From assembly GCF_030499575.1 (NCBI RefSeq), contig NZ_JASTLC010000001.1, positions 6,906,001 through 6,970,000 on the forward strand: a stretch of DNA of 64,000 nucleotides, written 5' to 3'. This DNA is from Streptomyces sp. DG2A-72 (lineage in GTDB: Bacteria; Actinomycetota; Actinomycetes; Streptomycetales; Streptomycetaceae). A program made the position numbers and the translations under genes. Below the pieces are notes generated by a model. The model was given only the letters and a program-made list of their open reading frames with translations, was not told where the DNA came from and ran no database searches. Below, in pieces: positions 1 through 64,000 of this stretch; within the stretch, counting starts at the first letter, position 1, and each line of letters opens with the position of its first letter.

Positions 1-1659
<1,659 letters not shown>

Positions 1660-1678
1660 CGGGCGCGACCGGACAGGC

Positions 1679-1713
1679 AAGGCCCGGGTCCCTGTGAGGG
1701 AGGCCCGGGCCTT
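1679..1713 (+). terminator. Rho-independent-type hairpin after lon
   Basis: AAGGCCCGGG (1679-1688) pairs perfectly with CCCGGGCCTT (1704-1713). TCCC/GGGA extends the stem inside the loop. It starts 20 nt after the lon stop and has no long T run, as is usual in Streptomyces. It probably also serves the convergent lysozyme transcript. Confidence 0.75.
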
Positions 1714-1730
1714 CGCCGCACGGCGGGACG

Positions 1731-1773
1731 TCAGCCGTTGGCCGGTGCCCGCGGTCGGTCCAGTGTCCTGTTG
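1731..1773 (-). repeat. Stray second copy of the lysozyme 3' end
   Basis: These 43 nt match the 3' end of the neighbouring lysozyme gene (1829-1871) with about seven differences, all transitions. Read on the minus strand it gives NRTLDRPRAPANG-stop, against NGTLDRLRALANG-stop in the intact gene. Two Leu to Pro changes suggest it no longer encodes anything. It looks like the leftover of a tandem duplication or gene replacement at this locus. Confidence 0.8.
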
Positions 1774-1828
1774 CTGCATTTTCCGGGGGGTGGCCCCCGG
1801 ACCTCCCTGCCGGAGTGGCGGCGTCGTT

Positions 1829-2674
1829 CTAGCCGTTGGCCAGCGCCCGCAGTCGGTCCAGCGTCCCGTTGAACTTGTTGTGGTCCCCGACCGTCGGCCC
1901 GGAGGACGTGTACTGCCACATCGTGTAGTACTTCCATCCCGCGGGCAGCGTCCCCACGGTCGACGCGTACCGGGCGATCCACAGCGGGTTGGCGGAGGCG
2001 AAGCCGGCGTAGTTGCCGGTGCACTGGGTCCACCAGCTGGTGGCGGTGTAGATGACGGCGTCGCGGCCGGTGCGGGCCTTGTACTGGTTCAGGAAGTCAC
2101 GGATCCAGCTGACCATGCCGCTCTGCGTCTTGCCGTAGCAGGTTGCGCCGTACGGGTTCCACTCGATGTCGAGGGCGCCGGGCAGGGTCTTGCCGTCGCG
2201 GGACCAGCCGCCGCCGTGGTCGACGAAGTAGTTCGCCTGGGCGGCGCCGCTGGTGGTGTCGGGTGTGGCGAAGTGGTAGGCACCGCGGACCATGCCGACG
2301 CTGTGGGAGCCGGTGTACTGCTGGGCGAAGTAGGGGTTCGTGTAGTACGTCCCCTCGCTCGCCTTCGCGTAGGCCCACCGGACGCCGCTCTTCCAGAGGG
2401 TGGACCAGGCGACGTTGCCCTGATGGCTGGAGACGTCCACGCCCTCCGTCTGGGTGGCGCGGGCGTCGGCGGGCAGGCCGTGCTGTCCGTCATGGGCGAG
2501 GACGCCCATGCCCATGTAGGCGGAGCCGCGGGCCGGCGGGTCGGCGTCCGGCTCGTCGCCGGCGGTGGCCGGGGCGGCGAGGGCGAGGAGGAGGGACAGG
2601 GCGGCGAGCAGGGGGCCGGTGAGGGAGAGGCGCCGGCGCCGGGGGTGTACCGATCCAGGTCTGTGCACGGTCAT
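1829..2674 (-). CDS. Secreted GH25 lysozyme (muramidase)
   Basis: A 281-aa protein with an N-terminal signal peptide (RRRRLSLTGPLLAALSLLLALAAPATA, read as basic patch, hydrophobic core and Ala-x-Ala site). A GH25 domain follows. It begins at GVDVSSHQGNV, where the Asp is a typical active-site-barrel residue, and contains the acidic pair in GALDIEWNPYG, which matches the family's DxE catalytic motif. GH25 enzymes cleave MurNAc-GlcNAc bonds in peptidoglycan, here outside the cell. The ATG at 2672-2674 is chosen because GGAGG lies 8-9 nt upstream; a longer frame continues to 2800 without signal-like sequence. The gene is divergent from the MarR gene, and a 12-bp palindrome (CTACG-CA-CGTAG, 2793-2804) lies between them. 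Confidence 0.93.
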   Translation of the reverse strand: MTVHRPGSVHPRRRRLSLTGPLLAALSLLLALAAPATAGDEPDADPPARGSAYMGMGVLAHDGQHGLPADARATQTEGVDVSSHQGNVAWSTLWKSGVRWAYAKASEGTYYTNPYFAQQYTGSHSVGMVRGAYHFATPDTTSGAAQANYFVDHGGGWSRDGKTLPGALDIEWNPYGATCYGKTQSGMVSWIRDFLNQYKARTGRDAVIYTATSWWTQCTGNYAGFASANPLWIARYASTVGTLPAGWKYYTMWQYTSSGPTVGDHNKFNGTLDRLRALANG

Positions 2675-2931
2675 AGCGTGCCTCCGAGGGCTCGGTCGTG
2701 CTCGGTGGAGAAGGCGATGGGGGGAATGCGGCTGCCGGCGCCGCTTCCGATGCGTCTGGCGTGGGCATGTCAGCAAGTTCCTGATAGAGAAGCTACGCAC
2801 GTAGAAGACGGGGTTGGAAGGGGGTCCGAGGGCTGCCGTTGGTCTACGCCTGCGAAATACTGACGGAGCTGCGGCTATGACTGCATTTGGCGGAAACTTT
2901 CAGGACCGGGAAATTCAAGGTAGGGGCTGAC

Positions 2932-3423
2932 GTGCACGAAGACGGAAACGGCGGCGGACGTCGAGTCGAATCCGACACGTTGCCGAGTGGTGTGGACCGG
3001 GAATTCCTGTCCCTGGAGCGCGAGTTGACGGTGCTGCTGCGCCGGGCCCGGGCCAGCCAGGGCGAGATGGCCCGCGAGGTCCACCCCGACCTGGAGTCCG
3101 CCGCGTACGGTCTGCTGGTCCGGCTGGATGAACTCGGCGGCCAGCGCGCCACGGAACTCGCCGCGTACATCGGTGTCGGGAAGGCGACCATGTCCCGTCA
3201 GCTCCGCGCGCTGGAGGACCTCGGTCTGGTCGTCCGTGAGCCCGACCCGGCGGACGGGCGGGCCTGGCTCATCCATCTGACGGAGGAAGGGCGCGGCCGG
3301 GTGGGCAAGGTACGGGAGGCGCGCCGGGCACGCTACGTCAACCAGCTCGCCCACTGGGACCGCGGCGAGGTCGCCGAGCTGGCCCGGCTGCTGCATCAGC
3401 TGAACCGGAAGATGGAGAGCTGA
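2932..3423 (+). CDS. MarR-family transcriptional regulator
   Basis: A 163-aa winged-helix protein. The recognition region reads RATELAAYIGVGKATMSRQLRALEDLGLV, followed by the wing REPDPADGRAW and LTEEGR, the usual MarR order. The GTG start at 2932 is preferred because AAGGTAGGGG precedes it; a TTG at 2887 in the same frame is possible. MarR dimers usually bind palindromes in their own divergent promoter, so the lysozyme/MarR intergenic region is the likely target. The ligand is unknown. The gene is convergent with the PP2C gene, with a dispersed repeat between them. Confidence 0.9.
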   Translation: MHEDGNGGGRRVESDTLPSGVDREFLSLERELTVLLRRARASQGEMAREVHPDLESAAYGLLVRLDELGGQRATELAAYIGVGKATMSRQLRALEDLGLVVREPDPADGRAWLIHLTEEGRGRVGKVREARRARYVNQLAHWDRGEVAELARLLHQLNRKMES

Positions 3424-3471
3424 GCGCTCCGCGGGAAGTGCCGCGATTGGTCGGTGGTCGTCCGCGGCGCC

Positions 3472-3540
3472 GTCGTGGCTGGTCGCGCCCACGCGGCGGA
3501 GCCGCATATCGATACAGCCCCGCGCCCCTTTGGGGCGCTT
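3472..3540. repeat. Dispersed intergenic repeat, copy 1
   Basis: This is a member of the repeat family found six times in this window: GTCGTGGCTGGTCGCGC, then a variable middle, then CCCGCGCCCCTTTGGGGCGC. The perfect stem GCGCCCC-TTT-GGGGCGC is at 3522-3538. It sits between two converging genes, so it can act as a bidirectional terminator. In this copy the middle is replaced by a GGCGGAGCC-type segment, as in copy 4. Confidence 0.8.
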
Positions 3541-3552
3541 CACCGACGCAGC

Positions 3553-4347
3553 TCACAGCTCCGCGTACACCACCGTCGCGTCGTCGTGCGTCTTGCTGCG
3601 CCGGAGGTACACCCGCTCCGTGTCCGCCAGTTCCAGCGCCCGTACCCGTGCCACCAACTCCCCCGCCCCCTCCTTGCGTACGAGGTCGAAGCAGTCGGCC
3701 CAGTCGCCCGCGCCGAACTTCTCCACCCAGCGGGTCGCGCCGTCCGTCAGGGCGGCCAGGGCCCGGACCTCGCGGCGCGGCAGCACGCCCGTCACCGCGC
3801 GTGCCGCGACCGTCGGGTCCGCGGCGGCGGTGTAGAAGCCGCCCTCCTTGTTGCGGACGGTGGCGTCGGCGACGGCGTCGGTGGTGAGGGAGGTGCGGGG
3901 GAGGCGGGAGAGGCGGGAGAGGCGGTCGTCGAGCAGGGCCGTGATCGTGCCGTCGGCGGACTCCACCAGGAGTGCCGAGTCGGAGAGGACCAGATACTCG
4001 ACGGTCTCCGGGGACCAGCGGGTCAGGACCACGGTTGCCTGTGGGGTGCGTGGGTGAGAAAGGTCACAGGTTTGCGCGTGGGACTCGGCAGTACGCGCGA
4101 TAGCGGAGGCAAGGGTTTCGGCCAGCGGAACATCCGGGAGTGAAACGGTCAGTTCGGTCAGGGCTCCGCCGAGACGTGCGCAGTACCAAGGGACGGAATG
4201 CAGACAGCCGGTCCCGTCCTTCGGGGGTGTCACTCCGTCCAGGACGACGAGGGTGCCGCCCTGTCCTGAGGCCGGTACGGCGACGCTCGCGAAGTCCTCG
4301 TTGGGGTGGGTCGGATCGCCGGGCTCCGAGACAACTTCGGTTCGCAT
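3553..4347 (-). CDS. PP2C-like protein phosphatase
   Basis: A 264-aa soluble protein with PP2C (PPM) landmarks in order: NEDFASVAV near the N-terminus, LVVLDGVTPP (metal-binding Asp-Gly), LSDSALLV, ALTDGATR and a terminal DDATVVYAEL (last metal-binding Asp). The family removes phosphate from Ser/Thr using Mn/Mg. No membrane segment or sensor domain is visible. The ATG at 4345-4347 is chosen because the conserved MRTEVVSEPGDPTHPNEDF region starts there and GGAG precedes it; the frame stays open to 4518. It may be a weakly active or specialised member, since spacing between motifs is short. It is transcribed divergently from the conservon. Confidence 0.8.
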   Translation of the reverse strand: MRTEVVSEPGDPTHPNEDFASVAVPASGQGGTLVVLDGVTPPKDGTGCLHSVPWYCARLGGALTELTVSLPDVPLAETLASAIARTAESHAQTCDLSHPRTPQATVVLTRWSPETVEYLVLSDSALLVESADGTITALLDDRLSRLSRLPRTSLTTDAVADATVRNKEGGFYTAAADPTVAARAVTGVLPRREVRALAALTDGATRWVEKFGAGDWADCFDLVRKEGAGELVARVRALELADTERVYLRRSKTHDDATVVYAEL

Positions 4348-4727
4348 TCGGCCAGTCTCCACGAGCTCTTCACGAGGTTCGTCAAAGGGTCGCAACAGTT
4401 GCCGAGTTGGCGCACCCGTGCAGGACCCTCGCAGGTCAGAAGCCTGAAATGGGGTGGAATGGTTCCGTCCGAGACGGCGTGGCGGCACATAGTGCCACCG
4501 TGCGCCGCAGACGTCCAACCGGCCCGCCGCCGGGGCGCGTCGGGAGCGTCACAGGAACTTGCCCGCCCACTGCCGACCGAGGTTCACTCCTTCGGGTGGC
4601 GGGTCAGGTGATGCGCGACCGCTGCCCACCGGCGTGGGAGGGTCGGGATCCGTACCGGGCGGACGTACCGGCTGGGAGCACCAGTTGACGCAGCGTCACC
4701 CGGGCCCATGGGTATCACGAGTCAGGA
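4348..4727. other. Divergent intergenic region (phosphatase / conservon)
   Basis: This 380-nt stretch has no supported gene. It must hold both promoters. A 13-bp palindrome GGCAC-ATA-GTGCC is at 4484-4496. TTGACG at 4685-4690 and TATCAC at 4713-4718 resemble promoter boxes but are 22 nt apart, which is too far for a standard promoter. Confidence 0.5.
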
Positions 4728-7478
4728 ATGCGAGCACCGGTGCAGAAGACGCGGCCTCGTCGTACAGGCAAGCAGACGGCCTCCCCAGGGGGCACGGAGC
4801 ACACGTCGGACACACTCGCCGGCAAGGGCCGCCCGACCCATGTACGCAACCGGCTGATCGTCGCTGTCGCCGTGGTGGCCGCCGCCGTCGCCGCGGCCGG
4901 AGCGCCCTCGCTCATCGCCGCCTCGGGGCAACTGAGCGACTCCCAGTCGCTGGTGACGCTCTCCGAGCAGACCGAGGACGCGCTCACGCTCGCCCACTCG
5001 CTGGCCGACGAGCGGGACGAGGTGACCTCGTACATCGCGGCCGGGCGGCCCAAGTCCAAGGCGCCGAGCGAGCAGCGCAGCGTCCGCGTGGACCGGCAGG
5101 TCGAGGAGTTGCGCGCCGATACGGACGCGCCCGCCTCGCTGCGGTCCGACCTCGACGGGATCGCGGCCGTACGGAGAGCGGCGCTCACCGGAAAGAGCAG
5201 TGCCCTCGACACGCACGACGCCTACTCCGCCACCATCACCGAACTCCACCGGCTCGCCGAGCAACTGGCCGAGGAGATGCCGCCCCGCGCCGGCTCCGGC
5301 GCCTACGCCCTCGCCGAGCTGGATTCCGCCGTCCAGCAGGCCGCCGCCGCCCGCGGACTGCTCCTCGCCGCGCTCAACATCCCGCGCACCACCGAGACGG
5401 TCATCGACCCCATCACCGGACTGGCGAGCACCGTCACCCGGTCCTCCGACGCCGACACCAAGCAGCGTGACGCGCTCACCGGCGCCGCCCAGGAGGCCCG
5501 GCTGCGTTCCGACGCGGCCCTCGCCGAGTTCCGCGACACCGCGCCCAAGTCGGCCCGGACCTCGTACGACAACACGGTCACCGGTCCCGAGGTCGACTCC
5601 GGCGAGAAGTACCTCGCCTCCCTCACCGACCAGCCGACCCTCTCCGACGGCGAACTCGGCACCAGTACCGAGAAGGCGGACGCCGCCCTGTCCGCCCGTA
5701 TCGACGCGATGCGCGGCGCCGAGTCCGCGCTCTTCGACCGGCGCACCAAGGATCTCGCCCAGCTGCGCGACGACGATGTCACCGAGCTGGAGATCCGGAT
5801 CGCCGTCCTCGGCGCGCTGGTCCTGCTGACCATCGGTATCGCCACGGCCATGGCGCGTACGCTCACCCGCCCGCTCTCCGTCCTGAAGCGCGGCTCGGCC
5901 CGGCTGGCGAACGCGGAGGACCCCGCCGCCGCGGAACCCGTCACCTTCACCGGCCGCAACGACGAGTTCGCCCAGGTCGTCCGCTCCGTCAACGCCCTGC
6001 ACGCGCAGGCCGTCGCCCTCCACGAGCGGGTCGCCACGCTGGAGGCCGACCGCAAGCACCTGGTCGGCCAGCGGCAGAAGATGGCCGACGCCCGCGAGCG
6101 GCTGCGGGCCGAACTCGCCGAGTCCACCGCCCAGTTGGACCGGCTGCGGGACAGCATCGGCGCCACCTTCGTCAACCTCGCACTGCGCACCCTCGGCCTC
6201 GTCGAACGCCAACTCGGCGTCATCGAGGGTCTGGAGGAGCGCGAGCAGGACCCCGACCGGCTCGCCACCCTCTTCAAGCTCGACCACTTCGCCACCGTCA
6301 TGCGCCGGCACAGCGAGAACCTCCTGGTCCTCGCCGGCACCGAGCACGGCCGGCACAGCGCCGGGCCCGTGCCGTTGATCGACGTCGTACGGGCCGCGGT
6401 GAGCGAGATCGAGCGGTATGAGCGGGTCCGCATCGCCGCGCTGCCGCCGCATGCGCACATCGCCGGGTTCGCCGCGGACGACCTGAGCCATCTGCTCGCC
6501 GAACTCATGGAGAACGCCACCTCGTCCTCGCCGCCGGAGCTGCCCGTCGAGATCTCCGGGTGGCTGCTGGAGAGCGGCGAGGTCATGCTCTCCGTCCAGG
6601 ACGAGGGCATCGGCATGACCGCCGAGCGGATGACCGCCCTCAACGCCCGCCTCGCCGACTTCGACCCGGAGGCGTCGTACGACCAGGAGGGCGAGGAGGG
6701 TCTCGGTCTCGGCCTGTACGTCGTGGCCCGCCTGGCCCACCGGCACGGCGTCCGTGTCCAGCTGCGCGAGCAGAAGCAGGGCGGCGTCACCTCGGTCGTC
6801 GTCCTGCCCAAGGGCCTGCTGGCCACGGCGCCGCCCGTCGAGGTCCCGTCGTCGTCACCGGGCGCGGACGCCGAGGCCAACTCCAACGTCCTGCACGGCC
6901 GTTCGGAGACCGGCGGCGACCCGCTCGTCGCGCTCGCGGAGAAGGCGGTACGGGAAACGGGGGACGCCGACAAGGCCGTACCGGATCCGATGGGGCCGCG
7001 GGAGCATCCAGCCGAGACGACGATCGAACTCCTGCTCCCCGCCTCCCCACCGCCCGAACCCGCGGCCGCCGACGGCGAGGACGCCCCGCAGGGGCCACCC
7101 GCACCCGACCACGAAACCCGCACGGGTGGTGCGGGTGCGAACGGACCCGCCGAAGGCGAAGCCGAGGCGGAACACCAGCGCACCCCCGACGAGCCCGAAG
7201 AACTCGTCACCGACAAGGGCCTGCCCAAGCGCACCCCGAAGATCACCGTTCCCGCCCAAGCACAGCGCCCCCGCAGCGGTTCCGTGGACGCCGAAGCCCT
7301 GCGCCGCCGCCTCGGTGGCTTCCGCCGAGGGGCCGAGGCGGGCTACCGCGACGTGGAGGCGGAGATCGCCGAACAGACGGGCCAGCACCAGGTACCCGGC
7401 GCACCCACCACACGCGCACCACATGACGCACAAGCCGAAGAAGCCACGGGGGGCACTGTCGAGGAGGCAAGCAGTTGA
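4728..7478 (+). CDS. cvnA: Conservon sensor-like histidine kinase CvnA (NIT-type sensor domain)
   Basis: A 916-aa membrane protein. TM1 lies at about residues 42-66, then an extracytoplasmic helical domain of nitrate/nitrite-sensing (NIT) type to about 360, TM2 at about 362-382, HAMP, a helical region without a classical HELRTPL phospho-accepting box, and an ATPase domain with the N-box-like ELMENATSSS, DEGIGM and GLGLGLYVVARLA. The last 220 residues are Pro/Glu/Ala-rich and look disordered. In conservons CvnA works with CvnB, C and D in a membrane complex likened to eukaryotic GPCR/G-protein signalling. The stop overlaps the cvnB start. The ATG at 4728 has a poor ribosome site; GTG at 4740 is an alternative. 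Confidence 0.92.
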   Translation: MRAPVQKTRPRRTGKQTASPGGTEHTSDTLAGKGRPTHVRNRLIVAVAVVAAAVAAAGAPSLIAASGQLSDSQSLVTLSEQTEDALTLAHSLADERDEVTSYIAAGRPKSKAPSEQRSVRVDRQVEELRADTDAPASLRSDLDGIAAVRRAALTGKSSALDTHDAYSATITELHRLAEQLAEEMPPRAGSGAYALAELDSAVQQAAAARGLLLAALNIPRTTETVIDPITGLASTVTRSSDADTKQRDALTGAAQEARLRSDAALAEFRDTAPKSARTSYDNTVTGPEVDSGEKYLASLTDQPTLSDGELGTSTEKADAALSARIDAMRGAESALFDRRTKDLAQLRDDDVTELEIRIAVLGALVLLTIGIATAMARTLTRPLSVLKRGSARLANAEDPAAAEPVTFTGRNDEFAQVVRSVNALHAQAVALHERVATLEADRKHLVGQRQKMADARERLRAELAESTAQLDRLRDSIGATFVNLALRTLGLVERQLGVIEGLEEREQDPDRLATLFKLDHFATVMRRHSENLLVLAGTEHGRHSAGPVPLIDVVRAAVSEIERYERVRIAALPPHAHIAGFAADDLSHLLAELMENATSSSPPELPVEISGWLLESGEVMLSVQDEGIGMTAERMTALNARLADFDPEASYDQEGEEGLGLGLYVVARLAHRHGVRVQLREQKQGGVTSVVVLPKGLLATAPPVEVPSSSPGADAEANSNVLHGRSETGGDPLVALAEKAVRETGDADKAVPDPMGPREHPAETTIELLLPASPPPEPAAADGEDAPQGPPAPDHETRTGGAGANGPAEGEAEAEHQRTPDEPEELVTDKGLPKRTPKITVPAQAQRPRSGSVDAEALRRRLGGFRRGAEAGYRDVEAEIAEQTGQHQVPGAPTTRAPHDAQAEEATGGTVEEASS

Positions 7479-7987
7479 CCGCGCCCAGTACCTTCGGAAC
7501 CTTCGGACTGAGCAGTGAAGCCCGCAATCTGCACTGGCTGCTGACGAATCTGGTCGAGGAGGTGCCGGGCATCGAGTCGGTCGCAGTGGTCTCCTCCGAC
7601 GGACTGCTGCTGCTCTCCTCCGACCCGGGCCGCAACGCCGCGGCGCGCGAGGCCCTCGCCGCCCGCCCCACCGGCCCCCGTGGCTCCTCCGCCGACCTCG
7701 CCACCGTCGTCTCCGGCATCGGCAGCCTCACCATCGGCACCGCGAAGCTCATGGAGTTCGGCGCGGTGAAGCACACGATGGTCGCGATGGACGAGGGCAG
7801 CCTGTTCGTGATGTCGATCAGCGACGGGTCGCTGCTCGGCGTGCACGGCTCGGCGGACTGCGACATGAGCGTGGTGGCCTATCACATGGCACTGTTCGTC
7901 GGCCGCGCCGGACACGTCCTGACCCCCGAACTCCGCAGCGAACTCCGCAAATCCCTGGAAGCCGCGTCGACGGGGAGTGCCCGATGA
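7475..7987 (+). CDS. cvnB: Conservon roadblock/LC7 protein CvnB
   Basis: A 170-aa Roadblock/LC7 protein containing NLHWLLTNLVEEVPGIESVAVVSSDGLLLLSS and a GTAKLMEFGAVKHTMVAMDEGSLFVMSISDGSLLGV strand-rich part (quoted here as separate landmarks). The family regulates small GTPases, here CvnD. The start is TTG 7475-7477, overlapping the cvnA stop, with GGAGG about 8 nt upstream. The end overlaps cvnC by ATGA, so translation of the four genes is coupled. Confidence 0.93.
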   Translation: MTAPSTFGTFGLSSEARNLHWLLTNLVEEVPGIESVAVVSSDGLLLLSSDPGRNAAAREALAARPTGPRGSSADLATVVSGIGSLTIGTAKLMEFGAVKHTMVAMDEGSLFVMSISDGSLLGVHGSADCDMSVVAYHMALFVGRAGHVLTPELRSELRKSLEAASTGSAR

Positions 7988-8406
7988 GCAGCAGTGGTCC
8001 GAGGAAGCTCCCCGTCCGCGGCGCCGACCGCAAGCCCGCCCGGGTACGCCCCTACTCGCTCACCGGCGGCCGCACGCGCTTCGGGCACGTCCTCCTCGTG
8101 GAGACGCTCGTAGCGAGCACAGCGGCCATCGAAGCCCCCGAGGAGCGCAGGGAACTGACGAATGGTTCCCTCACCACCCGGGTGATGCCGGAGATGCGGG
8201 CCATCGTCGAACTGTGCCGCCGTATGCGCACGGTGGCCGAGATCGCCGCGCTGCTGAAGATGCCGCTCGGCGTGGTCCGCGTGCTCATCAGCGACCTCGC
8301 GGACCAGGGAAAGATCCGTGTGCATGGCACCGGAACCGGCCATGGCACCGGCCGGCCGGACCGGGCACTGCTGGAAAGGGTGCTGAGTGGACTCCGTCGT
8401 CTCTGA
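7984..8406 (+). CDS. cvnC: Conservon DUF742 protein CvnC
   Basis: A 140-aa protein of the DUF742 family, recognised by RPYSLTGGRTR near the N-terminus and the C-terminal winged-helix-like segment MRTVAEIAALLKMPLGVVRVLISDLADQGKI. It has no membrane segment. It is always found between cvnB and cvnD in conservons and is thought to be part of the same complex. The start ATG overlaps the cvnB stop (ATGA), and it overlaps cvnD by 20 nt. Confidence 0.92.
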   Translation: MSSSGPRKLPVRGADRKPARVRPYSLTGGRTRFGHVLLVETLVASTAAIEAPEERRELTNGSLTTRVMPEMRAIVELCRRMRTVAEIAALLKMPLGVVRVLISDLADQGKIRVHGTGTGHGTGRPDRALLERVLSGLRRL

Positions 8407-9037
8407 CGCCGCGAGAGGCGTCTCCCCCTTCGTCGAGCCCGAGCCCGAGCCCGACGAGAACCTCAGGTCCTGGCAGACGGAGCTCGCCCGCGCCCCCGTC
8501 GCCACGAAGATCGTCGTCGCGGGCGGCTTCGGCGTAGGCAAGACCACCCTCGTCACGGCCGTCTCGGAGATCACGCCCCTCCAGACGGAGGCGCTGATGA
8601 CCCAGGCCAGCGAGGACACCGACGACCTCACCGGCACACCGGAGAAGCTGACCACGACCGTGGCCATGGACTACGGCCGCCTCACACTCGACGACGACCT
8701 GGTGCTCTACCTGTTCGGCACGCCGGGCCAGCAGCGGTTCTGGTTCATGTGGGACGACCTGGTGCGCGGCGCGATCGGCGCGGTGGTCATGGCCGACACC
8801 CGGCGCCTGAAGGACTGCTTCCCGGCGCTGGACTACTTCGAGAGCTGCGGGCTGCCGTATGTCGTCGCGGTCAACCACTTCGACGGCAGCGAGCGGTTCG
8901 AGCCGGAGGACGTGCGGGAGGCGCTGACGGTTCCCGCGCACATACCTGTCATGATCATGGATGCGCGGCGCAGGATCTCCGTGATCGAGACCCTCCTGTC
9001 CCTCGTCGGCCACGCGCTGGATGTCACCCCCGAGTAG
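8387..9037 (+). CDS. cvnD: Conservon Ras-like GTPase CvnD
   Basis: A 216-aa small GTPase of the conservon class. G1/Walker A is GGFGVGKTT, the G3 region is LFGTPGQQRF (with TPGQ in place of the DxxG usual in Ras) and the G4-like element is VNHFDGS. It probably cycles between nucleotide states under CvnA and CvnB and carries the output signal. The start is GTG 8387 with GGAAAGG upstream, inside the end of cvnC. It is followed after 24 nt by a flavin monooxygenase gene that may be the output of the locus. Confidence 0.93.
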   Translation: MDSVVSDAARGVSPFVEPEPEPDENLRSWQTELARAPVATKIVVAGGFGVGKTTLVTAVSEITPLQTEALMTQASEDTDDLTGTPEKLTTTVAMDYGRLTLDDDLVLYLFGTPGQQRFWFMWDDLVRGAIGAVVMADTRRLKDCFPALDYFESCGLPYVVAVNHFDGSERFEPEDVREALTVPAHIPVMIMDARRRISVIETLLSLVGHALDVTPE

Positions 9038-9061
9038 TCGCTTTTAGGAGTCAGCACCCGC

Positions 9062-10309
9062 ATGCGGAAGATACTCGTCGTCGGAGCCGGCCAGTCCGGG
9101 CTCCAGCTCGCCCTCGGCCTCCAGTCGCACGGGTACGAGGTCACCCTGATGTCCAACCGGACGGCGGACGAGATCCGGGGCGGCCGGGTCATGTCGACGC
9201 AGTGCATGTTCCACACGGCTCTGCAGCACGAGCGCGATCTCCAGCTGAACTTCTGGGAGTCCCAGGCCCCGAAGATCGAAGGACTCGGCGTCTCGGTCGC
9301 CGCCCCCGGCTCCTGGAGCGAGGGTCCCGCGGCGCGCGCGATCGACTGGGTGGGCCGACTCGACGGGTATGCGCAGTCGGTGGACCAGCGGGTGAAGATG
9401 GCCGGCTGGATGGAGACCTTCGCCCAGCGCGGCGGCCAGCTCGTCATCCACGGTGCGGCCGTCTCCGACCTGGACTACTTCTCCCGTACGTACGACCTGG
9501 TGCTCGTCTCGGCGGGCAAGGGCGAGCTGGTGTCCATGTTCGCCCGGGACCCCGAGCGCTCCCCCTACAGCGAGCCGCAGCGTGCCCTCGCTGTGGCCTA
9601 CGTCCATGGCATGGGCCCGCGCCCCGAGCACCCCGACTACGACGCGGTCCGCTGCAACCTCGTGCCCGGCGTCGGCGAGCTGTTCATCATGCCGACGCTG
9701 ACCACCACCGGCCGCGCCGACATCCTGTTCTGGGAGGGCATACCCGGCGGCCCGCTCGACGCCTTCAACGGCGTCAAGGACCCGGCCGAACACCTCTCCC
9801 TGATCCTGGAACTCATGGAGCGGTTCACGCCGTGGGAGTACGCGCGCGCCACGAAGGTCGAACTCACCGACGCGGGCGGCGTGTTGAGCGGCCGTTACAC
9901 GCCGACCGTCCGCAACCCGGTCGGCCGCCTTCCCGGCGGTGGGCTGGTGCTGGGCGTCGCGGACGTCGTCGTCGCGAACGACCCCATCACAGGTCAGGGC
10001 TCCAACTCGGCGTCCAAGTGCGCGGCTTCCTATCTCGCCTCGATCCTCGAGCACGGCGAGAAGGAGTTCGACGAGGCGTGGATGCGGGGGACTTTCGAGC
10101 GGTACTGGGACACGGCGCGGCACGTCACCAAGTGGACCAACGCGATGTTGGCTCCGCCGCCGGAGCATGTGCTGAACCTCATCGGTGCGGCGGGGGAGTT
10201 GCAGCCGGTGGCTGATCGGTTCGCGAATGCGTTTGATGATCCGGCGGATTTTGAGGACTTCTTCTATGAGCCGGAGAAGACGGCGGCGTATTTGAGGTCC
10301 GTGGCCTAG
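9062..10309 (+). CDS. Styrene/indole monooxygenase-type FAD oxygenase (StyA-like)
   Basis: A 415-aa flavoprotein with the N-terminal FAD dinucleotide fold GAGQSGLQLALGLQ (GxGxxG) and the long helical C-terminal region (NDPITGQGSNSASKCAASY) characteristic of StyA-type oxygenases. These enzymes take reduced FAD from a separate reductase and epoxidise or hydroxylate aromatics. No reductase gene is next to it. AGGAG lies 10-14 nt before the ATG. It follows cvnD by 24 nt and is probably co-transcribed with the conservon. Some conservons carry a cytochrome P450 in this position, so this may be an alternative oxygenase partner. Its stop overlaps the convergent NlpC/P60 stop. The substrate is unknown. 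Confidence 0.88.
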   Translation: MRKILVVGAGQSGLQLALGLQSHGYEVTLMSNRTADEIRGGRVMSTQCMFHTALQHERDLQLNFWESQAPKIEGLGVSVAAPGSWSEGPAARAIDWVGRLDGYAQSVDQRVKMAGWMETFAQRGGQLVIHGAAVSDLDYFSRTYDLVLVSAGKGELVSMFARDPERSPYSEPQRALAVAYVHGMGPRPEHPDYDAVRCNLVPGVGELFIMPTLTTTGRADILFWEGIPGGPLDAFNGVKDPAEHLSLILELMERFTPWEYARATKVELTDAGGVLSGRYTPTVRNPVGRLPGGGLVLGVADVVVANDPITGQGSNSASKCAASYLASILEHGEKEFDEAWMRGTFERYWDTARHVTKWTNAMLAPPPEHVLNLIGAAGELQPVADRFANAFDDPADFEDFFYEPEKTAAYLRSVA

Positions 10310-11418
10310 TCGCCGTTGGGGGTGCGGTGTTCTGGCGGCTGCGGGTTCGTTGTGGCTTGTCGCGCAGTTCCCCGCGCCCCTTTGGGGCGCTCGTCTGGGC
10401 GTACTGCTCCAAGGATCGGGTTGGATGCGATCGGGGCCAGCTTGATCTTCTCGCCGGTTCTTGGTGCGTGCACGACCTTTCCGTTGCCCAAGTACATTGC
10501 CACGTGTGTCGCCTCCGGGAAGTAGATGACCAGGTCTCCGGGGCGCAGCTTCTTGAGGGGGATTCTCGGGAGCTGGGCCCATTGTTCCTGGCTGGTTCTC
10601 GGGATGGGTTTCCCTGCGTGGCTCCAGGCCTGTGAGGTCAGGCCGGAGCAGTCGTACGTCTTCGGGCCCTCGGCGCCCCATTCGTACGGCTTCCCGAGTT
10701 GCCGTACGGCGTAGCGCAGCGCCTCGTCGCCCTTGCGGGAGGCGGGTCGGTTGTCGCTCAGGGCGCCGGAGGCCATGAACTCCCGTTGTGCCTTGTCGGT
10801 GCCGTTCTTCTCGAACTCGGTCAGGGCGGTGAGCTGTTCGGCGGTGAGGGAGGCGAGGAGTTTCTCGACGTCGTGGAGGCGGTTGCGTACCTCGTCGCGC
10901 TGTTTCTTCTGCCGTGCGGCGAGGGAGAGCCGGCGATCGAGGGCGGTGCGGGCCTTGCGCGAGAGGTCGTCGGCCTTGCGCTCGGTTCCGGTGAGCCGGT
11001 GCAGGGTCTCGGCCCGCTCCCGTGCCACCTGCCCGATCACATGTCCCTGGTCGAGCGCGTGCTGTGGATCGCGGGCCAGGAGCAGCCGTACGTACGGGGA
11101 GATGTCGGTACTGCTCTGGTACTGCTGGCGCGCGAGCCGTCCGGCCGCTCCACGGCTGTCGTGCAGGGAGAGCCGGGCGCGGGCGAGCGCACGGTCCAGG
11201 CGGTCGACCTCGGTGCGCTGCTTCTTCAGCTGCTCCTCGGTGGCGTTGTAGGTCTCGGTGGCCCGCTCGGCCTCCCGGTACAGCCGCTGAAGGTCCGTCA
11301 GCAGCTCGGCCACCGAACGGTCGCCGGGCTCGGGTACGGCCATGGCGGGTACGGCCGCGAGAACGGCCTGGGTCGCCACCGCCGCCGTACAGACCAGACG
11401 CAGAAGGCGTCCTGACAT
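10306..11418 (-). CDS. Secreted NlpC/P60 peptidoglycan endopeptidase
   Basis: A 370-aa protein: signal peptide at residues 1-27, a long coiled coil (about 35-230) and a C-terminal NlpC/P60 domain. The catalytic Cys is in TYDCSGLTSQAW, the His in ATHVAMYLG and the third polar residue in VVHAPRTG. The family cleaves gamma-D-Glu to diamino acid bonds in cell-wall stem peptides, and the coiled coil usually controls activity. The start ATG at 11416-11418 has GGAGGTGAT just upstream. The last 24 or so residues (from ERPKGARGTARQ) are encoded by dispersed repeat copy 2, so the natural C-terminus probably ended near AVRPDE. No c-di-AMP riboswitch is evident in the short upstream gap. Confidence 0.93.
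   Translation of the reverse strand: MSGRLLRLVCTAAVATQAVLAAVPAMAVPEPGDRSVAELLTDLQRLYREAERATETYNATEEQLKKQRTEVDRLDRALARARLSLHDSRGAAGRLARQQYQSSTDISPYVRLLLARDPQHALDQGHVIGQVARERAETLHRLTGTERKADDLSRKARTALDRRLSLAARQKKQRDEVRNRLHDVEKLLASLTAEQLTALTEFEKNGTDKAQREFMASGALSDNRPASRKGDEALRYAVRQLGKPYEWGAEGPKTYDCSGLTSQAWSHAGKPIPRTSQEQWAQLPRIPLKKLRPGDLVIYFPEATHVAMYLGNGKVVHAPRTGEKIKLAPIASNPILGAVRPDERPKGARGTARQATTNPQPPEHRTPNGD
10334..10390. repeat. Dispersed intergenic repeat, copy 2 (inside the NlpC/P60 reading frame)
   Basis: GGCGGCTGCGGG, then TTGTGGCTTGTCGCGCAG, then CCCCGCGCCCCTTTGGGGCGC. The perfect stem is at 10374-10390. Here the repeat is translated as the C-terminal tail of the hydrolase gene, whose stop codon lies beyond it and overlaps the convergent monooxygenase stop. 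Confidence 0.85.
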
Positions 11419-11521
11419 GTCATCACCTCCGGTGCGGGGCGGCCCCTCCGCTCCGCACCGCGAGCATCAGGCGGCCGCTCGTCTTTCGCGCGCGGGGTGT
11501 GCGCGGTTCGGCGCAACGCCG

Positions 11522-11842
11522 TCACTCGTCGGCGTCATCCCGCTTGCCGCCCGGCGTGGTGTCTGGTTTGGACCACGGCCACCGCAGTCCGCTGCCGCGC
11601 TTGCCCTGAGGGTCGTACTCGTACTTCCAGCCCTGCGTCAGGCCCAGCCGCTTGCTGTGCCCGCGCGGCACCCTGCGGTAGACGAGCACGGTGGGCTCGC
11701 CGCCGTCGGGGGCCGGGACGGGGATGCGGTAGGTCTTGGGCGGGTGCCCGGTCATGCCCAGCAGCACCGGCAGGACACGGCCGTCCATCGGGCCGCCCTC
11801 GAAGGGGGTGTCTTCGGTCTTCACGCCACCAGTCTCAGCCAT
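11522..11842 (-). CDS. Small hypothetical protein coupled to the TetR gene
   Basis: A 106-aa soluble protein (MAETGGVKTEDT...) rich in Pro, Gly and charged residues, with a basic Trp-containing C-terminal half (GWKYEYDPQGKRGSGLRWPW). I do not recognise a family. The ATG at 11840-11842 is chosen because it overlaps the end of the upstream TetR gene by 8 nt, giving translational coupling, and because upstream codons look like TetR shadow. The next gene downstream, the NlpC/P60 hydrolase, is about 100 nt away on the same strand. Confidence 0.7.
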   Translation of the reverse strand: MAETGGVKTEDTPFEGGPMDGRVLPVLLGMTGHPPKTYRIPVPAPDGGEPTVLVYRRVPRGHSKRLGLTQGWKYEYDPQGKRGSGLRWPWSKPDTTPGGKRDDADE

Positions 11843-12482
11843 CCGCCGCGAGGGCCACGACCAGGGCGGCGGTCTGCGGATCACGTCCGCCTGTCACCGT
11901 CAGCGCGGCCATGAACTGCTCCACCAGCCAGTCCCTCAGCTCGTCGAGCGGCGGTTGCTTGCCCTCGTCGAGCCAGATGAGCGAGGCCGCCTCCACCGCC
12001 GTGATCCACATCCGTACGGTCATCCGCAGCCGCAGGCCGGCCTCGGGGACGGCGAGATGGCTGAGGATGTGCTCGGCGGCGGCCCGGCGTACGCCGTCGA
12101 CGATGGCTGTCGTACGGGATGTCTCGACGACGCTGCCGCCCTGGAGGAGGGCGCTGAAACCCGTGTCGTGCTCGTCGACGAAGGCGAGATAGCGGTCGAG
12201 GGCCCGCACCAGCCGGGGCAGGCGCGGGCCCACGCGGGGCTCGTCGAAACACTGCTGCAGCTCGTCCGCGGCGGACCTGAGGGCGGCCTCGTACAGCTGT
12301 TGCTTGCCGCCCGGGAAGTACCGGTAGACCAGGGGGCGGGAGACTCCGGCCGCCTCTGCCACGTCGTCGAGCGAGACGTCCTCGGGGGTGCGCTGCGCGA
12401 ATTGTTTGAGCGCGGCGTCCAGGAGCTGACTTCGCCGCTCCTCGACGCTGAGGCGGCGGTAGGCGGGGGCGGCGGGGGTCAT
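11835..12482 (-). CDS. TetR-family transcriptional regulator
   Basis: A 215-aa protein with an N-terminal HTH: RRSQLLDAALKQFAQ, then VSLDDVAEAAGVSRPLVYRYFPGGKQQLYEAAL, the standard TetR signature. The C-terminal ligand-binding half contains MWITAVEAASLIWLDEG. The start is the ATG at 12480-12482. It lies immediately downstream (same strand) of an AurF-like oxygenase gene, which it may regulate together with the divergent diiron gene. The ligand is unknown. Confidence 0.92.
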   Translation of the reverse strand: MTPAAPAYRRLSVEERRSQLLDAALKQFAQRTPEDVSLDDVAEAAGVSRPLVYRYFPGGKQQLYEAALRSAADELQQCFDEPRVGPRLPRLVRALDRYLAFVDEHDTGFSALLQGGSVVETSRTTAIVDGVRRAAAEHILSHLAVPEAGLRLRMTVRMWITAVEAASLIWLDEGKQPPLDELRDWLVEQFMAALTVTGGRDPQTAALVVALAADG

Positions 12483-12497
12483 GGGTGCAGCGTAGTC

Positions 12498-12554
12498 GGC
12501 GGCTGCGGGCGCGTCGTGGCTGGTCGCGCAGTTCCCCGCGCCCCTGGGTGGGTC
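12498..12554. repeat. Dispersed intergenic repeat, copy 3 (stem lost)
   Basis: GGCGGCTGCGGGCG, CGTCGTGGCTGGTCGCGCAG and TTCCCCGCGCCCC match the family closely, but the second stem arm is replaced by TGGGTGGGT. The same truncated ending (CCCGCGCCCCTGGGTGGGT) recurs at 47764-47782. The copy lies just after the stop of the AurF-like gene. Confidence 0.75.
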
Positions 12555-12561
12555 CAGTCGC

Positions 12562-13500
12562 CTACGCCAGGAGGCCCGACGCCTTCCATAGGCGTCGTCC
12601 CATCCCTCGCAGCACCCCGATGTCGTCCAAGAAGTCCGTCAGGCGCTTCGCTCCCGTCTGCATGACCTCCCGGCGGTGGCCGCTGGCATTCACCTGGGCC
12701 ATGGCCTCTCGTTTGTCCAGGCCTACGTTCGTGTAGACCTCGGGGTTCACGAAGGCCACCGAGAAGACGCGGGCGAACTCGCCGGAGGTGACGCGGGTGA
12801 ACTCCTGGGACCACTTCGGGGCGGTCACCATCTGGCGGCGGAGTTCCTCACGGGCGTATCGGACGTGGCGTGCCTCCTCGACCACGTGGATGCGGGTGAC
12901 GCCGCGGACGAGCGGCTGTACCCGCTCGTCCGGGAAGGTCAGCCGCTGCATCCAGTCGAGGACCTCCTCGCCGAGCAGGGTCGCGGTGAAGGAGCCGGGG
13001 GTGGTGGAGATGGTCTTGAACAGGCGGCCGAGGTTCTGGTGGACGCGGCTCACGGGGTACCACGGTGTGCCGCCGTGTGTGATCAGGCGGGCGAACATCT
13101 TCGAGTGCCGGCACTCGTCCTCGATCTCGGTCAGCGCGTAGCGCACATGCGCGCTCGTCGCCGCCTTGTCGTAGATGTGCCGGGTGAGCAGCTGCATCAG
13201 GATGATCTCGAACCAGATCCCGAGCGAGGCGAGCGCGGCGGCCTCGTGCTGGGAGAGCAGGATCCGCTGCTCCTCGCTCATCCGCTTCCACATCGGGGTG
13301 TCGTAGAGGGACACCAGTTCCGGCGGCCAGAACCACTTGCCCTCCTCGAAGGGCGCGTCCCAGTCCAGTTCCTTGTCGGGGTCGAAGGAGTGCTTGAGAG
13401 AGGAGGCGAGCAACCGCTCGGCCACCTGCTCCCGGTCCTTGAGCAGGCCGAGCGCATCGCGCAGCCCGTCGAGCGCGTCGGCTTCGGTCACGGTCGTCAT
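12562..13500 (-). CDS. AurF-like non-haem diiron oxygenase
   Basis: A 312-aa protein of the p-aminobenzoate N-oxygenase (AurF/CmlI) type. Likely iron ligands are in LLSQHEAAALASLGIW, EIEDECRHSKMF (ExxxH) and VVEEARHVRYAREEL (ExxxH), spaced as in ferritin-like four-helix oxygenases. These use O2 to oxidise amines or other substrates. The ATG at 13498-13500 starts the conserved part (MTTVTEADALDG). No good ribosome site precedes it, so it may be leaderless. It is divergent from a second ferritin-like oxygenase and followed by a TetR gene, suggesting one regulated oxidation unit. Confidence 0.85.
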   Translation of the reverse strand: MTTVTEADALDGLRDALGLLKDREQVAERLLASSLKHSFDPDKELDWDAPFEEGKWFWPPELVSLYDTPMWKRMSEEQRILLSQHEAAALASLGIWFEIILMQLLTRHIYDKAATSAHVRYALTEIEDECRHSKMFARLITHGGTPWYPVSRVHQNLGRLFKTISTTPGSFTATLLGEEVLDWMQRLTFPDERVQPLVRGVTRIHVVEEARHVRYAREELRRQMVTAPKWSQEFTRVTSGEFARVFSVAFVNPEVYTNVGLDKREAMAQVNASGHRREVMQTGAKRLTDFLDDIGVLRGMGRRLWKASGLLA

Positions 13501-13514
13501 GGGCTTATGAGACC

Positions 13515-13574
13515 GCTTGTCAGCAAGCCCGTCAATCCCTTGCGCGCGACTTGTTGACCCTGCGTCTACCAAGT
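13515..13574. promoter_or_regulatory. Candidate operator between the divergent diiron oxygenase genes
   Basis: GCTTG-TCAG-CAAGC (13515-13528) is a perfect short inverted repeat. ACTTG (13549-13553) and CAAGT (13570-13574) form a second, wider pair. Both use the CTTG/CAAG half-site and lie between the two start codons, so the nearby TetR protein is a plausible binder. Confidence 0.35.
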
Positions 13575-13589
13575 AGGAGCCTGCGATGC

Positions 13590-14714
13590 ATGCCGACTGA
13601 AGACCTGTACGCCATGGACCCGGGAGACTCCCCCTGGCAGGTGCCTGCGACCGGCGCCGCCCGCTTCAGCTGGGAGGCCGTCTTTATTGGCCAAAAGAAT
13701 GGCGCCGGGCGCGACCGCCTCCTCGCCCTCTACCAGAAGGGCAAGGACAAGCAGTGGGACGCGCAGAAGCGGATCGACTGGGACCTGGAGGTCGACCCGT
13801 ACGACGCGCTCGGCACCCCCGACGAGTCGATCAGCCTCTACGGCACCCCGTACTGGGCGAAGATGACGGACCGCGACAAGGGCGAACTGCGCCGGCACCT
13901 CGCTTCCTGGCAGTTCAGCCAGTTTCTGCACGGTGAGCAGGGCGCGATGATCTGCGCGGCCCGGATCGTCGAGTCGGTCCCCGACCTGGACGCGAAGTTC
14001 TACTCGGCGACCCAGACGATGGACGAGGCCCGGCACGCCGAGATCTACGGCCGTTTCCTGCACGAGAAGATCGGCCTGCTCTACCCGATCAACGACAACC
14101 TCCAGTCCCTGCTGGACGACACGCTGCGCGACTCACGCTGGGACATGCCGTATCTCGGCATGCAGGTGCTCATCGAGGGCCTCGCGCTCGCCGCCTTCGG
14201 CATGATCCGCGACACGACGGACAAGCCCCTGCCGAAGCAGATCCTGGCCTACGTCATGCAGGACGAGGCCCGGCACGTGGCCTTCGGCCGGATGGCGCTG
14301 CGCGACTACTACCGGCAGCTCAGCGACGCCGAACTGCGCGAGCGCGAGGAGTTCGTCATCGAGGGCTGCTATCTGATGCGCGACCGGCTGCGGGGCGTCG
14401 AGGTGCTGGAGAACTTCGGCATCCCGAAAGCGGAGGCCGAGGAGTACAGCGAACGGTCCGAATTCCTCGCCCTCTTCCGCAAGTTGCTCTTCTCCCGCAT
14501 CGTCCCCTGCGTCAAGGACATCGGCCTGTGGGGCAAGCGCCTCCAGCAGGCCTATGCCGACATGGGCGTCTTCGAGATGGGCGACTCCAATCTGGACCTG
14601 CTGATGGCACAGGACGAGGAGATCGCCGAGAAGCTGGACGCGGAACGGTTCGCGGCGGAGGAACACGACCGGGTAGCGGAGGTGCGGCAGGCCATCGACC
14701 TGGGGGGCGGGTAG
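13590..14714 (+). CDS. Ferritin-like diiron protein (R2/AurF-like oxygenase)
   Basis: A 374-aa, largely helical protein. Diiron ligand motifs are FLHGEQGAMICAARI (Glu), QTMDEARHAEIYGRFL (ExxxH), QVLIEGLALAAFGM (Glu) and YVMQDEARHVAFGRM (ExxxH), the full ferritin-like set. The enzyme class oxidises small molecules using O2. The ATG at 13590 has AGGAG 10 nt upstream; the frame runs further upstream without conserved sequence. It is divergent from the AurF-like gene, and two related but different diiron oxygenases back to back suggest they act on the same pathway. The stop runs directly into dispersed repeat copy 4. Confidence 0.85.
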   Translation: MPTEDLYAMDPGDSPWQVPATGAARFSWEAVFIGQKNGAGRDRLLALYQKGKDKQWDAQKRIDWDLEVDPYDALGTPDESISLYGTPYWAKMTDRDKGELRRHLASWQFSQFLHGEQGAMICAARIVESVPDLDAKFYSATQTMDEARHAEIYGRFLHEKIGLLYPINDNLQSLLDDTLRDSRWDMPYLGMQVLIEGLALAAFGMIRDTTDKPLPKQILAYVMQDEARHVAFGRMALRDYYRQLSDAELREREEFVIEGCYLMRDRLRGVEVLENFGIPKAEAEEYSERSEFLALFRKLLFSRIVPCVKDIGLWGKRLQQAYADMGVFEMGDSNLDLLMAQDEEIAEKLDAERFAAEEHDRVAEVRQAIDLGGG

Positions 14715-14790
14715 CGCCCCGAAGAGGCGCGGGGCTGTGTCTGATATGCGGCTCCGCCGCGTGGGCGCGACTAGCCACGACGGACCCGCA
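14714..14790. repeat. Dispersed intergenic repeat, copy 4 (reverse orientation)
   Basis: It begins at the last base of the preceding stop codon: GCGCCCC-GAAGA-GGCGC, then GGGGCTGTGTCTGATATGCGG, then CTCCGCCGCGTGGGCGCGAC and TAGCCACGACGG. The middle matches copy 1 in reverse. The last six to seven codons of the convergent DUF3291 gene lie inside it. Confidence 0.8.
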
Positions 14791-15298
14791 GATCATCGAC
14801 GGCCGATCGCGGCACGACCTCCACTGGCACCGGCTGCGCCCCTTCCGCAGGGAACGACGTGCGCAGGGTGAACGCGTACGGCGTCGGCCCGTTCGTGCGC
14901 AGGTGCAGCAGGCGGGACTCGGCCTCGGCGACCGTGGGCCGGTGGCCCGCCGGGACCCACCACATCGCCATCATCGCCTCCTCGACCCGCTCGAACCACT
15001 CCCGCCGGCGCGCGAGCATCTCGCGGTGCCGACCCTGGTACATGTACGCGGTCAGCGCATTGGCGTCCCGCCACACCGACATGTTGATGATCAGCCACTC
15101 GTCGCCGAAGACCTGGATGTCGGTCGCGTCGCCGTCGTCCGACTGGAGCCGCCAGACGAATCCGTCAGCGGCGTCCGCATCCGCGTTGACCGGGTCGAGC
15201 GCGTCGACAAAGTCCTTCAACTCCGGGGAATCCAGCGGGAACTTGAGGCGGGCGATGTTGACCTCGGCGAGTTCGTACACGATGTCGGCAGTCGTCAT
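14771..15298 (-). CDS. DUF3291 domain protein
   Basis: A 175-aa soluble protein resembling DUF3291 proteins, a small alpha/beta dimeric ferredoxin-like fold. Landmarks are ELAEVNIARLKFPLDSPELKDF at the start, MSVWRDANALTAYMYQGRH, WFERVEEAMMAMWWVPAGHRPTVAEAESRL and the GPTPYAFTLRTSFP strand (each shorter than 22 residues in the protein). The function is unknown; related folds include heme-degrading and antibiotic-modifying monooxygenases. The C-terminus (VDDLRVRRG) is partly encoded by dispersed repeat copy 4. The start is the ATG at 15296-15298. Confidence 0.8.
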   Translation of the reverse strand: MTTADIVYELAEVNIARLKFPLDSPELKDFVDALDPVNADADAADGFVWRLQSDDGDATDIQVFGDEWLIINMSVWRDANALTAYMYQGRHREMLARRREWFERVEEAMMAMWWVPAGHRPTVAEAESRLLHLRTNGPTPYAFTLRTSFPAEGAQPVPVEVVPRSAVDDLRVRRG

Positions 15299-15364
15299 GG
15301 ACCGAACGGTAGGTCGGGAAGATGGCCCACCGGTACCCCCGTCTCAGTAATCGAGCACGCCCGC

Positions 15365-16822
15365 CTACGAGTTGAGCACCGCCCTCATCACCGACCGCGC
15401 GATCGGCGCCGCGTCCCCGCCCCCGCTGATCTCGCCCCGGCGCGCCGACGCGTCCTCGACCACCACCGCGACCGCCACCTTCGGCTCCATGTCGCCGTCG
15501 GCCTGTGCCCAGGACACGAACCAGGCGTACGGCATCCCGGAGTTGTCGACGCCGTGCTGGGCGGTGCCGGTCTTGCCGCCGACGGTCGCACCGCGGATGG
15601 CGGCGCGCCGGCCGGTGCCCTCCGTGACCACGTCGGCCATCAGTTCTTTCATGCGGACGGCGGTCGACGGGTGCATCATCCGCCGCATCGGGCGCGACCC
15701 GGCCGTCGCCACCGTCGCACCGCTCGCCCGGGTGGTCCGCTCGACCAGGTGCGGCGACCGCACCTGCCCGCCGTTCGCCACGGCCGCCGCGACCATCGCC
15801 ATCTGCAGGGGCGTGGCCCGCGTGTTGTACTGCCCGATCGACGACAGCGCGAGCTGCGCCCTGTCCACCGACGTGTCGAAGGTGCTCGGCGCCACCGAGA
15901 AGGGGATCTTCACGTCGGTGTCGTTGAAGCCGACGGCCTCCGCCGTCCGCGCCATGTCCTGCGCACCCACCCGCACGCCCAGCCTCGCGAACACCGTGTT
16001 GCACGACCACACGAACGCCTCCCGCAGCGAGGCGTTCCGGCAGCCGTCGGCCTCGTTCGTCAGCGAGGTCGTCGTGCCGGGCAGGGTGTACGGGTCGGGC
16101 GAGTCCGTCGGCTCGTCCAGATCCTTCAGCACACCGGCGTCCAGCGCCGCCGCCGCGGTCACCACCTTGAAGGTGGAGCCCGGCGGATAGGTCTGCCGCA
16201 CCGCCCGGTTGAGCATCGGCTTGTCCCGGTCGCCGTTCAGCCGCTCCCAGGACCGCTTCGCCGCCGGCCCGTTCCCGGACAGTACGGCGGGGTCGTACGA
16301 CGGTGTGGACACCAGCGCCAGGATCCGTCCCGTCGCCGGCTCGATGGCCGCCACCGCGCCCTTGCGCCCGCCGAGCCCGGTGTACGCCGCCTCCTGCGCG
16401 GCCGGTTGGATCGTCGTCACGACGTCGCCGCCCGGGTTCTGCGAGCGCGTGAGGTCGTTCCACAGCGGGAACGGCGAGAGCATCGGGTCCGTGCCCGACA
16501 AGAGGTCGTCCTCGGCGTGCTCCAGGAGCGTCGTGCCGTAGACCTGCGAGGCGAAGCCCGTCACGGGCGCGTACATCGGGCCGTGCGTGTACGTCCGCTC
16601 GTAGCGGAGCTGCTCGCCGGTGTCCTCGGAGCCGGTGAGCCGGGCGCCGTCGGCCAGGATGTCGCCGCGCGGCTGGCCGTAACGGGCGATGTTCTGGCGG
16701 CGGTTGGCCGGATTGTCGTCGTAGGACCCGGCCTGGAAGACCTGGATGCGGGCGGCGTTCACCAGCAGCGCGACCAGGAGCAGGGCGCAGAACACCGCGG
16801 CGAGCCTGATGTACCGGGTCAT
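15365..16822 (-). CDS. Class B penicillin-binding protein (PBP2/FtsI type transpeptidase)
   Basis: A 485-aa protein with one N-terminal membrane anchor (residues 5-24) and a periplasmic-side transpeptidase. Active-site motifs are SxxK in YPPGSTFKVV, SxN in FVWSCNTVF and KTG in VGGKTGTAQ. The N-terminal dimerisation domain is short, with NRRQNIARYGQPRGDIL. It cross-links peptidoglycan and normally works with a SEDS glycosyltransferase, which is the gene directly upstream (ATGA overlap). This pairing resembles a second, non-essential elongation or sporulation pair seen in Streptomyces. Identification of the family is secure; the precise cell-cycle role is not. Confidence 0.94.
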   Translation of the reverse strand: MTRYIRLAAVFCALLLVALLVNAARIQVFQAGSYDDNPANRRQNIARYGQPRGDILADGARLTGSEDTGEQLRYERTYTHGPMYAPVTGFASQVYGTTLLEHAEDDLLSGTDPMLSPFPLWNDLTRSQNPGGDVVTTIQPAAQEAAYTGLGGRKGAVAAIEPATGRILALVSTPSYDPAVLSGNGPAAKRSWERLNGDRDKPMLNRAVRQTYPPGSTFKVVTAAAALDAGVLKDLDEPTDSPDPYTLPGTTTSLTNEADGCRNASLREAFVWSCNTVFARLGVRVGAQDMARTAEAVGFNDTDVKIPFSVAPSTFDTSVDRAQLALSSIGQYNTRATPLQMAMVAAAVANGGQVRSPHLVERTTRASGATVATAGSRPMRRMMHPSTAVRMKELMADVVTEGTGRRAAIRGATVGGKTGTAQHGVDNSGMPYAWFVSWAQADGDMEPKVAVAVVVEDASARRGEISGGGDAAPIARSVMRAVLNS

Positions 16823-18183
16823 GGGGCGACCTGCCCGTCGTACTGCCGCCGTGCCGAGTCGCTGACCCGGACCAGCAGCGCCACGATCGCCCAGTTGGTG
16901 ACCACCGAGGAGCCGCCCTGCGCCAGGAACGGCATCGCCATGCCGGTCAGCGGGATCAGGCCGGTCACCCCGCCCGCGATCACGAACACCTGGAGCGCCA
17001 CGATCGAGGCGAGACCGACCGCGAGGAGTCTGCCGAACGGGTCACGCAGGAGCAGGCCCGCCCGGTAGCCGCGCTCCACGAGGAGGCCGTACAGCAGGAA
17101 GATCGCGGACAGGCCGGCCAGCCCCAGTTCCTCGCCCGCCGTCGCCAGGATGAAGTCCGACTTGGCGGCGAAGCCGATCAGGATGGAGTGGCCGAGCCCC
17201 AGGCCAGTGCCGAGCACACCGCCCGCCGCGAAGGCGAACAGGGACTGGGCCAGCTGGTTGGCGCCCTGGCCCGCCTCGATCGACGCGAACGGGTGCAGCC
17301 AGTCCTCGACCCTGCTGTGCACATGCGGCTCCAGCCAGCCGACGGCCACGGCACCGAGCGCGGCCAGCAGCAGCCCCACCGCGATCCAGCCGGTGCGGCC
17401 GGTGGCGACGTACAGCAGGACCACGAACAGACCGAAGAACAGCAGCGACGTCCCCAGGTCGCGCTCCAGGACCAGCACGCCGACGCTCAGCAGCCAGATC
17501 GCGACGATCGGGCCGAGGACCCGCCCGGTCGGCAGCTGGAGGCGCCAGATGCGGCGGCCGGTGTAGCGCAGCGCGTTGCGGTTGGCGGCGAGATACGCGG
17601 CGAAGAACACCGCGAGCAGCACCTTCGCGAACTCGCCCGGCTGGATGGAGAATCCCGCGATCCGGATCCAGATCCTGGCGCCGTTCACCGCCGGGAAGAA
17701 GATCGGCAGGGTGAGCAGGGCGAGGGCGGCCACGACACACACGTACGCATAGCGCTGGAGCACCCGGTGGTCGCGCAGCAGCAGCACGACGACGATGAAC
17801 AACCCCACGCCCAGCGTCGACCACACCAGTTGGGTGGGCGCCGCCCGGTCGCCCGGCGTCTCCAGGTCGAGCCGGTAGATCAGCACCAGGCCCAGCCCGT
17901 TGAGCAGCACGCCGATCGGCAGCAGAAGCGGGTCCGCGTACGGGGCCCGCAGGCGGACCGCACAGTGCGCCAGCAACGCCAGCACGCCCAGCCCGGCGCC
18001 GTAACCGGCGGCGCCGGGCGGGACGGAGCCGTTCTTCGCCAGGCCCACATCGCAGTAGCCGTACACCGACAGGAATACGGCGACGACGATGAGGGCGAGT
18101 TCGATGCCACGGCGCCGGGGGAGGCGTACGACGGGCGTGGAGCGGTCCGTCGCTGCTTCCAAGGTGATGCCGGCCTTGCTCAT
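16819..18183 (-). CDS. SEDS peptidoglycan glycosyltransferase (FtsW/RodA/SpoVE family)
   Basis: A 454-aa protein with about 10-12 membrane segments. SEDS landmarks include NGARIWIRIAGFSIQPGEFAK, LERDLGTSLLFFGLF (the conserved Glu-Arg-Asp-Leu-Gly), QSLFAFAAGGVLGTGLGLG, FILATAGEELGL and GLIPLTGMAMPFLAQGGSS. SEDS proteins polymerise lipid II into glycan strands together with a class B PBP, which follows with an ATGA overlap. The start is the ATG at 18181-18183; no strong ribosome site is visible. Confidence 0.95.
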   Translation of the reverse strand: MSKAGITLEAATDRSTPVVRLPRRRGIELALIVVAVFLSVYGYCDVGLAKNGSVPPGAAGYGAGLGVLALLAHCAVRLRAPYADPLLLPIGVLLNGLGLVLIYRLDLETPGDRAAPTQLVWSTLGVGLFIVVVLLLRDHRVLQRYAYVCVVAALALLTLPIFFPAVNGARIWIRIAGFSIQPGEFAKVLLAVFFAAYLAANRNALRYTGRRIWRLQLPTGRVLGPIVAIWLLSVGVLVLERDLGTSLLFFGLFVVLLYVATGRTGWIAVGLLLAALGAVAVGWLEPHVHSRVEDWLHPFASIEAGQGANQLAQSLFAFAAGGVLGTGLGLGHSILIGFAAKSDFILATAGEELGLAGLSAIFLLYGLLVERGYRAGLLLRDPFGRLLAVGLASIVALQVFVIAGGVTGLIPLTGMAMPFLAQGGSSVVTNWAIVALLVRVSDSARRQYDGQVAP

Positions 18184-18226
18184 GTCCGGAACTTACCCAA
18201 ATAACATCTCTTGTGACCCTTCGTCA

Positions 18227-18664
18227 TCAGCACCAGCGCGGCGCAGGCCCGACGTTGTCGATGAACCGCGCCGCACCCCAGGCCCAGGTGCCGTCCGTGA
18301 GCAGGTACCAGAGGGGGTTGCCCTGGATGCTCTGCCCGGGCGTCTTGCAGAAGATGGACACGACATCGCCCCGGTGGACCGCGCGGATCGGCCGACTGCC
18401 ACGAGTCGGCGCACTGCGCAGGATCAGCCGGTCGGCTGTGACGACACCCCGGTAGCGGCGCGGATCGCGATAATCGCCCTGGCCGCCGAACTCGTCGAAC
18501 CCATCGCCGCCCCCGAAGTTCGAGTCGCCGCTGCTGAACTCCGAGTCCCCACCGCTGCCCCATTCGTCGTCCGCGACAGCGGGCGAGACGGTGGTCGCGC
18601 CGGCGAGCGCGACGACGACAGCAGTCATGGCGAGACGGCGAGTGAGGCGAGTGCGCAGAGACAT
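18227..18664 (-). CDS. Small secreted SH3-domain protein
   Basis: A 145-aa precursor with a signal peptide (RRLAMTAVVVALAGATTVSPAVA, cut near VADDEW), a Gly/Ser/Asp-rich linker and a bacterial SH3-like domain (LILRSAPTRGSRPI, VHRGDVVSIFCKT, WYLLTDGTWAWGAARFIDN). Bacterial SH3 domains bind peptidoglycan or act as adaptors outside the cell. The ATG at 18662-18664 is chosen because GGAGG precedes it by about 8 nt. It is not obviously in an operon with the SEDS gene (44 nt apart, same strand), but co-transcription is possible. Confidence 0.85.
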   Translation of the reverse strand: MSLRTRLTRRLAMTAVVVALAGATTVSPAVADDEWGSGGDSEFSSGDSNFGGGDGFDEFGGQGDYRDPRRYRGVVTADRLILRSAPTRGSRPIRAVHRGDVVSIFCKTPGQSIQGNPLWYLLTDGTWAWGAARFIDNVGPAPRWC

Positions 18665-18764
18665 GGCGGGTACCTCCATGAATGGGGCGAATCTGACTAA
18701 TCGCCACATTAGGAGCGGGGGCGGACGGTCGCGCGCACTGATGGGCCATAGGAGAAGCGGAGAA

Positions 18765-18817
18765 GCGCCCTATAGGGGCGCGGGGAACTGCGCGACAAGC
18801 CCCCACAACCCGCAGCC
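18765..18817. repeat. Dispersed intergenic repeat, copy 5 (reverse orientation)
   Basis: GCGCCC-TATA-GGGGCGC, then GGGGAACTGCGCGACAAGCC and CCCACAACCCGCAGCC. It lies between the histidine kinase stop and the upstream region of the SH3 gene, both on the minus strand. Confidence 0.8.
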
Positions 18818-18859
18818 AGCGAACAACCTGTGGTCCCGAGCTCTTGGTTCTTGGTCTTG

Positions 18860-20095
18860 CTAGCGCAGCGTCAGCGTCGCGACGGCACCACCGTCCACCG
18901 CATTCGCAAACGTCAGCCGCGCCCCCAACACCTCCGCCTGCCCCAACGCAATCGTCAGCCCCAGCCCGTGCCCCCTGGTCCCACCCTCCGTACGAAACCG
19001 CTGCGGCCCATGCGCGAGCAGATACTCCGGATAACCGTCCCCATGGTCCCGGACGCTGACGACCGGCCCATTCACCGTGAGGACAACCGACGGCCGCCCA
19101 TGCCGGTGCGCGTTGGCGACCAGATTGCCCAGCACCCGCTCCAGACGCCGCCGATCCGTCTCCACCCGGGCATCCCGGACGACCCTGACCTCCGTGTCGT
19201 TCCCGTCCGCCCGCACCACCCGCTCCGCCAGCACCCCCAACTGCTCGGTGTCCAGGTCGAGCCGTTCCCGGCCGGTGTCGAGCCGGGAGATCTCCAGCAG
19301 GTCCTCGGTCAGCGTCCGCAGCGCCGCCACGCGGTCCCGCACCAGCTCGGTCGGCCGTCCCGCCGGGAGCAGTTCCGCGGCGGCGTGCAGGCCGGTCAGC
19401 GGCGTGCGCAGCTCATGCGCCACGTCTGCGGTGAACCGCTGCTCGCTCAGCAGCTTGCCCTGCAGCGACGCCGCCATGGAGTCCAGCGCGGCGGCGACCG
19501 CGGCCACCTCGTCCTGCGGGCGCGTCGGATCCTTCGTACGGGGGTCGTCGACGCGTGCGTCCAGGTCGCCGCCGCTGATCTGCCGGGCCACCTGCGCGGT
19601 GGTGTGCAGCCGCCGCGTCACCCGGGTCACCGCGAACGCGCCCACCATCAGCGTCACCCCGATCGCCAGCCCCGAAGACCAGATGATCGCCCGGCCGAGG
19701 TCGTCGATGGTGCGCGCCTGCTGTGCGTAGTCGACCTGCACGGCAAGCGCCCGCCCGCCGTCGGCCGGCCCCGCCGCCCACATCGTCGGGCGGCCCTCGT
19801 GGCCGGCGACCATCGTGCCCCGCTCGCCGGCGACCGCCAGCTCCCGCAGTGACTCGGGCAGCCCGTCCGGGTCGACGCCCACGCCCGGCATCAGCCTGTC
19901 CCCGGCCCCGAACGCGGTGGTCGCCTCGTCCAGCCGGGACAGCGCCAGGTCACGGGCCTGCTCGACCGTCTGGTTCGACACGGACACATGGACGAGGACG
20001 CCGAGCAGCGCGGCCAGCGTGCAGCACATCACCGTGATGAACACGGCTGCCTTCACGGCGAGCGTCCCGGACCAGCGGGGGAGCCCGAGCCTCAT
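18860..20095 (-). CDS. Sensor histidine kinase, no adjacent response regulator
   Basis: A 411-aa membrane kinase. TM1 is at about 13-38, an external domain of about 95 residues follows, TM2 is at about 138-158, then HAMP, HisKA with FTADVAHELRTPLTGL (phosphorylated His in HELRTPL), and the ATPase motifs NLVANAHRHG (N box), RDHGDGYP and GHGLGLTIAL. It overlaps the upstream lipoprotein gene by ATGA, so the lipoprotein is probably its accessory or sensory partner, a layout reminiscent of CseA/CseC in the SigE envelope-stress system. Here no response regulator or sigma factor is adjacent, so it is an orphan kinase. Confidence 0.92.
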   Translation of the reverse strand: MRLGLPRWSGTLAVKAAVFITVMCCTLAALLGVLVHVSVSNQTVEQARDLALSRLDEATTAFGAGDRLMPGVGVDPDGLPESLRELAVAGERGTMVAGHEGRPTMWAAGPADGGRALAVQVDYAQQARTIDDLGRAIIWSSGLAIGVTLMVGAFAVTRVTRRLHTTAQVARQISGGDLDARVDDPRTKDPTRPQDEVAAVAAALDSMAASLQGKLLSEQRFTADVAHELRTPLTGLHAAAELLPAGRPTELVRDRVAALRTLTEDLLEISRLDTGRERLDLDTEQLGVLAERVVRADGNDTEVRVVRDARVETDRRRLERVLGNLVANAHRHGRPSVVLTVNGPVVSVRDHGDGYPEYLLAHGPQRFRTEGGTRGHGLGLTIALGQAEVLGARLTFANAVDGGAVATLTLR

Positions 20096-20853
20096 CGAGG
20101 ACTCGCCGAAGCCGAAGCCGAAGCCGAAGGTGATGCCGATGCCGACTGCGACTGCGACTGCGACTGCGACGGTCGTGCGGTCCGCTTGGCCGTGCGCGTG
20201 CGCAGCATCTCGTCATGCGTGAGCAGCATCGCGCGCTGGTTCGCGTCCCAGGTCCACTGGAGGCGGTACTCGTAGCCGGCGACCTCGGACGGCGAACGTA
20301 TGATCACGGACCGTCCGGCCAGCTCGACCGCGCTCATCGCGTCCTCCCAGCGCATGACCCGCACCAGCCGCCCCTTCTCGACGGTGTAGACGCGTACCGC
20401 CGTCAGGGTGCCCGGCAGCTGCCGGAAGCCCAGCGTCAGATCGTCGCGCCCGTCGCCGGTCAGATCGCGGTAGTACGGCTTCAGGACCGGGCACCTGGCC
20501 CCGTTCCCGCCCGTCGCGCAGTCGGCCATCCGCTCGCCCGTCTCGCGGTACGGCGACCCGTCGCCGTAGTCGTCCGGGCTCGCGGTGATCTCGGCCCGTA
20601 CGATCGCGACCGGATCGACCTTGCGGAGGTCACCGCCCGGCAGGCCGACGCCCTTGATCACCTCGCGCTCCACCTCGCCGATCTCGAAGGCGGGGGAGGA
20701 CGCCGGCGGCAGCTCGGGCCAGAGCCGGGCCGGGCTGACCGCGGTCGGGGTCGGGCCCGCGCCGCGCAGCCCGCCGGTGTCGCCGCAGGCCGCGGTCGTC
20801 GCCGTGAACAGGGCGGCGAGGGCGAGGGCCCGGGCGGGGCGGCTGAGGGGCAC
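20092..20853 (-). CDS. Lipoprotein, likely accessory to the orphan kinase
   Basis: A 253-aa lipoprotein: signal segment PLSRPARALALAALFTATT, lipobox TTAAC-GD (lipidated Cys), then a globular domain with YRDLTGDGRDDLTLGFR and YEYRLQWTWDANQRAML. The tail is a low-complexity Ser-Gln/Ser-Ala run encoded by six-base repeats (20105-20170). GTG at 20851-20853 is chosen as start because AGGAG lies 6 nt upstream and the lipoprotein signal follows at once. It probably sits on the outer face of the membrane and modulates the coupled kinase. I do not recognise a characterised homologue. Confidence 0.85.
   Translation of the reverse strand: MPLSRPARALALAALFTATTAACGDTGGLRGAGPTPTAVSPARLWPELPPASSPAFEIGEVEREVIKGVGLPGGDLRKVDPVAIVRAEITASPDDYGDGSPYRETGERMADCATGGNGARCPVLKPYYRDLTGDGRDDLTLGFRQLPGTLTAVRVYTVEKGRLVRVMRWEDAMSAVELAGRSVIIRSPSEVAGYEYRLQWTWDANQRAMLLTHDEMLRTRTAKRTARPSQSQSQSQSASASPSASASASASPR
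20105..20170. repeat. Simple-sequence repeats in the lipoprotein tail
   Basis: Four tandem GCCGAA units (20105-20128) and four TGCGAC units (20147-20170) separated by GCCGAT-like units. They encode the Ser-Ala/Ser-Gln tail on the minus strand. Repeat number changes would be in frame, lengthening or shortening the tail. Confidence 0.85.
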
Positions 20854-20950
20854 GGCACTCCTGTGGTCCTGGATGATCGTGGGCCCCGTACACCTTATTC
20901 GCGGGGAAGTCCTTTTTGCGCGCAGGGGCTGTGCGGCCTGCGCACCGGCG

Positions 20951-21487
20951 TTATTCGGCCAGCTCCTCCAGCAGCCGGGCCGTCGGCAGTCCCGCCCGCA
21001 GGTACGCGACGAACAGCTCATTGTGCAGTGCCCAGGGCGAGCGATGCCTGCGGATCAGCCGGATCGCCTCCTCGGCGGAGCAGCCCCGCCGGACCAGGGT
21101 GTGCGCGACGACCAGTCCGGAGCGGTTGTAGCCGTGGTAGCAGCGGACGAGGACGCTGCGGCCGTCGTCCAGCGCCTCGCTCGCGGCCTGCGCGAGCCGC
21201 ATCACGCCCGCGAGCTGCGTGCCGTCCAGCGGACCGTCCGGAATCGGCCACACATGGTGCTCGACACCCGGGTCCGGCCCGTGCCCCGGCAGCCGGAGGA
21301 GCGTCTGCACGAGATCGAACTCATCATGGACGACGACGAATTCCACCTGTCCCGAGCCGTCCCTGAACTCGTGCCCGCCCATCCACAGGCCGGGCACGAT
21401 CTCGCTCCACGGGCTGTCCGGAGCGGGTACGTCGGGTTGGTTTCTGCCGGTCCGCAAACGAGCCTCCCCAAGCCCCTGCCAACTCAT
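20951..21487 (-). CDS. Dual-specificity/tyrosine phosphatase-like protein
   Basis: A 178-aa soluble protein with a CX5R active-site loop VLVRCYHGYNRSGLV and a preceding general-acid loop region (WPIPDGPL). The family hydrolyses phosphotyrosine or other phosphoesters. The C-terminal SAEEAIRLIRRHRSPWALHN matches the helical end of these folds. The ATG at 21485-21487 overlaps the stop of a 54-aa upstream gene; TTG at 21455-21457 has a better ribosome site (GGAGG, 5 nt) and may be the true start. The substrate is unknown. Confidence 0.85.
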   Translation of the reverse strand: MSWQGLGEARLRTGRNQPDVPAPDSPWSEIVPGLWMGGHEFRDGSGQVEFVVVHDEFDLVQTLLRLPGHGPDPGVEHHVWPIPDGPLDGTQLAGVMRLAQAASEALDDGRSVLVRCYHGYNRSGLVVAHTLVRRGCSAEEAIRLIRRHRSPWALHNELFVAYLRAGLPTARLLEELAE

Positions 21488-21648
21488 CCCAAGGGTAACC
21501 GGGTTGGAAGTAGTTCCCGGATGTGTAGGTCAGCGTCGGCCATTTCGGACAGGGCAGGGTGCTGTGGTCGGCGGCGAATGATCTGGTCCGCGATCATCTT
21601 CTGCCCTTCCTGTGCAGAGGGGATCAGTTGTTCGCCAGTCGCTGTCAT
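21484..21648 (-). CDS. Unrecognised 54-aa gene coupled to the phosphatase
   Basis: The frame ATG 21646-21648 to TGA 21484-21486 gives MTATGEQLIPSAQEGQKMIA followed by 34 more residues, ending in RELLPTRLPLG. GGGAAG lies 5-6 nt before the ATG, and its stop overlaps the phosphatase ATG (ATGA), the arrangement of a real operon pair. It has an acidic/basic helical look with no membrane segment and no family that I recognise. It lies next to the TnpB-like element and could be the remains of a longer gene. Confidence 0.5.
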   Translation of the reverse strand: MTATGEQLIPSAQEGQKMIADQIIRRRPQHPALSEMADADLHIRELLPTRLPLG

Positions 21649-21725
21649 GTGCTTCCCGGGGTGTGGGGGCGGGGGTTAGCTTCGGCCCGTCGAGATCATC
21701 AAAGGTGAGCGAGGGGTGCAAGGCA

Positions 21726-23546
21726 ATGGGCAAGCGGGCGCGGGGTGTCAAGGGGCGGGAGCTGTCCGCCCCGTTCGTGGTGGCCCCGCCCTCCGGGTGC
21801 CGCATCCGCACCCGACTGCACCTCTCGCCTGCCGACGTGATCGTGCTACGGGCAGTGGGCTCCCACCTGGGGGCTCTGGCGGGGGCGGATCTGGCGGCGC
21901 GGGTGCGGATCGGGAACGTGCCCGCCGCGCACAGTCGGCGGGCCGAGCGGAAGAAGACGCTGACCGCCCGGTCCTCCTCCCGCTGGGCGGGGTCGATCAC
22001 CCGCACCAGCGAGGACCAGTACCAGCTGGCCCGGCGGGCACTGAACGCCCGTATCGGCTCGCTGCGCCGGGTGATCGCCACGATCACCTCCCGCCTCGCC
22101 GTGGCACCGGGCAGCCGGGTGCGTAAGGGGCGCGGGTGGGTGCGCGGGTACGCCGATGACGCCGAGCGGAGAGCCAAGCAGCAACGGCTACAGATCCTGC
22201 AGGGCGAGCTGCGCCGGGCGGTACGGGAGCGGGACAGCGGCCGAGTGCGGGTCACCCGGGGCGGACGCCGGCTGCTCAACGCCCGCCACCACCTCTACGA
22301 CAGCGCCACCGCCGAAAAACCGCTGACCGCAGCCAACTGGCAGGCACAACTGAAGAATTGGGGCGAGGCATGGTCGGCGCGGCGGATGTTCCTCACCGCG
22401 GACGGGGAGGCAGGGGCGCCGTTCGGGAACTACACCCTCAGCATCGACCCCGCCGACGGCACCATCGCGATGGTGCTGCCCGACCCGCTGCGCCAGGCGT
22501 ACGCCAACGCCCCGCGCGGCCGGTATGTGCTGGATGCGGCGGCCGTCTTCAGCCACCAGGGCGGGCAGTGGGCGGACCGCATCGCCTCGGGAGCCTCGGT
22601 CCGCTACGACATCACCTACGACCCGGCCCGCGGACGCTGGTACCTCGATGCCTCCTGGTCCACCACGGCCAAGGGCCAAACGGCCCCGGTCCCTGCCCTG
22701 GAGACGCTGCGCCAGCACCCGGTGCTCGCAGTGGACGTGAACGCGGACCACCTGGCCGCCTGGGTCCTGGACTCGTGCGGCAACCCCGTCGGCGCTCCCC
22801 ACACCATGCCCCTTCAGCTGTCGGGGCTGCCCGCCACCACCCGCGACGCACGACTGCGCGCAGCGATCTCCCAGCTCCTGCACCTTGCCCAGCGGCATGA
22901 GTGCGCGGCGCTGGTGATCGAGAACCTGGACTTCGCCGACGCCCGCGCCACCGGCCGGGAGAAGCTGGGCCGCGGCAGGCGCGGCAAAGCCTTCAGGCGG
23001 CTGGTGGCGGGGATCCCGACGGCCAAGTTCCGTGACCGGCTGTCCGGGATGGCCCACCATGCCGGACTGTCCGTGATCGCGGTCGACCCGGCGTACACGA
23101 GCAGATGGGGTGCCCAGCATTGGCTGCACCCCCTCAAAGAACAGCAGGCTTCTTCCGTTTCGACCACCGCCACGGGGCATCATGCCGCCGCGGTGGTCGT
23201 CGGCAGACGCGGTCTGGGCTGTACGGCCCGGCGCAGGAATGACGGACCCCGCCAAACCCGTGCCACCACCGCCTCACGGCGGGCTGAGGCAGGGGCCGTG
23301 CGACCAGCGGATCGCACCGGGACAACCGCCCCCGCAGCGCCGAGTCACCGCAGCACAGGCCGTACGGGGCGGACAGCTCCGGCACGGACCTCGCGCAGCA
23401 CCCCCTCGGTGCGTCAGACGCGAGCGCGCCCACCCGGAAAGCACCCTCCCTCAGGCCCCAACACCGTTCGGGGGCCCAGCATCCACGACCAGCAACTCAC
23501 GCTGTTCGGAATGCCCGAAACGGCCGCCATCGGCCGATCAACATAG
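21726..23546 (+). CDS. tnpB: TnpB-like RuvC nuclease (IS200/IS605-type accessory protein), without TnpA
   Basis: A 606-aa protein of the large actinobacterial TnpB-related class. RuvC-like active-site residues are Asp in PVLAVDVNADHLAAW, Glu in ALVIENLDFADA and Asp in VIAVDPAYTSRWGAQHW. By family knowledge TnpB is an RNA-guided DNA nuclease related to Cas12. The CxxC zinc-finger pairs usual in TnpB between the last two motifs are absent; GHHAAAVVVGRRGLG follows instead. No Y1 transposase TnpA is nearby, so movement in cis is unlikely. The last 90 or so residues are Pro/Arg/Thr-rich, and this 3' part may double as the guide-RNA scaffold. ATG 21726 is used; GTG 21705 is possible. Confidence 0.85.
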   Translation: MGKRARGVKGRELSAPFVVAPPSGCRIRTRLHLSPADVIVLRAVGSHLGALAGADLAARVRIGNVPAAHSRRAERKKTLTARSSSRWAGSITRTSEDQYQLARRALNARIGSLRRVIATITSRLAVAPGSRVRKGRGWVRGYADDAERRAKQQRLQILQGELRRAVRERDSGRVRVTRGGRRLLNARHHLYDSATAEKPLTAANWQAQLKNWGEAWSARRMFLTADGEAGAPFGNYTLSIDPADGTIAMVLPDPLRQAYANAPRGRYVLDAAAVFSHQGGQWADRIASGASVRYDITYDPARGRWYLDASWSTTAKGQTAPVPALETLRQHPVLAVDVNADHLAAWVLDSCGNPVGAPHTMPLQLSGLPATTRDARLRAAISQLLHLAQRHECAALVIENLDFADARATGREKLGRGRRGKAFRRLVAGIPTAKFRDRLSGMAHHAGLSVIAVDPAYTSRWGAQHWLHPLKEQQASSVSTTATGHHAAAVVVGRRGLGCTARRRNDGPRQTRATTASRRAEAGAVRPADRTGTTAPAAPSHRSTGRTGRTAPARTSRSTPSVRQTRARPPGKHPPSGPNTVRGPSIHDQQLTLFGMPETAAIGRST

Positions 23547-23604
23547 GAACGGTTCTTGCCCCTGGAGCACCCCGCCTGGTCCCATGGTCATGGGGTGATG
23601 GTGC

Positions 23605-24408
23605 ATGAGCCGACTGCGCGTCATACCGACCTGGCGGCACGGCCAGGAGCGGCTGTATGTATGCCTCACGGACGGGCGGAACATCGCCTGGTACGACCGT
23701 GAGGCGGCCCGGGTCAACCTGCTCAGCGACGACCACAGAGAGGGCGTACTCGAAGCCCTCGGACCCTTCCTGACCGGCCCCGTCACCGTCGGCCCGCCCC
23801 CGGTGCCGACCCCCGCGGAGCTGGCCCGCCTCAGCCTCCATCCGGACGACGACCTGGCGCCCAACCGCCCCGGCGAGGCCCTCCACATCGCCCTGGACCG
23901 GGACCCCGGACCGGCCCACCGGCTGCGCCCCGACCCGCGCCGCCGGGCGCTGGCAGCCGAGCAGGTGGTGGGGGAGGCCCTGGAGCGGCTGGACGGCGCG
24001 GGCTGGCACGCCCTGCACTCGATCCCGCTGCCCGGCGGAGACCGCGTCCACCATTTGATGATCGGCCCCGGCGGACTCTTCGCCCTCCACACCGTGTACG
24101 CCCGCAAGCAGCGGGTCCTGATCGCCGACCCCATGGTCACCCTGGGCCGCCGCGAAGCCCGCCCCCTGCTGCGCCGAGTCCGCGCCGACGCCGACCGCGC
24201 CTCCTACGCCCTGACCGCCGAGGTCCACCCGGTCCTCGCCGTGGCCGGCCCCGCGGACGTCCGGATCACCGCGCCCCTCCGTGAAGTGCGCGTCTTCCAG
24301 GACACGGAACTGGGAGGCCTCGCCCGCCTCGGCGGCGTGCTCAAGCCGGCGGACGTGGAGGCACTGCACGCGATGGCCCGGGACCGCCACACGTGGGAGC
24401 GGGTCTGA
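23605..24408 (+). CDS. NERD (nuclease-related) domain protein
   Basis: A 267-aa soluble protein. The C-terminal half fits a NERD domain, with VVGEALERLDGAGWHALHSIPL, then HHLMIGPGGLFALHTVYA and a Val/Arg-rich strand-helix region (VHPVLAVAGPADVRI). NERD shares the core of restriction-endonuclease-like folds, but nuclease activity has not been shown for most members. The N-terminal part (VIPTWRHGQERLYVCLTDGRNIAWYD, short landmarks) resembles actinobacterial NERD proteins. The start ATG 23605 has GGGGTGATGG upstream. The stop runs into repeat copy 6, convergent with the LigD-type gene. Confidence 0.8.
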   Translation: MSRLRVIPTWRHGQERLYVCLTDGRNIAWYDREAARVNLLSDDHREGVLEALGPFLTGPVTVGPPPVPTPAELARLSLHPDDDLAPNRPGEALHIALDRDPGPAHRLRPDPRRRALAAEQVVGEALERLDGAGWHALHSIPLPGGDRVHHLMIGPGGLFALHTVYARKQRVLIADPMVTLGRREARPLLRRVRADADRASYALTAEVHPVLAVAGPADVRITAPLREVRVFQDTELGGLARLGGVLKPADVEALHAMARDRHTWERV

Positions 24409-24409
24409 A

Positions 24410-24470
24410 GCGCCCCAAAGGGGCGCGGGGAACTGCGCGACCAGCCACGACGGAGCCGCAGACAACCGAC
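24410..24470. repeat. Dispersed intergenic repeat, copy 6 (reverse orientation)
   Basis: It starts two bases after the NERD stop: perfect stem GCGCCCC-AAA-GGGGCGC (24410-24426), then GGGGAACTGCGCGACCAGCC and ACGACGGAGCCGCAGACAAC. It lies between two convergent genes and probably terminates both. Confidence 0.88.
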
Positions 24471-24494
24471 GACAGACAGCGGCACTCTCTTGGT

Positions 24495-25379
24495 TCACGA
24501 CGGCACCGGACCGGCGTGAGCCGAGTCGAGCAGCGGTGCCAGCAGATCGCCGTAGTCCTGCAGCCGTGGGCCGAGATCCGCCGCCGTGAACGCCAGCTGC
24601 CCCGGCGCCGCACACTGCTCGACCTCCCCCCAGGTCACCGGCGCCGACACCAACGGCTGAGCCCGCGCCCGCAGGGTGTAGGGCGTGGCCGTGGTCTTCC
24701 GCGCAGCGTTCTGGCTCCAGTCGACGAACACCTTCCCGGGCCGCAGGCTCTTCGTCATCCGGTGCACGACCAGCCGCGGCAACGCCCGCTCCGCCTCCAC
24801 GGCGAGCTCCTTGGCGTACTCGCTGACCTGCTCGGACGACGCGGACCGCACGGCGGCCAGCAGATGCAGCCCCTTCGCCCCGGACGTCTTCGGCCACGCC
24901 TCGATCCCGTCCGCCGCGAGCCGGTCCCGCAGCCACACGGCGACCTGACAGCACTCCACGACCGTCGCCGGCGCCCCCGGATCGAGGTCGAACACCAGCC
25001 GGTCCGCCTCGCCGGGCGCCCCGATCAGCCACTGCGGGGTGTGGAACTCGGTCACCAGATTGGCGGCCCACATCAGACTCGCCAGATCCTGTACGAGCAC
25101 CATCCGCGCCGGCCCCTCCATCCTCGGCACCTCGGCGGTGGTGACCCACTCCGGCGTACCCGGCGGCACGTTCTTGGTGAAGAACACCTGCCCGTCGGGC
25201 CCGTCCGGATACCGCAGAAACGACACCGGCCGGTCCCGCAGATGCGGCAACAGCACGTCGGCGACGGTCGCGTAGTAGTGCAGTACCTCGCCCTTGGTGA
25301 ACCCGGCGGCCGGATACAGCACCTTCTCCAGATTGCTGAGCGCGACCCGCCGTCCTTCTACCTCGGTGATGGGCGCCAT
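24495..25379 (-). CDS. LigD-type polymerase/primase domain protein (NHEJ)
   Basis: A 294-aa stand-alone archaeo-eukaryotic-primase-like polymerase domain as found in bacterial LigD. Catalytic acidic motif LVFDLDPG (DxD), nucleotide-binding motif KTSGAKGLHLLA (SGxKGxH) and third Asp in VFVDWSQNA are all present. It adds ribo- or deoxynucleotides at breaks during Ku-dependent end joining. No ku or ligase gene is in the window. The start ATG 25377-25379 has GAGGTGAG about 9 nt upstream; upstream codons lack conservation. Identification is secure. Confidence 0.93.
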   Translation of the reverse strand: MAPITEVEGRRVALSNLEKVLYPAAGFTKGEVLHYYATVADVLLPHLRDRPVSFLRYPDGPDGQVFFTKNVPPGTPEWVTTAEVPRMEGPARMVLVQDLASLMWAANLVTEFHTPQWLIGAPGEADRLVFDLDPGAPATVVECCQVAVWLRDRLAADGIEAWPKTSGAKGLHLLAAVRSASSEQVSEYAKELAVEAERALPRLVVHRMTKSLRPGKVFVDWSQNAARKTTATPYTLRARAQPLVSAPVTWGEVEQCAAPGQLAFTAADLGPRLQDYGDLLAPLLDSAHAGPVPS

Positions 25380-25511
25380 ACGTCGAGTCTCACCTCTGCC
25401 GGCCCCTACGGCACCCTGTGCAGCAAGTTCCCCCGAATGCCTCAGTCCAGGTAACCCCCTCACTCCGGTGGCCGTTTGAAAGCAGTACTCCTCTTGAATC
25501 AAGGAGCTCCC

Positions 25512-25550
25512 ATGAGCGCCAACGTCGTACAGATGGCGACGAGCTGCTGA
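25512..25550 (+). CDS. Candidate 12-aa leader peptide before the glycan operon
   Basis: ATG 25512 to TGA 25548 encodes MSANVVQMATSCC. AAGGAG sits 5-6 nt upstream, a better ribosome site than that of the following glycosyltransferase (ATG 25577, 26 nt after this stop). The Cys-Cys ending would allow ribosome position to respond to cysteine supply, but this is inference from position only. Confidence 0.35.
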   Translation: MSANVVQMATSC

Positions 25551-25576
25551 CCGGCCGACGACCCACCGAGAGCCCC

Positions 25577-26545
25577 ATGAAACTCACCTCCGTGGTCATC
25601 AGCCACAACGTCGCCGACTATCTCCCCGACTGCCTGGGCTCGCTGCGCAGGAACACCGGCCCGGACATCGAGTACGTCTTCGTCGACGACCACTCCACCG
25701 ACGGCTCCCGCGCCCTGCTGGAGCAGGCCGTCGCCCGCATCCCCAACAGCCGGCTCGTCGTCCACCCGCAGAACCGGGGCGCCTCCGCCGCCCGCAACAC
25801 CGGGATCGACGAGGCACGCGGCGAGTACGTCACCTTCCTCGACGGCGACGACTGGCTGGCGCCCGGCTACTACCCCCGGCTCGCCGAGGCCTGCACCCGG
25901 CTCGGCACCGACTTCGTCCGCGTCGACCATCTGCGCGCCCAGGGCAAGAGGCGCACGCTGCAGAGGGCTCCGGAGAGCAGGCGCGGGGTGCCGATCCCGT
26001 CGGTCGAGGGCATCGGCGAGGAGAACCGGGAGACCATGGCCGACTACGTCAACGCGTGGTCGGGCGGCTTCCGCACCGGGCTGCGGGACAGCGGACTGCT
26101 GTACTTCGACACCTCGCTCAGGACCTGCGAGGACCGGCTGTGGAACTGGCGGCTGCATCTGCACACGCGGACGTTCGCGGTGGTGGGCCTCGCCGGGCTC
26201 TTCTACCGCAGGGACGTCGGCGGCTCCCTCACCAGCGTCGGTGACGACCGGCAGCTCGACTTCCTCCCGGCCTCGCAGCGGATCATCGAGGAGGCCCTCG
26301 CCCACTGCACGGACCACAGCGTGCACCGCAAGGCCGTACGCACCCTGCTCGGCCTCACGCACTTCCACCTCAAGCGGACCGACCGGCTCGACAAGCGGGT
26401 GGCCAGACAGTTCCCCGGGCGGTACCGGGCCCTGGCCGCGTCCCTGCCGCAGGACCTGCTCCGCGAAGTCCTCGACGGCATGGACGAGCAGCGCAGATCC
26501 GACCTGACCGCCCTCTACCGTCCGAGGAAGACCGCGTGCCCCTGA
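25577..26545 (+). CDS. Family 2 glycosyltransferase
   Basis: A 322-aa GT-A fold enzyme: N-terminal SVVISHNVADYLPDCLGSL, VDDHSTDGS, NRGASAARNTGIDEARGEY (nucleotide-sugar site) and the metal-binding FLDGDDWLAPGY. The C-terminal part (after about 150) carries CEDRLWNWRLHLHT, the usual acceptor-side ED motif. The enzyme transfers a sugar or polyol phosphate from an activated donor at the inner membrane face. The start ATG 25577 is chosen at the conserved MKLTSVV. It overlaps the polysialyltransferase-like gene by 10 nt, so the three downstream genes form one operon for a surface polymer. Confidence 0.92.
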   Translation: MKLTSVVISHNVADYLPDCLGSLRRNTGPDIEYVFVDDHSTDGSRALLEQAVARIPNSRLVVHPQNRGASAARNTGIDEARGEYVTFLDGDDWLAPGYYPRLAEACTRLGTDFVRVDHLRAQGKRRTLQRAPESRRGVPIPSVEGIGEENRETMADYVNAWSGGFRTGLRDSGLLYFDTSLRTCEDRLWNWRLHLHTRTFAVVGLAGLFYRRDVGGSLTSVGDDRQLDFLPASQRIIEEALAHCTDHSVHRKAVRTLLGLTHFHLKRTDRLDKRVARQFPGRYRALAASLPQDLLREVLDGMDEQRRSDLTALYRPRKTACP

Positions 26546-27936
26546 TGAACGTCCCCGTTCCCTCGGAGCCCTGTGATCCCGTCCCGGTCCAGCTCGTCGA
26601 AGCCTCCACCCTCTACGGCCTCGCCACGGTCTGCGCGGCCCTCGCACAGGGCCTGCTGCCGCTCGCGGAGGGCGGCCGGCGGGTGCTGGTGACGTCCACC
26701 AACACCACCGTCCCCGAGGCCCAGCCCCCGTGGGAGGAGCTGCCCGGCTTCGCCCACCTGGCGACGTACTTCGACGCGATCGTCTCCTGGAACGACACGA
26801 TCTTCCCCAACCACCCCTCGGTCTGGTCGCCCCGCCCCGAAGACCGCTCGCTGTTCGAGCAGGCGCTGCGCCGCTCCTGGGGGATCGCCCCCGACGCCCC
26901 CGTCGAACTGGTCGCCGAGTCGGTCCAGTCCCCGCCCTCCCTCACGCTGGCCCGCCTCTTCGCCGACGCGACCCTGCACGTCTACGCCGACGGCCTGATG
27001 AGCTACGGCCCTCTGCGCACCCGTCTGGAACAGCAAGTCCTGCGCCGCGTCGGCCGGTTCGTCTACCCGGAGCTGGTCCCCGGCCTGCGCCCGCACCTGC
27101 TCGACGAGTGGCCCGGCGCCGAGCACCACCCGCTGCCTCCCGACGCCCTGCGCCGCACGCTCACCGTCCTCGCCGACGCCGCCAAGGACGAACTGGAGGC
27201 GGTACGTGAACTGCCCCAGGGCGGCGCCCTGTTGCTCGGCCAGTACCTCGCCGAGGCCGGCATCCTCAGCGCCGCCGAGGAGGACGCCCTGCACCGCGAC
27301 ATACTGCGCGAGGCGGTACGGGGCGGCGCCGAGTCGATCCTCTTCAAGCCGCATCCCAGCGCACCCCGCCGGCACGCCGAGTCCCTCCGCAGGGAAGCCG
27401 CACGCGCCGGCGTCACCCTGCACGTCCTCGACCTCACCGTCCTCGCCGAGGTGCTCTACGAACGACTCCGCCCCGACGTCGTCCTCGGCTGCTTCTCCAC
27501 CGCCCTGTTCACCGCCACCACGGTGTACGGCATCCCCGCGGTGCGCGTCGGCACGGACCTCGTCCTGCGCCGCCTGAAGCCGTACGAGAACAGCAACCGC
27601 ATCCCGCTGGTCATCGCCGACAGCGTGCTGCCCGGACCCGGGGCCGTCGAGGCACGGGACGAGGTGCAGCGGCTGGTGGCAACCGTCTCGTTCTGCATGC
27701 AGCCCCTCGCCTACGCCCATCTGCGCCCCGCCGCCGAGGCGTTGCTGTCGGCCGGCCGCGCCAAGGCCGTCGCCGGCCGGTACATGGGCCTGCTCCGGCT
27801 GACCAGACTCCGCCTCCCGGGCGGCCTCCCGGCAGCCCGCCTCCTGCTGCCGCTGGCCAAGACCTCGTTCATCCACCGACACCGCTCGACCCTCGCCCGG
27901 CTGGCACGCGGCGTACGCGGGACGGTGATCCGGTGA
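26536..27936 (+). CDS. Polysialyltransferase-like glycosyltransferase
   Basis: A 466-aa protein with the three landmarks of the bacterial alpha-2,8-polysialyltransferase family: HVYADGLMSYG (acidic-Asp-Gly), LFKPHPSAPRR (His-Pro) and VLGCFSTALFTA (Ser-Thr). It is probably a cytoplasmic GT-B enzyme extending a surface glycan. No sialic-acid synthesis genes are present here, so the donor may differ. The start GTG 26536 has GAGGAAG 5-6 nt upstream and overlaps the GT2 gene; ATG 26545 is the alternative. Its stop overlaps the next start (GTGA). Confidence 0.82.
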   Translation: MPLMNVPVPSEPCDPVPVQLVEASTLYGLATVCAALAQGLLPLAEGGRRVLVTSTNTTVPEAQPPWEELPGFAHLATYFDAIVSWNDTIFPNHPSVWSPRPEDRSLFEQALRRSWGIAPDAPVELVAESVQSPPSLTLARLFADATLHVYADGLMSYGPLRTRLEQQVLRRVGRFVYPELVPGLRPHLLDEWPGAEHHPLPPDALRRTLTVLADAAKDELEAVRELPQGGALLLGQYLAEAGILSAAEEDALHRDILREAVRGGAESILFKPHPSAPRRHAESLRREAARAGVTLHVLDLTVLAEVLYERLRPDVVLGCFSTALFTATTVYGIPAVRVGTDLVLRRLKPYENSNRIPLVIADSVLPGPGAVEARDEVQRLVATVSFCMQPLAYAHLRPAAEALLSAGRAKAVAGRYMGLLRLTRLRLPGGLPAARLLLPLAKTSFIHRHRSTLARLARGVRGTVIR

Positions 27937-30218
27937 CCGCTCACCGGGGACGGGGTCAGGAAGGGCAGCAGGACGGGGGCTCGATGCCCGCTCGTCGGGG
28001 GCGAGTTGACGGCGCGCAGGACGGTGCGCAGGACGGCGGGCAGGTGGTCGCCGGCCGGGAACGGGGTCAGGCAGGGCAGGACGGGAGCCCGATGCCCGCT
28101 CGTCGGGGGCGAGTTGAGGGCGCGCAGGACGGCGGGCAGGTGGTCGCTCGCCAGGAACGCGTTCGGGAAGCGCAGGAGGGTGCGCGGGTGATCGCTCGGC
28201 AGGGGCGGGGCGAGGAAGCGCAGGAGGACGGGGCGGTGATCGCTCCGGTTGCGGCGCTGATCGGCGGGCAGGGATCGGCGGGGCGTCCCGCTCCGTCCCC
28301 CGCACCGCCGCGGACGGGGCGGCGACGCCCCACCGCCGGCCGGTTCGCCGTCGAACTCGTCCTCGGGGCGGGCATCGCGGTCTCCGTGAGCCTCGGCATC
28401 CAGTACGCCGTACCGCGGCTGCCGCTGCCCGAACCGTCGCTGCTGTCGACCGTCCTGACCACGCTGACCACGACGGTCGTGGTGGTCCTCCTCGCCCTGT
28501 CGGTGCTGGCCGCCGGACGGGGCGGCATGGCCGTACGCGGGCTCCTCCACTGGTCCGGCTATGCGCTGGTCTCCGCGCTGCCCACACTCCTCCTCGCCCT
28601 CCCGCTGCACGGCACCCGCTGGTTCCTCGGCGGGCTCGCCTCGGACAACCAGTTCCGCGTCGAGTACCTCACCCGCCTCACCGACTCGCCCGCCCTGGCC
28701 GACTTCGCCTACCGGGACGTACCACCGCTGTACCCGCCCGGCTGGTTCTGGACCGGCGGCCGGATCGCCGCGCTGCTGGGCTGGGACGCGTGGGCCGCCT
28801 TCAAGCCGCTGTGCATCACCTCGGCCGCGCTCGCCGCGGCGGTGGCGCTGGCGCTGTGGCGGCTGCTGGTGCCGCCCCGGATCGCCGTACTGCTGGCGGC
28901 GGCGACCGTGATGGCCGCCTTCGTCGAGCCGTCCCTCGGCGTCCGCGAGCCCTACGCCTGGCTGGTCGGCTCCGCGCTGGCGCCGCTCACGGTGATCGCG
29001 CTGAAGCTGCTGCGGGCGCCCGCCGTCCGCCCGTGGCCACTGCTGGCGTTCGGCGTCGCGGTGGGCGCGGCCGTGCTGACGTACACGCTGCTCGCCGCAT
29101 TCTGGATGTTCACGCTCACCGCGATGGCGATGGCCCTGCTGCTGCACAGGCCGCGTCGGTGGCGCACGCTGCTCGCGCGGGTCGCGCTCGCGGGGATCGC
29201 GGTGGCACCGTCGGCGGCCGTGGTCCTGCTGCCGTACGAACTGGCCGGACACGCCGCCGGAGGGTCCCCGGACACGACGGCGCTGAAGTTCACCCCCTAC
29301 CAGCAGTTGACGTATCTGCTGCCGATGACGGAGATCACGCCGGGCGGACTGCTGTGCCTGGCCGGCACGGTCTGGCTGGTCGTCCGCTGCCGCAACCGGC
29401 CCGTGGCCGCGGGGCTGCTCGCGCTGGTCGCCGGATGCTACGCCTGGTGCGTGCTGTCCCAGCTGGCCATCGCGCTCGGCACCACGCTCCTTTCCTTCCG
29501 CGTCCACCCGGACCTGCTCGTCGCACTGCACTGCGCGGGCGTCCTCGCCCTCTGGGACCTGCTGCGGACCGTGCGCAGACGGCACCCCGCGCAGGCCCGG
29601 ACCGCCACCGGCGTACTGGCCGTCGTCGCGGCGGTCTTCACCGTCGCCGCCGTCCAGCACGCGCAGAGCGCGCTGGGCCGCGAGGTCGACCTGGCCTACC
29701 GGCAGAGCTACCCCCTGGACGACGGCACGGCCCCCTCCCGCACGGCACGCGTGCGGCACCCCGGCACCGAGGACCTGTGGATCCGCCCCCTGGTCCGCGC
29801 GATCGCCCGCGGCACCGGCAAGCAGCCGCACGACCTGACCGTCCTGACGGACCATCACCGGCTGCTGTCCGTCGAGCCGTACTGGGCCTATGTCGCCATG
29901 ACGCCCGGCTACTCCAACCCCCAGGCGCGGCACGAGAAGCGCAACGCGGAGGTACGGCGCTGGCTCGCCGCCCGGGACGCGGACGACTTCGTACAGCGGC
30001 TGGACTCGGGCCGCTTCCCGGCGCCGGACGTGTTCGTCCTGCGGCAGACCGACACCGGCTACGGCCTCTACCTGTTCCGCCACAACTTCCCCCGCGTCCC
30101 GGTGACCCGGTCCTCGGAGGTCGTCTTCCCGGTCGACTTCTTCCCGCCGGGGCGCTTCCTGCGGCAGGACGTCGGGCCGTACACCGTGATCACGCGGTAC
30201 GGCGCCCGGTCCGGGTGA
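27933..30218 (+). CDS. AftA-like arabinofuranosyltransferase (multi-pass GT-C)
   Basis: A 761-aa protein. Residues 1-135 are a hydrophilic, repeat-bearing cytoplasmic extension; about 10-12 membrane segments follow (140-590), then a soluble external C-terminal domain of about 170 residues. The first long loop, LASDNQFRVEYLTRLTDSP and FAYRDVPPLYPPGWFW, closely fits mycobacterial AftA, which primes arabinan on galactan using decaprenyl-phospho-arabinose. Streptomyces lack a mycobacterial arabinogalactan, so another glycan is the likely acceptor. The GTG start overlaps the upstream stop (GTGA), placing it last in the three-gene glycan operon. Confidence 0.85.
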   Translation: MTAHRGRGQEGQQDGGSMPARRGRVDGAQDGAQDGGQVVAGRERGQAGQDGSPMPARRGRVEGAQDGGQVVARQERVREAQEGARVIARQGRGEEAQEDGAVIAPVAALIGGQGSAGRPAPSPAPPRTGRRRPTAGRFAVELVLGAGIAVSVSLGIQYAVPRLPLPEPSLLSTVLTTLTTTVVVVLLALSVLAAGRGGMAVRGLLHWSGYALVSALPTLLLALPLHGTRWFLGGLASDNQFRVEYLTRLTDSPALADFAYRDVPPLYPPGWFWTGGRIAALLGWDAWAAFKPLCITSAALAAAVALALWRLLVPPRIAVLLAAATVMAAFVEPSLGVREPYAWLVGSALAPLTVIALKLLRAPAVRPWPLLAFGVAVGAAVLTYTLLAAFWMFTLTAMAMALLLHRPRRWRTLLARVALAGIAVAPSAAVVLLPYELAGHAAGGSPDTTALKFTPYQQLTYLLPMTEITPGGLLCLAGTVWLVVRCRNRPVAAGLLALVAGCYAWCVLSQLAIALGTTLLSFRVHPDLLVALHCAGVLALWDLLRTVRRRHPAQARTATGVLAVVAAVFTVAAVQHAQSALGREVDLAYRQSYPLDDGTAPSRTARVRHPGTEDLWIRPLVRAIARGTGKQPHDLTVLTDHHRLLSVEPYWAYVAMTPGYSNPQARHEKRNAEVRRWLAARDADDFVQRLDSGRFPAPDVFVLRQTDTGYGLYLFRHNFPRVPVTRSSEVVFPVDFFPPGRFLRQDVGPYTVITRYGARSG
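27982..28151. repeat. Direct repeat inside the N-terminus of the AftA-like gene
   Basis: CGATGCCCGCTCGTCGGGGG and the following 40 or so bases at 27982-28054 recur at 28090-28151, with one 12-base insertion in the first copy and few substitutions. In frame they encode MPARRGRVxGAQDGGQVVA twice. A third, weaker unit (VIARQGRGEEAQEDG) follows. Confidence 0.8.
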
Positions 30219-30461
30219 GCGCGGTGTACGGCCGAGCGGGATCAACCTGTCAATGACCCGTCAAGGGCCGGTTGGGTTCACAGCGGTGTGCCGGAACATG
30301 GGCGGCGACAGCGACCACGTCATGTGGTGGGCACTCGCCCGGGGCGCCGACCTCGGCGGCAACGCCACCGCCATCGGCACAGCGGTCACGGTCGCGGTGG
30401 CTATGTGTGGCTGCGGTACTTCGGCTGGGGGTAGCGCTTCGGCTGGGGACGGCTGAGGGCG
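30219..30461. other. Gap after the glycan operon, with a gene fragment
   Basis: This 243-nt gap has no intact gene and no clear terminator hairpin. It contains the transporter relic listed separately. Confidence 0.5.
30253..30456 (+). pseudogene. Fragment of an ArsB/NhaD/SLC13-type ion transporter
   Basis: The frame contains GGDSDHVMWWALARGADL and GGNATAIG (about 30301-30380). This is very like the conserved WALALGADLGGNATAIGASANV segment of ArsB/citrate-type transporters near their C-terminus. Sequence before and after does not continue the family, and the frame ends 20 residues later in a Gly/Ser-rich run. It is a short relic and not a functional gene. Confidence 0.6.
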
Positions 30462-31202
30462 TCACTTCACCGTCGGACTGGGCGTCGGCGCGGACGTGTT
30501 GACGTCCAGGCCCGGGGGCTCCGTGAGGGCGACGATCGGTGCGCCCGGCTGGGGCGGCGGCGGGGTGGTCTGGTCCTGGGGAAGCTTTGGCGGGCTGGTC
30601 TGCTGGAAGAGGGCCTGGTCGAAGTTGACCATTTCGGTCTTCTCCAGGACCGAGATGTGGTCGAGGACGGTGTCGTTGGTCAGGTCGGCGAGCTGACGGA
30701 CCAGCGAGTTCTTGGTGGTGGCGCGGATCTGTGCGACCACCGGGAAGATTCGCCCATGGGCGGTCCGCATGATGTTGACCGCGGTGGTGTCGAACTGCTT
30801 GCCGGTCTCGGCCTGGGAGGTCGCCACGAACTGCTGCTGCTGCGGGCTGGGCTGGTTGGGCAGCGTGATGCCCAGCTCGGGCGCGATCTTGCGGCACATT
30901 GCGTCAAGCCGGGCGTGTCCGACGACCAGGTGCTCGCCGGCCTCCTTCATCGCCGGGGTCGTCCCGCGCTCGATCGCCGTCATGCCGAGCGGGTACTCCC
31001 ACAGCCCGGCCGCGCGCACCGCGACCACGAAGGACCGGTCGGCCTCGGTGAGCGGACCGTAGGGGGTGTTCGCGATGATGCGATCCTGCGCGTTGGCTGT
31101 TTTGTCGATCCCGAGCATCGCGGGATACGCGAGTGCGGCGAGGGTCAGACTCAACGCACCGCCGACGAAGACGGTTCCGACCCTGTTGCGCGACAGGCGC
31201 AT
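30462..31202 (-). CDS. Secreted DUF4142 protein
   Basis: A 246-aa precursor with a signal or anchor segment (VGTVFVGGALSLTLAALAYPAM) and a ferritin-like helical DUF4142 domain: ADRSFVVAVRAAGLWEYPLG, KEAGEHLVVGHARLDAMCRKIA, NIMRTAHGRIFPVVAQIRA and DHISVLEKTEMVNFDQAL (short landmarks). The C-terminus is Pro/Thr-rich. The function is unknown; the predicted location is outside the membrane. The ATG at 31200-31202 has GGAGG 5 nt upstream. The gene stands alone. Confidence 0.85.
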   Translation of the reverse strand: MRLSRNRVGTVFVGGALSLTLAALAYPAMLGIDKTANAQDRIIANTPYGPLTEADRSFVVAVRAAGLWEYPLGMTAIERGTTPAMKEAGEHLVVGHARLDAMCRKIAPELGITLPNQPSPQQQQFVATSQAETGKQFDTTAVNIMRTAHGRIFPVVAQIRATTKNSLVRQLADLTNDTVLDHISVLEKTEMVNFDQALFQQTSPPKLPQDQTTPPPPQPGAPIVALTEPPGLDVNTSAPTPSPTVK

Positions 31203-31361
31203 CGTGCCTCCTGATGTGACCGGCCCTGACAGCAAGAAGTACGGACGGGAGGCGTCGTCCAATCAGTGCGCCGGGAAGAAAGTCACGCAGGAAGCGTATG
31301 GCGTACGTCACACCCCTCACCCGCCGGGGCACCGGGTCGCCCTCGTCGCACGTGCTGGGTC

Positions 31362-32450
31362 CCTGATGAACTCACGGCGGGCGGCCTCCTCCTGCCGTAC
31401 GGCAAGCCGCTGCGCACGCTCGTAGTCCACCTGGAGCCCCACTCGGGGACTGGCCGGGTGCGGACACCGGCGAACTGGTCTACGCGGGCCCGAACGTCAT
31501 GCTCGGCTACGCCGAACACCCCACGGACCTCGCGCTGGCCGTACGACCCAAGCTCTCCACTCTGCTGCACCGTCACGGCTTCAGCGCCCTCTGCGCCGGC
31601 GCCGACGGCGCACTGGTGGTCGCCGTAGCGGGTGGGAGCGACACCGACGCGAGCCGGGCGCGACGCCTTGTGACCGGTGAGTTCGGGCTCCCGCCCCGGG
31701 CAGTCGCCGTCCATGTCCTGCCCGAACTGCCCGGGCTGCCCACGGGCAAGACCGACCATGAGGCCGTACGCAGACTCGGCGGCGCACCCACGCCGAGGTC
31801 GGATGAACAACCGTCGGACCTGGTCCAGTTGTACGCCGAAATCCTCGACCGCGCCGACGTCACCGAGAACAGCAGCTTCGTGTCGCTGGGCGGCGACTCA
31901 CTGTCGTATGTCGAGATGTCGCTCACCCTGGAGCGGGAGCTGGGTCGTCTGCCGCGGGACTGGCACACCAGGCCCATACGCGACCTCCGCCGGCCGGAGC
32001 CCGCCGAGTCCGCACCGGGGAAGGGCTCGCGCAGACGACGCACCCTGGAGACCGGCATCGCGCTGCGGGCAGCGGCCATCGTCATGATCGTCGGCTCGCA
32101 CATCCACGTCTTCTACGTCAAGGGCGGCGCCCACCTGCTGCTGGCGGTCGCGGGCTACAACCTCGCCCGCTTCCACCTCACCCCTTCCGCCGAACGCCGC
32201 GAACGTGCCCGGCACGCACTGCACAGCATCGCGCGCATCGTCCTGCCCAGCCTGGCCTGGATCGCCCTGGTCCTTCCGCTCACCGATGACTACGGCCTCA
32301 CCAACCTCGTCCTGCTGCACAGCGTCCTCGGGCCGCACGACAGCGACACGGCCATGCACTTCTGGTTCGTCGAGGCGCTCACCTACATCCTGGTGGCCGC
32401 CATCGCCCTGCTGAGCCCGCGCATCGTGGATCGCGCCGAACGACGCTATC
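31362..32450 (+). pseudogene. Relic of an adenylation-ACP-acyltransferase gene
   Basis: Pieces of one multidomain protein are in order but broken. The end of an AMP-binding domain starts in one frame (AGGLLLPYGKPLRTLVVHLE, from about 31362) and continues in another (DTGELVYAGPNVMLGYAEHP, from 31463), so there is a frameshift near 31450. Next come the domain's C-terminal lobe (VHVLPELPGLPTGKTDHEAV), a carrier domain with the phosphopantetheine motif SLGGDSLSYVEM, and the first membrane helices of an acyltransferase-3 domain (GIALRAAAIVMIVGSHIHV) that break off near 32447. The N-terminal ligase core and the rest of the acyltransferase are missing. The intact ancestor would activate an acid and load or transfer it in a lipid-like or siderophore-type pathway. 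Confidence 0.7.
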
Positions 32451-32787
32451 TCTTCTGGGACCGCCGCCTGGACGCCTGGATCGCGACCAGCCATGAGGTG
32501 GTCAGCAGCACTGCCGGTGACGCGCGGTTCTCCTCGGTGCGCTATCCCGACATCGAGGCCGTCTCCGAGGAACAAGACCGCATACTCGGCTCGCTGATCG
32601 GGCGCCAGTACGAAGCCCGCGTAGCCGATGAACCGCAACGGCCCATCGGGCTCCTGACCAGCGACCAACGCCGCCGGCAGCGGCGCGTCACGCGGTGGCA
32701 CCCGTTCGTCCCCGGGCGCGAACGAGACCCGAGTCCGTCCGGTCAACTGTCACACAGGTATGCGCCAATCTCATTGCCAACCCTTTA
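32451..32787. other. Unassigned sequence after the acyltransferase breakpoint
   Basis: The pseudogene frame stays open to 32875 (LFWDRRLDAWIATSHEVV and so on), but the sequence no longer resembles an acyltransferase, and I recognise nothing in either strand. It is probably foreign or degraded DNA joined at the deletion point. The stretch ends at the Zur-type box. Confidence 0.5.
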
Positions 32788-32802
32788 TGAAAACGATTAT
32801 CG
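32788..32802 (+). promoter_or_regulatory. Zur-type operator before the zinc transporter operon
   Basis: TGAAAACGATTATCG fits the 7-1-7 imperfect palindrome bound by the zinc repressor Zur in Streptomyces (consensus close to TGAAAATGATTTTCA). It lies about 50 nt before the first gene of the ABC transporter operon, in a locally AT-rich segment suited to a promoter. Repression when zinc is plentiful is the expected logic. Confidence 0.75.
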
Positions 32803-32850
32803 TCTTATTCGTGCCCGTGCGGGCATGAACATGACCCAGGGGGGTTTCTT

Positions 32851-33492
32851 TTGCGTACCCACAGACGCCTGCTGACCGTCACCGGTATCGCCGCCGCCGC
32901 GCTCGCCACGGCCGGCCTCAACACATCCGCCTTCGCCGCCACCACGCTGAGCAGCGGCCACGTCGACGTCCTCGACGCCGAGTGGGACGGCTCCGACCTG
33001 CACCTGCACGTCCACGACGAGGAGACCGACACCGAGTACGAGCCCGCGGACGTCACGCTGGCCGTGCCCGCGGCGGCGAAGGTCGCCAACCCGGGCCACG
33101 GCTGGCTGGGATCGGGCAGCCAGATCTGGCTGCTGCCGGACACCGAAGCCGCCGCCGACGCGGCCGGGGTGCTGTTCCCGGGCATCTCCGCCGAGCACCT
33201 GACCACGGGTGTGTTCGCCAACAACAGCATCAGCTACCGCCTCGTCAGCGCCACCCGCAACGGCGCCACGACCGAGGACTTCAGCGTCTACTCCGGCAGC
33301 ACCCGCTGGTACGACAGCAACACCGCCACCACCTTCTTCAAGTCCAGGAACTTCGCGGTCGGCGCCCACAACCACGCCAACTGGGCCTTCGAGGAAGCCG
33401 GTACCTACCGGCTCACCTTCCGGGTCCAGGGCACGGTGAGCGGCGTGACCGAGTCGGCCACCGCGACCTACACCGTCGTCGTCAGCTCGTGA
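32851..33492 (+). CDS. Secreted choice-of-anchor M surface protein (operon gene 1)
   Basis: A 213-aa precursor: signal peptide at residues 1-30 (LLTVTGIAAAALATAGLNTSAFA), then one actinobacterial wall-repeat domain of the choice-of-anchor M/TIGR03769 type, seen as TTLSSGHVDVLDAEWDGSDL, WLLPDTEAAADAAGVLFPG, HNHANWAFEEAGTYRLTF and TATYTVVVSS. His- and Asp-rich loops may help collect metal outside the cell. It has no sorting signal, so it is probably released or held by partners. The TTG start has AGGGGGG 6-7 nt upstream; nearby ATGs are in another frame. The next start overlaps its stop. Confidence 0.85.
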   Translation: MRTHRRLLTVTGIAAAALATAGLNTSAFAATTLSSGHVDVLDAEWDGSDLHLHVHDEETDTEYEPADVTLAVPAAAKVANPGHGWLGSGSQIWLLPDTEAAADAAGVLFPGISAEHLTTGVFANNSISYRLVSATRNGATTEDFSVYSGSTRWYDSNTATTFFKSRNFAVGAHNHANWAFEEAGTYRLTFRVQGTVSGVTESATATYTVVVSS

Positions 33493-35156
33493 TGCGGGCC
33501 CTGACGCGCGACAGACGTGCCTTCACCGGTGCGGCGCTCATCGTGGCCACCGGGGTGCTCCTGAGCGCGGCAGGGCTGGTCGCCGGCGGCAGCGGGGCAG
33601 CCCGCGCCGCCGGCGACGCCGTCGTGCTCGACGAGGGCGAACTCGACCTCACGCCCCGACTGGTCGACGGCAAGCTGGAGTTGCAGATCGACGACCGCAG
33701 CGGTGACTCCGCGGTCGTACGGGAGCCGTCCGAGGTCGTGCTGCATGCCGGACCGGCGACCAAGGAAGACCTCATCGGCCCGGCCTATCCGATCCTGGGC
33801 GACACGCTGCTCTCCGCCTACTTCTTCAACGGCTGGGAGAACGCGGGGCAGATCTTCGCACCCGAGCCGGGCTGGAACGGCACCGAGGCGGGCGCGGACA
33901 CCGAGGTCCGCCTCGCGGGTTTCGAGGGACCGGGGCGCTTCGCGATGTACACCTACACGCGCGAGATGGACAACAACGACGAGAGCCCGGTGCAGCACCT
34001 CAACAGCGGTGACAGCGCCCACGGCGCGTTCACCCTGGCCAAGGACGCGGAACGGGCCGTGCCCACCTGGGGCTTCACCGAGGAAGGCGTCTACCGCCTG
34101 ACCCTCGCGGTCACCAGCGGCGGTTCCACCGACACCGAGACGCTGGCCGTGGTCGTCGGCGACGACGTCGACCCGGACGACGTACTGCCCGGCGACGGCT
34201 CCACCCCGACGCCCTCGGCGCCCCCCACGTCCACAACTCCCTCACCCTCGACGCCCACCGCGCCGGCCGCCCACGTCATCGACAACGGCCACCTCGATCT
34301 GGCCGCCCGCCCGGTGGACGGCGCGCTGCAGTTCCAGATCAAGGAGGGCACGGCCCACGACCACGCGTGGCACGAGCCCGACGAAGTCGTCCTGCATGTG
34401 AAACCAGGCGCCCGCCGGAAGATCACCGAGGGGTACGAGTTCCTGGGCCCGGTCGGCGACCCGGTCTGGTGGCTGCCCATCCAGCAACTTGACGGTCTGG
34501 TCTGGCCCGGCTGGAGCACCGACCAGTTCAAGAGCTCCGAGATCGACGGCCGTGTCGCCTTCCGGCTCGACGCCGTCCAGGGTCCGGGTGCGCTCAGCAT
34601 CTTCACGGAAGGCTCGGTCGGCTCGGTGACCATGCACGCCCACAGCGGGGACGGCCTGCCGGACACCTTCGACCTGTCCGTACCGACCCACCGCCACACC
34701 GTGTGGACCTTCGCGCAGGAAGGCGTCTACCGCACGACGTTCGCCGTCAGCGCCACACTCGCCGACGGCACGAAGGTCAGCGACACGGAGACCATCGCCT
34801 GGGTCGTCGGGGACGACGTGGACCCGTCGACCGTCACGCCGGGCGCGGGCGACGAGCCGACTGCGACGCCCACGACCACTCCGTCGCAGTCGGCCTCCAC
34901 GTCACCGACCGCGACCGCCTCCCCGTCGGCGTCCACATCCGGCTCGGCGAACCCCGCGCCCTCGGCGACGGACCCGGGCTCCGCGTCCTCCGGAACCGGC
35001 GGCAGTGCGTCGGCCGGCGGCAGCGGCACCTCGACGACCGGCGGACTCGCCTCCACCGGTGCGCAGGTCGCCGTGATCGGAGGCATCGCCGTTCTCGCCC
35101 TGCTGGTGGGCGGCGGCGCGGTGCTCTTCGTACGACGGCGCGGTACCTCCCAGTGA
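33492..35156 (+). CDS. Transporter-associated wall-anchored protein, two repeat domains, LASTG (operon gene 2)
   Basis: A 554-aa surface protein (TIGR03773-like). It has a signal peptide (to about 41), wall-repeat domain 1 (VVLDEGELDLTPRLVDGKL to ETLAVVVGDDVDPD), a Pro/Thr/Ser linker, wall-repeat domain 2 (HVIDNGHLDLAARPVDGAL to ETIAWVVGDDVDPS), a long Ser/Thr/Ala stalk and the sorting end GGLASTGAQ, hydrophobic stretch, FVRRRGTSQ. LAxTG is the motif used by class E sortases in Streptomyces. The ATG overlaps the previous stop (TGATG). It probably captures or relays metal to the ABC importer. A perfect 18-bp hairpin follows the stop. Confidence 0.9.
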   Translation: MRALTRDRRAFTGAALIVATGVLLSAAGLVAGGSGAARAAGDAVVLDEGELDLTPRLVDGKLELQIDDRSGDSAVVREPSEVVLHAGPATKEDLIGPAYPILGDTLLSAYFFNGWENAGQIFAPEPGWNGTEAGADTEVRLAGFEGPGRFAMYTYTREMDNNDESPVQHLNSGDSAHGAFTLAKDAERAVPTWGFTEEGVYRLTLAVTSGGSTDTETLAVVVGDDVDPDDVLPGDGSTPTPSAPPTSTTPSPSTPTAPAAHVIDNGHLDLAARPVDGALQFQIKEGTAHDHAWHEPDEVVLHVKPGARRKITEGYEFLGPVGDPVWWLPIQQLDGLVWPGWSTDQFKSSEIDGRVAFRLDAVQGPGALSIFTEGSVGSVTMHAHSGDGLPDTFDLSVPTHRHTVWTFAQEGVYRTTFAVSATLADGTKVSDTETIAWVVGDDVDPSTVTPGAGDEPTATPTTTPSQSASTSPTATASPSASTSGSANPAPSATDPGSASSGTGGSASAGGSGTSTTGGLASTGAQVAVIGGIAVLALLVGGGAVLFVRRRGTSQ

Positions 35157-35161
35157 AAACT

Positions 35162-35215
35162 CCGCGTACGACGGACCGGCGCCCGCCCGGCAGCGACCCG
35201 GTCCGTCGTACGCGG
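35162..35215 (+). terminator. Perfect 18-bp hairpin inside the transporter operon
   Basis: CCGCGTACGACGGACCGG (35162-35179) pairs perfectly with 35198-35215 across an 18-nt loop. It starts 6 nt after the stop of gene 2 and 43 nt before gene 3. In that position it would terminate part of the transcripts or protect the upstream message, so the surface proteins would be made in excess over the importer. An 11-base tandem repeat GACGTGTTCGA follows at 35220-35241. Confidence 0.65.
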
Positions 35216-35257
35216 CACCGACGTGTTCGAGACGTGTTCGACAGAAGGAGGAGCCCC

Positions 35258-36790
35258 ATGCGGGGCCACCCCAGACGCACCACCGTCGCAGCCGCGCTGG
35301 TCGCGGCGAGCGCCCTGCTCTCCGGGTGCAGCGGGCTTCAAACCGGGTCGTCCGACGCGGAGTTGACCGTGTCGACGACCACGGCGATCATCGCCGACCT
35401 CGTGACGCGGGTCGGCGGCGACCGCGTCGACGTCACCTCGATCGTGCCGCACCACGGCGACCCGCACTCCTACGAGCCGAGCCCCGGTGACGCGGCCAAG
35501 GTCGCCAGGGCCGATGTCGTGTTCAGCAACGGTCTGCTGCTCGAAGAGCCCGGGATCATGAAGATGGTCCACACCAACACCCGGAAGTCCGCCCCGAAGA
35601 TCGAGATCGCCGAGAAGCTGGAGCAGCACGGCGGCACAGTCATAAAGCTGGAGGAGGACCTCGGGCTCGACGTCCTGTGGCTCGGCTGGGCCGTCGAGGG
35701 CGAGGTCGAGGGAGACGGTTCCCAAGTCCGTACGACCGCCACGAAGCTGGAGGGACCCGGCGAGCTGCGCGTCTACCTCACCGACACGCTCGGCCGGCCC
35801 AAGGTGTACGTCGATTCCGCCGACGGCCTCGACGACGCGGACTCCTTCACCCTGCCGCCCGAGGCGCACACGCACGTCAACTGGGCGTTCAGCGAGCCCG
35901 GTACGTACCGGCTGACCGTCGAGGGGCGGACCGAGACGCTCGACGGGAAGAGCGCGGAGATCGGCAGCGGAACCTTCGCCTTCACCGTCGGCGACGAAGC
36001 CGAGGCGCCCGAGGGCGCGAAGGTGCTCGACGGCGGGCACGCCGACCTCGCGCTCAACGCCGAGACCGGGAAGGTGTACGTCCGCGCCGACGACGAGACC
36101 AGTGGCGAGCCGGCGCGGCTCGCGGCCGAGGACGTGGTGCTCAACGTGCCCGACCGGGCCAGGGAAACCGTGCCGAAGGAGGAGGTGTACGCCTTCCTCG
36201 GCGAGGCGGGCGACGAGCTGTGGGTGCTCCCGCAGGCCGTGATCGGCAAGCATGTGCACGGCGACCTGGACCCGCACGCCTGGGAGGACGTCGCCAACGC
36301 GGCGGCGTACGTCCGGCGGATCGAGGCCGAGCTGATCAAGGCCGACCCGGACGGGAAAGCGACGTACGAGAAGAACGCCGCCGCGTATCTGAAGACCCTC
36401 GGCGCCCTCGACGAGGAAGTCGCCGACAAGCTCGCCACCGTGCCGGAGAAGAACCGCAAGCTGATCACCACGCACGACGCCTTCGGGTACCTCGCGAAGG
36501 CGTACGGAATGGAGATCGCGGGCTTCGTCGTGCCTCTGCCGAACCAGGAGCCGAGCGCGGCCGAGGTGGAGGAACTCGGCACCACCATCCGGGAGAAGCA
36601 GGTCCCGTCGGTGTTCCTGGAACCGAACCTCGCGGCGCGCGCCGACGTGCTGCGCCGGGTCGCCGAGGACGAGGGCGTCGGCATCTGCACGATCTACGGC
36701 GACTCGTTCGACGACAAGGTCGACGACTACGTATCGATGATGCGGCACAACGCGACCGAGCTCGCCAAGTGCCTGGGGGAGGACGCCTGA
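35258..36790 (+). CDS. ZnuA-like solute-binding lipoprotein with an inserted wall-repeat domain (operon gene 3)
   Basis: A 510-aa lipoprotein: signal with lipobox LLSGC-SG, then the N-terminal half of a cluster-9 (ZnuA/TroA) metal-binding protein (VSTTTAIIADLVTRVGGDRV, IVPHHGDPHSYEPSPGDA). From about residue 128 to 330 wall-repeat sequence interrupts the fold (LDVLWLGWAVEGEVEGDGSQ, HTHVNWAFSEPGTYRLTVEG, a second partial unit VLDGGHADLALNAETGKV). The C-terminal half then resumes at HVHGDLDPHAWEDVANAAAY and THDAFGYLAKAYGMEI. His residues in HHGDPH, HGDLDPHAW and THDAF are the expected zinc ligands. GAAGGAGGAG precedes the ATG. Confidence 0.9.
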   Translation: MRGHPRRTTVAAALVAASALLSGCSGLQTGSSDAELTVSTTTAIIADLVTRVGGDRVDVTSIVPHHGDPHSYEPSPGDAAKVARADVVFSNGLLLEEPGIMKMVHTNTRKSAPKIEIAEKLEQHGGTVIKLEEDLGLDVLWLGWAVEGEVEGDGSQVRTTATKLEGPGELRVYLTDTLGRPKVYVDSADGLDDADSFTLPPEAHTHVNWAFSEPGTYRLTVEGRTETLDGKSAEIGSGTFAFTVGDEAEAPEGAKVLDGGHADLALNAETGKVYVRADDETSGEPARLAAEDVVLNVPDRARETVPKEEVYAFLGEAGDELWVLPQAVIGKHVHGDLDPHAWEDVANAAAYVRRIEAELIKADPDGKATYEKNAAAYLKTLGALDEEVADKLATVPEKNRKLITTHDAFGYLAKAYGMEIAGFVVPLPNQEPSAAEVEELGTTIREKQVPSVFLEPNLAARADVLRRVAEDEGVGICTIYGDSFDDKVDDYVSMMRHNATELAKCLGEDA

Positions 36791-38310
36791 TGAGGAGTGC
36801 ACGGAGAGTTCAGCGGGTCGCCGTGGCGGTGGTCCTCGCGGCCACGCTGGCAGGGGGCGGGGTCGCCGTCGCGGACGACCGTACGGCAGCCGGGTCCGGA
36901 CTCGGCCGGATCGCCTACGGGGGCGGGGCGCTGACCCTGGATCCGGCGGACCGTGCCCATGTGATCGAGGTCGGCGGCGCGGGGGTGGCCGACGCGTCGG
37001 CGCCCGGCTGGGACACCACCGGTGTGCCCGAGGGCGCGGTCGTCGGGGACACGGTGCGGTGGTCGCTGACCGGGCTCGACGGTCCGGGTGACCTGAAGGT
37101 GTACTCGGGCGACGAGGGGGTGCCGCTGTTCGACAGTGCTGACGAACTGCCCGACGAGCGCGAGCTGCCGGTGGGCCAACAGGGGGACACCCGCTGGGAG
37201 TTCAGCGAAGGCGGCACGTACCAGGTCATCTTCACCGCGGAGGCCACGGCGGCCGACGGGCGGGAGCTGTCCGTCGGGACCGTGTACACGGTGGTGGTCG
37301 GGGACACGGCGGACGGGGAGGACGGGGACACGGCCCCGGAGGCACCGGTCGCCGAGGAGCCTCCCGCCGAGGAGGAGCAGACTCCGACGACGGCCGCGAA
37401 GTCCGTGACGCAGGCGGCCGGGACCGAACGGCGCACCGCCCTGGCCGCCACCACAGCTTCCGCCGCCGTCGCGTCCGACACGAAGGTCCTCGACGAGGGC
37501 CACGTCGACTTCGCCGCCCGTGTCGTCGACAGCACACTGCAGATCCACGTCAAGGACGGCACGGTCTCCGGGAAGACCACCTGGCGCGAGCCCTCCTCCG
37601 TGGTCCTGCACGTCAAGCCCGCCGCCAAGAACACCCTGCCGGACAACGAGGAGTTCGCGTTCCTCGGCAAGGGCGGCGACCCGGTGTGGCTGCTCGACCA
37701 GGTGCAGCAGGACGGGCTGCTGTGGCCCGGCTGGTCCACGGACAACATCGAGGCGGGGGCGGCCAAGGGGGGCGTGAAGTTCTCGCTCACCGCGGTCGAG
37801 GGCCCGGGGGCCTACGCGCTCTACACCTACGACGCGATGTCGGGCGCCGACGTCCTGTTCAACAGCAAGGACGGGGTGCCGGACGCCTTCGACGTCGCAC
37901 AGAACACGCACGCGCACGGCGGCTGGGCGTTCACCAAGGAGGGGACGTACCGGTTGACCTTCAAGATGGGCGGCACGCTGGCGAACAGCACGAAGGTGTC
38001 GGACACGGAGACGGTGACGTTCGTGGTCGGCGACAGTGACCCCTCGGCGGTCGAGCCGGGCGACGGCTCGGGGAAGGGGACCTCGGGGAGCTCGGGGACC
38101 TCCGGCTCCTCGGACACGTCGGGCTCAGCGGCCTCCGACACGGACTCCGACTCCACGGGCGGCTCCTCGGCGGACGGCTCCGACGACGGCTCGATGGCCT
38201 CCACCGGCGCCGGCCAGGCGCTGCTGCTGGGCACCGCGGCCGCTACGCTCACGGCCCTGGGTGCGGCTTCCGTGCTGGCCGTCCGACGCAGGAGGACCGC
38301 ACGTGGCTGA
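36790..38310 (+). CDS. Transporter-associated wall-anchored protein (operon gene 4)
   Basis: A 506-aa surface protein (TIGR03773-like). It has a signal peptide (VAVAVVLAATLAGGGVAVA), a first, degenerate wall-repeat unit (RIAYGGGALTLDPADRAHVI to GTVYTVVVGD), an acidic linker, a complete second unit (KVLDEGHVDFAARVVDSTL to VTFVVGDSDPS), a Ser/Gly/Thr/Asp stalk, the sorting motif SMASTGAG, a hydrophobic stretch and RRRRTARG. MASTG is a variant of the LAxTG class. The start overlaps the previous stop (TGATG). It is a parallel of gene 2, so the operon makes two anchored proteins of the same design. Confidence 0.88.
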   Translation: MRSARRVQRVAVAVVLAATLAGGGVAVADDRTAAGSGLGRIAYGGGALTLDPADRAHVIEVGGAGVADASAPGWDTTGVPEGAVVGDTVRWSLTGLDGPGDLKVYSGDEGVPLFDSADELPDERELPVGQQGDTRWEFSEGGTYQVIFTAEATAADGRELSVGTVYTVVVGDTADGEDGDTAPEAPVAEEPPAEEEQTPTTAAKSVTQAAGTERRTALAATTASAAVASDTKVLDEGHVDFAARVVDSTLQIHVKDGTVSGKTTWREPSSVVLHVKPAAKNTLPDNEEFAFLGKGGDPVWLLDQVQQDGLLWPGWSTDNIEAGAAKGGVKFSLTAVEGPGAYALYTYDAMSGADVLFNSKDGVPDAFDVAQNTHAHGGWAFTKEGTYRLTFKMGGTLANSTKVSDTETVTFVVGDSDPSAVEPGDGSGKGTSGSSGTSGSSDTSGSAASDTDSDSTGGSSADGSDDGSMASTGAGQALLLGTAAATLTALGAASVLAVRRRRTARG

Positions 38311-39070
38311 CAGACCGGCCGACGGCGTGCCCGACAGCCCGGGCCCGCTGCTACGGGTCGCGGGCGCCACCGTCGTACTCGGTGGGAGGGTTGCCCTGGA
38401 GCGGGCCGACCTGTCCGTCGACGCGGGCGAGTTGGTCGGTCTCATCGGCCCGAACGGCGCGGGCAAGACGACGCTGCTGCGGGCCGTGCTCGGGCTGGTG
38501 CCGCTGGCCGGGGGAGGGGTGACCGTGGAGGGCCGGACCGGCCGCCGGGCCGGGCAGCGCATCGGGTACGTGCCTCAACGGCACGAGTTCGCCTGGGACT
38601 TCCCCATCGACGTCGCCGGCGCGGTCCTCACCGGCCGCACCCGCCAGACGGGCTGGCTGCGTCGCCCGGGCGCCGCGGGCCGGGCGGCCGTGGCCGAGGT
38701 ACTGGAGCTGACCGGACTCACCGAGCTGCGCCGGCGCCCGATCGGCGAGCTCTCCGGAGGCCAGCGCCAGCGGGTCCTGGTGGCTCGCGCCCTGGCGGCC
38801 GGACCGCGCATCCTCCTCCTCGACGAGCCGTTCACCGGCGTCGACGTCCCCACCCAGAACCTGCTGAACGAGCTGTTCGGCCGGCTGGCCACGGAAGGCA
38901 GAGCACTGCTGATGACCACCCACGACCTGGCAGCCGCCGCCCGCACCTGCCACCGGGTGGCGCTGATCAACCGCACGGTCGTGGCCGACGGCGGGCCCGA
39001 ACTCCTCGCCGACCCCGACCAGATGCTGCGGGCGTTCGGCCTGGACCGCGCGATCGGAGCCGTAGCGTGA
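38303..39070 (+). CDS. Zinc/manganese-type ABC transporter ATPase (operon gene 5)
   Basis: A 255-aa ABC ATPase: Walker A GLIGPNGAGKTTLL, Q-loop YVPQRHEF, signature ELSGGQRQRVLVARAL, Walker B ILLLDEPFTGVD and H-loop LLMTTHDLAAA. It belongs to the metal-importer group that pairs with cluster-9 binding proteins. The GTG start at 38303 has GGAGG 7 nt upstream and overlaps gene 4 by 8 nt. ATP hydrolysis at the inner face drives metal import through the next gene's product. Confidence 0.95.
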   Translation: MADRPADGVPDSPGPLLRVAGATVVLGGRVALERADLSVDAGELVGLIGPNGAGKTTLLRAVLGLVPLAGGGVTVEGRTGRRAGQRIGYVPQRHEFAWDFPIDVAGAVLTGRTRQTGWLRRPGAAGRAAVAEVLELTGLTELRRRPIGELSGGQRQRVLVARALAAGPRILLLDEPFTGVDVPTQNLLNELFGRLATEGRALLMTTHDLAAAARTCHRVALINRTVVADGGPELLADPDQMLRAFGLDRAIGAVA

Positions 39071-39939
39071 TCGAGTTCCTCACGGATCCCTGGCAACTGC
39101 CCTTCATGCAACGGGCGTTCGCCGTCGCCGCGATCATCGGCCTCGTATGCGGTGTCGTGGGCGTGTACGTCGTGCTGCGCGGCATGGCGTTCATCGGCGA
39201 CGCGGTCGCCCACTCCGCGTTCCCGGGCGTCGCGCTCGCCTACGCCTTCGAGGGCAACCTCCTCCTCGGCGGCGCCGCGGCCGGCATCACCACGGCCGTC
39301 CTCATCGCCTTCGTCTCCCAGAACCGACGGCTGAAAGAGGACACCGTCATCGGCGTCTTCTTCGCCTTCGCCTTCGGACTGGGCATCGTCCTGGTGTCCA
39401 CGCGCGACAGCTGGACGACCGACCTGTCCTCCTTCCTCTTCGGGCAGGTCCTCGCCGTCAGCGCGTCCGACGTATGGACCGTGACCGCCATCGGGGCCGT
39501 CCTGATCCTCGTCGTCCTCGCGATCGGCAAGGAACTGGTCGCGGTCAGCCTGGACCGCGAGACGGCACGGGCAGCCGGTCTGCCGGTGTTCCGCCTCGAC
39601 CTGGCGCTCTACATCGTCGTCACCACGACGATCGTGATGTCCCTGGAAGCGGTCGGCAACATCCTCGTCCTCGCCCTCCTCATCACCCCCGCCGCCACCG
39701 CCCGCATGCTCACCGACCGGCTGTGGGCCATGACCCTGCTGGCCTCGCTCATCGGCTGCGCCGGAAGCGTCGCGGGCCTGTACGTCTCATACGCCTACGA
39801 CCTCGCCGCCGGCGGCTCCGTGGTCGTGGTCCTCACCGGCATGTTCATCCTCACCTGGTGCCTGGCCCCCCGCCACGGGCTGCTGGCGAAGCTCATCCGA
39901 CGCCCGGACCCCGCCACCCTCGCGCCCGCGGGGCGGTGA
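39067..39939 (+). CDS. Zinc/manganese-type ABC transporter permease (operon gene 6)
   Basis: A 290-aa ABC-3 family permease with about eight membrane segments, recognised by FMQRAFAVAAIIGLVCGVVG at the start, RGMAFIGDAVAHSAFPGVAL, the EDTVIGVFFAFAFGLGIVL segment and the conserved NILVLALLITPAATARMLTD. The GTG start overlaps the ATPase stop (GTGA). It is the last gene of the operon; a hairpin at 39996-40027 follows. Confidence 0.95.
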   Translation: MIEFLTDPWQLPFMQRAFAVAAIIGLVCGVVGVYVVLRGMAFIGDAVAHSAFPGVALAYAFEGNLLLGGAAAGITTAVLIAFVSQNRRLKEDTVIGVFFAFAFGLGIVLVSTRDSWTTDLSSFLFGQVLAVSASDVWTVTAIGAVLILVVLAIGKELVAVSLDRETARAAGLPVFRLDLALYIVVTTTIVMSLEAVGNILVLALLITPAATARMLTDRLWAMTLLASLIGCAGSVAGLYVSYAYDLAAGGSVVVVLTGMFILTWCLAPRHGLLAKLIRRPDPATLAPAGR

Positions 39940-39995
39940 CGCCCAGAAGAGAGACCCCACAAGGCCGCCCGCACGGTCACCCTGCCGCGCTCCTC

Positions 39996-40027
39996 ATCCG
40001 GCTCCGATCGTGATCAGAGAGCCGGAT
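39996..40027. terminator. Bidirectional hairpin terminator
   Basis: ATCCGGCTC (39996-40004) pairs perfectly with GAGCCGGAT (40019-40027). It lies between the permease stop and the stop of the convergent regulator gene, overlapping the last codons of the latter. Confidence 0.65.
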
Positions 40028-40334
40028 CCGACGGCCCCACGATGGCCCGCAGCGCCGCAAGGTGCCCCCGGTAGGCATCCCGGCCTCGCCGGGTCAGTCG
40101 GAGCCACACGCGCTGCCGGGTGTCGCGGACGGCCTTGCGCTGCTCGACGTAGCCGGCGTCCATCAGCACGGTGACGTGCTTGCTCAGCGCGGAGGCGGAG
40201 AGGGCGAGTTGCTTTTGGACCAGGCCGAACTCCGCCTCGCCCGCGGTGTCCAGCAGGGCGCAGATGCGCAGCCGGTTCGGGGCGTGGATGGTGGTGTCGA
40301 AACCCTCCAGAAGGTCATCGTTTTCGGCGCTCAC
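40014..40334 (-). CDS. Winged-helix regulator (ArsR/MarR-like, HTH_34 type)
   Basis: A 106-aa protein: DLLEGFDTTIHAPNRLRICA and LLDTAGEAEFGLVQKQLALSASALSKHV form the winged helix, followed by the wing KAVRDTRQRVWLRLT. This small class usually acts as a dimeric repressor of the gene or membrane protein next to it. The GTG at 40332-40334 overlaps the stop of the upstream membrane-protein gene (GTGA), so both are made from one message. Three tandem TTTCC-n5-GGAAA sites at the head of the operon are its likely targets. Confidence 0.82.
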   Translation of the reverse strand: MSAENDDLLEGFDTTIHAPNRLRICALLDTAGEAEFGLVQKQLALSASALSKHVTVLMDAGYVEQRKAVRDTRQRVWLRLTRRGRDAYRGHLAALRAIVGPSDPAL

Positions 40335-40822
40335 GCGGTCTTCCGATGCAGACGGACGAAGGCGAGGTGGAAGCCGACGGACACGGCGGCACCGATCAGC
40401 GAGGCCGCGATCAGCCACACCGGCCGTCCCGTGACGCGGAACGCGAACGCTGCCCCCACCAGCAGCACGGGCAGGCCGACCATGAGCGGCACGGTCGCCC
40501 GCTTCGGCAGCACGTCCAACCGCAGCGCCACCCCGGTCCTGTCACGCCAAGCCCTGGCCGCGACGGCGAAGAGCGCCCCGTACACCGCGGTGATCGCCAC
40601 CATGATGCCCATCCAGGCGGAGCCCGGCAGCAGCCAGTCCGAGTCGGCCACGACGCCTCCGTAGACGATCGGGAGCGCGGCAACGTAGAGAGTAAGCGTG
40701 ATGAAGAACCAGTTCGGCCACGGTGTGGCCGACAGCGCCGCGGCGGAGGCCCGGACGTGCTCGGTGTCCGCGAGGGCGGAACGGGCCTGCTCTGGCGTCA
40801 GTCGTGCTCCGCTAGTTTCCAT
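40331..40822 (-). CDS. Four-TM membrane protein co-transcribed with the regulator
   Basis: A 163-aa protein: a soluble N-terminus (LTPEQARSALADTEHVRASA), then four membrane segments (about 40-60, 68-88, 105-123, 128-148). I do not recognise a specific function; such proteins commonly sit beside small winged-helix regulators. The ATG at 40820-40822 lies inside the first of three operator-like palindromes. Its stop overlaps the regulator start. Confidence 0.8.
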   Translation of the reverse strand: METSGARLTPEQARSALADTEHVRASAAALSATPWPNWFFITLTLYVAALPIVYGGVVADSDWLLPGSAWMGIMVAITAVYGALFAVAARAWRDRTGVALRLDVLPKRATVPLMVGLPVLLVGAAFAFRVTGRPVWLIAASLIGAAVSVGFHLAFVRLHRKTA

Positions 40823-40881
40823 GACGGAAAGAGTAGCGGCTGGTTTCCAGTACGGAAAGGGCAAGGTTTCCGGTACGGCAA
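40816..40881. promoter_or_regulatory. Three tandem TTTCC-n5-GGAAA operator sites
   Basis: TTTCCATGACGGAAA (40816-40830), TTTCCAGTACGGAAA (40844-40858) and TTTCCGGTACGGCAA (40867-40881) are three copies of one 15-bp imperfect palindrome, with centres 28 and 23 bp apart. The first contains the start codon of the membrane-protein gene. Autorepression by the co-transcribed winged-helix regulator is the simplest reading. Confidence 0.75.
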
Positions 40882-41000
40882 GTGACTGGCGAGCCCGCTT
40901 GCGCTCGCCTCCGCGCCGCTCGAGAGCGTGCACTCACACGACGATCCGTCCAAGCCGTGCGGCCGTCGTCGCGTCACAGCGAAGGCCGGCTCGCATGTCG

Positions 41001-41852
41001 CTACTCGACGGGCTCGGCGATCAGCGCGGTGGCTACGCGGCGGAAGCCGAGCCGGGCGTAGATCCGGGCGACGTCGTCGTCGCCCGCGGACAAGAAGACG
41101 GTCTCGACGCCTCGCGAGCGTGCGTCGGCTATCAGCGCCGCGGTGACCGCGAGCGCAAGACCACGGCGGCGCGCGTTCGGCAGGGTTCCCACCCCGACGA
41201 TCTCGCTGACCGCCCCCACCGGCTGGTGCTGACCGGCGCACAGCGCCATTCCGTCGTCCACGGCGGCGGCAACGCATGTCAGGCCGGCCAGGATGCGTGC
41301 CACCGCACGTTCCACCGACCCGTCATCGGCGCGGCTCCGCACCGCCTCGCTCAGCTCCGCAACGCCCGCCGCACCGACACCGGTTCCGGGATCGGCGAAG
41401 GCCAGGTGAGGGACGGCCAGCGCGCTCGGCAGCACGGGATCGCCCGGTCCCACAGTCCGCACCACCAGGCTGTCGGACACATCCGGCACAACGGGGGTCG
41501 GCACATCAGAGCCAAGGACCATCAATGGGTGTTCGTGCACCACAAGCCCTGTCCGCTCAGCCGCGGCCCGCAGCGCAGGTGTGGTCTCGGCAACCCACTC
41601 GAAACTCTCCGGGATGCCCAACTCCCGCTGCCGGGAGCGCACCCGGGTCACATCCACCGCACTCACCGGTCCGGACCACCCCAGGGCCGGACGTGCGTAG
41701 AAGGGCCAGCTCTGCCCCTCCTGGATGAACAACGTCAGCGGCCCCAAGTCCTCGACGCGAGCGCCGGAGCGGGGTACCGCGTCGTAATACTGCTCAAGCC
41801 GGTCCAGCAGTTCACGACCATCATCAAGATCCGCAGACGTCACGCCAAGCAT
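41001..41852 (-). CDS. GNAT-family N-acetyltransferase
   Basis: A 283-aa protein. The C-terminal half is a GNAT fold: EIVGVGTLPNARRRGLALAVTAALIADA (acetyl-CoA pyrophosphate loop RRRGLA) and IYARLGFRRVATALI (C-terminal signature). The N-terminal half is a divergent GNAT-like or lid region. It acetylates an unknown small molecule or protein. The start ATG is at 41850-41852. It stands alone in the accessory region. Confidence 0.82.
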   Translation of the reverse strand: MLGVTSADLDDGRELLDRLEQYYDAVPRSGARVEDLGPLTLFIQEGQSWPFYARPALGWSGPVSAVDVTRVRSRQRELGIPESFEWVAETTPALRAAAERTGLVVHEHPLMVLGSDVPTPVVPDVSDSLVVRTVGPGDPVLPSALAVPHLAFADPGTGVGAAGVAELSEAVRSRADDGSVERAVARILAGLTCVAAAVDDGMALCAGQHQPVGAVSEIVGVGTLPNARRRGLALAVTAALIADARSRGVETVFLSAGDDDVARIYARLGFRRVATALIAEPVE

Positions 41853-42042
41853 CCAAGCACCAGGCCGCGAACCACAGCCACCGCATTACGCCCGGCCACA
41901 GCCGTCCTGGACGAACGACGACCAACTGCCGACAGCGGTATCGCGAACCGAGTCGTCACAAGGACGGCCTCAAGGTCAAGATCACCAGCATGGGCAAGAT
42001 CACCGGCTTCGGTGAGCGGTGGCCCACCGCCGCACATTCGAA

Positions 42043-42516
42043 CTACGCCGGTGCTACCGGCAGCCACACCCCGTCGCGCATGACGACCCGGCCGCGCAGC
42101 TCCGGTTCTCCGCGCCAGGCGCGCACTGTCCGCGGCGCCACGCGCAGGTACACGAAGGGCGCCTCTTCCGTACGCGGATCCCAGCCGAACTTGCCCGCGA
42201 ACGCATCCGCGGCATCCTGCGGCACCTCCCGCGCGGGACAGCACTCCGCATCCCCTTGCAGCAGCACCACATCGAAGGTGTCCGGCAGCGCCAGCCGAAC
42301 GCGCGGCTCCTCGCGTACGTTGCGCGCGGTCGCGGAGCCCGCACCGGTACACATCCACACCGCTTGCCCGTCCCACAGGAACCACAGCGGCACCTGATGC
42401 GGACCGTGTTCGGGGTGGGCCGTCGACACCCACATGTCGCGCTCCGCGCCGAGCCGTTCCAGCGCGTCGCGCCTGCGCTCTGCCGCGTCGCGACGAATGA
42501 TCTCCGCAGGTTGCAT
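42043..42516 (-). CDS. FMN/F420 split-barrel (pyridoxamine-phosphate-oxidase-like) protein
   Basis: A 157-aa protein with the split-barrel signature: DMWVSTAHPEHGPHQVPLWF, LWDGQAVWMCTGAGSATARNV, RVRLALPDTFDVVLLQGDAE and FVYLRVAPRTVRAWRGEPEL. Family members bind FMN or F420 and reduce or oxidise small substrates. The start is the ATG at 42514-42516. The neighbours are GNAT and DinB genes, with no operon link. Confidence 0.82.
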   Translation of the reverse strand: MQPAEIIRRDAAERRRDALERLGAERDMWVSTAHPEHGPHQVPLWFLWDGQAVWMCTGAGSATARNVREEPRVRLALPDTFDVVLLQGDAECCPAREVPQDAADAFAGKFGWDPRTEEAPFVYLRVAPRTVRAWRGEPELRGRVVMRDGVWLPVAPA

Positions 42517-42559
42517 GAGCGCCGACCTTAGCCAACACGGTCACGGTGCGCATGGGGCG

Positions 42560-42892
42560 CAGGTCCTAGGCCCGACGGCGGACCGTTGCCGGGGGCTCTC
42601 CGGGAAAACCTGCCGCGACCGACCGGATTCGGCCCGGTCAGCGATCCCCCCTTCTGGCGCGAACGGAGGCCGCGTCGACCATCGCCGAGGCCCAGTCCAC
42701 CTCGCTTCGGGCCCCGAGTTCGTCCAGCACCGCCCGGTGCAGCCGACGCCACAGACCGGCCTCGGTCCATACCGTGAAGCGGCGATGCGCGGTGGCGGGC
42801 GACGTGCCGAACGTCGGCGGCAACGGGGCGGCCAGCTCCCAGAGTTCATCAGGAACCAGACGCTTCGACAGATCAGCACCCACGACCGGCAT
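42560..42892 (-). pseudogene. IS5-family transposase relic, deleted and frameshifted
   Basis: The minus strand starts MPVVGADLSKRLVPDELWEL, a typical IS5-type N-terminus. It then jumps from LAAP directly to LPPTFGTSPATAHRRFTVWT, missing the segment that normally lies between, and continues to DAASVRARRGD. The expected next segment KGGSLTGPNPVGRGR is present, but in another frame. The rest of the transposase is absent. One element end lies at 42914-42930. Confidence 0.8.
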
Positions 42893-42913
42893 CGTGCCGC
42901 ACGAACATCAAGT

Positions 42914-42930
42914 CACGTGCGACAACCTCT
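42914..42930. repeat. IS-end-like repeat, copy A
   Basis: CACGTGCGACAACCTCT matches 43642-43658 (CACGTGAGACAACCTCT) in 16 of 17 bases in the same orientation. Copy A adjoins the start of the transposase relic, as expected for a terminal repeat. Confidence 0.65.
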
Positions 42931-43513
42931 AAGCCTTGATTGGTGCGGCCGACCTGGCGGCCTGCTCGATCTTCGCGCAGTAGGCTGCACGGGCTTCCTC
43001 GTCGATCGGCTTCTCGTGTTCGGCGCGCACGCCGGTCCGGCCGTCGAGGCCCTCGCGCAGGATATCGGCGTGCCCGGCATGCCGGATGGACTCGCCGAGG
43101 ACATGGACCATGACGGCGAACAGGTTCGTGTTGGGACAAGGCTCCGTCCACCACGGCACGTGGCCGGGGGCGTCGAGGGGAAGCTCGTTGATCGTCGCGT
43201 CCGAGTGTTCCCACGTGCGCCGGTAGAACCCGATGATCTGATCGCGGGTCTCGTCCTCGGTCGCCCACAGATCGCTGCCGTTGGAGTCCTGCCACCGGGG
43301 CAGCGGTTCCGGGCAAGGGCGGTCGAAGACCTCGCCGAAGTACCTGGCCTCGACGGTGGCCACGTGTTTGACCAGGCCGAGGAGGTTGGTCCCGGTCGCT
43401 GTCAAAGGCCGGCGGGCGTCGTACTCGGACAAACCGTCGAGTTTCCAGAGCAGCGCCTTGCGGTCCCGCCGCAGTCTCCCGTGCAGGTTGTCTTTCGCGA
43501 ATTCATCGATCAT
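42929..43513 (-). CDS. DinB-family (DUF664-like) protein
   Basis: A 194-aa four-helix protein. Likely metal-binding His are in LLGLVKHVATVEARYFGE and ESIRHAGHADILREGLDG, the spacing seen in DinB-like thiol transferases and their relatives. The specific function is unknown. The ATG at 43511-43513 starts at MIDEFAKDNLHGRLRRDRKA; further upstream codons are not conserved. The gene is bracketed by two IS-end-like repeats, so it may have moved with them. Confidence 0.85.
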   Translation of the reverse strand: MIDEFAKDNLHGRLRRDRKALLWKLDGLSEYDARRPLTATGTNLLGLVKHVATVEARYFGEVFDRPCPEPLPRWQDSNGSDLWATEDETRDQIIGFYRRTWEHSDATINELPLDAPGHVPWWTEPCPNTNLFAVMVHVLGESIRHAGHADILREGLDGRTGVRAEHEKPIDEEARAAYCAKIEQAARSAAPIKA

Positions 43514-43549
43514 GCGGCATGAGCCTGCCATGGGCTGTCTCGTGGTCTC

Positions 43550-43648
43550 AAGATCCCGTACGTGGTCCGCAACGACTGGCAGAGCCAAGGCCTGGCCATG
43601 GCCGCCGCCCTGACCTGCTACAAGAAGCTCGCGAAACCTGCCACGTGA
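43550..43648 (+). pseudogene. Transposase-like C-terminal fragment
   Basis: The 32 codons before TGA 43646 read KIPYVVRNDWQSQGLAMAAA then LTCYKKLAKPAT. The ending ALTCYKKLAK resembles the C-terminus of DDE transposases, and the stop lies inside an IS-end-like repeat (43642-43658), as at the right end of an element. Nothing upstream continues it. Family assignment is tentative. Confidence 0.45.
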
Positions 43649-43658
43649 GACAACCTCT
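43642..43658. repeat. IS-end-like repeat, copy B
   Basis: CACGTGAGACAACCTCT, one mismatch from copy A at 42914-42930, same orientation. It contains the stop codon of the transposase-like fragment. Confidence 0.65.
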
Positions 43659-44428
43659 CAGACGTCTCTCAATTGGTGAGTGGCCGTGTAGACAGTCGCC
43701 GGCAGACGTGCTGCGGTGGCGGTTGAATGCCTTGGTCAGCGACTACTGGACGCCCGCCCATCACGCGGTGGAGCACGATGAGGTCTTCAGCAACCGAACG
43801 GCACTCCTCGGTCAGGATTCCCAAGTACGACTACGTGCCTTCCGACCGGCCGCTGGAACACCAACTGCCGGAGATTCTTCAGGAAGCGGCGGGAGAGCCT
43901 GCCGCAGCAGCGGAAGGCGGCCCTGGGGGAGGCTCACGCTTGCCGATCAGACGCGGGCCACCCGTCCCGCCGACGCGCTCAGCGTCTACCTGCGCCTGGC
44001 CCAAGCGGAACCTGATGCGCCTGATGGACGTCAAACAGTGTGCGAAGGCAGCCGGTGATGATCAGTAGCCCCGGTAGATCTTCGACGAACAGACGTAGAT
44101 CCAGCGGTGGGTCGTCGTCCAGAACCTTCTCAGGGCTCCAGGACAGCAGGGTGCAGCGGACACCGCGCTGGGCGCGACGGCGCCACTGCTCCCCCCCCGA
44201 CGATCGCGAGCTGTGTCGCGTCGGCCATGGCGTCCCGTACCACGGAATCTTGCAGGGCAGGCACCTGGTGACGTCCTCGGCGTTGACCGGGTCGCCGCAG
44301 ACGTAGTCGTAGTTGCTGCAATTGCGGCCCGCGACCGGCGCGTGCCGGAGACGGCGAGACGCGAAGGTGCCGCACCTTGGTCGTCGCGGGATACCAGTAC
44401 TACGTGCCCGCGGTGAGTGTGGTGGTGG
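43659..44428. other. 770 nt without a supported gene
   Basis: Several short frames exist but none has a convincing start, codon bias and family together. A 22-base stretch at 43722-43743 (TTGAATGCCTTGGTCAGCGAC region) resembles the sequence before the SARP gene at 51605-51626. On the minus strand a frame reading NCSNYDYVCGDPVNAEDVTR (about 44250-44330) looks coding-like and may be a gene remnant, but I cannot assign it. Confidence 0.5.
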
Positions 44429-46552
44429 CTATCGCTCGTCCGGCGGCAGTTCCGTGAGGAGATCGACGCCGGTCAGTTCCGCGAGCCGGGCGGCGATCCG
44501 CGTGAGGGGAAGGCGCAGTCGGTCCAGGTCCGCGCGCATCTCGGCGGCGCGTTCCCAGGCGTGCTCATGCGCCGTGGGACTGGCGCCGTCGGGGCGCTTG
44601 GCCTCGTGCTGTTGGAGGGCGGGGTGCCAGGTCGAGAGGAACGGGCGGAGGTGCTCGTTCGCGAGCGCGGCGGCTGTGCGGGGCAGGATGAGCGGTGCCG
44701 CAGTCTCGGTGGCGACCCGGTGGAGGACCTCCCGGGTAGTGGCGAAGAGGGCGTGCAGGGAGGTGAGGGCTTCGCGCAGCGAGCCTTGGTCCGGGGCGAG
44801 CGGCTGGACGCCGACACGGGTGACCAGTTCGACCTGGAGGTCGAAGGCTGCGGCGCGCTCGATGGGCCCCGGACCGCGGTGCTTGGCCGAGGGATCCCGG
44901 AGGGCCTGAGTAGAGGGAAGCGGGGGCCGGGCGGTCGGGGCGGGGACTGCGGCCAGGGCGTGCAGGAGCAGCCGCCGGAGATCCTCCTGGCGGGCGGTGT
45001 CGATGTCATGCCGTCGCACGGCGCGGGCCAGCAACGGGTGGATGGTCCAGGTATGCGACAGGACGGGGTCGGGACGCAGGGCGCCGGAACCGAGAAGGGA
45101 CTCAACGGCTTCTGCCACCAAGGGACAAGCCTCCCAGGGATCGTACGGGGAGACTGCCGCGAGCACGTTCTCCAGGGTGGACTGGTGCAGCGGTGCCGGG
45201 CAGGCCAGAGCGAGCAGACGCAGGACGTCGTCGACCGGGCCGTGCCCGGTCAGCGGGCGGGTGAGGAGGGACGCCGCGAGCCGCCCGCTGGTTCGGTCGC
45301 GGGGCGGCGAACCAGTGAGCACATCGCCACCTGGGGCGTGAAGCCGTTCGCGTGCACGGCCAAAGCCGGTCGACGCCGCAAGGTCGGCGAGTACGTCGAG
45401 TGCGTGTGGATGGCCGCCCACATCGTGGACCAGGGCGAGGGCGGCGTGCTGCTCGGATTCGTCGGCCGGAGTGTGTCGCGAGGTGATCAGGGTGAGGCCG
45501 TCGTCGTCCGGAAGCGGGGCTACGTCGATGGGCTCGGCGAAGGCGGCGTAGTGCAGGGAGCGCGTGGTGATGAGGGTGGCGGCGAGCAGGTGGGGGCCGA
45601 GCAACTGATGGAACTGGGTGTTCGTGAGTCCGTTCGGGACTCCGTCCACGACCCATAGGCAGGGGGCGTTCTGCTCGCCGAGGTGGATGGCGAGTCGGCT
45701 GAGCAGCCGGGAGAGGGACGTGTCCGTCGCATCGATGCCGAGAGCCGCCAATACGGTGGCTACTTGGTCGGCATAGGCGTCCACGGTGCGGGTCACGGCA
45801 CCGAGGTCCTCGGGCTCGTCGGTGTGCAGATCGAACCAGAAGACGCCGCCGGGGAAGGCGGAGCTGAAGCGCAGCGCGTATTCCTGGGCGAGGAGGGACT
45901 TGCCGATGCCAGGCATGCCCCGCAGCTGCGCGGTGCGTCCGCTGCCGGCCTGGGACACGAGCGGTGCCTGGTGGCGGTGCAGGGCGGTGTGGATCTGCCA
46001 CTGTTCGGGGAGCCGGCCGGTGAAGCGGGCCGAGCCCGTGCGCGCGGGAGCGGGCAGCCATGGGACGACGGGGGAGGCGGTGTGGACTCCCATGGGCTCG
46101 GAGAGTCCGGCGACATGGGCGTGAACGCGTGTGGCGAGCCGGTTCGCCTCCTCGGCCTCGGCGCGCCAGGGCCAGTATCGGGCGTCGCGGAGTTCGACCG
46201 GGTGGATGTGCTCGGCGGACGGCTCGGGGTTGACCACGAGGATCCGTCGACGGGGGTCACCCTCTCGCTGGCCTGCCAAGTAGGCGTAGGTGAGTTCCCA
46301 CTGACAAGCACGGCGCTGCGGGTAGTCGGACGAGTACAGGGCCAGCAGCACCTTGGCGCGTGCCAGCGCCGTGGTGATGGTGGTGGTGATCGAGGCGAAG
46401 TCCTCCACGGCGGTGTCGTCGACGAACACCCTCAGCCCCTGGGCACGCAGGGCGACGACCACTGCCTCGGCCTGAGTGGTCGCGGAGCGGCTGTAGCTGA
46501 CGAACACATCCCATTCGGAGGGGGGCCGCTCGGGCGAGGCGCTCACGAGCAC
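44429..46552 (-). CDS. TIR-NB-ARC STAND NTPase with a C-terminal domain shared with its neighbour
   Basis: A 707-aa protein. Residues 13-135 form a TIR domain: WDVFVSYSRSATTQAEAVVV, FVDDTAVEDFASI and RRACQWELTYAYLAG, where Glu86 is the expected NADase catalytic residue. Residues 172-510 form an NB-ARC/AAA-type switch: RGMPGIGKSLLAQEYALRFS (Walker A 212-219), LWVVDGVPNG (Walker B, Asp303), ATLITTRSLHYAAF and a winged-helix-like part to about 530. Residues 566-696 form a helical domain with GSLREALTSLHALF and LRPFLSTWHPALQQHE. The same domain ends the upstream membrane protein. By analogy with bacterial TIR-STAND proteins, ligand binding would trigger oligomerisation and NAD loss. The start is GTG 46552 or 46546; GGGAG precedes both. 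Confidence 0.85.
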   Translation of the reverse strand: MLVSASPERPPSEWDVFVSYSRSATTQAEAVVVALRAQGLRVFVDDTAVEDFASITTTITTALARAKVLLALYSSDYPQRRACQWELTYAYLAGQREGDPRRRILVVNPEPSAEHIHPVELRDARYWPWRAEAEEANRLATRVHAHVAGLSEPMGVHTASPVVPWLPAPARTGSARFTGRLPEQWQIHTALHRHQAPLVSQAGSGRTAQLRGMPGIGKSLLAQEYALRFSSAFPGGVFWFDLHTDEPEDLGAVTRTVDAYADQVATVLAALGIDATDTSLSRLLSRLAIHLGEQNAPCLWVVDGVPNGLTNTQFHQLLGPHLLAATLITTRSLHYAAFAEPIDVAPLPDDDGLTLITSRHTPADESEQHAALALVHDVGGHPHALDVLADLAASTGFGRARERLHAPGGDVLTGSPPRDRTSGRLAASLLTRPLTGHGPVDDVLRLLALACPAPLHQSTLENVLAAVSPYDPWEACPLVAEAVESLLGSGALRPDPVLSHTWTIHPLLARAVRRHDIDTARQEDLRRLLLHALAAVPAPTARPPLPSTQALRDPSAKHRGPGPIERAAAFDLQVELVTRVGVQPLAPDQGSLREALTSLHALFATTREVLHRVATETAAPLILPRTAAALANEHLRPFLSTWHPALQQHEAKRPDGASPTAHEHAWERAAEMRADLDRLRLPLTRIAARLAELTGVDLLTELPPDER

Positions 46553-46728
46553 GGTCTCCCTCGCCTGTCCTCAGTGCGCCCCCGGGCCGTGCACACTCGT
46601 GACGGCATCAGCCTCGAATACAGCGGGGGGGGGGCGTTGAATGCGGGCGACATGAAGGCGCACGACGGCCCTTTCTGCAGCGTCGCACCGGTCGGTCCAG
46701 TAGTGATCACCACCCCATCATCGGTCAT
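46543..46728 (-). CDS. Possible 61-aa ORF filling the gap between the membrane and TIR genes
   Basis: The frame from ATG 46726-46728 to TGA 46543-46545 exactly bridges the gap. It starts 11 nt inside the upstream gene and ends as GTGA over a TIR start codon. It encodes MTDDGVVITTGPTGATLQKG, then Cys/Met/Pro-containing sequence with PPP from a ten-C tract (46625-46634). Composition is not convincingly protein-like and there is no known family. It could instead be a translated leader that couples the two real genes. Confidence 0.25.
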   Translation of the reverse strand: MTDDGVVITTGPTGATLQKGPSCAFMSPAFNAPPPLYSRLMPSRVCTARGRTEDRRGRPCS

Positions 46729-47527
46729 CCGTGTCGTCGGCGGCTGGGGTGGGGTCAGGGCATGTCCCGTCCGTCGTGGCGGGGCGTTGTCCCGGCAAGG
46801 GGTGGGGAGGGCTGGATGGCGGCTTGTCCGAGCGGCGAGCCGACGGGCGCAGGTGGCGCTCGGGATCGCGTAGTCCCGCGATCTCGCCGAGGGCCACGAA
46901 GTAGGGGCGCAGGTTCTGTTGCAGGGTCTGCAGCTCCTGGCGGAAGGCGGCGTTGTCCGGCCATGCGGACTCGTCCAGGTCTGGGTGTGCCTGCTCGAAG
47001 GCCTGGAGCCGTGGGTGCCACTTGGACAGAAAGGGAGCCAGCTCGAAGTTGAGGATGTCCAGGATCAGTTCGTGCACCGAGTCGCCATGGGACGGAGGGG
47101 GCGGTGCCTCCCCCGATTCCAGGGGCTCCCGATACAGGTCGAACAGCGTCTTGAGTGACGTGAGCGCCTCGCGTAGATTGCCGCTGCCGTCCTCCAGCGG
47201 TCGGGTGGCGATGCGGGTCGAGGCCTGGAAGAACATCCGTTGGGCGGCCTGGCGCATATCGGTGTTCGCCTTGAACGTCATTTCGCTGCCGGGCAGGACG
47301 AGGCGGACTTCGGTCAACTGCACGGAGCGGCGGTAGAGGTCGCCACCGAGAGCGGCGGCGACGCCAAGCAGGCCTCCGACCACCACGGACAGGCTCTGCC
47401 CGCCCGTCTGGCTGAGCGAGTAGGCGACAATGCCGGCGACAGCGCCGAGCACCCCCGCCAACACCGCCCGTGCAACTGCCCGCAGCACCGTTCGCGTCCG
47501 CACCGACGCGGTCCCGCCGTCCGTCAT
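46718..47527 (-). CDS. Two-TM membrane protein sharing the C-terminal domain of the TIR-STAND protein
   Basis: A 269-aa protein: two membrane segments (about 14-38 and 46-65), then a cytoplasmic helical domain (92-220) and a Pro-rich charged tail. The domain reads QAAQRMFFQASTRIATRPLE, GNLREALTSLKTLFDLYREP, NFELAPFLSKWHPRLQAFEQ, LQQNLRPYFVALGEIAGL. This aligns by eye with residues 566-696 of the TIR protein (GSLREALTSLHALF, LRPFLSTWHPALQQHE). The shared domain suggests hetero-association at the membrane, with this protein as anchor, inhibitor or pore-type partner. The ATG at 47525-47527 has GGGAGGGG 4-5 nt upstream. It is the first gene of the pair. Confidence 0.75.
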   Translation of the reverse strand: MTDGGTASVRTRTVLRAVARAVLAGVLGAVAGIVAYSLSQTGGQSLSVVVGGLLGVAAALGGDLYRRSVQLTEVRLVLPGSEMTFKANTDMRQAAQRMFFQASTRIATRPLEDGSGNLREALTSLKTLFDLYREPLESGEAPPPPSHGDSVHELILDILNFELAPFLSKWHPRLQAFEQAHPDLDESAWPDNAAFRQELQTLQQNLRPYFVALGEIAGLRDPERHLRPSARRSDKPPSSPPHPLPGQRPATTDGTCPDPTPAADDTDDR

Positions 47528-47580
47528 GACCCCTCCCGTTCCACGCCCCGCCCAGGGCGGTTCCCGCCCGCTCGGCAGGC

Positions 47581-47598
47581 GTGCGTCGTACGACGCAC
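47581..47598. promoter_or_regulatory. Perfect 18-bp palindrome upstream of the TIR-STAND operon
   Basis: GTGCGTCGTACGACGCAC is identical on both strands with no spacer. It lies 54 nt upstream of the membrane-protein ATG, in the expected promoter region, so it is a candidate repressor or activator site. No dedicated regulator gene is adjacent on that side; the nearest is the ArsR gene at 48.5 kb. Confidence 0.55.
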
Positions 47599-48057
47599 CC
47601 GGCATGCGCCTGTCCACGATAGTGATCAACGTCGTTGCCGACGTCCACGGCTAGCACCAGCCGCTCGTTTGCGGCCTCGGGCTGCGACACGCTCGCCAGC
47701 AGTCGCCGCAGCCCGTCCGTATCGATCCGCCCGCGGTTTCAGTGCGTCATACATCGCGCCGTGCCCGCGCCCCTGGGTGGGTGAACCATACGAAGGGCTC
47801 ACCACGTCCCGCAGAACAACGTAGGGAAGTGTGACGCAAAAGTGGACGGCTCCCGCTGGGTATCGCGATGCAACAGAGTCATTCCCCAACGACCTTCGAT
47901 CTGGTCATGTGTGCCTTTGGTCGGAGCACAGAATCGGACGAAGGCCGTGTTCACATCCGGCGAATCCCACTCCGAGAAATCATGTGCGGGCAGCGTTCGA
48001 GACTCATCGTCCCGTCGGGCCGGGTGGCGTGGCTGGGAGTCCGGGGCCGACAACGCC
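47599..48057. other. Intergenic region between the TIR operon and the SRPBCC gene
   Basis: No supported gene. It includes a partial match to the dispersed repeat (CCCGCGCCCCTGGGTGGGT, 47764-47782, same truncated form as copy 3). A minus-strand 84-codon frame (47799-48053) with a fairly natural segment HDFSEWDSPDVNTAFVRFCA has no clear start signal and no family that I recognise. Confidence 0.45.
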
Positions 48058-48549
48058 TCAGGCCAGGGACTCGAAGTATGCCTTCTGCGCGGGGTAGTAG
48101 TCCTCGAAGTCGGGCCGGGGCTCGCCTGTGCGCGCTGCGGTGAGCATGTCTAGGTAGTACTCCCAACCCGGGCCGGTCTCGCCGAGGTGCTCGGTGGAGG
48201 CAAGGTGATGGACCAGGCGGAGCTCAGTGGTGCCGCCGGTCTCGGCAAGTAGCAGCTCCATCGACCACAAGCCGGCCTCGTCCTCCATCGAGACGGCGAG
48301 CCGGTGCGGTGGTTCGCAGGCTTCGATCCGCATCGGGCACCAAGGCGCCGACTCCTCGAACGTCAGCTGCACCTCGACGGTGCGGCCGGGCGCCGGCTGG
48401 CCGCGCCACGGGCCGAACCAGCGGGCGGTGCGCTCCGACTCTGTGACACTCGCCCAGACGTCGTCGGCGCGGGCGCGGTAGGTGCGGGTGAGGATCAGGT
48501 CGTATCCCGTCGGCGTAGGTACGAGCCGTCCGGTGGGCTCAAGGGTCAT
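48058..48549 (-). CDS. SRPBCC (AHSA1-type) domain protein
   Basis: A 163-aa START/SRPBCC-like protein: YDLILTRTYRARADDVWASV, TESERTARWFGPWRGQPAPG, MRIEACEPPHRLAVSMEDEA, GTTELRLVHHLAS and GPGWEYYLDMLTAARTGEPR. Such proteins bind hydrophobic ligands and are very often encoded with an ArsR regulator, as here. The ATG at 48547-48549 overlaps the ArsR stop (ATGA). Confidence 0.88.
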   Translation of the reverse strand: MTLEPTGRLVPTPTGYDLILTRTYRARADDVWASVTESERTARWFGPWRGQPAPGRTVEVQLTFEESAPWCPMRIEACEPPHRLAVSMEDEAGLWSMELLLAETGGTTELRLVHHLASTEHLGETGPGWEYYLDMLTAARTGEPRPDFEDYYPAQKAYFESLA

Positions 48550-48956
48550 GCCGTGTCCTCCTGGGAGTGGTGCGTGATGCGCGGGGTGCTTGTGGGCTCC
48601 GCCCGGCTCCGGTCCCGCCGGGTGCGGTGGACCTCGGTCTCCAGCGCTGCCAAGCGCTGCGACCAGTCGGACCGCTGAGCGTCGAACTGGGCGAGCCATC
48701 TGGCGAGGTGACCCAGCCGGGAGTGGACGAGCGAGTAGCGCCGGTGGCGTCCGACCTGCTCGTCCCTGACCAGGCCGCTTTCGCGCAGCACGCGCAGGTG
48801 ACGACTCACCGCAGGCCGGCTGATGGTGAACGGTGCAGCGATCTCGCCCGCCGTCAGCGGGGTGTGGCGCAACATGACCAGAATCTCCCGGCGCACCGGA
48901 TCAGCGATGGCATCGGCCACCTCGGTCAATTCGTCCACCCTCGAAGCGTAACCCAT
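48546..48956 (-). CDS. ArsR-family transcriptional regulator
   Basis: A 136-aa winged helix: ADAIADPVRREILVMLRHTP, LTAGEIAAPFTISRPAVSRH, LRVLRESGLVRDEQVGRHRR (wing). No metal-binding Cys pair is visible, so it belongs to the non-metal ArsR group linked to SRPBCC proteins. The start ATG 48954-48956 lies at the centre of a perfect inverted repeat, so the message is probably leaderless or nearly so and the gene autoregulated. Confidence 0.92.
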   Translation of the reverse strand: MGYASRVDELTEVADAIADPVRREILVMLRHTPLTAGEIAAPFTISRPAVSRHLRVLRESGLVRDEQVGRHRRYSLVHSRLGHLARWLAQFDAQRSDWSQRLAALETEVHRTRRDRSRAEPTSTPRITHHSQEDTA

Positions 48957-48968
48957 AGGTTACGCTTC
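48943..48968. promoter_or_regulatory. ArsR operator overlapping its own start codon
   Basis: GAAGCGTAACC (48943-48953) and GGTTACGCTTC (48958-48968) are perfect 11-bp arms around a 4-nt centre that contains the start codon (minus strand). Occupancy would block transcription or initiation of the ArsR-SRPBCC operon. Confidence 0.8.
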
Positions 48969-49143
48969 AAGTAGCTCTCAACCTTGGCCTCAAAGCCTGA
49001 TAGGCCCACGCCGAGGCATCGCACACAGGCCAACCCCTGTCACCATGCGTGACTTCCGAGCGCATCAGCCCAGGCGGAGGTCGTTGGCCTCCATCTGAGT
49101 CCTGGCCGCGTCACAGGACTGGCCGGTGACGTTCCCAAAGGCG

Positions 49144-49356
49144 CCAAGGGTTTCATCGTGCTCCCCCGCCGCTGGAAAGCAGAACGCACGATCGGCTGGT
49201 GCATGAACGCCCGACGCAACGCACGCGACTACGAACGCCTCCCGCAGCACGCCGAAGCCCACCTGAACTGGGCACTCATCACCATGATGACCCGACGCCT
49301 GACCCGCAAAAGCCCCCGCACCAGCCAGTGGACACGCAAGACGGCCGCCGGCTGAC
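49144..49356 (+). pseudogene. C-terminal fragment of an IS5-family transposase
   Basis: The frame reads GFIVLPRRWKAERTIGWCMN, ARRNARDYERLPQHAEAHLN, WALITMMTRRLTRK. This is the standard end of IS5-type transposases (LPRRWVVERTFGWL..RRLARDYE..P). The N-terminal and catalytic core are missing. Confidence 0.85.
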
Positions 49357-49494
49357 CGCCCGGCCTGCTCGTACGCTGACCCGGAGCTTGTCGCGCAAGG
49401 CGAGCCTCCATCTGGTCACCGTTCCGAACGAGGATGAGGGACCGCCAGCGAGCTGACGGCCCCTCATGCAACGTCGAGCTAACAGCGAGCGCCC

Positions 49495-49617
49495 CTACCC
49501 ATGGCCGGGCATGCCACCGCAGCAGGCGACGGTCTGGGTTTGGTCGGCGCTGGCGAGCGGTGTTACGGCGAGTACCGCGGCCAGTGCCACGAACAAGCCG
49601 AGTACGGCTTTGCGCAT
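49495..49617 (-). CDS. Small secreted Cys-Cys peptide, intact copy
   Basis: A 40-aa precursor. MRKAVLGLFVALAAVLAVTP and LASA form a clear signal peptide, leaving a mature DQTQTVACCGGMPGHG (16 aa). AAGGAG sits 5 nt before the ATG at 49615-49617. Two further, damaged copies of the same mature peptide (QTETVACCGG and QTQTVACCGM) lie upstream at 49.7 and 50.9 kb. The adjacent cysteines could form a vicinal disulfide, bind metal or be modified. I do not recognise the family. Position near an AfsR-like regulator suggests a signal or bacteriocin-like role, by inference only. Confidence 0.7.
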   Translation of the reverse strand: MRKAVLGLFVALAAVLAVTPLASADQTQTVACCGGMPGHG

Positions 49618-49675
49618 CGCATCTCCTTGTCGAAGGGGAACCTGGTGCAACTCCTGTGCTGCTGTTGAGTGCCCT

Positions 49676-49762
49676 TTACGGCTGGCCGGGCGTGCCGCCG
49701 CAGCAGGCGACGGTCTCGGTCTGGCCGGCGCCAAGCCCGCTCCGCACGGCGCTTCCGCGCGG
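49676..49762 (-). pseudogene. Truncated copy of the Cys-Cys peptide gene
   Basis: The minus strand gives GQTETVACCGGTPGQP-stop (stop 49676-49678), matching the mature part of the intact peptide. The signal peptide is replaced by RGSAVRSGLGA-like sequence with no start. The bases just past its stop (GTAAAGGGCACTCAACAGCA) are shared with the third copy. Confidence 0.7.
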
Positions 49763-49789
49763 CTACTGACCTTGAAAGGGGTCAGCACA

Positions 49790-49935
49790 CGGGCCCTTCG
49801 CCGGTCGACCGTCGGCCGGGCCGGCTCGGAGCACCATCTGATCACCGACGGCACGGCACCCCACTCGCGGTCCTGCTGACCGGCGGCAACCGCAACGACG
49901 TCACCCAGCTGCTGCCCCTGTGGTCACAGCACTAG
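49790..49935 (+). pseudogene. Internal fragment of an IS5-family transposase
   Basis: One frame reads GPSPVDRRPGRLGAPSDHRR, then GTPLAVLLTGGNRNDVTQLL. The latter is the IS5-type catalytic-region motif (G.PL...LTGANRHDVTQLLPL). A frame change separates SEHHLITDGT-like sequence from it. Both ends are missing. Confidence 0.8.
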
Positions 49936-50188
49936 CGGCACCTGGAAACCGTGACGTGTGTGTCCCCGCTGCACCGTCCGCGCAACGAAGCCAGATGGCG
50001 TCCCTTGTTGTGGTGTAGCCGATCACGGTTAGGGAGTGCGCCGGGGCGTGTGCCGAGTTGTAGGCGGTGGCGAGGGCGTGGTCGAGGTCGAGCACGGCGA
50101 AGGCGCCTTCGTAGCGGATGCGGCCGTGGAGGAGGCCTGGCTGTTCACGATCGCCCGGCGCAGCGTGGTCAACCAGGGTCTCGACCAC
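49901..50188 (-). CDS. Unrecognised 95-codon frame, possibly a gene remnant
   Basis: MVETLVDHAAPGDREQPGLL, then GRIRYEGAFAVLDLDHALAT and SAHAPAHSLTVIGYTTTRDA look protein-like, with a natural mix of residues. The start has no good ribosome site, and its 3' end overlaps the transposase fragment on the other strand. It may be the 5' or middle part of a gene cut by the IS element. No family is recognised. Confidence 0.3.
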   Translation of the reverse strand: MVETLVDHAAPGDREQPGLLHGRIRYEGAFAVLDLDHALATAYNSAHAPAHSLTVIGYTTTRDAIWLRCADGAAGTHTSRFPGAASAVTTGAAAG

Positions 50189-50278
50189 CTGTACCTCAGA
50201 CAGTCGTCACTCCGCAGCTGTCACTGCAAAGGCTTCCGACCCGGACACCATGATCAGCGTGCCCGGGTCGATGTGCCC

Positions 50279-50752
50279 TTAGCAGAGATCGAGGCGATCG
50301 AAGTCGTACGTCGCGTAGTCCGGGACCGGGGTGACCGTGTTGTTCGCAGGGATGTAGACCTCGTACCTGGGCCCCCAGAAATGGACTTGGGCTTCGCCAG
50401 TCTGGTGGTTGACAACAGCGAGCGCGTCGATGAAGTTCGAGAGCGACCGCGTATCGCACTTGTACAGGTGGAAGAGGCTGTGTTTGCCGTCGCCTTGGCC
50501 AACCGACACGCAGGCGATTCCCTCTCGCAGGGCGCACGCACGCAGCCTGGCGTCCCGAGTGAAACTCGACACATCCCGCTCTACCGACTCGCCCGAGAAC
50601 AGCGGGTAGATCTCCGGTGTCCATGCGGCCGTTCCGGCCGCAACGTTCTGTGCTGCCTGTGCTGGTGCCGGCGCCGCCAGCGGAACAAGGACTGCGGCGA
50701 TCATCGTCACGACCATTGCAGCCGCCCGTTTTCTGATTCTTCTCAAGCTCAT
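50279..50752 (-). CDS. Secreted 157-aa protein of unknown function
   Basis: A signal peptide (RAAAMVVTMIAAVLVPLAAP, ending APAQA) is followed by a 120-residue mature domain with four Cys (ACALREGIACVSV, LYKCDTRS, terminal LDLC) and aromatic strand segments (HFWGPRYEVYIPANNTVTPV). GAGGAG lies 6 nt before the ATG at 50750-50752. It sits between damaged copies of the Cys-Cys peptide gene, on the same strand. I do not recognise the family; an exported effector or inhibitor is possible. Confidence 0.75.
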   Translation of the reverse strand: MSLRRIRKRAAAMVVTMIAAVLVPLAAPAPAQAAQNVAAGTAAWTPEIYPLFSGESVERDVSSFTRDARLRACALREGIACVSVGQGDGKHSLFHLYKCDTRSLSNFIDALAVVNHQTGEAQVHFWGPRYEVYIPANNTVTPVPDYATYDFDRLDLC

Positions 50753-50835
50753 TTGATCTCCTCTGTAGTCGCAACCGATGCAGCCATTCCTGGCTGGGTA
50801 CCTGGTTTAGCTCTTCTGCTGCTGTTGAGTGCCCT

Positions 50836-50957
50836 TTACTGGTGGCCGGTCGGCATGCCGCAGCAGGCGACGGTCTGGGTCTGATCGGCGCCGGCGAGCG
50901 GTGCTACCGCGAGCCCAGCCACCATGCCGCGATCAAACCGAACGTTGCTTTGATCAC
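50836..50957 (-). pseudogene. Third Cys-Cys peptide copy, one-base frameshift
   Basis: GTG 50957 with AGGAG upstream starts VIKATFGLIAA in one frame. One base too few then moves the rest (MVAGLAVAPLAGADQTQTVA then CCGMPTGHQ-stop, 50836-50925) into another frame. Restoring one base joins a full signal peptide to the mature peptide. Translation from the internal ATG 50923-50925 would give a 29-aa product with a shortened signal. Confidence 0.7.
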
Positions 50958-51116
50958 TGTCTGCTCCTGTGTTTGCAGGAATCCGGTGCCGCTTGAAACG
51001 GTCATTGGTTCATAAAGCCGACCCGAGATGAAGACGGCCACTATGGAACACATATCCAGAGCTGGTACATGCGGCCGCCGATCGCGTCGCACTTGGCGCG
51101 GCGGTGTAGGAATTCC

Positions 51117-51257
51117 TCAGATCTCTGCACTGCGCCGAGGGATGGGTGCCATATACTCCCAGCCCGCAACCCTGGGGGCTGCCTGCGCGATGGTTGCGCC
51201 GCTGGCCAGCATGGTGGCTCCCATCACGAGGTCTGCGAGCAACAGACGTGCTCGCAT
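51117..51257 (-). CDS. Small secreted peptide (46 aa), probably frameshifted from a longer Cys peptide
   Basis: GGAGACGCAT-ATG (51255-51257) starts MRARLLLADLVMGATMLASG, ATIAQA, a convincing signal peptide, followed by APRVAGWEYMAPIPRRSAEI-stop. A shift of frame near 51120 would continue EEFLHRRAKCDAIGGRMYQL then WICVP to a stop at 51041. That is a Cys-containing tail typical of small secreted Streptomyces peptides. So the present stop may be secondary, and the intact gene may have run 51041-51257. It is the gene closest to, and divergent from, the SARP regulator. Confidence 0.6.
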   Translation of the reverse strand: MRARLLLADLVMGATMLASGATIAQAAPRVAGWEYMAPIPRRSAEI

Positions 51258-51339
51258 ATGCGTCTCCTTCGCCATATGACGGATTTCATGAGTTGCACTT
51301 TTCTCGGCGGGAGACGTACCGCTTGGTGGTGCATCTATG

Positions 51340-51379
51340 GATCGGCATCCGCCGACAAATGATGTGGCGGATGCCGATC
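51340..51379. promoter_or_regulatory. Perfect 14-bp inverted repeat between the peptide genes and the SARP gene
   Basis: GATCGGCATCCGCC (51340-51353) and GGCGGATGCCGATC (51366-51379) pair perfectly around a 12-nt centre. The two flanking genes diverge, so this is not a terminator position; an operator or a leader-RNA structure is more likely. Confidence 0.6.
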
Positions 51380-51605
51380 GCACTCCTCCGAATCGAGCCC
51401 CATGCCCCGTCCATCGCTGGACGGCTCCCCAAGGGCTCGTAACATCGAGTTCAGCGGCTGGCGCATTGTTGCCCGTGCATATCAGCTGGGCAGACAAGGC
51501 ACCGGACACGCCGGCCCGTACTGCCCTGTCCCCCTCCGTGGGTGTTGCGTCAACCACTGTGCGGCGACAGCCTTCGAAGAACCTGCGGGAACTCTTGAAT
51601 CGGGC

Positions 51606-51635
51606 TTGAATGGCCTGGTCAGCGACATGTATACC
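51606..51635 (+). promoter_or_regulatory. Candidate promoter of the SARP gene
   Basis: TTGAAT (51606-51611) and TATACC (51630-51635) are 18 nt apart, close to the consensus for the main sigma factor. Transcription would begin near 51642, just before the ATG at 51651. Confidence 0.45.
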
Positions 51636-51650
51636 AAGGATGGCGTGGTC

Positions 51651-54600
51651 ATGGCTGGGGGGTATGTGCGGTTCGGCGTTCTCGGAGTCATCGAGGCATG
51701 GCAGGGCACGGCGCTGGTGGACTTAGGGCATGCCCGGCAGCGGCAGGTTCTGGCTGCGCTGCTCGTGGATGTCGGCCGGGCGGTGCCGGCGGACGCGTTG
51801 ATGGAGCGGGTGTGGGGTGAGCGGGTGCCGCAGCGCGGCCGGGTGACGCTGTACGGATATCTGTCCCGGCTCCGTCAGGCGTTGTCGGGGGCGGAGATCA
51901 CGCGGGAGCAGGGCGGTTACCGGCTTGCGGTGGACGCGGAGGCGGTGGATCTGCACTGGTTCCGTCGCCTGTCGAGTCAGGCCCGGGAGGCGGATACGGA
52001 TGAGCGTGCGGTGGCTTTGTGGCAGGAAGCGCTGGGGCTGTGGCGCGGTGATGCCTTCGTCGGCCTCGACACCGCCTGGTTCAATGCCCAGCGTGCCCGG
52101 CTGGAGGCAGAGCGGCTGGCCGCGCAGCTGGAACTGGTGGAGGCACGGCTGCGGCTTGGGCAGCACGCCCAGATCCTCGCGGAGTGCTCGACGCGAGCGG
52201 AGGTGTTTCCGCTCGATGAACGGGTGGCCGGACAGCTAATGCTCGCCCTGTACCGGAGCGGGCGGCAAGCCGAGGCGTTGCGGCATTACGACGTCATCCG
52301 GCGAAGGCTGGGGGACGAGCTGGGCTGTGACCCAGGACTGGCTCTTCGGCAGCTGCACCAGCAGATCATCGCTGCGGACCCGGCTGTCAGTCCGAACGGT
52401 TCAACACCCGAGGGAGCCGGCCCCGGATTGACGCAGAGTCCCCTACAGCCTCTGCAACCGCTGAGATCCAAGGCTACGGATGGCCAACAGGCCGAGCAGG
52501 CTGCGGCTTCCATCCGTATCGTCACTCCTGGCATCCCAGCACGAAGCCCGGCCGCCGCGTTGGGGCGTAACTGTCTTCCTCGTGGCCTGCCGGATTTCAC
52601 CGGGCGGGAGGAGGAGCTTGCCCAGCTGGTGGCGTCAGCCCAGAACGGGGCGGCTGTCCACGCAGTTGACGGGATGGCCGGGGTCGGTAAGACCTCACTC
52701 GCCGTCCAGGCCGGGCAGCTGCTCGCCGACCGGTTTCCGGACGGTGCGCTCTTCGTCGATCTGCAAGGCCACAGCCTGGGCAAGACACCGCTGACTCCCG
52801 ACGAAGCCCTGGAGACGCTGCTGGGCCAGCTCGGGGTAACGGCGCCCAGCGACGCACAGGCACGGTGGCGGGCGGCGACCGCTGCCTCGCGGCTCCTGGT
52901 CATCCTGGACAACGCCGTGGACGAAACGCAGGTGGCCCCGCTGCTGCCGGCCGGTCCCAGCCTCGTGATCGTGACCAGTCGGGCCAGGATGCCGGCCCTC
53001 GCGGGGGCACAACCCCTGTCTTTGGGGGTACTGACGCAGGCTGCGGCCACAACGTTCTTCGCTCGCATTGTCGGGACTGATCGGGCGGCGGCCGAGCCGG
53101 AGGCAGTGGCACGCATCGTCCGGTTGTGCGCGGGGCTGCCGTTGGCGCTGCGGCTGTCCGGGGCCCGGCTCGCACACCGTACCGCCTGGCCGGTGGCCCA
53201 TCTGTCGGCACAGCTGGCCAGCGCCCGGCGGCAGCTGCCAAAGCTGTTCGCCGACCAGGAAGTGGCGCTGGCGTTCCGCATGTCTCACGAACAGCTCTCG
53301 CCCGTCGACCAGCAGGTGTTCTGTGCTCTGGGGCGGCATCCCGGTACTGACGCAGACGCCGCTGTCATCGCGGTGATGACCGGCATGCCGGTTGCCGCGG
53401 CTGACGACGCGCTGCAGAGGCTGGTCGATGTTCATCTGGCCGAGGAGGCCGCCGTCGGTCGCTACCGCCAGCATGACCTGCTGCGCCAGTACGCCCGGGG
53501 CCTGTCCGACGACCCGCTGGTAACCGAGCGCATGCTCATCCACTACCTAAAGGCAGTGACGGAGGCGGCAGCACATCTTGCGGATGGGGGAACCCAGGCT
53601 GACGCAGCGCAGACCTGGTTGATGACGGAGCAGAGCAATCTCCTCGCCGCGACCAGGTGCGCCGCCGCAGAGGGGCACACCGATTACGCCTGGCAGCTCG
53701 CCATCTCCATGTGGCATTTTCTGTCCCAGAACCTTGCCGGCGATCCGATCGAACTACTCGAGAAGGGCCTGTCCGCAGCACAGGACGCAGCCGACGGCGG
53801 CGAAACGATGCTCAACACACTCCTGGCACTGGCCCACTGGTCGGCCGGCCACCCCGCCGTCGCCTACAACCTGCTGAGCACCTCCGCGGAACAGCTCGAG
53901 AACACCGAATCCCACGCACACACACTGGCCCTGCTCGGACTGATGCTCCTTCAGCGAGGCGACCACGCAGCGGCCTACGACCACGCGGAGCGGGCATTCA
54001 CCGAACTCGCCCAGCTTCCCACTCTGTCCCCCCTGGGACTCGACGCGAAGATCATCACATACTGGACCCGCGGCACCGTCCGAGGACTACGGAGCGAGCA
54101 CGAGGCGGCCCTTTCCTACCTGCGGGCCGCCTACACCGGCTGCCAAGAACTCAGTCAGCTCAGCCCCAACGACCATGTACTGACGGCCCTGTCCCGGTGC
54201 CTGATCGCTCTCGGCACCCACCACGAGGCCCTCAGCCACCTTCAGCAAGCCCGCGACCTGCGGCAGCGGATCGGCGACAAAGAAGGCGAAGCCGAGACAC
54301 TCGTCCTCATCGGCACAGCACAGCGGACTTCAGGACACCCCCAGGAAGCACTAACACCACAACGCCTGGCGGTAACCATGCTCGACAACGACACCCGGCT
54401 CCAGGCATACGCCAGAATCGAACTCGGCCACACCCTGTATGCGCTGGGGCAGGCAGATGAGGCACTCCAGCAGCACACGCTCGCTCTCACCCTTGCCCGA
54501 CAAGGCCGCCATCTCCACGAAGAAGCTCAAGCGCACCACGCCCTCGCGCGGTTGCTCGCTGCAATCCACCCGCAGACAGCCCAGCAGCACGAGGAAACCG

Positions 54601-54674
54601 CAGCACAGATATCCACCCAGCTGGACCTCCGCCACCCGACCCCACTGCCACACCTGCGCCCCGCCGGATGGTGA
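51651..54674 (+). CDS. AfsR-like SARP regulator with NB-ARC and TPR domains
   Basis: A 1007-aa protein. Residues 5-95 form an OmpR-type winged helix (VRFGVLGVIEAWQGTALVDL, GRVTLYGYLSRLRQALSGAE). Residues 100-245 form the bacterial transcriptional activation domain (WQEALGLWRGDAFVGLDTAW, RSGRQAEALRHYDVIRRRLG). Next is an NB-ARC ATPase with Walker A GMAGVGKTSLA near residue 341, Walker B RLLVILDNAVDE near 415 and ATP-sensing VTSRARM. The C-terminal third is TPR repeats (YLRAAYTGCQELSQLSPNDH, ALGTHHEALSHLQQARDLRQ, LGQADEALQQHTLALTLARQ). Family members activate secondary-metabolite or peptide gene clusters. ATG 51651 fits the promoter; 51627 is an alternative start. It is divergent from the small peptide genes. 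Confidence 0.92.
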   Translation: MAGGYVRFGVLGVIEAWQGTALVDLGHARQRQVLAALLVDVGRAVPADALMERVWGERVPQRGRVTLYGYLSRLRQALSGAEITREQGGYRLAVDAEAVDLHWFRRLSSQAREADTDERAVALWQEALGLWRGDAFVGLDTAWFNAQRARLEAERLAAQLELVEARLRLGQHAQILAECSTRAEVFPLDERVAGQLMLALYRSGRQAEALRHYDVIRRRLGDELGCDPGLALRQLHQQIIAADPAVSPNGSTPEGAGPGLTQSPLQPLQPLRSKATDGQQAEQAAASIRIVTPGIPARSPAAALGRNCLPRGLPDFTGREEELAQLVASAQNGAAVHAVDGMAGVGKTSLAVQAGQLLADRFPDGALFVDLQGHSLGKTPLTPDEALETLLGQLGVTAPSDAQARWRAATAASRLLVILDNAVDETQVAPLLPAGPSLVIVTSRARMPALAGAQPLSLGVLTQAAATTFFARIVGTDRAAAEPEAVARIVRLCAGLPLALRLSGARLAHRTAWPVAHLSAQLASARRQLPKLFADQEVALAFRMSHEQLSPVDQQVFCALGRHPGTDADAAVIAVMTGMPVAAADDALQRLVDVHLAEEAAVGRYRQHDLLRQYARGLSDDPLVTERMLIHYLKAVTEAAAHLADGGTQADAAQTWLMTEQSNLLAATRCAAAEGHTDYAWQLAISMWHFLSQNLAGDPIELLEKGLSAAQDAADGGETMLNTLLALAHWSAGHPAVAYNLLSTSAEQLENTESHAHTLALLGLMLLQRGDHAAAYDHAERAFTELAQLPTLSPLGLDAKIITYWTRGTVRGLRSEHEAALSYLRAAYTGCQELSQLSPNDHVLTALSRCLIALGTHHEALSHLQQARDLRQRIGDKEGEAETLVLIGTAQRTSGHPQEALTPQRLAVTMLDNDTRLQAYARIELGHTLYALGQADEALQQHTLALTLARQGRHLHEEAQAHHALARLLAAIHPQTAQQHEETAAQISTQLDLRHPTPLPHLRPAGW

Positions 54675-54764
54675 CCACCTCAGCCGGGGTCAGCCGTACC
54701 CGCAGGCCGCCGTCGACGGCGACAGCCTCGATGTACGGCAGGTGCCAACAAGATCACCAGCCCT

Positions 54765-55055
54765 TTGCGTGCGGCATGCCTCGGAGCCTTGGCCGACCTC
54801 GGCTTCGTCGGCCTGGACGACGATCACGATGACCCGGTGGTCATCACCGGCCGCAAGGCCACCCGCAACCACCGCCTCACCGACCCGGAGAAGGAAGCGA
54901 ACCGCCTGCTCAACCGCGAACGCGCTGCGGTCGAGCACGGCTTCGCGAACCTGAAGTCCTGGCGGTTCCCGACCAAGATCCGCATGAACGCACGCCACGC
55001 CACCACCCTCCTGCGGGCCCTGCTCGTCCTCGCGAACACCGAAATCCACCGGTGA
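54765..55055 (+). pseudogene. C-terminal fragment of a DDE transposase (IS5-type)
   Basis: The frame reads LGALADLGFVGLDDDHDDPV, VITGRKATRNHRLTDPEKEA, NRLLNRERAAVEHGFANLKS, RHATTLLRALLVLANTEIHR. This is the end of a common Streptomyces transposase whose catalytic Glu lies in RAAVEHGFANLK. The N-terminal half is absent. Confidence 0.85.
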
Positions 55056-55475
55056 CAGACGATCTCCCGAAGAAAATCACACCCCTGACCGGCGCGAGTA
55101 CATCACCGCAGGCGCACACCAGCCCCGTGAACCGCGAAGTCAGGATGAAAGGCGACTTCCGACACCCTCAACCGAAGATCAACAACTAGGCGTAGTCGGC
55201 TCATGGAACTTGCGCCAGGCCCGTAATTTGGGACCATCGAGGCGTCTCGAAGCGGCCCCGAACTGTGAAGATCACCTCGCGTGAAGGCGGCCTGGAATGG
55301 CTCCACTTGGCCCTTCTGGCGTCTCGGTGGCGCCGGATGAGCACGCCGCAGCCACCCTGCCCAACAAGCCGAACCGGCCCGCTGGATGAACGGACGAGCC
55401 GTCCCGAAGTATGGGGGGCTGGAGGGTGTCTGAGAGGTCGGTTCGTGATTTTTTGAGTGGTTCTGTCGTCGCCTG
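55056..55475. other. Gap between two transposase relics
   Basis: 420 nt with no supported gene. The last 50 nt (GGTGTCTGAGAGGTCGGTTC at about 55423-55442, followed by a run of T) look like the left end of the next IS element. Confidence 0.45.
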
Positions 55476-56220
55476 ATGGTGTGCTCGCTGATCGAGCCGG
55501 TGATCACCGCGTGGAAGGACCGGCACCGCTCGGTCAGCGGCCACCAGGGCGCCTACGAGATGCGGGAGATCGTCAACGCGATCCTCCACCAGGGCCGGAC
55601 CGGCTACCAGTGGGCCTATCTGCCGCACGATCTCCCGCCGAAGAGCGCGACCTACTACTACTTCGCCGCCTGGCGGGACGACGGAACCGACCAGGTCATC
55701 CACGAGTTCCTGCGCTGCCAGGTCCGGGAGCGGGCCCGGCGATCAGAGGACCCGACCCTGGTCGTGCTGGACACCCAGAGTGTCCACGTGGCCGCCGGGG
55801 TCCCCGCCACCACGATGGGCCGGGATCCGGCGAAGCGGGTGCCGGGCCGCAAGCGGGGACTGGCCGTGGACGTGCTCGGGCTCGTCATCGCCGTCACCGT
55901 GCAGGCCGCGAACAGCCACGCCCCTGGTCGATCCGGGCTTCAAGAACCAAGTCGTCGCGCATGGAGCCGGCCTGGGCATCGACGTCGAGATTGTCGAACG
56001 CAACCCGCAGGAGGCGGGGTTCGTTCCGCAGCCAAAGCGGTGGAGGGTCGAGCAGAGCTACGGGATCTTGATATTGCACCGGCGTCTGGTCCGCGACTAC
56101 GGGCACCACCCGTCCTCCTCCGCCTCCCGCGTCTACTGGGCAATGACCCATGCCATGGCCCGCCGTCTCACCAGTGCGAACACCCCCACCTGGCGCGATG
56201 CGCAGGCGGTGGCAGCGTGA
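55476..56220 (+). pseudogene. IS5-family transposase, internally deleted and frameshifted
   Basis: The first frame is intact to about 55915: MVCSLIEPVITAWKDRHRSV, ATYYYFAAWRDDGTDQVIHE, VVLDTQSVHVAAGV (catalytic Asp), KRVPGRKRGLAVDVLGLVIA. The second frame resumes at LVDPGFKNQVVAHGAGLGID and runs through VERNPQEAGFVPQPKRWRVE, QSYGILILHRRLVRDYGHHP to the stop at 56220. About 40-50 residues that should join the two parts are missing, so the copy is inactive. Its stop overlaps the next gene relic (GTGA). Confidence 0.85.
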
Positions 56221-56620
56221 ACATCGAGCCCCTGCTCGACGCGCTCGGCCTCCAGGAGGACGCTGCCCGGTCCCTGGCCGACGATCTCCGCACCCAGATC
56301 ACCGAACTGCAGGGGCGACTGCGCGAGGCCGAGACCACCTCGAGCACCTGGCGATCACCCGGAAGACCGTCACTGTCCTCGTCGACCGGCTTCCCGCCCA
56401 GGCCGCCTCGCCCGAACTGCCCGACCACCCGGACTAACCCCGCATCCTCGCTGTCTTCAACGAGGCCAGTGATCCGCTGCGGGCCCGGGATGTCTGCGAA
56501 GCTCTCGATCATGAACTGCTGCCGAAGAACGTCGAAGGCACCCGTGCCAAGCTAAAACGTCTGGTCAAGCTCGGCGTCCTCACCGAGATCGACACCGGCA
56601 GCTTCGTCACGCAGCAGTAG
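56217..56620 (+). pseudogene. IS-linked companion gene, one frameshift and one nonsense codon
   Basis: Pieces in order are VNIEPLLDALGLQEDAARSL, TQITELQGRLREAE, then after a frameshift near 56335 EHLAITRKTVTVLVDRLPAQ, ELPDHPD, then an in-frame TAA (56435-56437) where a Tyr codon would be expected, then PRILAVFNEASDPLRARDVC, EALDHELLPKNVEGTRAKLK, RLVKLGVLTEIDTGSF to TAG 56620. The intact form is a helical plus winged-helix protein often found beside such transposases; its role is unknown. Confidence 0.75.
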
Positions 56621-56667
56621 TCGGCCAAGGCCCGCGACCAACAGCCCTACCCCAACGACACCTCGAA

Positions 56668-57072
56668 TCAGCTTTGCTCGACTGCGTAGACTTCGATCTC
56701 GACCTTCATCCGCGGGTCGAGCAGTCGTGACACTTCCACGAGAGTGGCTGCCGGGCGTACCTGTGCGAACGCCTCGTGATGGGCTTTGGCCACCAGTTCC
56801 GCGTCCGTGATATCGGTAACGTAGGTTACTGTCCTGACCACCGCGTCCATGCTCGAACCAGCCTCGCGCAACGCGGTCTCGATGATCGCGAATGCGGCCT
56901 TCGCTTGCTCATAGGCGTCCGCCCCGTCCAGGTGTGGCGGCTGGGCAGTGGTGCCGGAGACATGCACCTGCCCAGCGACCCTCACCGCGCGGCTATACCC
57001 GTACACGCCCTCAAACGGACCACCGGAAGACACGATCTGCCGCATCCGCCCCTCGTTCCGCCCCATCGTCAT
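56668..57072 (-). CDS. RidA (YjgF/YER057c/UK114) family protein
   Basis: A 134-aa protein: RQIVSSGGPFEGVYGYSRAV, RVAGQVHVSGTTAQPP, YEQAKAAFAIIETALREAGS, MDAVVRTVTYVTDITD and RPAATLVEVSRLLDPRMKVE, with the conserved Arg of the RPA(A/S)T motif that binds the imine substrate carboxylate. RidA trimers hydrolyse reactive enamine/imine intermediates. The ATG at 57070-57072 has GGAGGG 4 nt upstream; ATG 57043-57045 is an alternative. A short fragment of another RidA gene lies just upstream. Confidence 0.92.
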   Translation of the reverse strand: MTMGRNEGRMRQIVSSGGPFEGVYGYSRAVRVAGQVHVSGTTAQPPHLDGADAYEQAKAAFAIIETALREAGSSMDAVVRTVTYVTDITDAELVAKAHHEAFAQVRPAATLVEVSRLLDPRMKVEIEVYAVEQS

Positions 57073-57130
57073 GACCCTCCGTAGACCAACCCGATCAGCA
57101 GTGGGAACACCAGCCGGTGCTGGCACCCCG

Positions 57131-57223
57131 TCAGCCAGCCGCCGCCACCTCGATCTCGACGAGCCATTCGCCATCCAGCGTGGTAACGACGATCGCCGTC
57201 GTCGGGACCCTACGCCCGCCGGC
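57131..57223 (-). pseudogene. C-terminal fragment of a second RidA-like gene
   Basis: GRRVPTTAIVVTTLDGEWLV then EIEVAAAG-stop resembles the C-terminal strand-loop-strand of RidA proteins (P.T..V....L..P...VEIE). Codons upstream do not continue the family. It is probably what is left after a duplication or an IS-driven deletion. Confidence 0.5.
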
Positions 57224-57476
57224 TTGCGATCGCTTACGCGGCAAGCCCAGCGCCCTCGAGCACGCTGGCCGGCCGAGACGACCCAGACTCACACGTTCAG
57301 ATGGCATCAGACCAACCATTACCTCTCGAACCGCCCTCTCAGATCTTGATGACGGTGGCGCGTCCGCCGCGCAGCGCGGTGAGGTCCTCCGGGGCAGAGG
57401 TGAGGTTCGTGACGGGTCCGGGGCGGCGAGGGCGGTGGCGCGCCGAGCATGGCGTCGATGGTGTACCTCCCTGGCC

Positions 57477-57600
57477 AGCGACCGGCCGCCGCAGTACCGG
57501 GGGCCGGCCAAGGGCTCGGCCGTCGACGCGGTCGAGGTGCAGATCCGGGAACTGCTGAGGGAGACCCCGACGATGCCTGCGACGGTGATCGCCGAGCGCA
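57477..57600 (+). pseudogene. Fragment of an IS21-type transposase (IstA)
   Basis: SDRPPQYRGPAKGSAVDAVE then VQIRELLRETPTMPATVIAE match the N-terminal region of IstA (VDAVEP.IRELL...P.MPATVIAERIGW). The match breaks at RNAG, where RIGW is expected, and nothing follows. Confidence 0.75.
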
Positions 57601-57669
57601 ATGCTGGTGCGGGATGCGGCCTTTCCACGTGCGGGCAGGTGGTGGCGGTGGACTATCAATGATCCGCAT

Positions 57670-57696
57670 GTTCGCCGGTTTGGCTAACCGGCGAAC
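57670..57696. terminator. Perfect 11-bp hairpin
   Basis: GTTCGCCGGTT-TGGCT-AACCGGCGAAC. It lies between the IstA relic and the end of the PBP gene (stop 57810), so it may terminate the PBP transcript. The 57601-57809 stretch otherwise holds no gene that I can support. Confidence 0.55.
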
Positions 57697-57809
57697 CCGG
57701 GCCATGTTGCGCTGCGCGAAGCGGACGTGACCGAGGACGGACTTCTCTTCCACACGGCCGGCGTGGCATCGGCAGGCTGCGGTAAGCCGCTTCAGTCGAT
57801 CCCCCAGGG

Positions 57810-60299
57810 TTATGGGCGTGGTGATGGGGCGCCACCGCTGCCTTGTTTGCCGCCTCCTGGGCCGAAGAGGCCGACTGTCGGGCCGGGGCTGGTCGCCGAG
57901 GGGGAAGGTGTGGCGGCGGTGGGGGAGGCGCACCCGCCAGGGATGTCGCTGCACGGCGTGATGGATGGGGACGGTGCGGGTGTGTCTGGTGAAGGAGTGC
58001 TTGAGGGACCCTCGGTAGGAGATGCCGAGGGGGTGGGGGACGGCGCACCGTTCTCGTCGGCACCCTTGCCGAGGGAAGGTGCAGGCGGGAAGGGCTTCGC
58101 TGGCTGGCCCTGGAGCGCGGCGGACATGTAGCCGAGCCACACCTGGGTGGGCATGTCCGCTCCGAAGACCTTGCTGTAGCCGCCGACCCCCGACATGGAC
58201 TTCAGGCCCGAGTTGCCGGAGCCCTCCTTGAACATGGTGACCGCCGTGGACAGCTGCGGTGTGTAGCCGATGAACCAGGCGGACTTGTAGTCGTCCGTTG
58301 TGCCGGTCTTGCCGGCGGCGGGGCGTCCGAGGGCCAGGGCGTTGGTTCCGGTGCCGTGCTGGACTACGTCCTGCAGCACGTTCGTGATGGTGTCGGCGGT
58401 CGAGGCGGGCATGGCCTGCGTGCCGGCGGGCGGGGTGAACCCCGGTAGCTGTCGGCCACCGTCGAGCACCTTGGTGACCGAGTAGGGCTCGTGGTGAACT
58501 CCGCTGTCGGCGAAGGTGCCGTAGGCGTCGGCCATGCGGATGGCCGACGGGGTGGAGGTGCCGATGTAGAAGCCGGCGGTGTCGTACTGGAGGCTGCTGC
58601 GCAGCAGGCCGGCCGCCAGTGCCTCGTTCTCGACGTTGTCGTACCCCACGTACTCGCCCAGCTGGACGTACGGGGTGTTGACCGACTGCTCCATGGCCTT
58701 GCGCAGGGTGATGTAACCCCACTTGGTGGGGACGTCGTTCTGCTGGTGGAGCAGCCCGGTGGGGTCGCTGCCGTCCGGGAGGTACTGTCCCTGCTGGTTC
58801 TTGATCTCGATGCCGTCGTCGCCGTCGAACATGGTCTCCGGCGTGATCGGCGACGCCGGCTGCCCGGGGGAGAGGACCGCGCCGTGGTCCAGGGCGGCGG
58901 CGAGGTCGAAGGGCTTGAAGGTGGAACCGACTGGCACGCCCGAGCTGTCGGCGTTGTCGGTGTAGTGGCCCTTGTTCCAGCCGTCACCGCCGTACAGGGC
59001 GACGATCGCCCCGGTGGCCGGGTCGACGGAGGAGGCCCCGACCTGTACGTCGCGGTCCGCCGGCCGGTTCTTGGGGTCCAGGTGCTGCTTGCGCATTTTG
59101 GCCACGGAGGAGCTCAGTTCGGCGACCTTGTTCTTGTCGAACGTGGTGTAGATCTGATAGCCGCCCTGATTGAGCTGCTGTTCGGTGATGGACGAGTGCT
59201 GCTCGACGTACTGCTGGGCGGTCTGGATCAGGTAGCCGAGCTGGCCGCTCGTCGAGCCGGAGGCGGTCATAGGTTTCGGCACCGGGAAGCCCTTGCGCAG
59301 ATAGGTCTGTTCCTGCGTGGCGCTCAACTTGCCGATCGTGACCATCCGCGCCAGTACGTACTTCCAGCGGGCGGTGGCCTGGGCGCGGGCATGCGGGTCG
59401 TCGGCGTTCATCATCACGCTCGGCTCGTTCACCGTGGCGGCCAGGAACGCTCCCTGGCTGACGTTCAGCTTCTCCACGGGGAGGTGGTAGTACGCCTGGG
59501 CCGCGGCCTCGATGCCGTAAGCGCCGCGGCCGTAGTAGTTGCTGTTCAGATAGCCCTGCAGGATCTGCTGCTTGCTGAGACTGTTGCCGATCTTCAAGGA
59601 GATCATGATCTCCTTGAACTTGCGTGACAGGGTCTGGTCCTGGCTGAGGTAGGTGTTCTTCACGAACTGCTGGGTGATGGTCGATCCGGACTGCACCTGG
59701 CTGCCCTCAGCCATGTGGTAAAGCGCCCGGAGAATGCCCTGCGGGTCGACGCCCGGGTCGGTGTAGAAGGACGCGTTCTCCGCCGCGAGGAAGTCCCACT
59801 GCACATCGGACGGAATGTGCGACAGGCTCACGTTCTGCCGGTTCACCTGGCCCACGCTGGCCATCTGCGAACCGTCCGACCAGTAGTACACGTTGTTCTG
59901 CAGCTGGGCGCTCGGGTTGACGCTCGGGATCGACACTGACGCGTAGGCGAAGCCGATCGCGGCGGCCGTGCCGCCGAACAGCAGCACGAAGACGGTCAAC
60001 ACCTGCTTCCAGGACGGCAGCCAGCGCCGCACACCGCGTCTGCCCGCCCGCGGAAAGTCGATCAGCCGCCGCTTTCCGGGCGCCCCGCGCCGGGAGGAGG
60101 CGGCCGGATGCACACCCGGGCCGCGCCCTGCCGACTTCCCGCGCGACGAGCGCCGGTTCGCCCTCTGGGCGGCCCGGCGCATCTCCGCTCGGGTCATCCG
60201 GGGCTGCTCGCTCGCAGGCTCCCTCTCCTCCTGCCCTGGAGAGGGCTCGGAATGACCCCAGGGCTCCCGCGAAGGAGGTCGGCTACGGTAATCGCTCAT
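57810..60299 (-). CDS. Class A penicillin-binding protein (bifunctional)
   Basis: An 829-aa protein. Residues 1-100 form a basic, Arg-rich cytoplasmic tail; a membrane segment follows (QVLTVFVLLFGGTAAAIGFA). The glycosyltransferase domain is of family 51 (WDFLAAENASFYTDPGVDPQ with the catalytic Glu; SGSTITQQFVKNTYLS). The transpeptidase has SGVPVGSTFKPFDLA (SxxK), MEQSVNTPYVQ (SxN) and AAGKTGTTDDYK (KTG). A long Pro/Ser/Thr external tail ends the protein. It polymerises and cross-links peptidoglycan. ATG 60297-60299 is chosen at MSDYRSRPPS; ATG 60324-60326 is possible. A hairpin (TGCCGGAG/CTCCGGCA, 60326-60347) lies in the leader. Confidence 0.95.
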   Translation of the reverse strand: MSDYRSRPPSREPWGHSEPSPGQEEREPASEQPRMTRAEMRRAAQRANRRSSRGKSAGRGPGVHPAASSRRGAPGKRRLIDFPRAGRRGVRRWLPSWKQVLTVFVLLFGGTAAAIGFAYASVSIPSVNPSAQLQNNVYYWSDGSQMASVGQVNRQNVSLSHIPSDVQWDFLAAENASFYTDPGVDPQGILRALYHMAEGSQVQSGSTITQQFVKNTYLSQDQTLSRKFKEIMISLKIGNSLSKQQILQGYLNSNYYGRGAYGIEAAAQAYYHLPVEKLNVSQGAFLAATVNEPSVMMNADDPHARAQATARWKYVLARMVTIGKLSATQEQTYLRKGFPVPKPMTASGSTSGQLGYLIQTAQQYVEQHSSITEQQLNQGGYQIYTTFDKNKVAELSSSVAKMRKQHLDPKNRPADRDVQVGASSVDPATGAIVALYGGDGWNKGHYTDNADSSGVPVGSTFKPFDLAAALDHGAVLSPGQPASPITPETMFDGDDGIEIKNQQGQYLPDGSDPTGLLHQQNDVPTKWGYITLRKAMEQSVNTPYVQLGEYVGYDNVENEALAAGLLRSSLQYDTAGFYIGTSTPSAIRMADAYGTFADSGVHHEPYSVTKVLDGGRQLPGFTPPAGTQAMPASTADTITNVLQDVVQHGTGTNALALGRPAAGKTGTTDDYKSAWFIGYTPQLSTAVTMFKEGSGNSGLKSMSGVGGYSKVFGADMPTQVWLGYMSAALQGQPAKPFPPAPSLGKGADENGAPSPTPSASPTEGPSSTPSPDTPAPSPSITPCSDIPGGCASPTAATPSPSATSPGPTVGLFGPGGGKQGSGGAPSPRP

Positions 60300-60646
60300 C
60301 CTTGCTGCCTTCAGTGAGATGCGCATGCCGGAGTCGGTTCTCCGGCACTGTTGTCGCCCCCGCCTCTGTGGTGGTTGCGGCGGAAGCCCGGGGTACGGCC
60401 CCAAGGCCCGACGCGACAGTTGCACGCGTTCCTTGCCATAAGAGGCGTAATGGCTCGGTTCCGTTGCCTGCCGTAGTCGGCCGAACGGCTCAGCCGACAG
60501 GCCGCGCCGCCGTCCGTGCGGGAGACGGCTCCGCCCTCCGGGAGTGTTCGACCGTCAGTCCCACATGGCGGTCGCAAGTGAACGGCCCGCTGGAGACCAC
60601 CGGTACCACTCGCCGCACACCGCTTACCAGTGCATCGGCCACCGTA
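60300..60646. other. Divergent intergenic region (PBP / membrane protein)
   Basis: No supported gene. It holds the leader hairpin of the PBP gene (60326-60347) and the promoters of both flanking genes. It ends at the OmpR-type direct repeats. Confidence 0.5.
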
Positions 60647-60665
60647 TTCAGGTTGTGTTCAGGTT
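60647..60665 (+). promoter_or_regulatory. OmpR-type direct repeats before the membrane-protein gene
   Basis: TTCAGGTT-GTG-TTCAGGTT: two identical 8-mers in direct orientation with an 11-bp period, the usual layout for a dimer of an OmpR-family response regulator. It lies about 95 nt upstream of the membrane-protein ATG. The OmpR-type regulator encoded at 63.0-63.6 kb is the obvious candidate. Confidence 0.6.
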
Positions 60666-60759
60666 CGGACGAGCCTTGGGCAACTCAAGCACCAGAAGCG
60701 CCAAAACTCCGGCAAAGGGGTCTGGGGCAACGGCCGGGCACCATGCCATCGTGCCTGCC

Positions 60760-61551
60760 ATGACGACAGATCACCTCACTCACAACCGGCCCCCGGGCCA
60801 CGTACGACACGCGGCGAGCAAGGTGCCGGAGGTGACCGTCTACTTCTGGATCATCAAGGTGCTGACGACCGGCATGGGCGAGACGGCCTCCGATCTTCTG
60901 GCGCATGTGCTCGGCCCGATTCCCGCTGTCGGTCTCGGGGGCATCGCCCTGGTGGCTGCTCTGGCGGTGCAGTTCGCCGCCCGCCGGTACGTGGCCTGGA
61001 TCTACTGGACGGCGATCGTCATGGTCAGCGTGTTCGGCACGATGGCCGCCGACGTGCTGCACGTCGGCCTCGGCGTGCCTTATACGCTCTCGACCCCGTT
61101 CTTCATGGCCGCGCTGGCCGCCGTCTTCGCCCTCTGGTACCGCAGCGAGCGCACCCTGTCCATCCACAGCATCCACACCCGGCGCCGCGAGACCTTCTAC
61201 TGGGCCGCCGTGCTCGCCACGTTCGCGCTGGGCACCGCCGCGGGCGATCTCACCGCCACGATCGGCCTCGGCTACCTGGGCTCCGCGGCCCTGTACGCCG
61301 CGGCGATCGCCGTTCCGGCTGTCGCCCACCGCTGGGGGAGCTTGAACGCGGTGGCCGCGTTCTGGGCGGCGTACGTCATCACCCGTCCGCTCGGTGCCTC
61401 CGTGGCCGACTGGATGGCCGTCAGTCACGGCCGAGGTGGACTGAACTTGGGTCTGGGGCCGGTCACGTTGTCCTGGACGGTGGCGATCCTCGGTTTCGTC
61501 GGTTATCTGGCCGTCTCGCGCAAGGACATCCAGCACGACCTCATGCCGTGA
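60760..61551 (+). CDS. COG4705-type multi-pass membrane protein
   Basis: A 263-aa protein with about 7-8 membrane segments and an internal duplication: KVPEVTVYFWIIKVLTTGMGETASDLL and RRRETFYWAAVLATFALGTAAGDLT are two copies of one (E)TFYW-K-lT--G---D motif (quoted as landmarks). Homologues are uncharacterised membrane proteins commonly placed beside two-component systems, as here. The ATG at 60760 has no evident ribosome site; it may be leaderless or begin at GTG 60751. OmpR-type direct repeats precede it. Confidence 0.8.
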   Translation: MTTDHLTHNRPPGHVRHAASKVPEVTVYFWIIKVLTTGMGETASDLLAHVLGPIPAVGLGGIALVAALAVQFAARRYVAWIYWTAIVMVSVFGTMAADVLHVGLGVPYTLSTPFFMAALAAVFALWYRSERTLSIHSIHTRRRETFYWAAVLATFALGTAAGDLTATIGLGYLGSAALYAAAIAVPAVAHRWGSLNAVAAFWAAYVITRPLGASVADWMAVSHGRGGLNLGLGPVTLSWTVAILGFVGYLAVSRKDIQHDLMP

Positions 61552-61593
61552 TGCCGTACGGACCGGGTCGGCTTTCGAACCGGGCGGCCGCCG

Positions 61594-62985
61594 TCACCCG
61601 GCAGGGAGGCTGACCACGAAGCGTGCGCCCGGTGCGTGCCCTGGGTCGTACGTCACCTCGCCGCCGGCGGAGCGGGCCAGGCGCCGTGCCAGGGGAAGTC
61701 CCAGGCCGGCTCCGCTGTGTCCGTCGCCCGGGTCCGCCCGTTGACCGGGCTCGAAGAGCTGTCCGGCGAACCGGGGCGGTACGCCGGGGCCGTCGTCGGT
61801 GACGTCGACGCGTACGCCGTCGGCTGCGCGATACGCGCGGACGGTGACGCTCGAGTTGGCGTAGCGGCAGGCGTTGGTGAGGAGCGGGCTGACGATGCGT
61901 TCGAGGAGGGCGGGTGGGACCCCGGTCACCAGACCTGGGCCGTCGGTGGTGACCGTCAAGTGGCTCGGCAGGTCCAGGACTTCGGTGAGGTGGTGCAACG
62001 TGGGCAGGACCTCGGCGGTGCCCGGAGCGGTGAGTGCGCCATTGCGGGCGTCGTCCAGGAGGGTGTCACAGATGCTGCGCATGGACTCGGCGGCTTCCGC
62101 GATGACCTTGTGGGTGGCCCGGGTCTGGTCGGCCGTGCGGGGGCGGGTGTGCCACCAGTCGAGTTCGGCGATGATCCGGCTCAGGGGCGTACGGAGTTCG
62201 TGCGACAGTTCCCCGGTGAGCCGCCGCTCGTGGCGCAGGACCGTGCGGATGCGGTCCAGCAGCGCGTCCAGCGACGTACCGAGGCGGGCGAGTTCGGCCG
62301 GGCGCCGCATGGTGCCGAAGCGTTCTTCGGAGGCGATGGCGCTCCACTGGGTGGCCTGGTCGGTCATCGTGCGCACGGGGCGCAGGGCGCGGCCCACCGC
62401 CAGCCGGGTCAGGGCGTAGGTGCAGGCGAGCATGACGGCGTCCAGGGCGAGCGATCCCAGGAGCAGGGTGTCGGCCGAGCTCCGGTAGGGGGAGAGGTCC
62501 AGCGCGGTGACCACTGTGGCTTCGCTGGTGTTTCCGGATACGCCGGGCACGGGTTGGGAGCACAGCCGTAGGGGGTGGCCGGGGGCGGTGGCGGTGACGC
62601 AATGCCGCCCACCGCGCCGGGCGAGTCCGTCGGCGATGCGGGTCACGGGGCCGGCTGCCGGCGGTTCTTCCAGCAGACGTCGGCCGGCGTAGATCCATAC
62701 GTTCGCGTCGAGGAGGTTGTCGTGGGGGGTCTCCAGGACGCGTACGGCCGTGCCGCTCGTGTCGACGGTCGTCGCGACGGCGGCGGCACGGCTGTGCAGC
62801 TGGTCGTCCGCCTGGTGCTGGAGGCGTTGCTGGGCCACGGCGTTGAAGGCGACGGTGAGGATGACCATCAGCAGCGTGGCCGTGGTGAGCGCCACCAAGG
62901 ACAGTCGGCCACGCAGGGTGCGGGGCGTCAGCCGGTACAGGAGAGCGGTCATGACAGGTCGTGGCCGGTGACGGAGACCTCTCAT
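61594..62985 (-). CDS. Sensor histidine kinase (partner of the OmpR-type regulator)
   Basis: A 463-aa protein: TM1 about 27-48, external sensor domain, TM2 about 173-193, HAMP, HisKA with LTGELSHELRTPLSRIIAEL, and ATPase motifs SPLLTNACRYAN (N box), DVTDDGPGVPPRF and GAGLGLPLARRLAR. The ATG overlaps the regulator stop (ATGA), so they are made together. It probably senses an envelope signal and controls the neighbouring membrane-protein gene. Confidence 0.94.
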   Translation of the reverse strand: MRGLRHRPRPVMTALLYRLTPRTLRGRLSLVALTTATLLMVILTVAFNAVAQQRLQHQADDQLHSRAAAVATTVDTSGTAVRVLETPHDNLLDANVWIYAGRRLLEEPPAAGPVTRIADGLARRGGRHCVTATAPGHPLRLCSQPVPGVSGNTSEATVVTALDLSPYRSSADTLLLGSLALDAVMLACTYALTRLAVGRALRPVRTMTDQATQWSAIASEERFGTMRRPAELARLGTSLDALLDRIRTVLRHERRLTGELSHELRTPLSRIIAELDWWHTRPRTADQTRATHKVIAEAAESMRSICDTLLDDARNGALTAPGTAEVLPTLHHLTEVLDLPSHLTVTTDGPGLVTGVPPALLERIVSPLLTNACRYANSSVTVRAYRAADGVRVDVTDDGPGVPPRFAGQLFEPGQRADPGDGHSGAGLGLPLARRLARSAGGEVTYDPGHAPGARFVVSLPAG

Positions 62986-63644
62986 GACAGGTGGTGGCCG
63001 ATCCCGCGGACCGTGCCGATCGTGCGGTCGCTGCCCGCGTCGCGCAGCTTGCGGCGTAGTCGGGTCAGGTACTGGTCGAGGGTGTTGTCGCTGACCTGGG
63101 CGCCCTCGGGCCAGCCCGCCCGGACCAGCTCGCGGCGGCGCACGATGCCGCCGGACGCCGCCATGAGCGCGGCGAGGAGACGGAACTCGGTCGGTGTCAG
63201 TGCGATCTGGGTGCCACGGACACTGACCTCGTGCCGGACGGCGTCAAGTACCACCTCCCCCGCTGTGGTCGCGGGTCGTGGTGCGGTCCGTTTGACCGCT
63301 GCCCGTAGGCGGGCGGCGAGTTCGGTGAGGTGGAACGGCTTGGGCAGATAGTCGTCGCCCCCCGCGGAGAACCCGGACAGGCGGTCGGTAAGTCGGTGAT
63401 GGGCCGTCAGGAAAATGACGGGGGAGAGGAATCCGTTGGCGCGCATGGCCTGGCAGACGTCCCGTCCGTCGGCGTCGGGCAGCCCGACGTCGAGTACGGC
63501 GGCGGCGATGTCGTCGGCGGCCAGGCGCAAGGCGGTGGCACCGTCGGGCGCGGGCACCGTGTCGAAGTCCTCGTCGCGCAGTCCGCGCACCAGCACGTCA
63601 CGCAGGGCGTGATCGTCCTCGACGACAAGGATCTTGTGGCGCAT
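62982..63644 (-). CDS. OmpR/PhoB-family response regulator
   Basis: A 220-aa protein: receiver domain with ILVVEDDHALRDVLVRGL, phosphorylated Asp in AAVLDVGLPDADG, Thr in VIFLTAHH and Lys in YLPKPFHLTEL. The DNA-binding winged helix reads IALTPTEFRLLAALMAASGG, SDNTLDQYLTRLRRKLRDAG and IGTVRGIGHHL. It is coupled to the downstream kinase. Direct repeats TTCAGGTT upstream of the COG4705 gene fit this family's binding mode. Its 5' end overlaps the PAP2 gene by 47 nt. Confidence 0.95.
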   Translation of the reverse strand: MRHKILVVEDDHALRDVLVRGLRDEDFDTVPAPDGATALRLAADDIAAAVLDVGLPDADGRDVCQAMRANGFLSPVIFLTAHHRLTDRLSGFSAGGDDYLPKPFHLTELAARLRAAVKRTAPRPATTAGEVVLDAVRHEVSVRGTQIALTPTEFRLLAALMAASGGIVRRRELVRAGWPEGAQVSDNTLDQYLTRLRRKLRDAGSDRTIGTVRGIGHHLS

Positions 63645-64000
63645 GGTCCTCCCTAGGTTCTGGTGCCGTGTCCGTCGTACCGGGTATCAACCGCTCGGGC
63701 AGCCACCAGGCCACGGCGCACAGGCACACGCCCAGCCAGCCGAGGGCGAACAGCCAGCCGGCGACGACATCGGTGAACCAGTGCACTCCGAGGTAGACGC
63801 GGGTCAGTCCGACCAGGGCGCCCCAACCGCCGATGACCAGGGCGAGGGGGGTCTTGCCGCGCGGGCCGCGCACGCGGACGGCGATGACGAGCAGTCCGGC
63901 GGTGAGGGCCGCGGTGGTGGCGTGACCGGATGGGAACGCCCACCCGGAGGCGTGTGCTGCCCAGTCCGCGTGCGGCGGCCGGGGCCGGGCGACGAGCGTC
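63598..64000 (-). CDS. PAP2-family phosphatase (5' end outside window)
   Basis: The C-terminal 134 codons of a membrane phosphatase: SGWAFPSGHATTAALTAGLL (PSGH motif), then GLTRVYLGVHWFTDVVAGWL (third motif, with the catalytic His in GVHWFTDV), followed by a last membrane helix. Family members dephosphorylate lipid phosphates such as undecaprenyl pyrophosphate. The stop lies 47 nt inside the response-regulator gene, so expression is probably coupled. The frame is open at the window edge. Confidence 0.9.
   Translation of the reverse strand, partial: TLVARPRPPHADWAAHASGWAFPSGHATTAALTAGLLVIAVRVRGPRGKTPLALVIGGWGALVGLTRVYLGVHWFTDVVAGWLFALGWLGVCLCAVAWWLPERLIPGTTDTAPEPREDHAPQDPCRRGRSRPA

Follow-up and report, generated by a model that had tools for sequence, protein, structure and literature searches.

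What would a TIR–STAND protein and the membrane protein encoded beside it share a domain for? Immunity in bacteria, plants, and animals depends centrally on TIR proteins, and to our knowledge it is largely unknown how a bacterial TIR equipped with a STAND, WD40, or TPR sensor is linked to a response. The question is raised by two genes on the minus strand of the window, by which we mean the whole analyzed stretch of 64,000 nucleotides from Streptomyces sp. DG2A-72. The gene for a membrane protein, 2TM-X, comes first (46718–47527; 269 aa, start codon uncertain) and is followed on the same strand, after a gap of 165 bp (46553–46717), by the gene for TIR-STAND-X (44429–46552; 707 aa, GTG start). 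The latter protein comprises a TIR domain (residues 14–150; 46103–46513, minus strand; Pfam TIR_2, 2e-15), a STAND/NB-ARC-like ATPase with a following helical region (about residues 170–540; 44933–46045, minus strand), and the TIR-fused copy of the domain that we call X (residues 566–696; 44465–44857, minus strand), delimited by BLASTP/phmmer, tree, and hhalign. In 2TM-X, a transmembrane hairpin (residues about 15–65; 47333–47485, minus strand) with GxxxG-type spacing and a short TGGQ loop precedes the partner copy of X (residues 92–220; 46868–47254, minus strand), which we placed by alignment and near-invariant residues. Hydropathy and conservation of the hairpin in relatives support two transmembrane helices, as the sequence-only reading had proposed, and basic residues occupy both presumed cytosolic flanks. 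Between hairpin and domain, the alignment revealed that partner-type X has an N-terminal element around LTEVRLVLPGSEMTF (47270–47320, minus strand), possibly strand-like in character, whose conservation is absent from the TIR-fused copy.

Both genes lie where that reading had located them, and the common domain that it had claimed for the two proteins emerged clearly from pairwise and profile comparisons. Residues 566–696 of TIR-STAND-X align with residues 92–219 of 2TM-X at 36% identity (BLASTP E 1e-13; phmmer E 1.6e-15), and the local score of 159 was reached by 0 of 1000 shuffles (maximum 74). Profiles of the two X families, built from 10 rows each, matched over 128 columns (hhalign probability 98.9, E 1e-17). 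Shuffles and profile comparison thus exclude chance similarity, and by these measures the two regions are homologous. The parts of an immune kind that had been predicted were likewise recovered. TIR_2 scored 57.8 bits, above the 28 bits that Pfam requires; AAA_22 (20.6 vs. 27 bits, E 6e-4) and NB-ARC (16.8 vs. 23.5 bits, E 0.004) scored below theirs, and the NCBIfam model FxSxx_TPR (NF040586) covered the STAND region at 55.6 bits (E 3e-15; cut-off 300 bits). The residues that had been singled out as functional are invariant in all 17 aligned homologues: E86 of the WEL motif, which we take to be the catalytic NADase Glu of the TIR domain, and G212, G215, G217, K218, S219, and D303, presumably the Walker A/B residues. 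A WEL-type Glu also aligns in 78 of 82 TIR rows from X loci, near-duplicates included.

We then asked what X is. Two survey profiles were used, one (A1) built from 2TM-X and TIR-fused X and the other (A2) additionally from the first survey, and X was present in Actinomycetota, Chloroflexota, Cyanobacteria, and Pseudomonadota. We discarded as spurious one match in genome G459 and another, of 24 residues, in G810. Among 96 of 101 sequences (rows shorter than 110 residues or identical removed), eight residues are near-invariant across the four phyla, seven of them polar, including three Arg, and one Trp: R105, S124, R133, N160, W170, H171, E178, and R196 in partner-copy numbering. The domain is probably mostly helical, as judged from its sequence. 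With "soluble" and "2TM" labels set by a hydropathy threshold, 30 of the 88 rows in the tree have X joined to a transmembrane hairpin and 3 have it joined to a TM-patatin; in 26, one of them a frameshifted 2TM-X, X stands alone as a soluble protein with no visible effector.

Searches of X gave no convincing match in Pfam, where the best hits were weak (E 0.011–0.36) and each was confined to a single member, or among PDB sequences (best E 0.56). For the part of the X set run against them, PADLOC and PHROGs likewise gave no convincing match, and NCBIfam gave weak matches to SLATT_5, PspM, and unrelated families, far under cut-offs. Membership of a known family was excluded on these grounds. X gave no match in 50,697 phage records, and four scans of IMG/VR yielded one X contig, which excludes X as common phage cargo. 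We did not find X described in the mainly open-access literature, including the accessible text of PMC7159879, PMC8195603, PMC9122126, and PMC11204291, which does not prove it unpublished. As far as these searches reach, X is a TIR-partner domain lacking a family model in the libraries searched.

We next turned to the neighborhoods of X. The sequence-only reading had expected homologues of the two genes to be neighbors, and they usually are: a TIR-STAND gene lies downstream at 18/18 Streptomyces 2TM-X loci, and an X partner adjoins TIR-STAND-X at 14 of 16 loci in the profile surveys, the other two having no X next door. The open frames are about 4–209 bp apart in 17 of 18 named Streptomyces loci and about 960 bp apart in the remaining one (L020). 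TIR genes were also found at all 19 X loci of the genome contig scan (TIR-STAND in 18) and at all 7 testable Chloroflexota loci, each with a Pfam TIR model over cut-off, one locus (L022) being counted in both sets. In the Streptomyces survey, 13 of 17 full-length unfused X loci had a TIR neighbor; X fragments (G152, G231, and G240:C14) were excluded from this count and from the 14/16. On plasmids, 7 of the 8 X loci opened (from 11 records found) had a TIR, the Streptomyces cynarae plasmid record and a contig of genome G234 apparently being one locus seen twice; the single IMG/VR locus had one as well. Among the full-length Streptomyces X loci, four had no TIR nearby; the same was true of one plasmid locus and of three X fragments. 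Two X-less TIR-STAND relatives had no X nearby.

The other domains of these neighboring TIRs vary (NB-ARC-TPR, WD40, SEFIR-like, EAD7-like), and the TIR can also be a lone ThsB-like protein, as at four Chloroflexota loci, an actinobacterial locus (L078), and in Vibrio. Outside TIR-STAND-X, we detected no X in the neighboring TIR proteins, including TIR-WD40, TIR-NB-ARC-TPR, and ThsB-like ones. At some X loci there are several TIR genes, or mobile elements. By gene content, the common denominator of X neighborhoods is the TIR domain, and the presence of X beside TIR in most of the loci checked, which come from four phyla, suggests that bacterial TIRs have a regular partner that has been overlooked. 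The earlier reading is supported in part: the domains are homologous, the genes form a conserved pair, and their parts are of an immune kind. Its proposal that the shared domain lets the two window proteins bind or compete for the same partner is not a general rule, because X partners many TIR proteins with no detectable X. The best reading makes X an adaptor or sensor domain coupled to TIR, with a role that extends beyond linking the two window proteins.

X might instead mark defense islands generally, with TIR incidental. Loci with several TIR genes or mobile elements would fit such hitch-hiking, and, among defense genes, the link was counted for TIR alone. Of the full-length unfused X loci, 12 lie in the genomes counted, and 11 of them have a TIR_2 match within 5 kb, where a uniform null predicts 0.086 (P about 7e-24); this null ignores relatedness and defense-island clustering, and several loci are near relatives. 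The count covered 22 of 31 X-bearing Streptomyces genomes (G001, G063, G119, G142, G152, G166, G183, G207, and G231 lay outside it). These genomes, which were chosen for having X, contain 125 TIR_2 matches, and by hand count about 25 of them have X within 5 kb. Four genomes have a single TIR_2 match, and it sits at the X locus; in G060 and G241 that TIR carries X, in G234 it does not, and G1013 is the fourth. These genomes, the overlapping X and TIR open frames, and the direct X–TIR fusion already disfavor hitch-hiking, which we consider very improbable.

The overlapping frames, in which X directly precedes a lone TIR gene, and the occurrence of X in cis on a TIR protein would also suit a brake or immunity domain that keeps the TIR inactive until infection, with 2TM-X retaining it at the membrane. 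However, gene order varies between loci, with X leading at some, TIR at others, and the two divergent at yet others, which also excludes a toxin–antitoxin order; fusing a brake to a patatin would be odd; and X is missing from the Escherichia coli TIR-NLR locus that we opened. We regard a brake as improbable.

We propose instead that X is a TIR-partner domain that may couple a STAND–TIR event to a partner, with 2TM-X damaging the membrane or anchoring the response there, a model that we hold to be about as probable as its negation. The STAND ATPase, to judge from its family, would sense an invader cue and oligomerize; the TIR domains, with their Glu kept, would act on NAD+; and X would pass the event to the partner. 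Held at the membrane with X in the cytosol, 2TM-X would cluster with the TIR assembly, and the outcome would be membrane damage or a response anchored at the membrane. That TIR-STAND-X lineages pair with either membrane-bound or soluble X supports such coupling; soluble X, with no visible effector, cannot itself be a membrane effector, which counts against the model. The recurrent X–TIR association predicts a physical or chemical partner. Because this one small domain is found with TIR genes of different phyla and sensor types, it offers a handle on TIR coupling, and X lets unannotated "hypothetical proteins" be placed in TIR pathways.

How does the pair compare with known systems? The FxSxx-COOH system TPR protein resembles it weakly, over the STAND region, and of the CBASS SAVED-TIR/SAVED-TM effectors PADLOC matched only the TIR part (30.4 bits) and the TM part (13 bits), with no SAVED in Pfam. 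TIR-NLR of P4-like satellites is a TIR-STAND-type protein too, but TIR-STAND-X gave no match to its PADLOC profile, carries X at its C-terminal end, and is paired with a membrane protein. A Photobacterium protein that does match TIR-NLR (E 9e-277) abuts an X gene with a 14-bp gap, whereas no X was found in the 10 kb opened at the locus of its E. coli relative, a full-length PADLOC match. According to the accessible text of Rousset et al. 2022 (PMC9122126), E. coli is protected by a TIR-NLR system of a P4 satellite, and in that setting X therefore seems dispensable.

In systems with effector-associated domains (EADs), a switch protein and the effector-type protein encoded next to it carry copies of the same small domain (Kaur et al. 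2020, PMC7159879, in its accessible text). X is duplicated in the same way, in neighboring genes for a switch protein and an effector-like protein, with a partner at most TIR-STAND-X loci, and could be a homotypic adaptor, the X of the STAND protein binding that of the membrane protein to recruit a second effector. This is unlikely. Adjacent EAD copies tend to be closest relatives (PMC7159879, same text), whereas adjacent X copies are not: TIR-fused X forms a single clade (100/100) that includes no partner X. Within it, a nine-row subclade (100/99) pairs with soluble X, and the other 20 rows, weakly grouped (81/68), are mostly paired with 2TM-X. Moreover, most unfused TIR neighbors have no X, polar residues are strongly conserved in X, and no EAD family in Pfam matches it; EAD7 matches a Chloroflexi TIR protein under cut-off (20.3 vs. 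32 bits).

Thoeris offers the other parallel. In the accessible text of PMC11204291, TM-macro ThsA sets transmembrane helices and a cytosolic nucleotide-binding domain beside TIR genes, and X might similarly bind a TIR-made NAD-derived molecule, after which 2TM-X or X-patatin would damage the membrane. Such signaling is possible, if on the unlikely side. It would account for the fusion of X to membrane-type effectors, the near-invariant polar residues and Trp, the lone ThsB-like neighbors, and NUDIX genes near X at one Chloroflexi and three Streptomyces loci (one with an X fragment only). However, X can be soluble or fused to a TIR protein, and TIR-STAND-X would then sense its own product; the window TIR is fused to STAND and others to WD40 or TPR; the window TIR matches ThsB models only weakly (16.5 bits in PADLOC; 11.9 vs. 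21.2 bits in Pfam); and no SLOG or macro sensor was found in 2TM-X (Pfam, PADLOC, and NCBIfam), nor did the Pfam scans of other X proteins match any such model. In a fuller form, which we consider rather unlikely, X would be a receptor, unrelated to SLOG or macro domains and spread over four phyla or more, that perceives an NAD-derived signal made by TIR. It would trigger membrane effectors in 2TM-X and X-patatin, act as a relay when alone, and give feedback when fused to TIR-STAND. If this receptor reading is true, the two window genes would encode a Thoeris-like pathway that is gated by STAND and uses a receptor class of its own.

The two genes lie on the reverse strand. 2TM-X (46718-47527, 269 aa), a transmembrane hairpin joined to domain X, is the upstream gene, and TIR-STAND-X (44429-46552, 707 aa), which carries X behind a TIR domain and a STAND ATPase, follows after 165 bp. 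The sequence-only reading had held that the two proteins share one domain, and the shared stretch proved real (36% identity, E 1e-13, none of 1000 shuffles equal). Moreover, the profiles of the two X families align with a probability of 98.9 in a profile-profile comparison. A scan of the 10.58-Mb source genome found two copies of X, both in this pair. The genome is placed in Streptomyces: genomes that hold named Streptomyces loci are among those of its genus, and the nearest 2TM-X from a named Streptomyces is 91% identical to that of the window. In the alignment, the first part of partner-type X is a conserved element, which may form a strand and which TIR-fused X does not retain (46868-47320 versus 44465-44857). 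Elsewhere in the window, a long ORF at 51402-54674 looks by eye like a BTAD/SARP-type regulator and has regions that resemble NB-ARC and repeats.

Scanning one genome per species with the 2TM-X query returned 19 loci, of which 18 belong to Streptomyces and the other to a Chloroflexi assembly. A TIR-STAND frame lay downstream of 2TM-X on the same strand in all 18 Streptomyces loci (among them L011, which ends at a contig edge that leaves its X out of view, and the frameshifted L021), at a distance of 4-209 bp in 17 and of ~960 bp in L020. Profile searches likewise placed an adjoining X partner at 14 of 16 Streptomyces TIR-STAND-X loci (14 from the Streptomyces survey and two from a later class-wide survey; frames are broken in G153 and G183). 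No adjoining partner was found in G233:C1 or in G873, where transposase-like frames, judged by eye, lie just upstream. All 17 homologues that were aligned keep the Glu of the WEL motif and the Walker-type residues unchanged. Some pairs have a further TIR match upstream (L009:4087-4911, L010:4982-5797, and L004:3986-4753).

Many Streptomyces X genes adjoin long TIR proteins that carry no X. Pfam identified TIR with a WD40-type propeller in seven scanned neighbors (L066, L067, L070, L071, L072, L073, and L084), TIR with NB-ARC and TPR in two (L064 and L068), TIR/SEFIR in L074, and TIR with a weak propeller match in the cut-off frame of L090; the remaining long TIR neighbors were typed by similarity alone. 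Among 17 full-length Streptomyces X loci whose neighbors carry no other X, 13 had a TIR gene within the retrieved sequence, and none was found there in G063, G166, G207, and G233:C2. For the 12 of these loci that lie in TIR_2-counted genomes, a TIR_2 match fell ≤5 kb from X in 11 and ≤3 kb in 10, where the density of 125 matches per 188 Mb would predict 0.086. The association of X with TIR is statistical, drawn from partly related loci and from counts of TIR genes only. In G060, G241, and G234, the genome's sole TIR_2 match is the one at the X locus. All seven Chloroflexota loci with sequence on both sides had a TIR gene within ~1.5 kb of X (an eighth, G1204, at a contig end, was left out). 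These TIR genes all exceeded the Pfam cut-off (TIR_2 in L022, L126, and L127; ThsB_TIR in L128-L131), and the TIR and X open frames overlap in L127-L131. TIR was present in seven of the eight plasmid X loci opened, the exception being Ruegeria; on the S. longwoodensis plasmid, an IS5 transposase gene separates X from TIR. Across X loci, the adjoining TIR types vary in their additional domains. Of 82 TIR rows aligned, near-duplicates counted, 78 retain the Glu.

Several further arrangements were seen. Within 12 kb, a Calothrix plasmid locus (L099) has two genes for X and four open frames that match TIR. G233 encodes a diverged 2TM-X without a TIR neighbor (L077:5030-5854) and, elsewhere, its partnerless TIR-STAND-X. 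Also without a TIR neighbor are the 2TM-X genes of L085 and L086, each next to a gene that looks ATPase-like by eye, and the X of L075:5249-5776, beside TniB/Mu-transposase-like sequence. X-less TIR-STAND relatives, ~35% identical to the window protein over ~residues 13-412, occur on Skermanella and Azospirillum plasmids with no X nearby (L132:4998-7586 and L133:4995-7088, the latter annotated as a TPR protein). One Chloroflexi locus (L022:5400-5954) and three Streptomyces loci (L105:6589-7128, L073:6193-6759, and L082:3279-4409, which retains just an X fragment) have a gene for a NUDIX hydrolase close to X, with Pfam support for L022 and L105; it is possibly a third component acting on ADP-ribose-type nucleotides.

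X occurs fused to the 2TM hairpin, to TIR-STAND, and to a patatin-like protein with hydrophobic segments, or unfused as a stand-alone protein of ~160-240 aa. The basic flanks of the hairpin suggest that both its termini face inward, and a loose, permissive GxxxG pattern is present in 31 of 32 rows. On three rhizobial plasmids, X forms the N-terminus of large patatin-like proteins (L102:5818-8565, L103:5833-8514, and L104:5872-8460, the last with a Pfam Patatin match), whose genes sit among TIR genes, ThsB-like where scanned. Profile searches gave X matches in 31 of the 246 Streptomyces genomes scanned (source genome and fragments counted), in 3 of 396 phylum-wide genomes (one the source, one spurious), in 6 of 345 class genomes (including the source, one seen earlier, and one spurious short match), and in 8 of 301 genomes of the Chloroflexi assembly's phylum, that assembly counted. 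It is also found on 11 distinct plasmid records (Streptomyces, Calothrix, Photobacterium, Vibrio, Ruegeria, Rhizobium, Sinorhizobium, and Mesorhizobium) and one IMG/VR contig, and reaches four named phyla. X had no convincing curated-family match in Pfam, NCBIfam, PADLOC, PHROGs, or PDB sequences, some of these run on part of the X set.

A tree was built from 88 X sequences; some long branches make its deep joins uncertain. In it, TIR-fused X formed a single group (support 100/100). A nine-row part of it (100/99) pairs with soluble, divergently transcribed X, and the remaining 20 rows (just 81/68) pair mostly with 2TM-X. Partner X clusters with further partner X, among them the copies that adjoin TIR-WD40 and TIR-NB-ARC-TPR. 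TIR-STAND-X lineages therefore differ in the type of partner they use, and the two X copies of one locus are old relatives rather than recent duplicates.

Eight residues were near-fixed in 96 different X sequences (2TM-X numbering): R105 (95/96), S124 (96/96), R133 (94/96), N160 (90/95), W170 (96/96), H171 (95/96), E178 (93/94), and R196 (92/96). In our judgment, this polar conservation exceeds what a pure packing domain would need. It fits a putative binding site whose ligand may be anionic, and could equally mark a TIR-binding surface. Because TIR is the element common to most X neighborhoods, X most likely acts in concert with the TIR domain or with the product of that domain. We prefer a coupling role, in which the STAND part would sense, the TIR would act on NAD+, and X would relay the TIR event to the membrane partner.

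In E. coli, the TIR-NLR of P4-like satellites has been described as defensive (PMC9122126). One E. coli TIR-NLR locus was opened, from one of 26 genomes with a match; its protein matches the PADLOC TIR-NLR model over its full length, with no X within 10 kb, whereas a Photobacterium relative begins 14 bp after an X gene. X is therefore at most an accessory in systems of this type. The closest described principle is the rule for effector-associated domains (PMC7159879), of which X shows the duplication feature, though not that of relatedness, and the closest described plan is TM-macro Thoeris, in which nucleotide binding makes the macro domain oligomerize and the TM parts cluster (PMC11204291).
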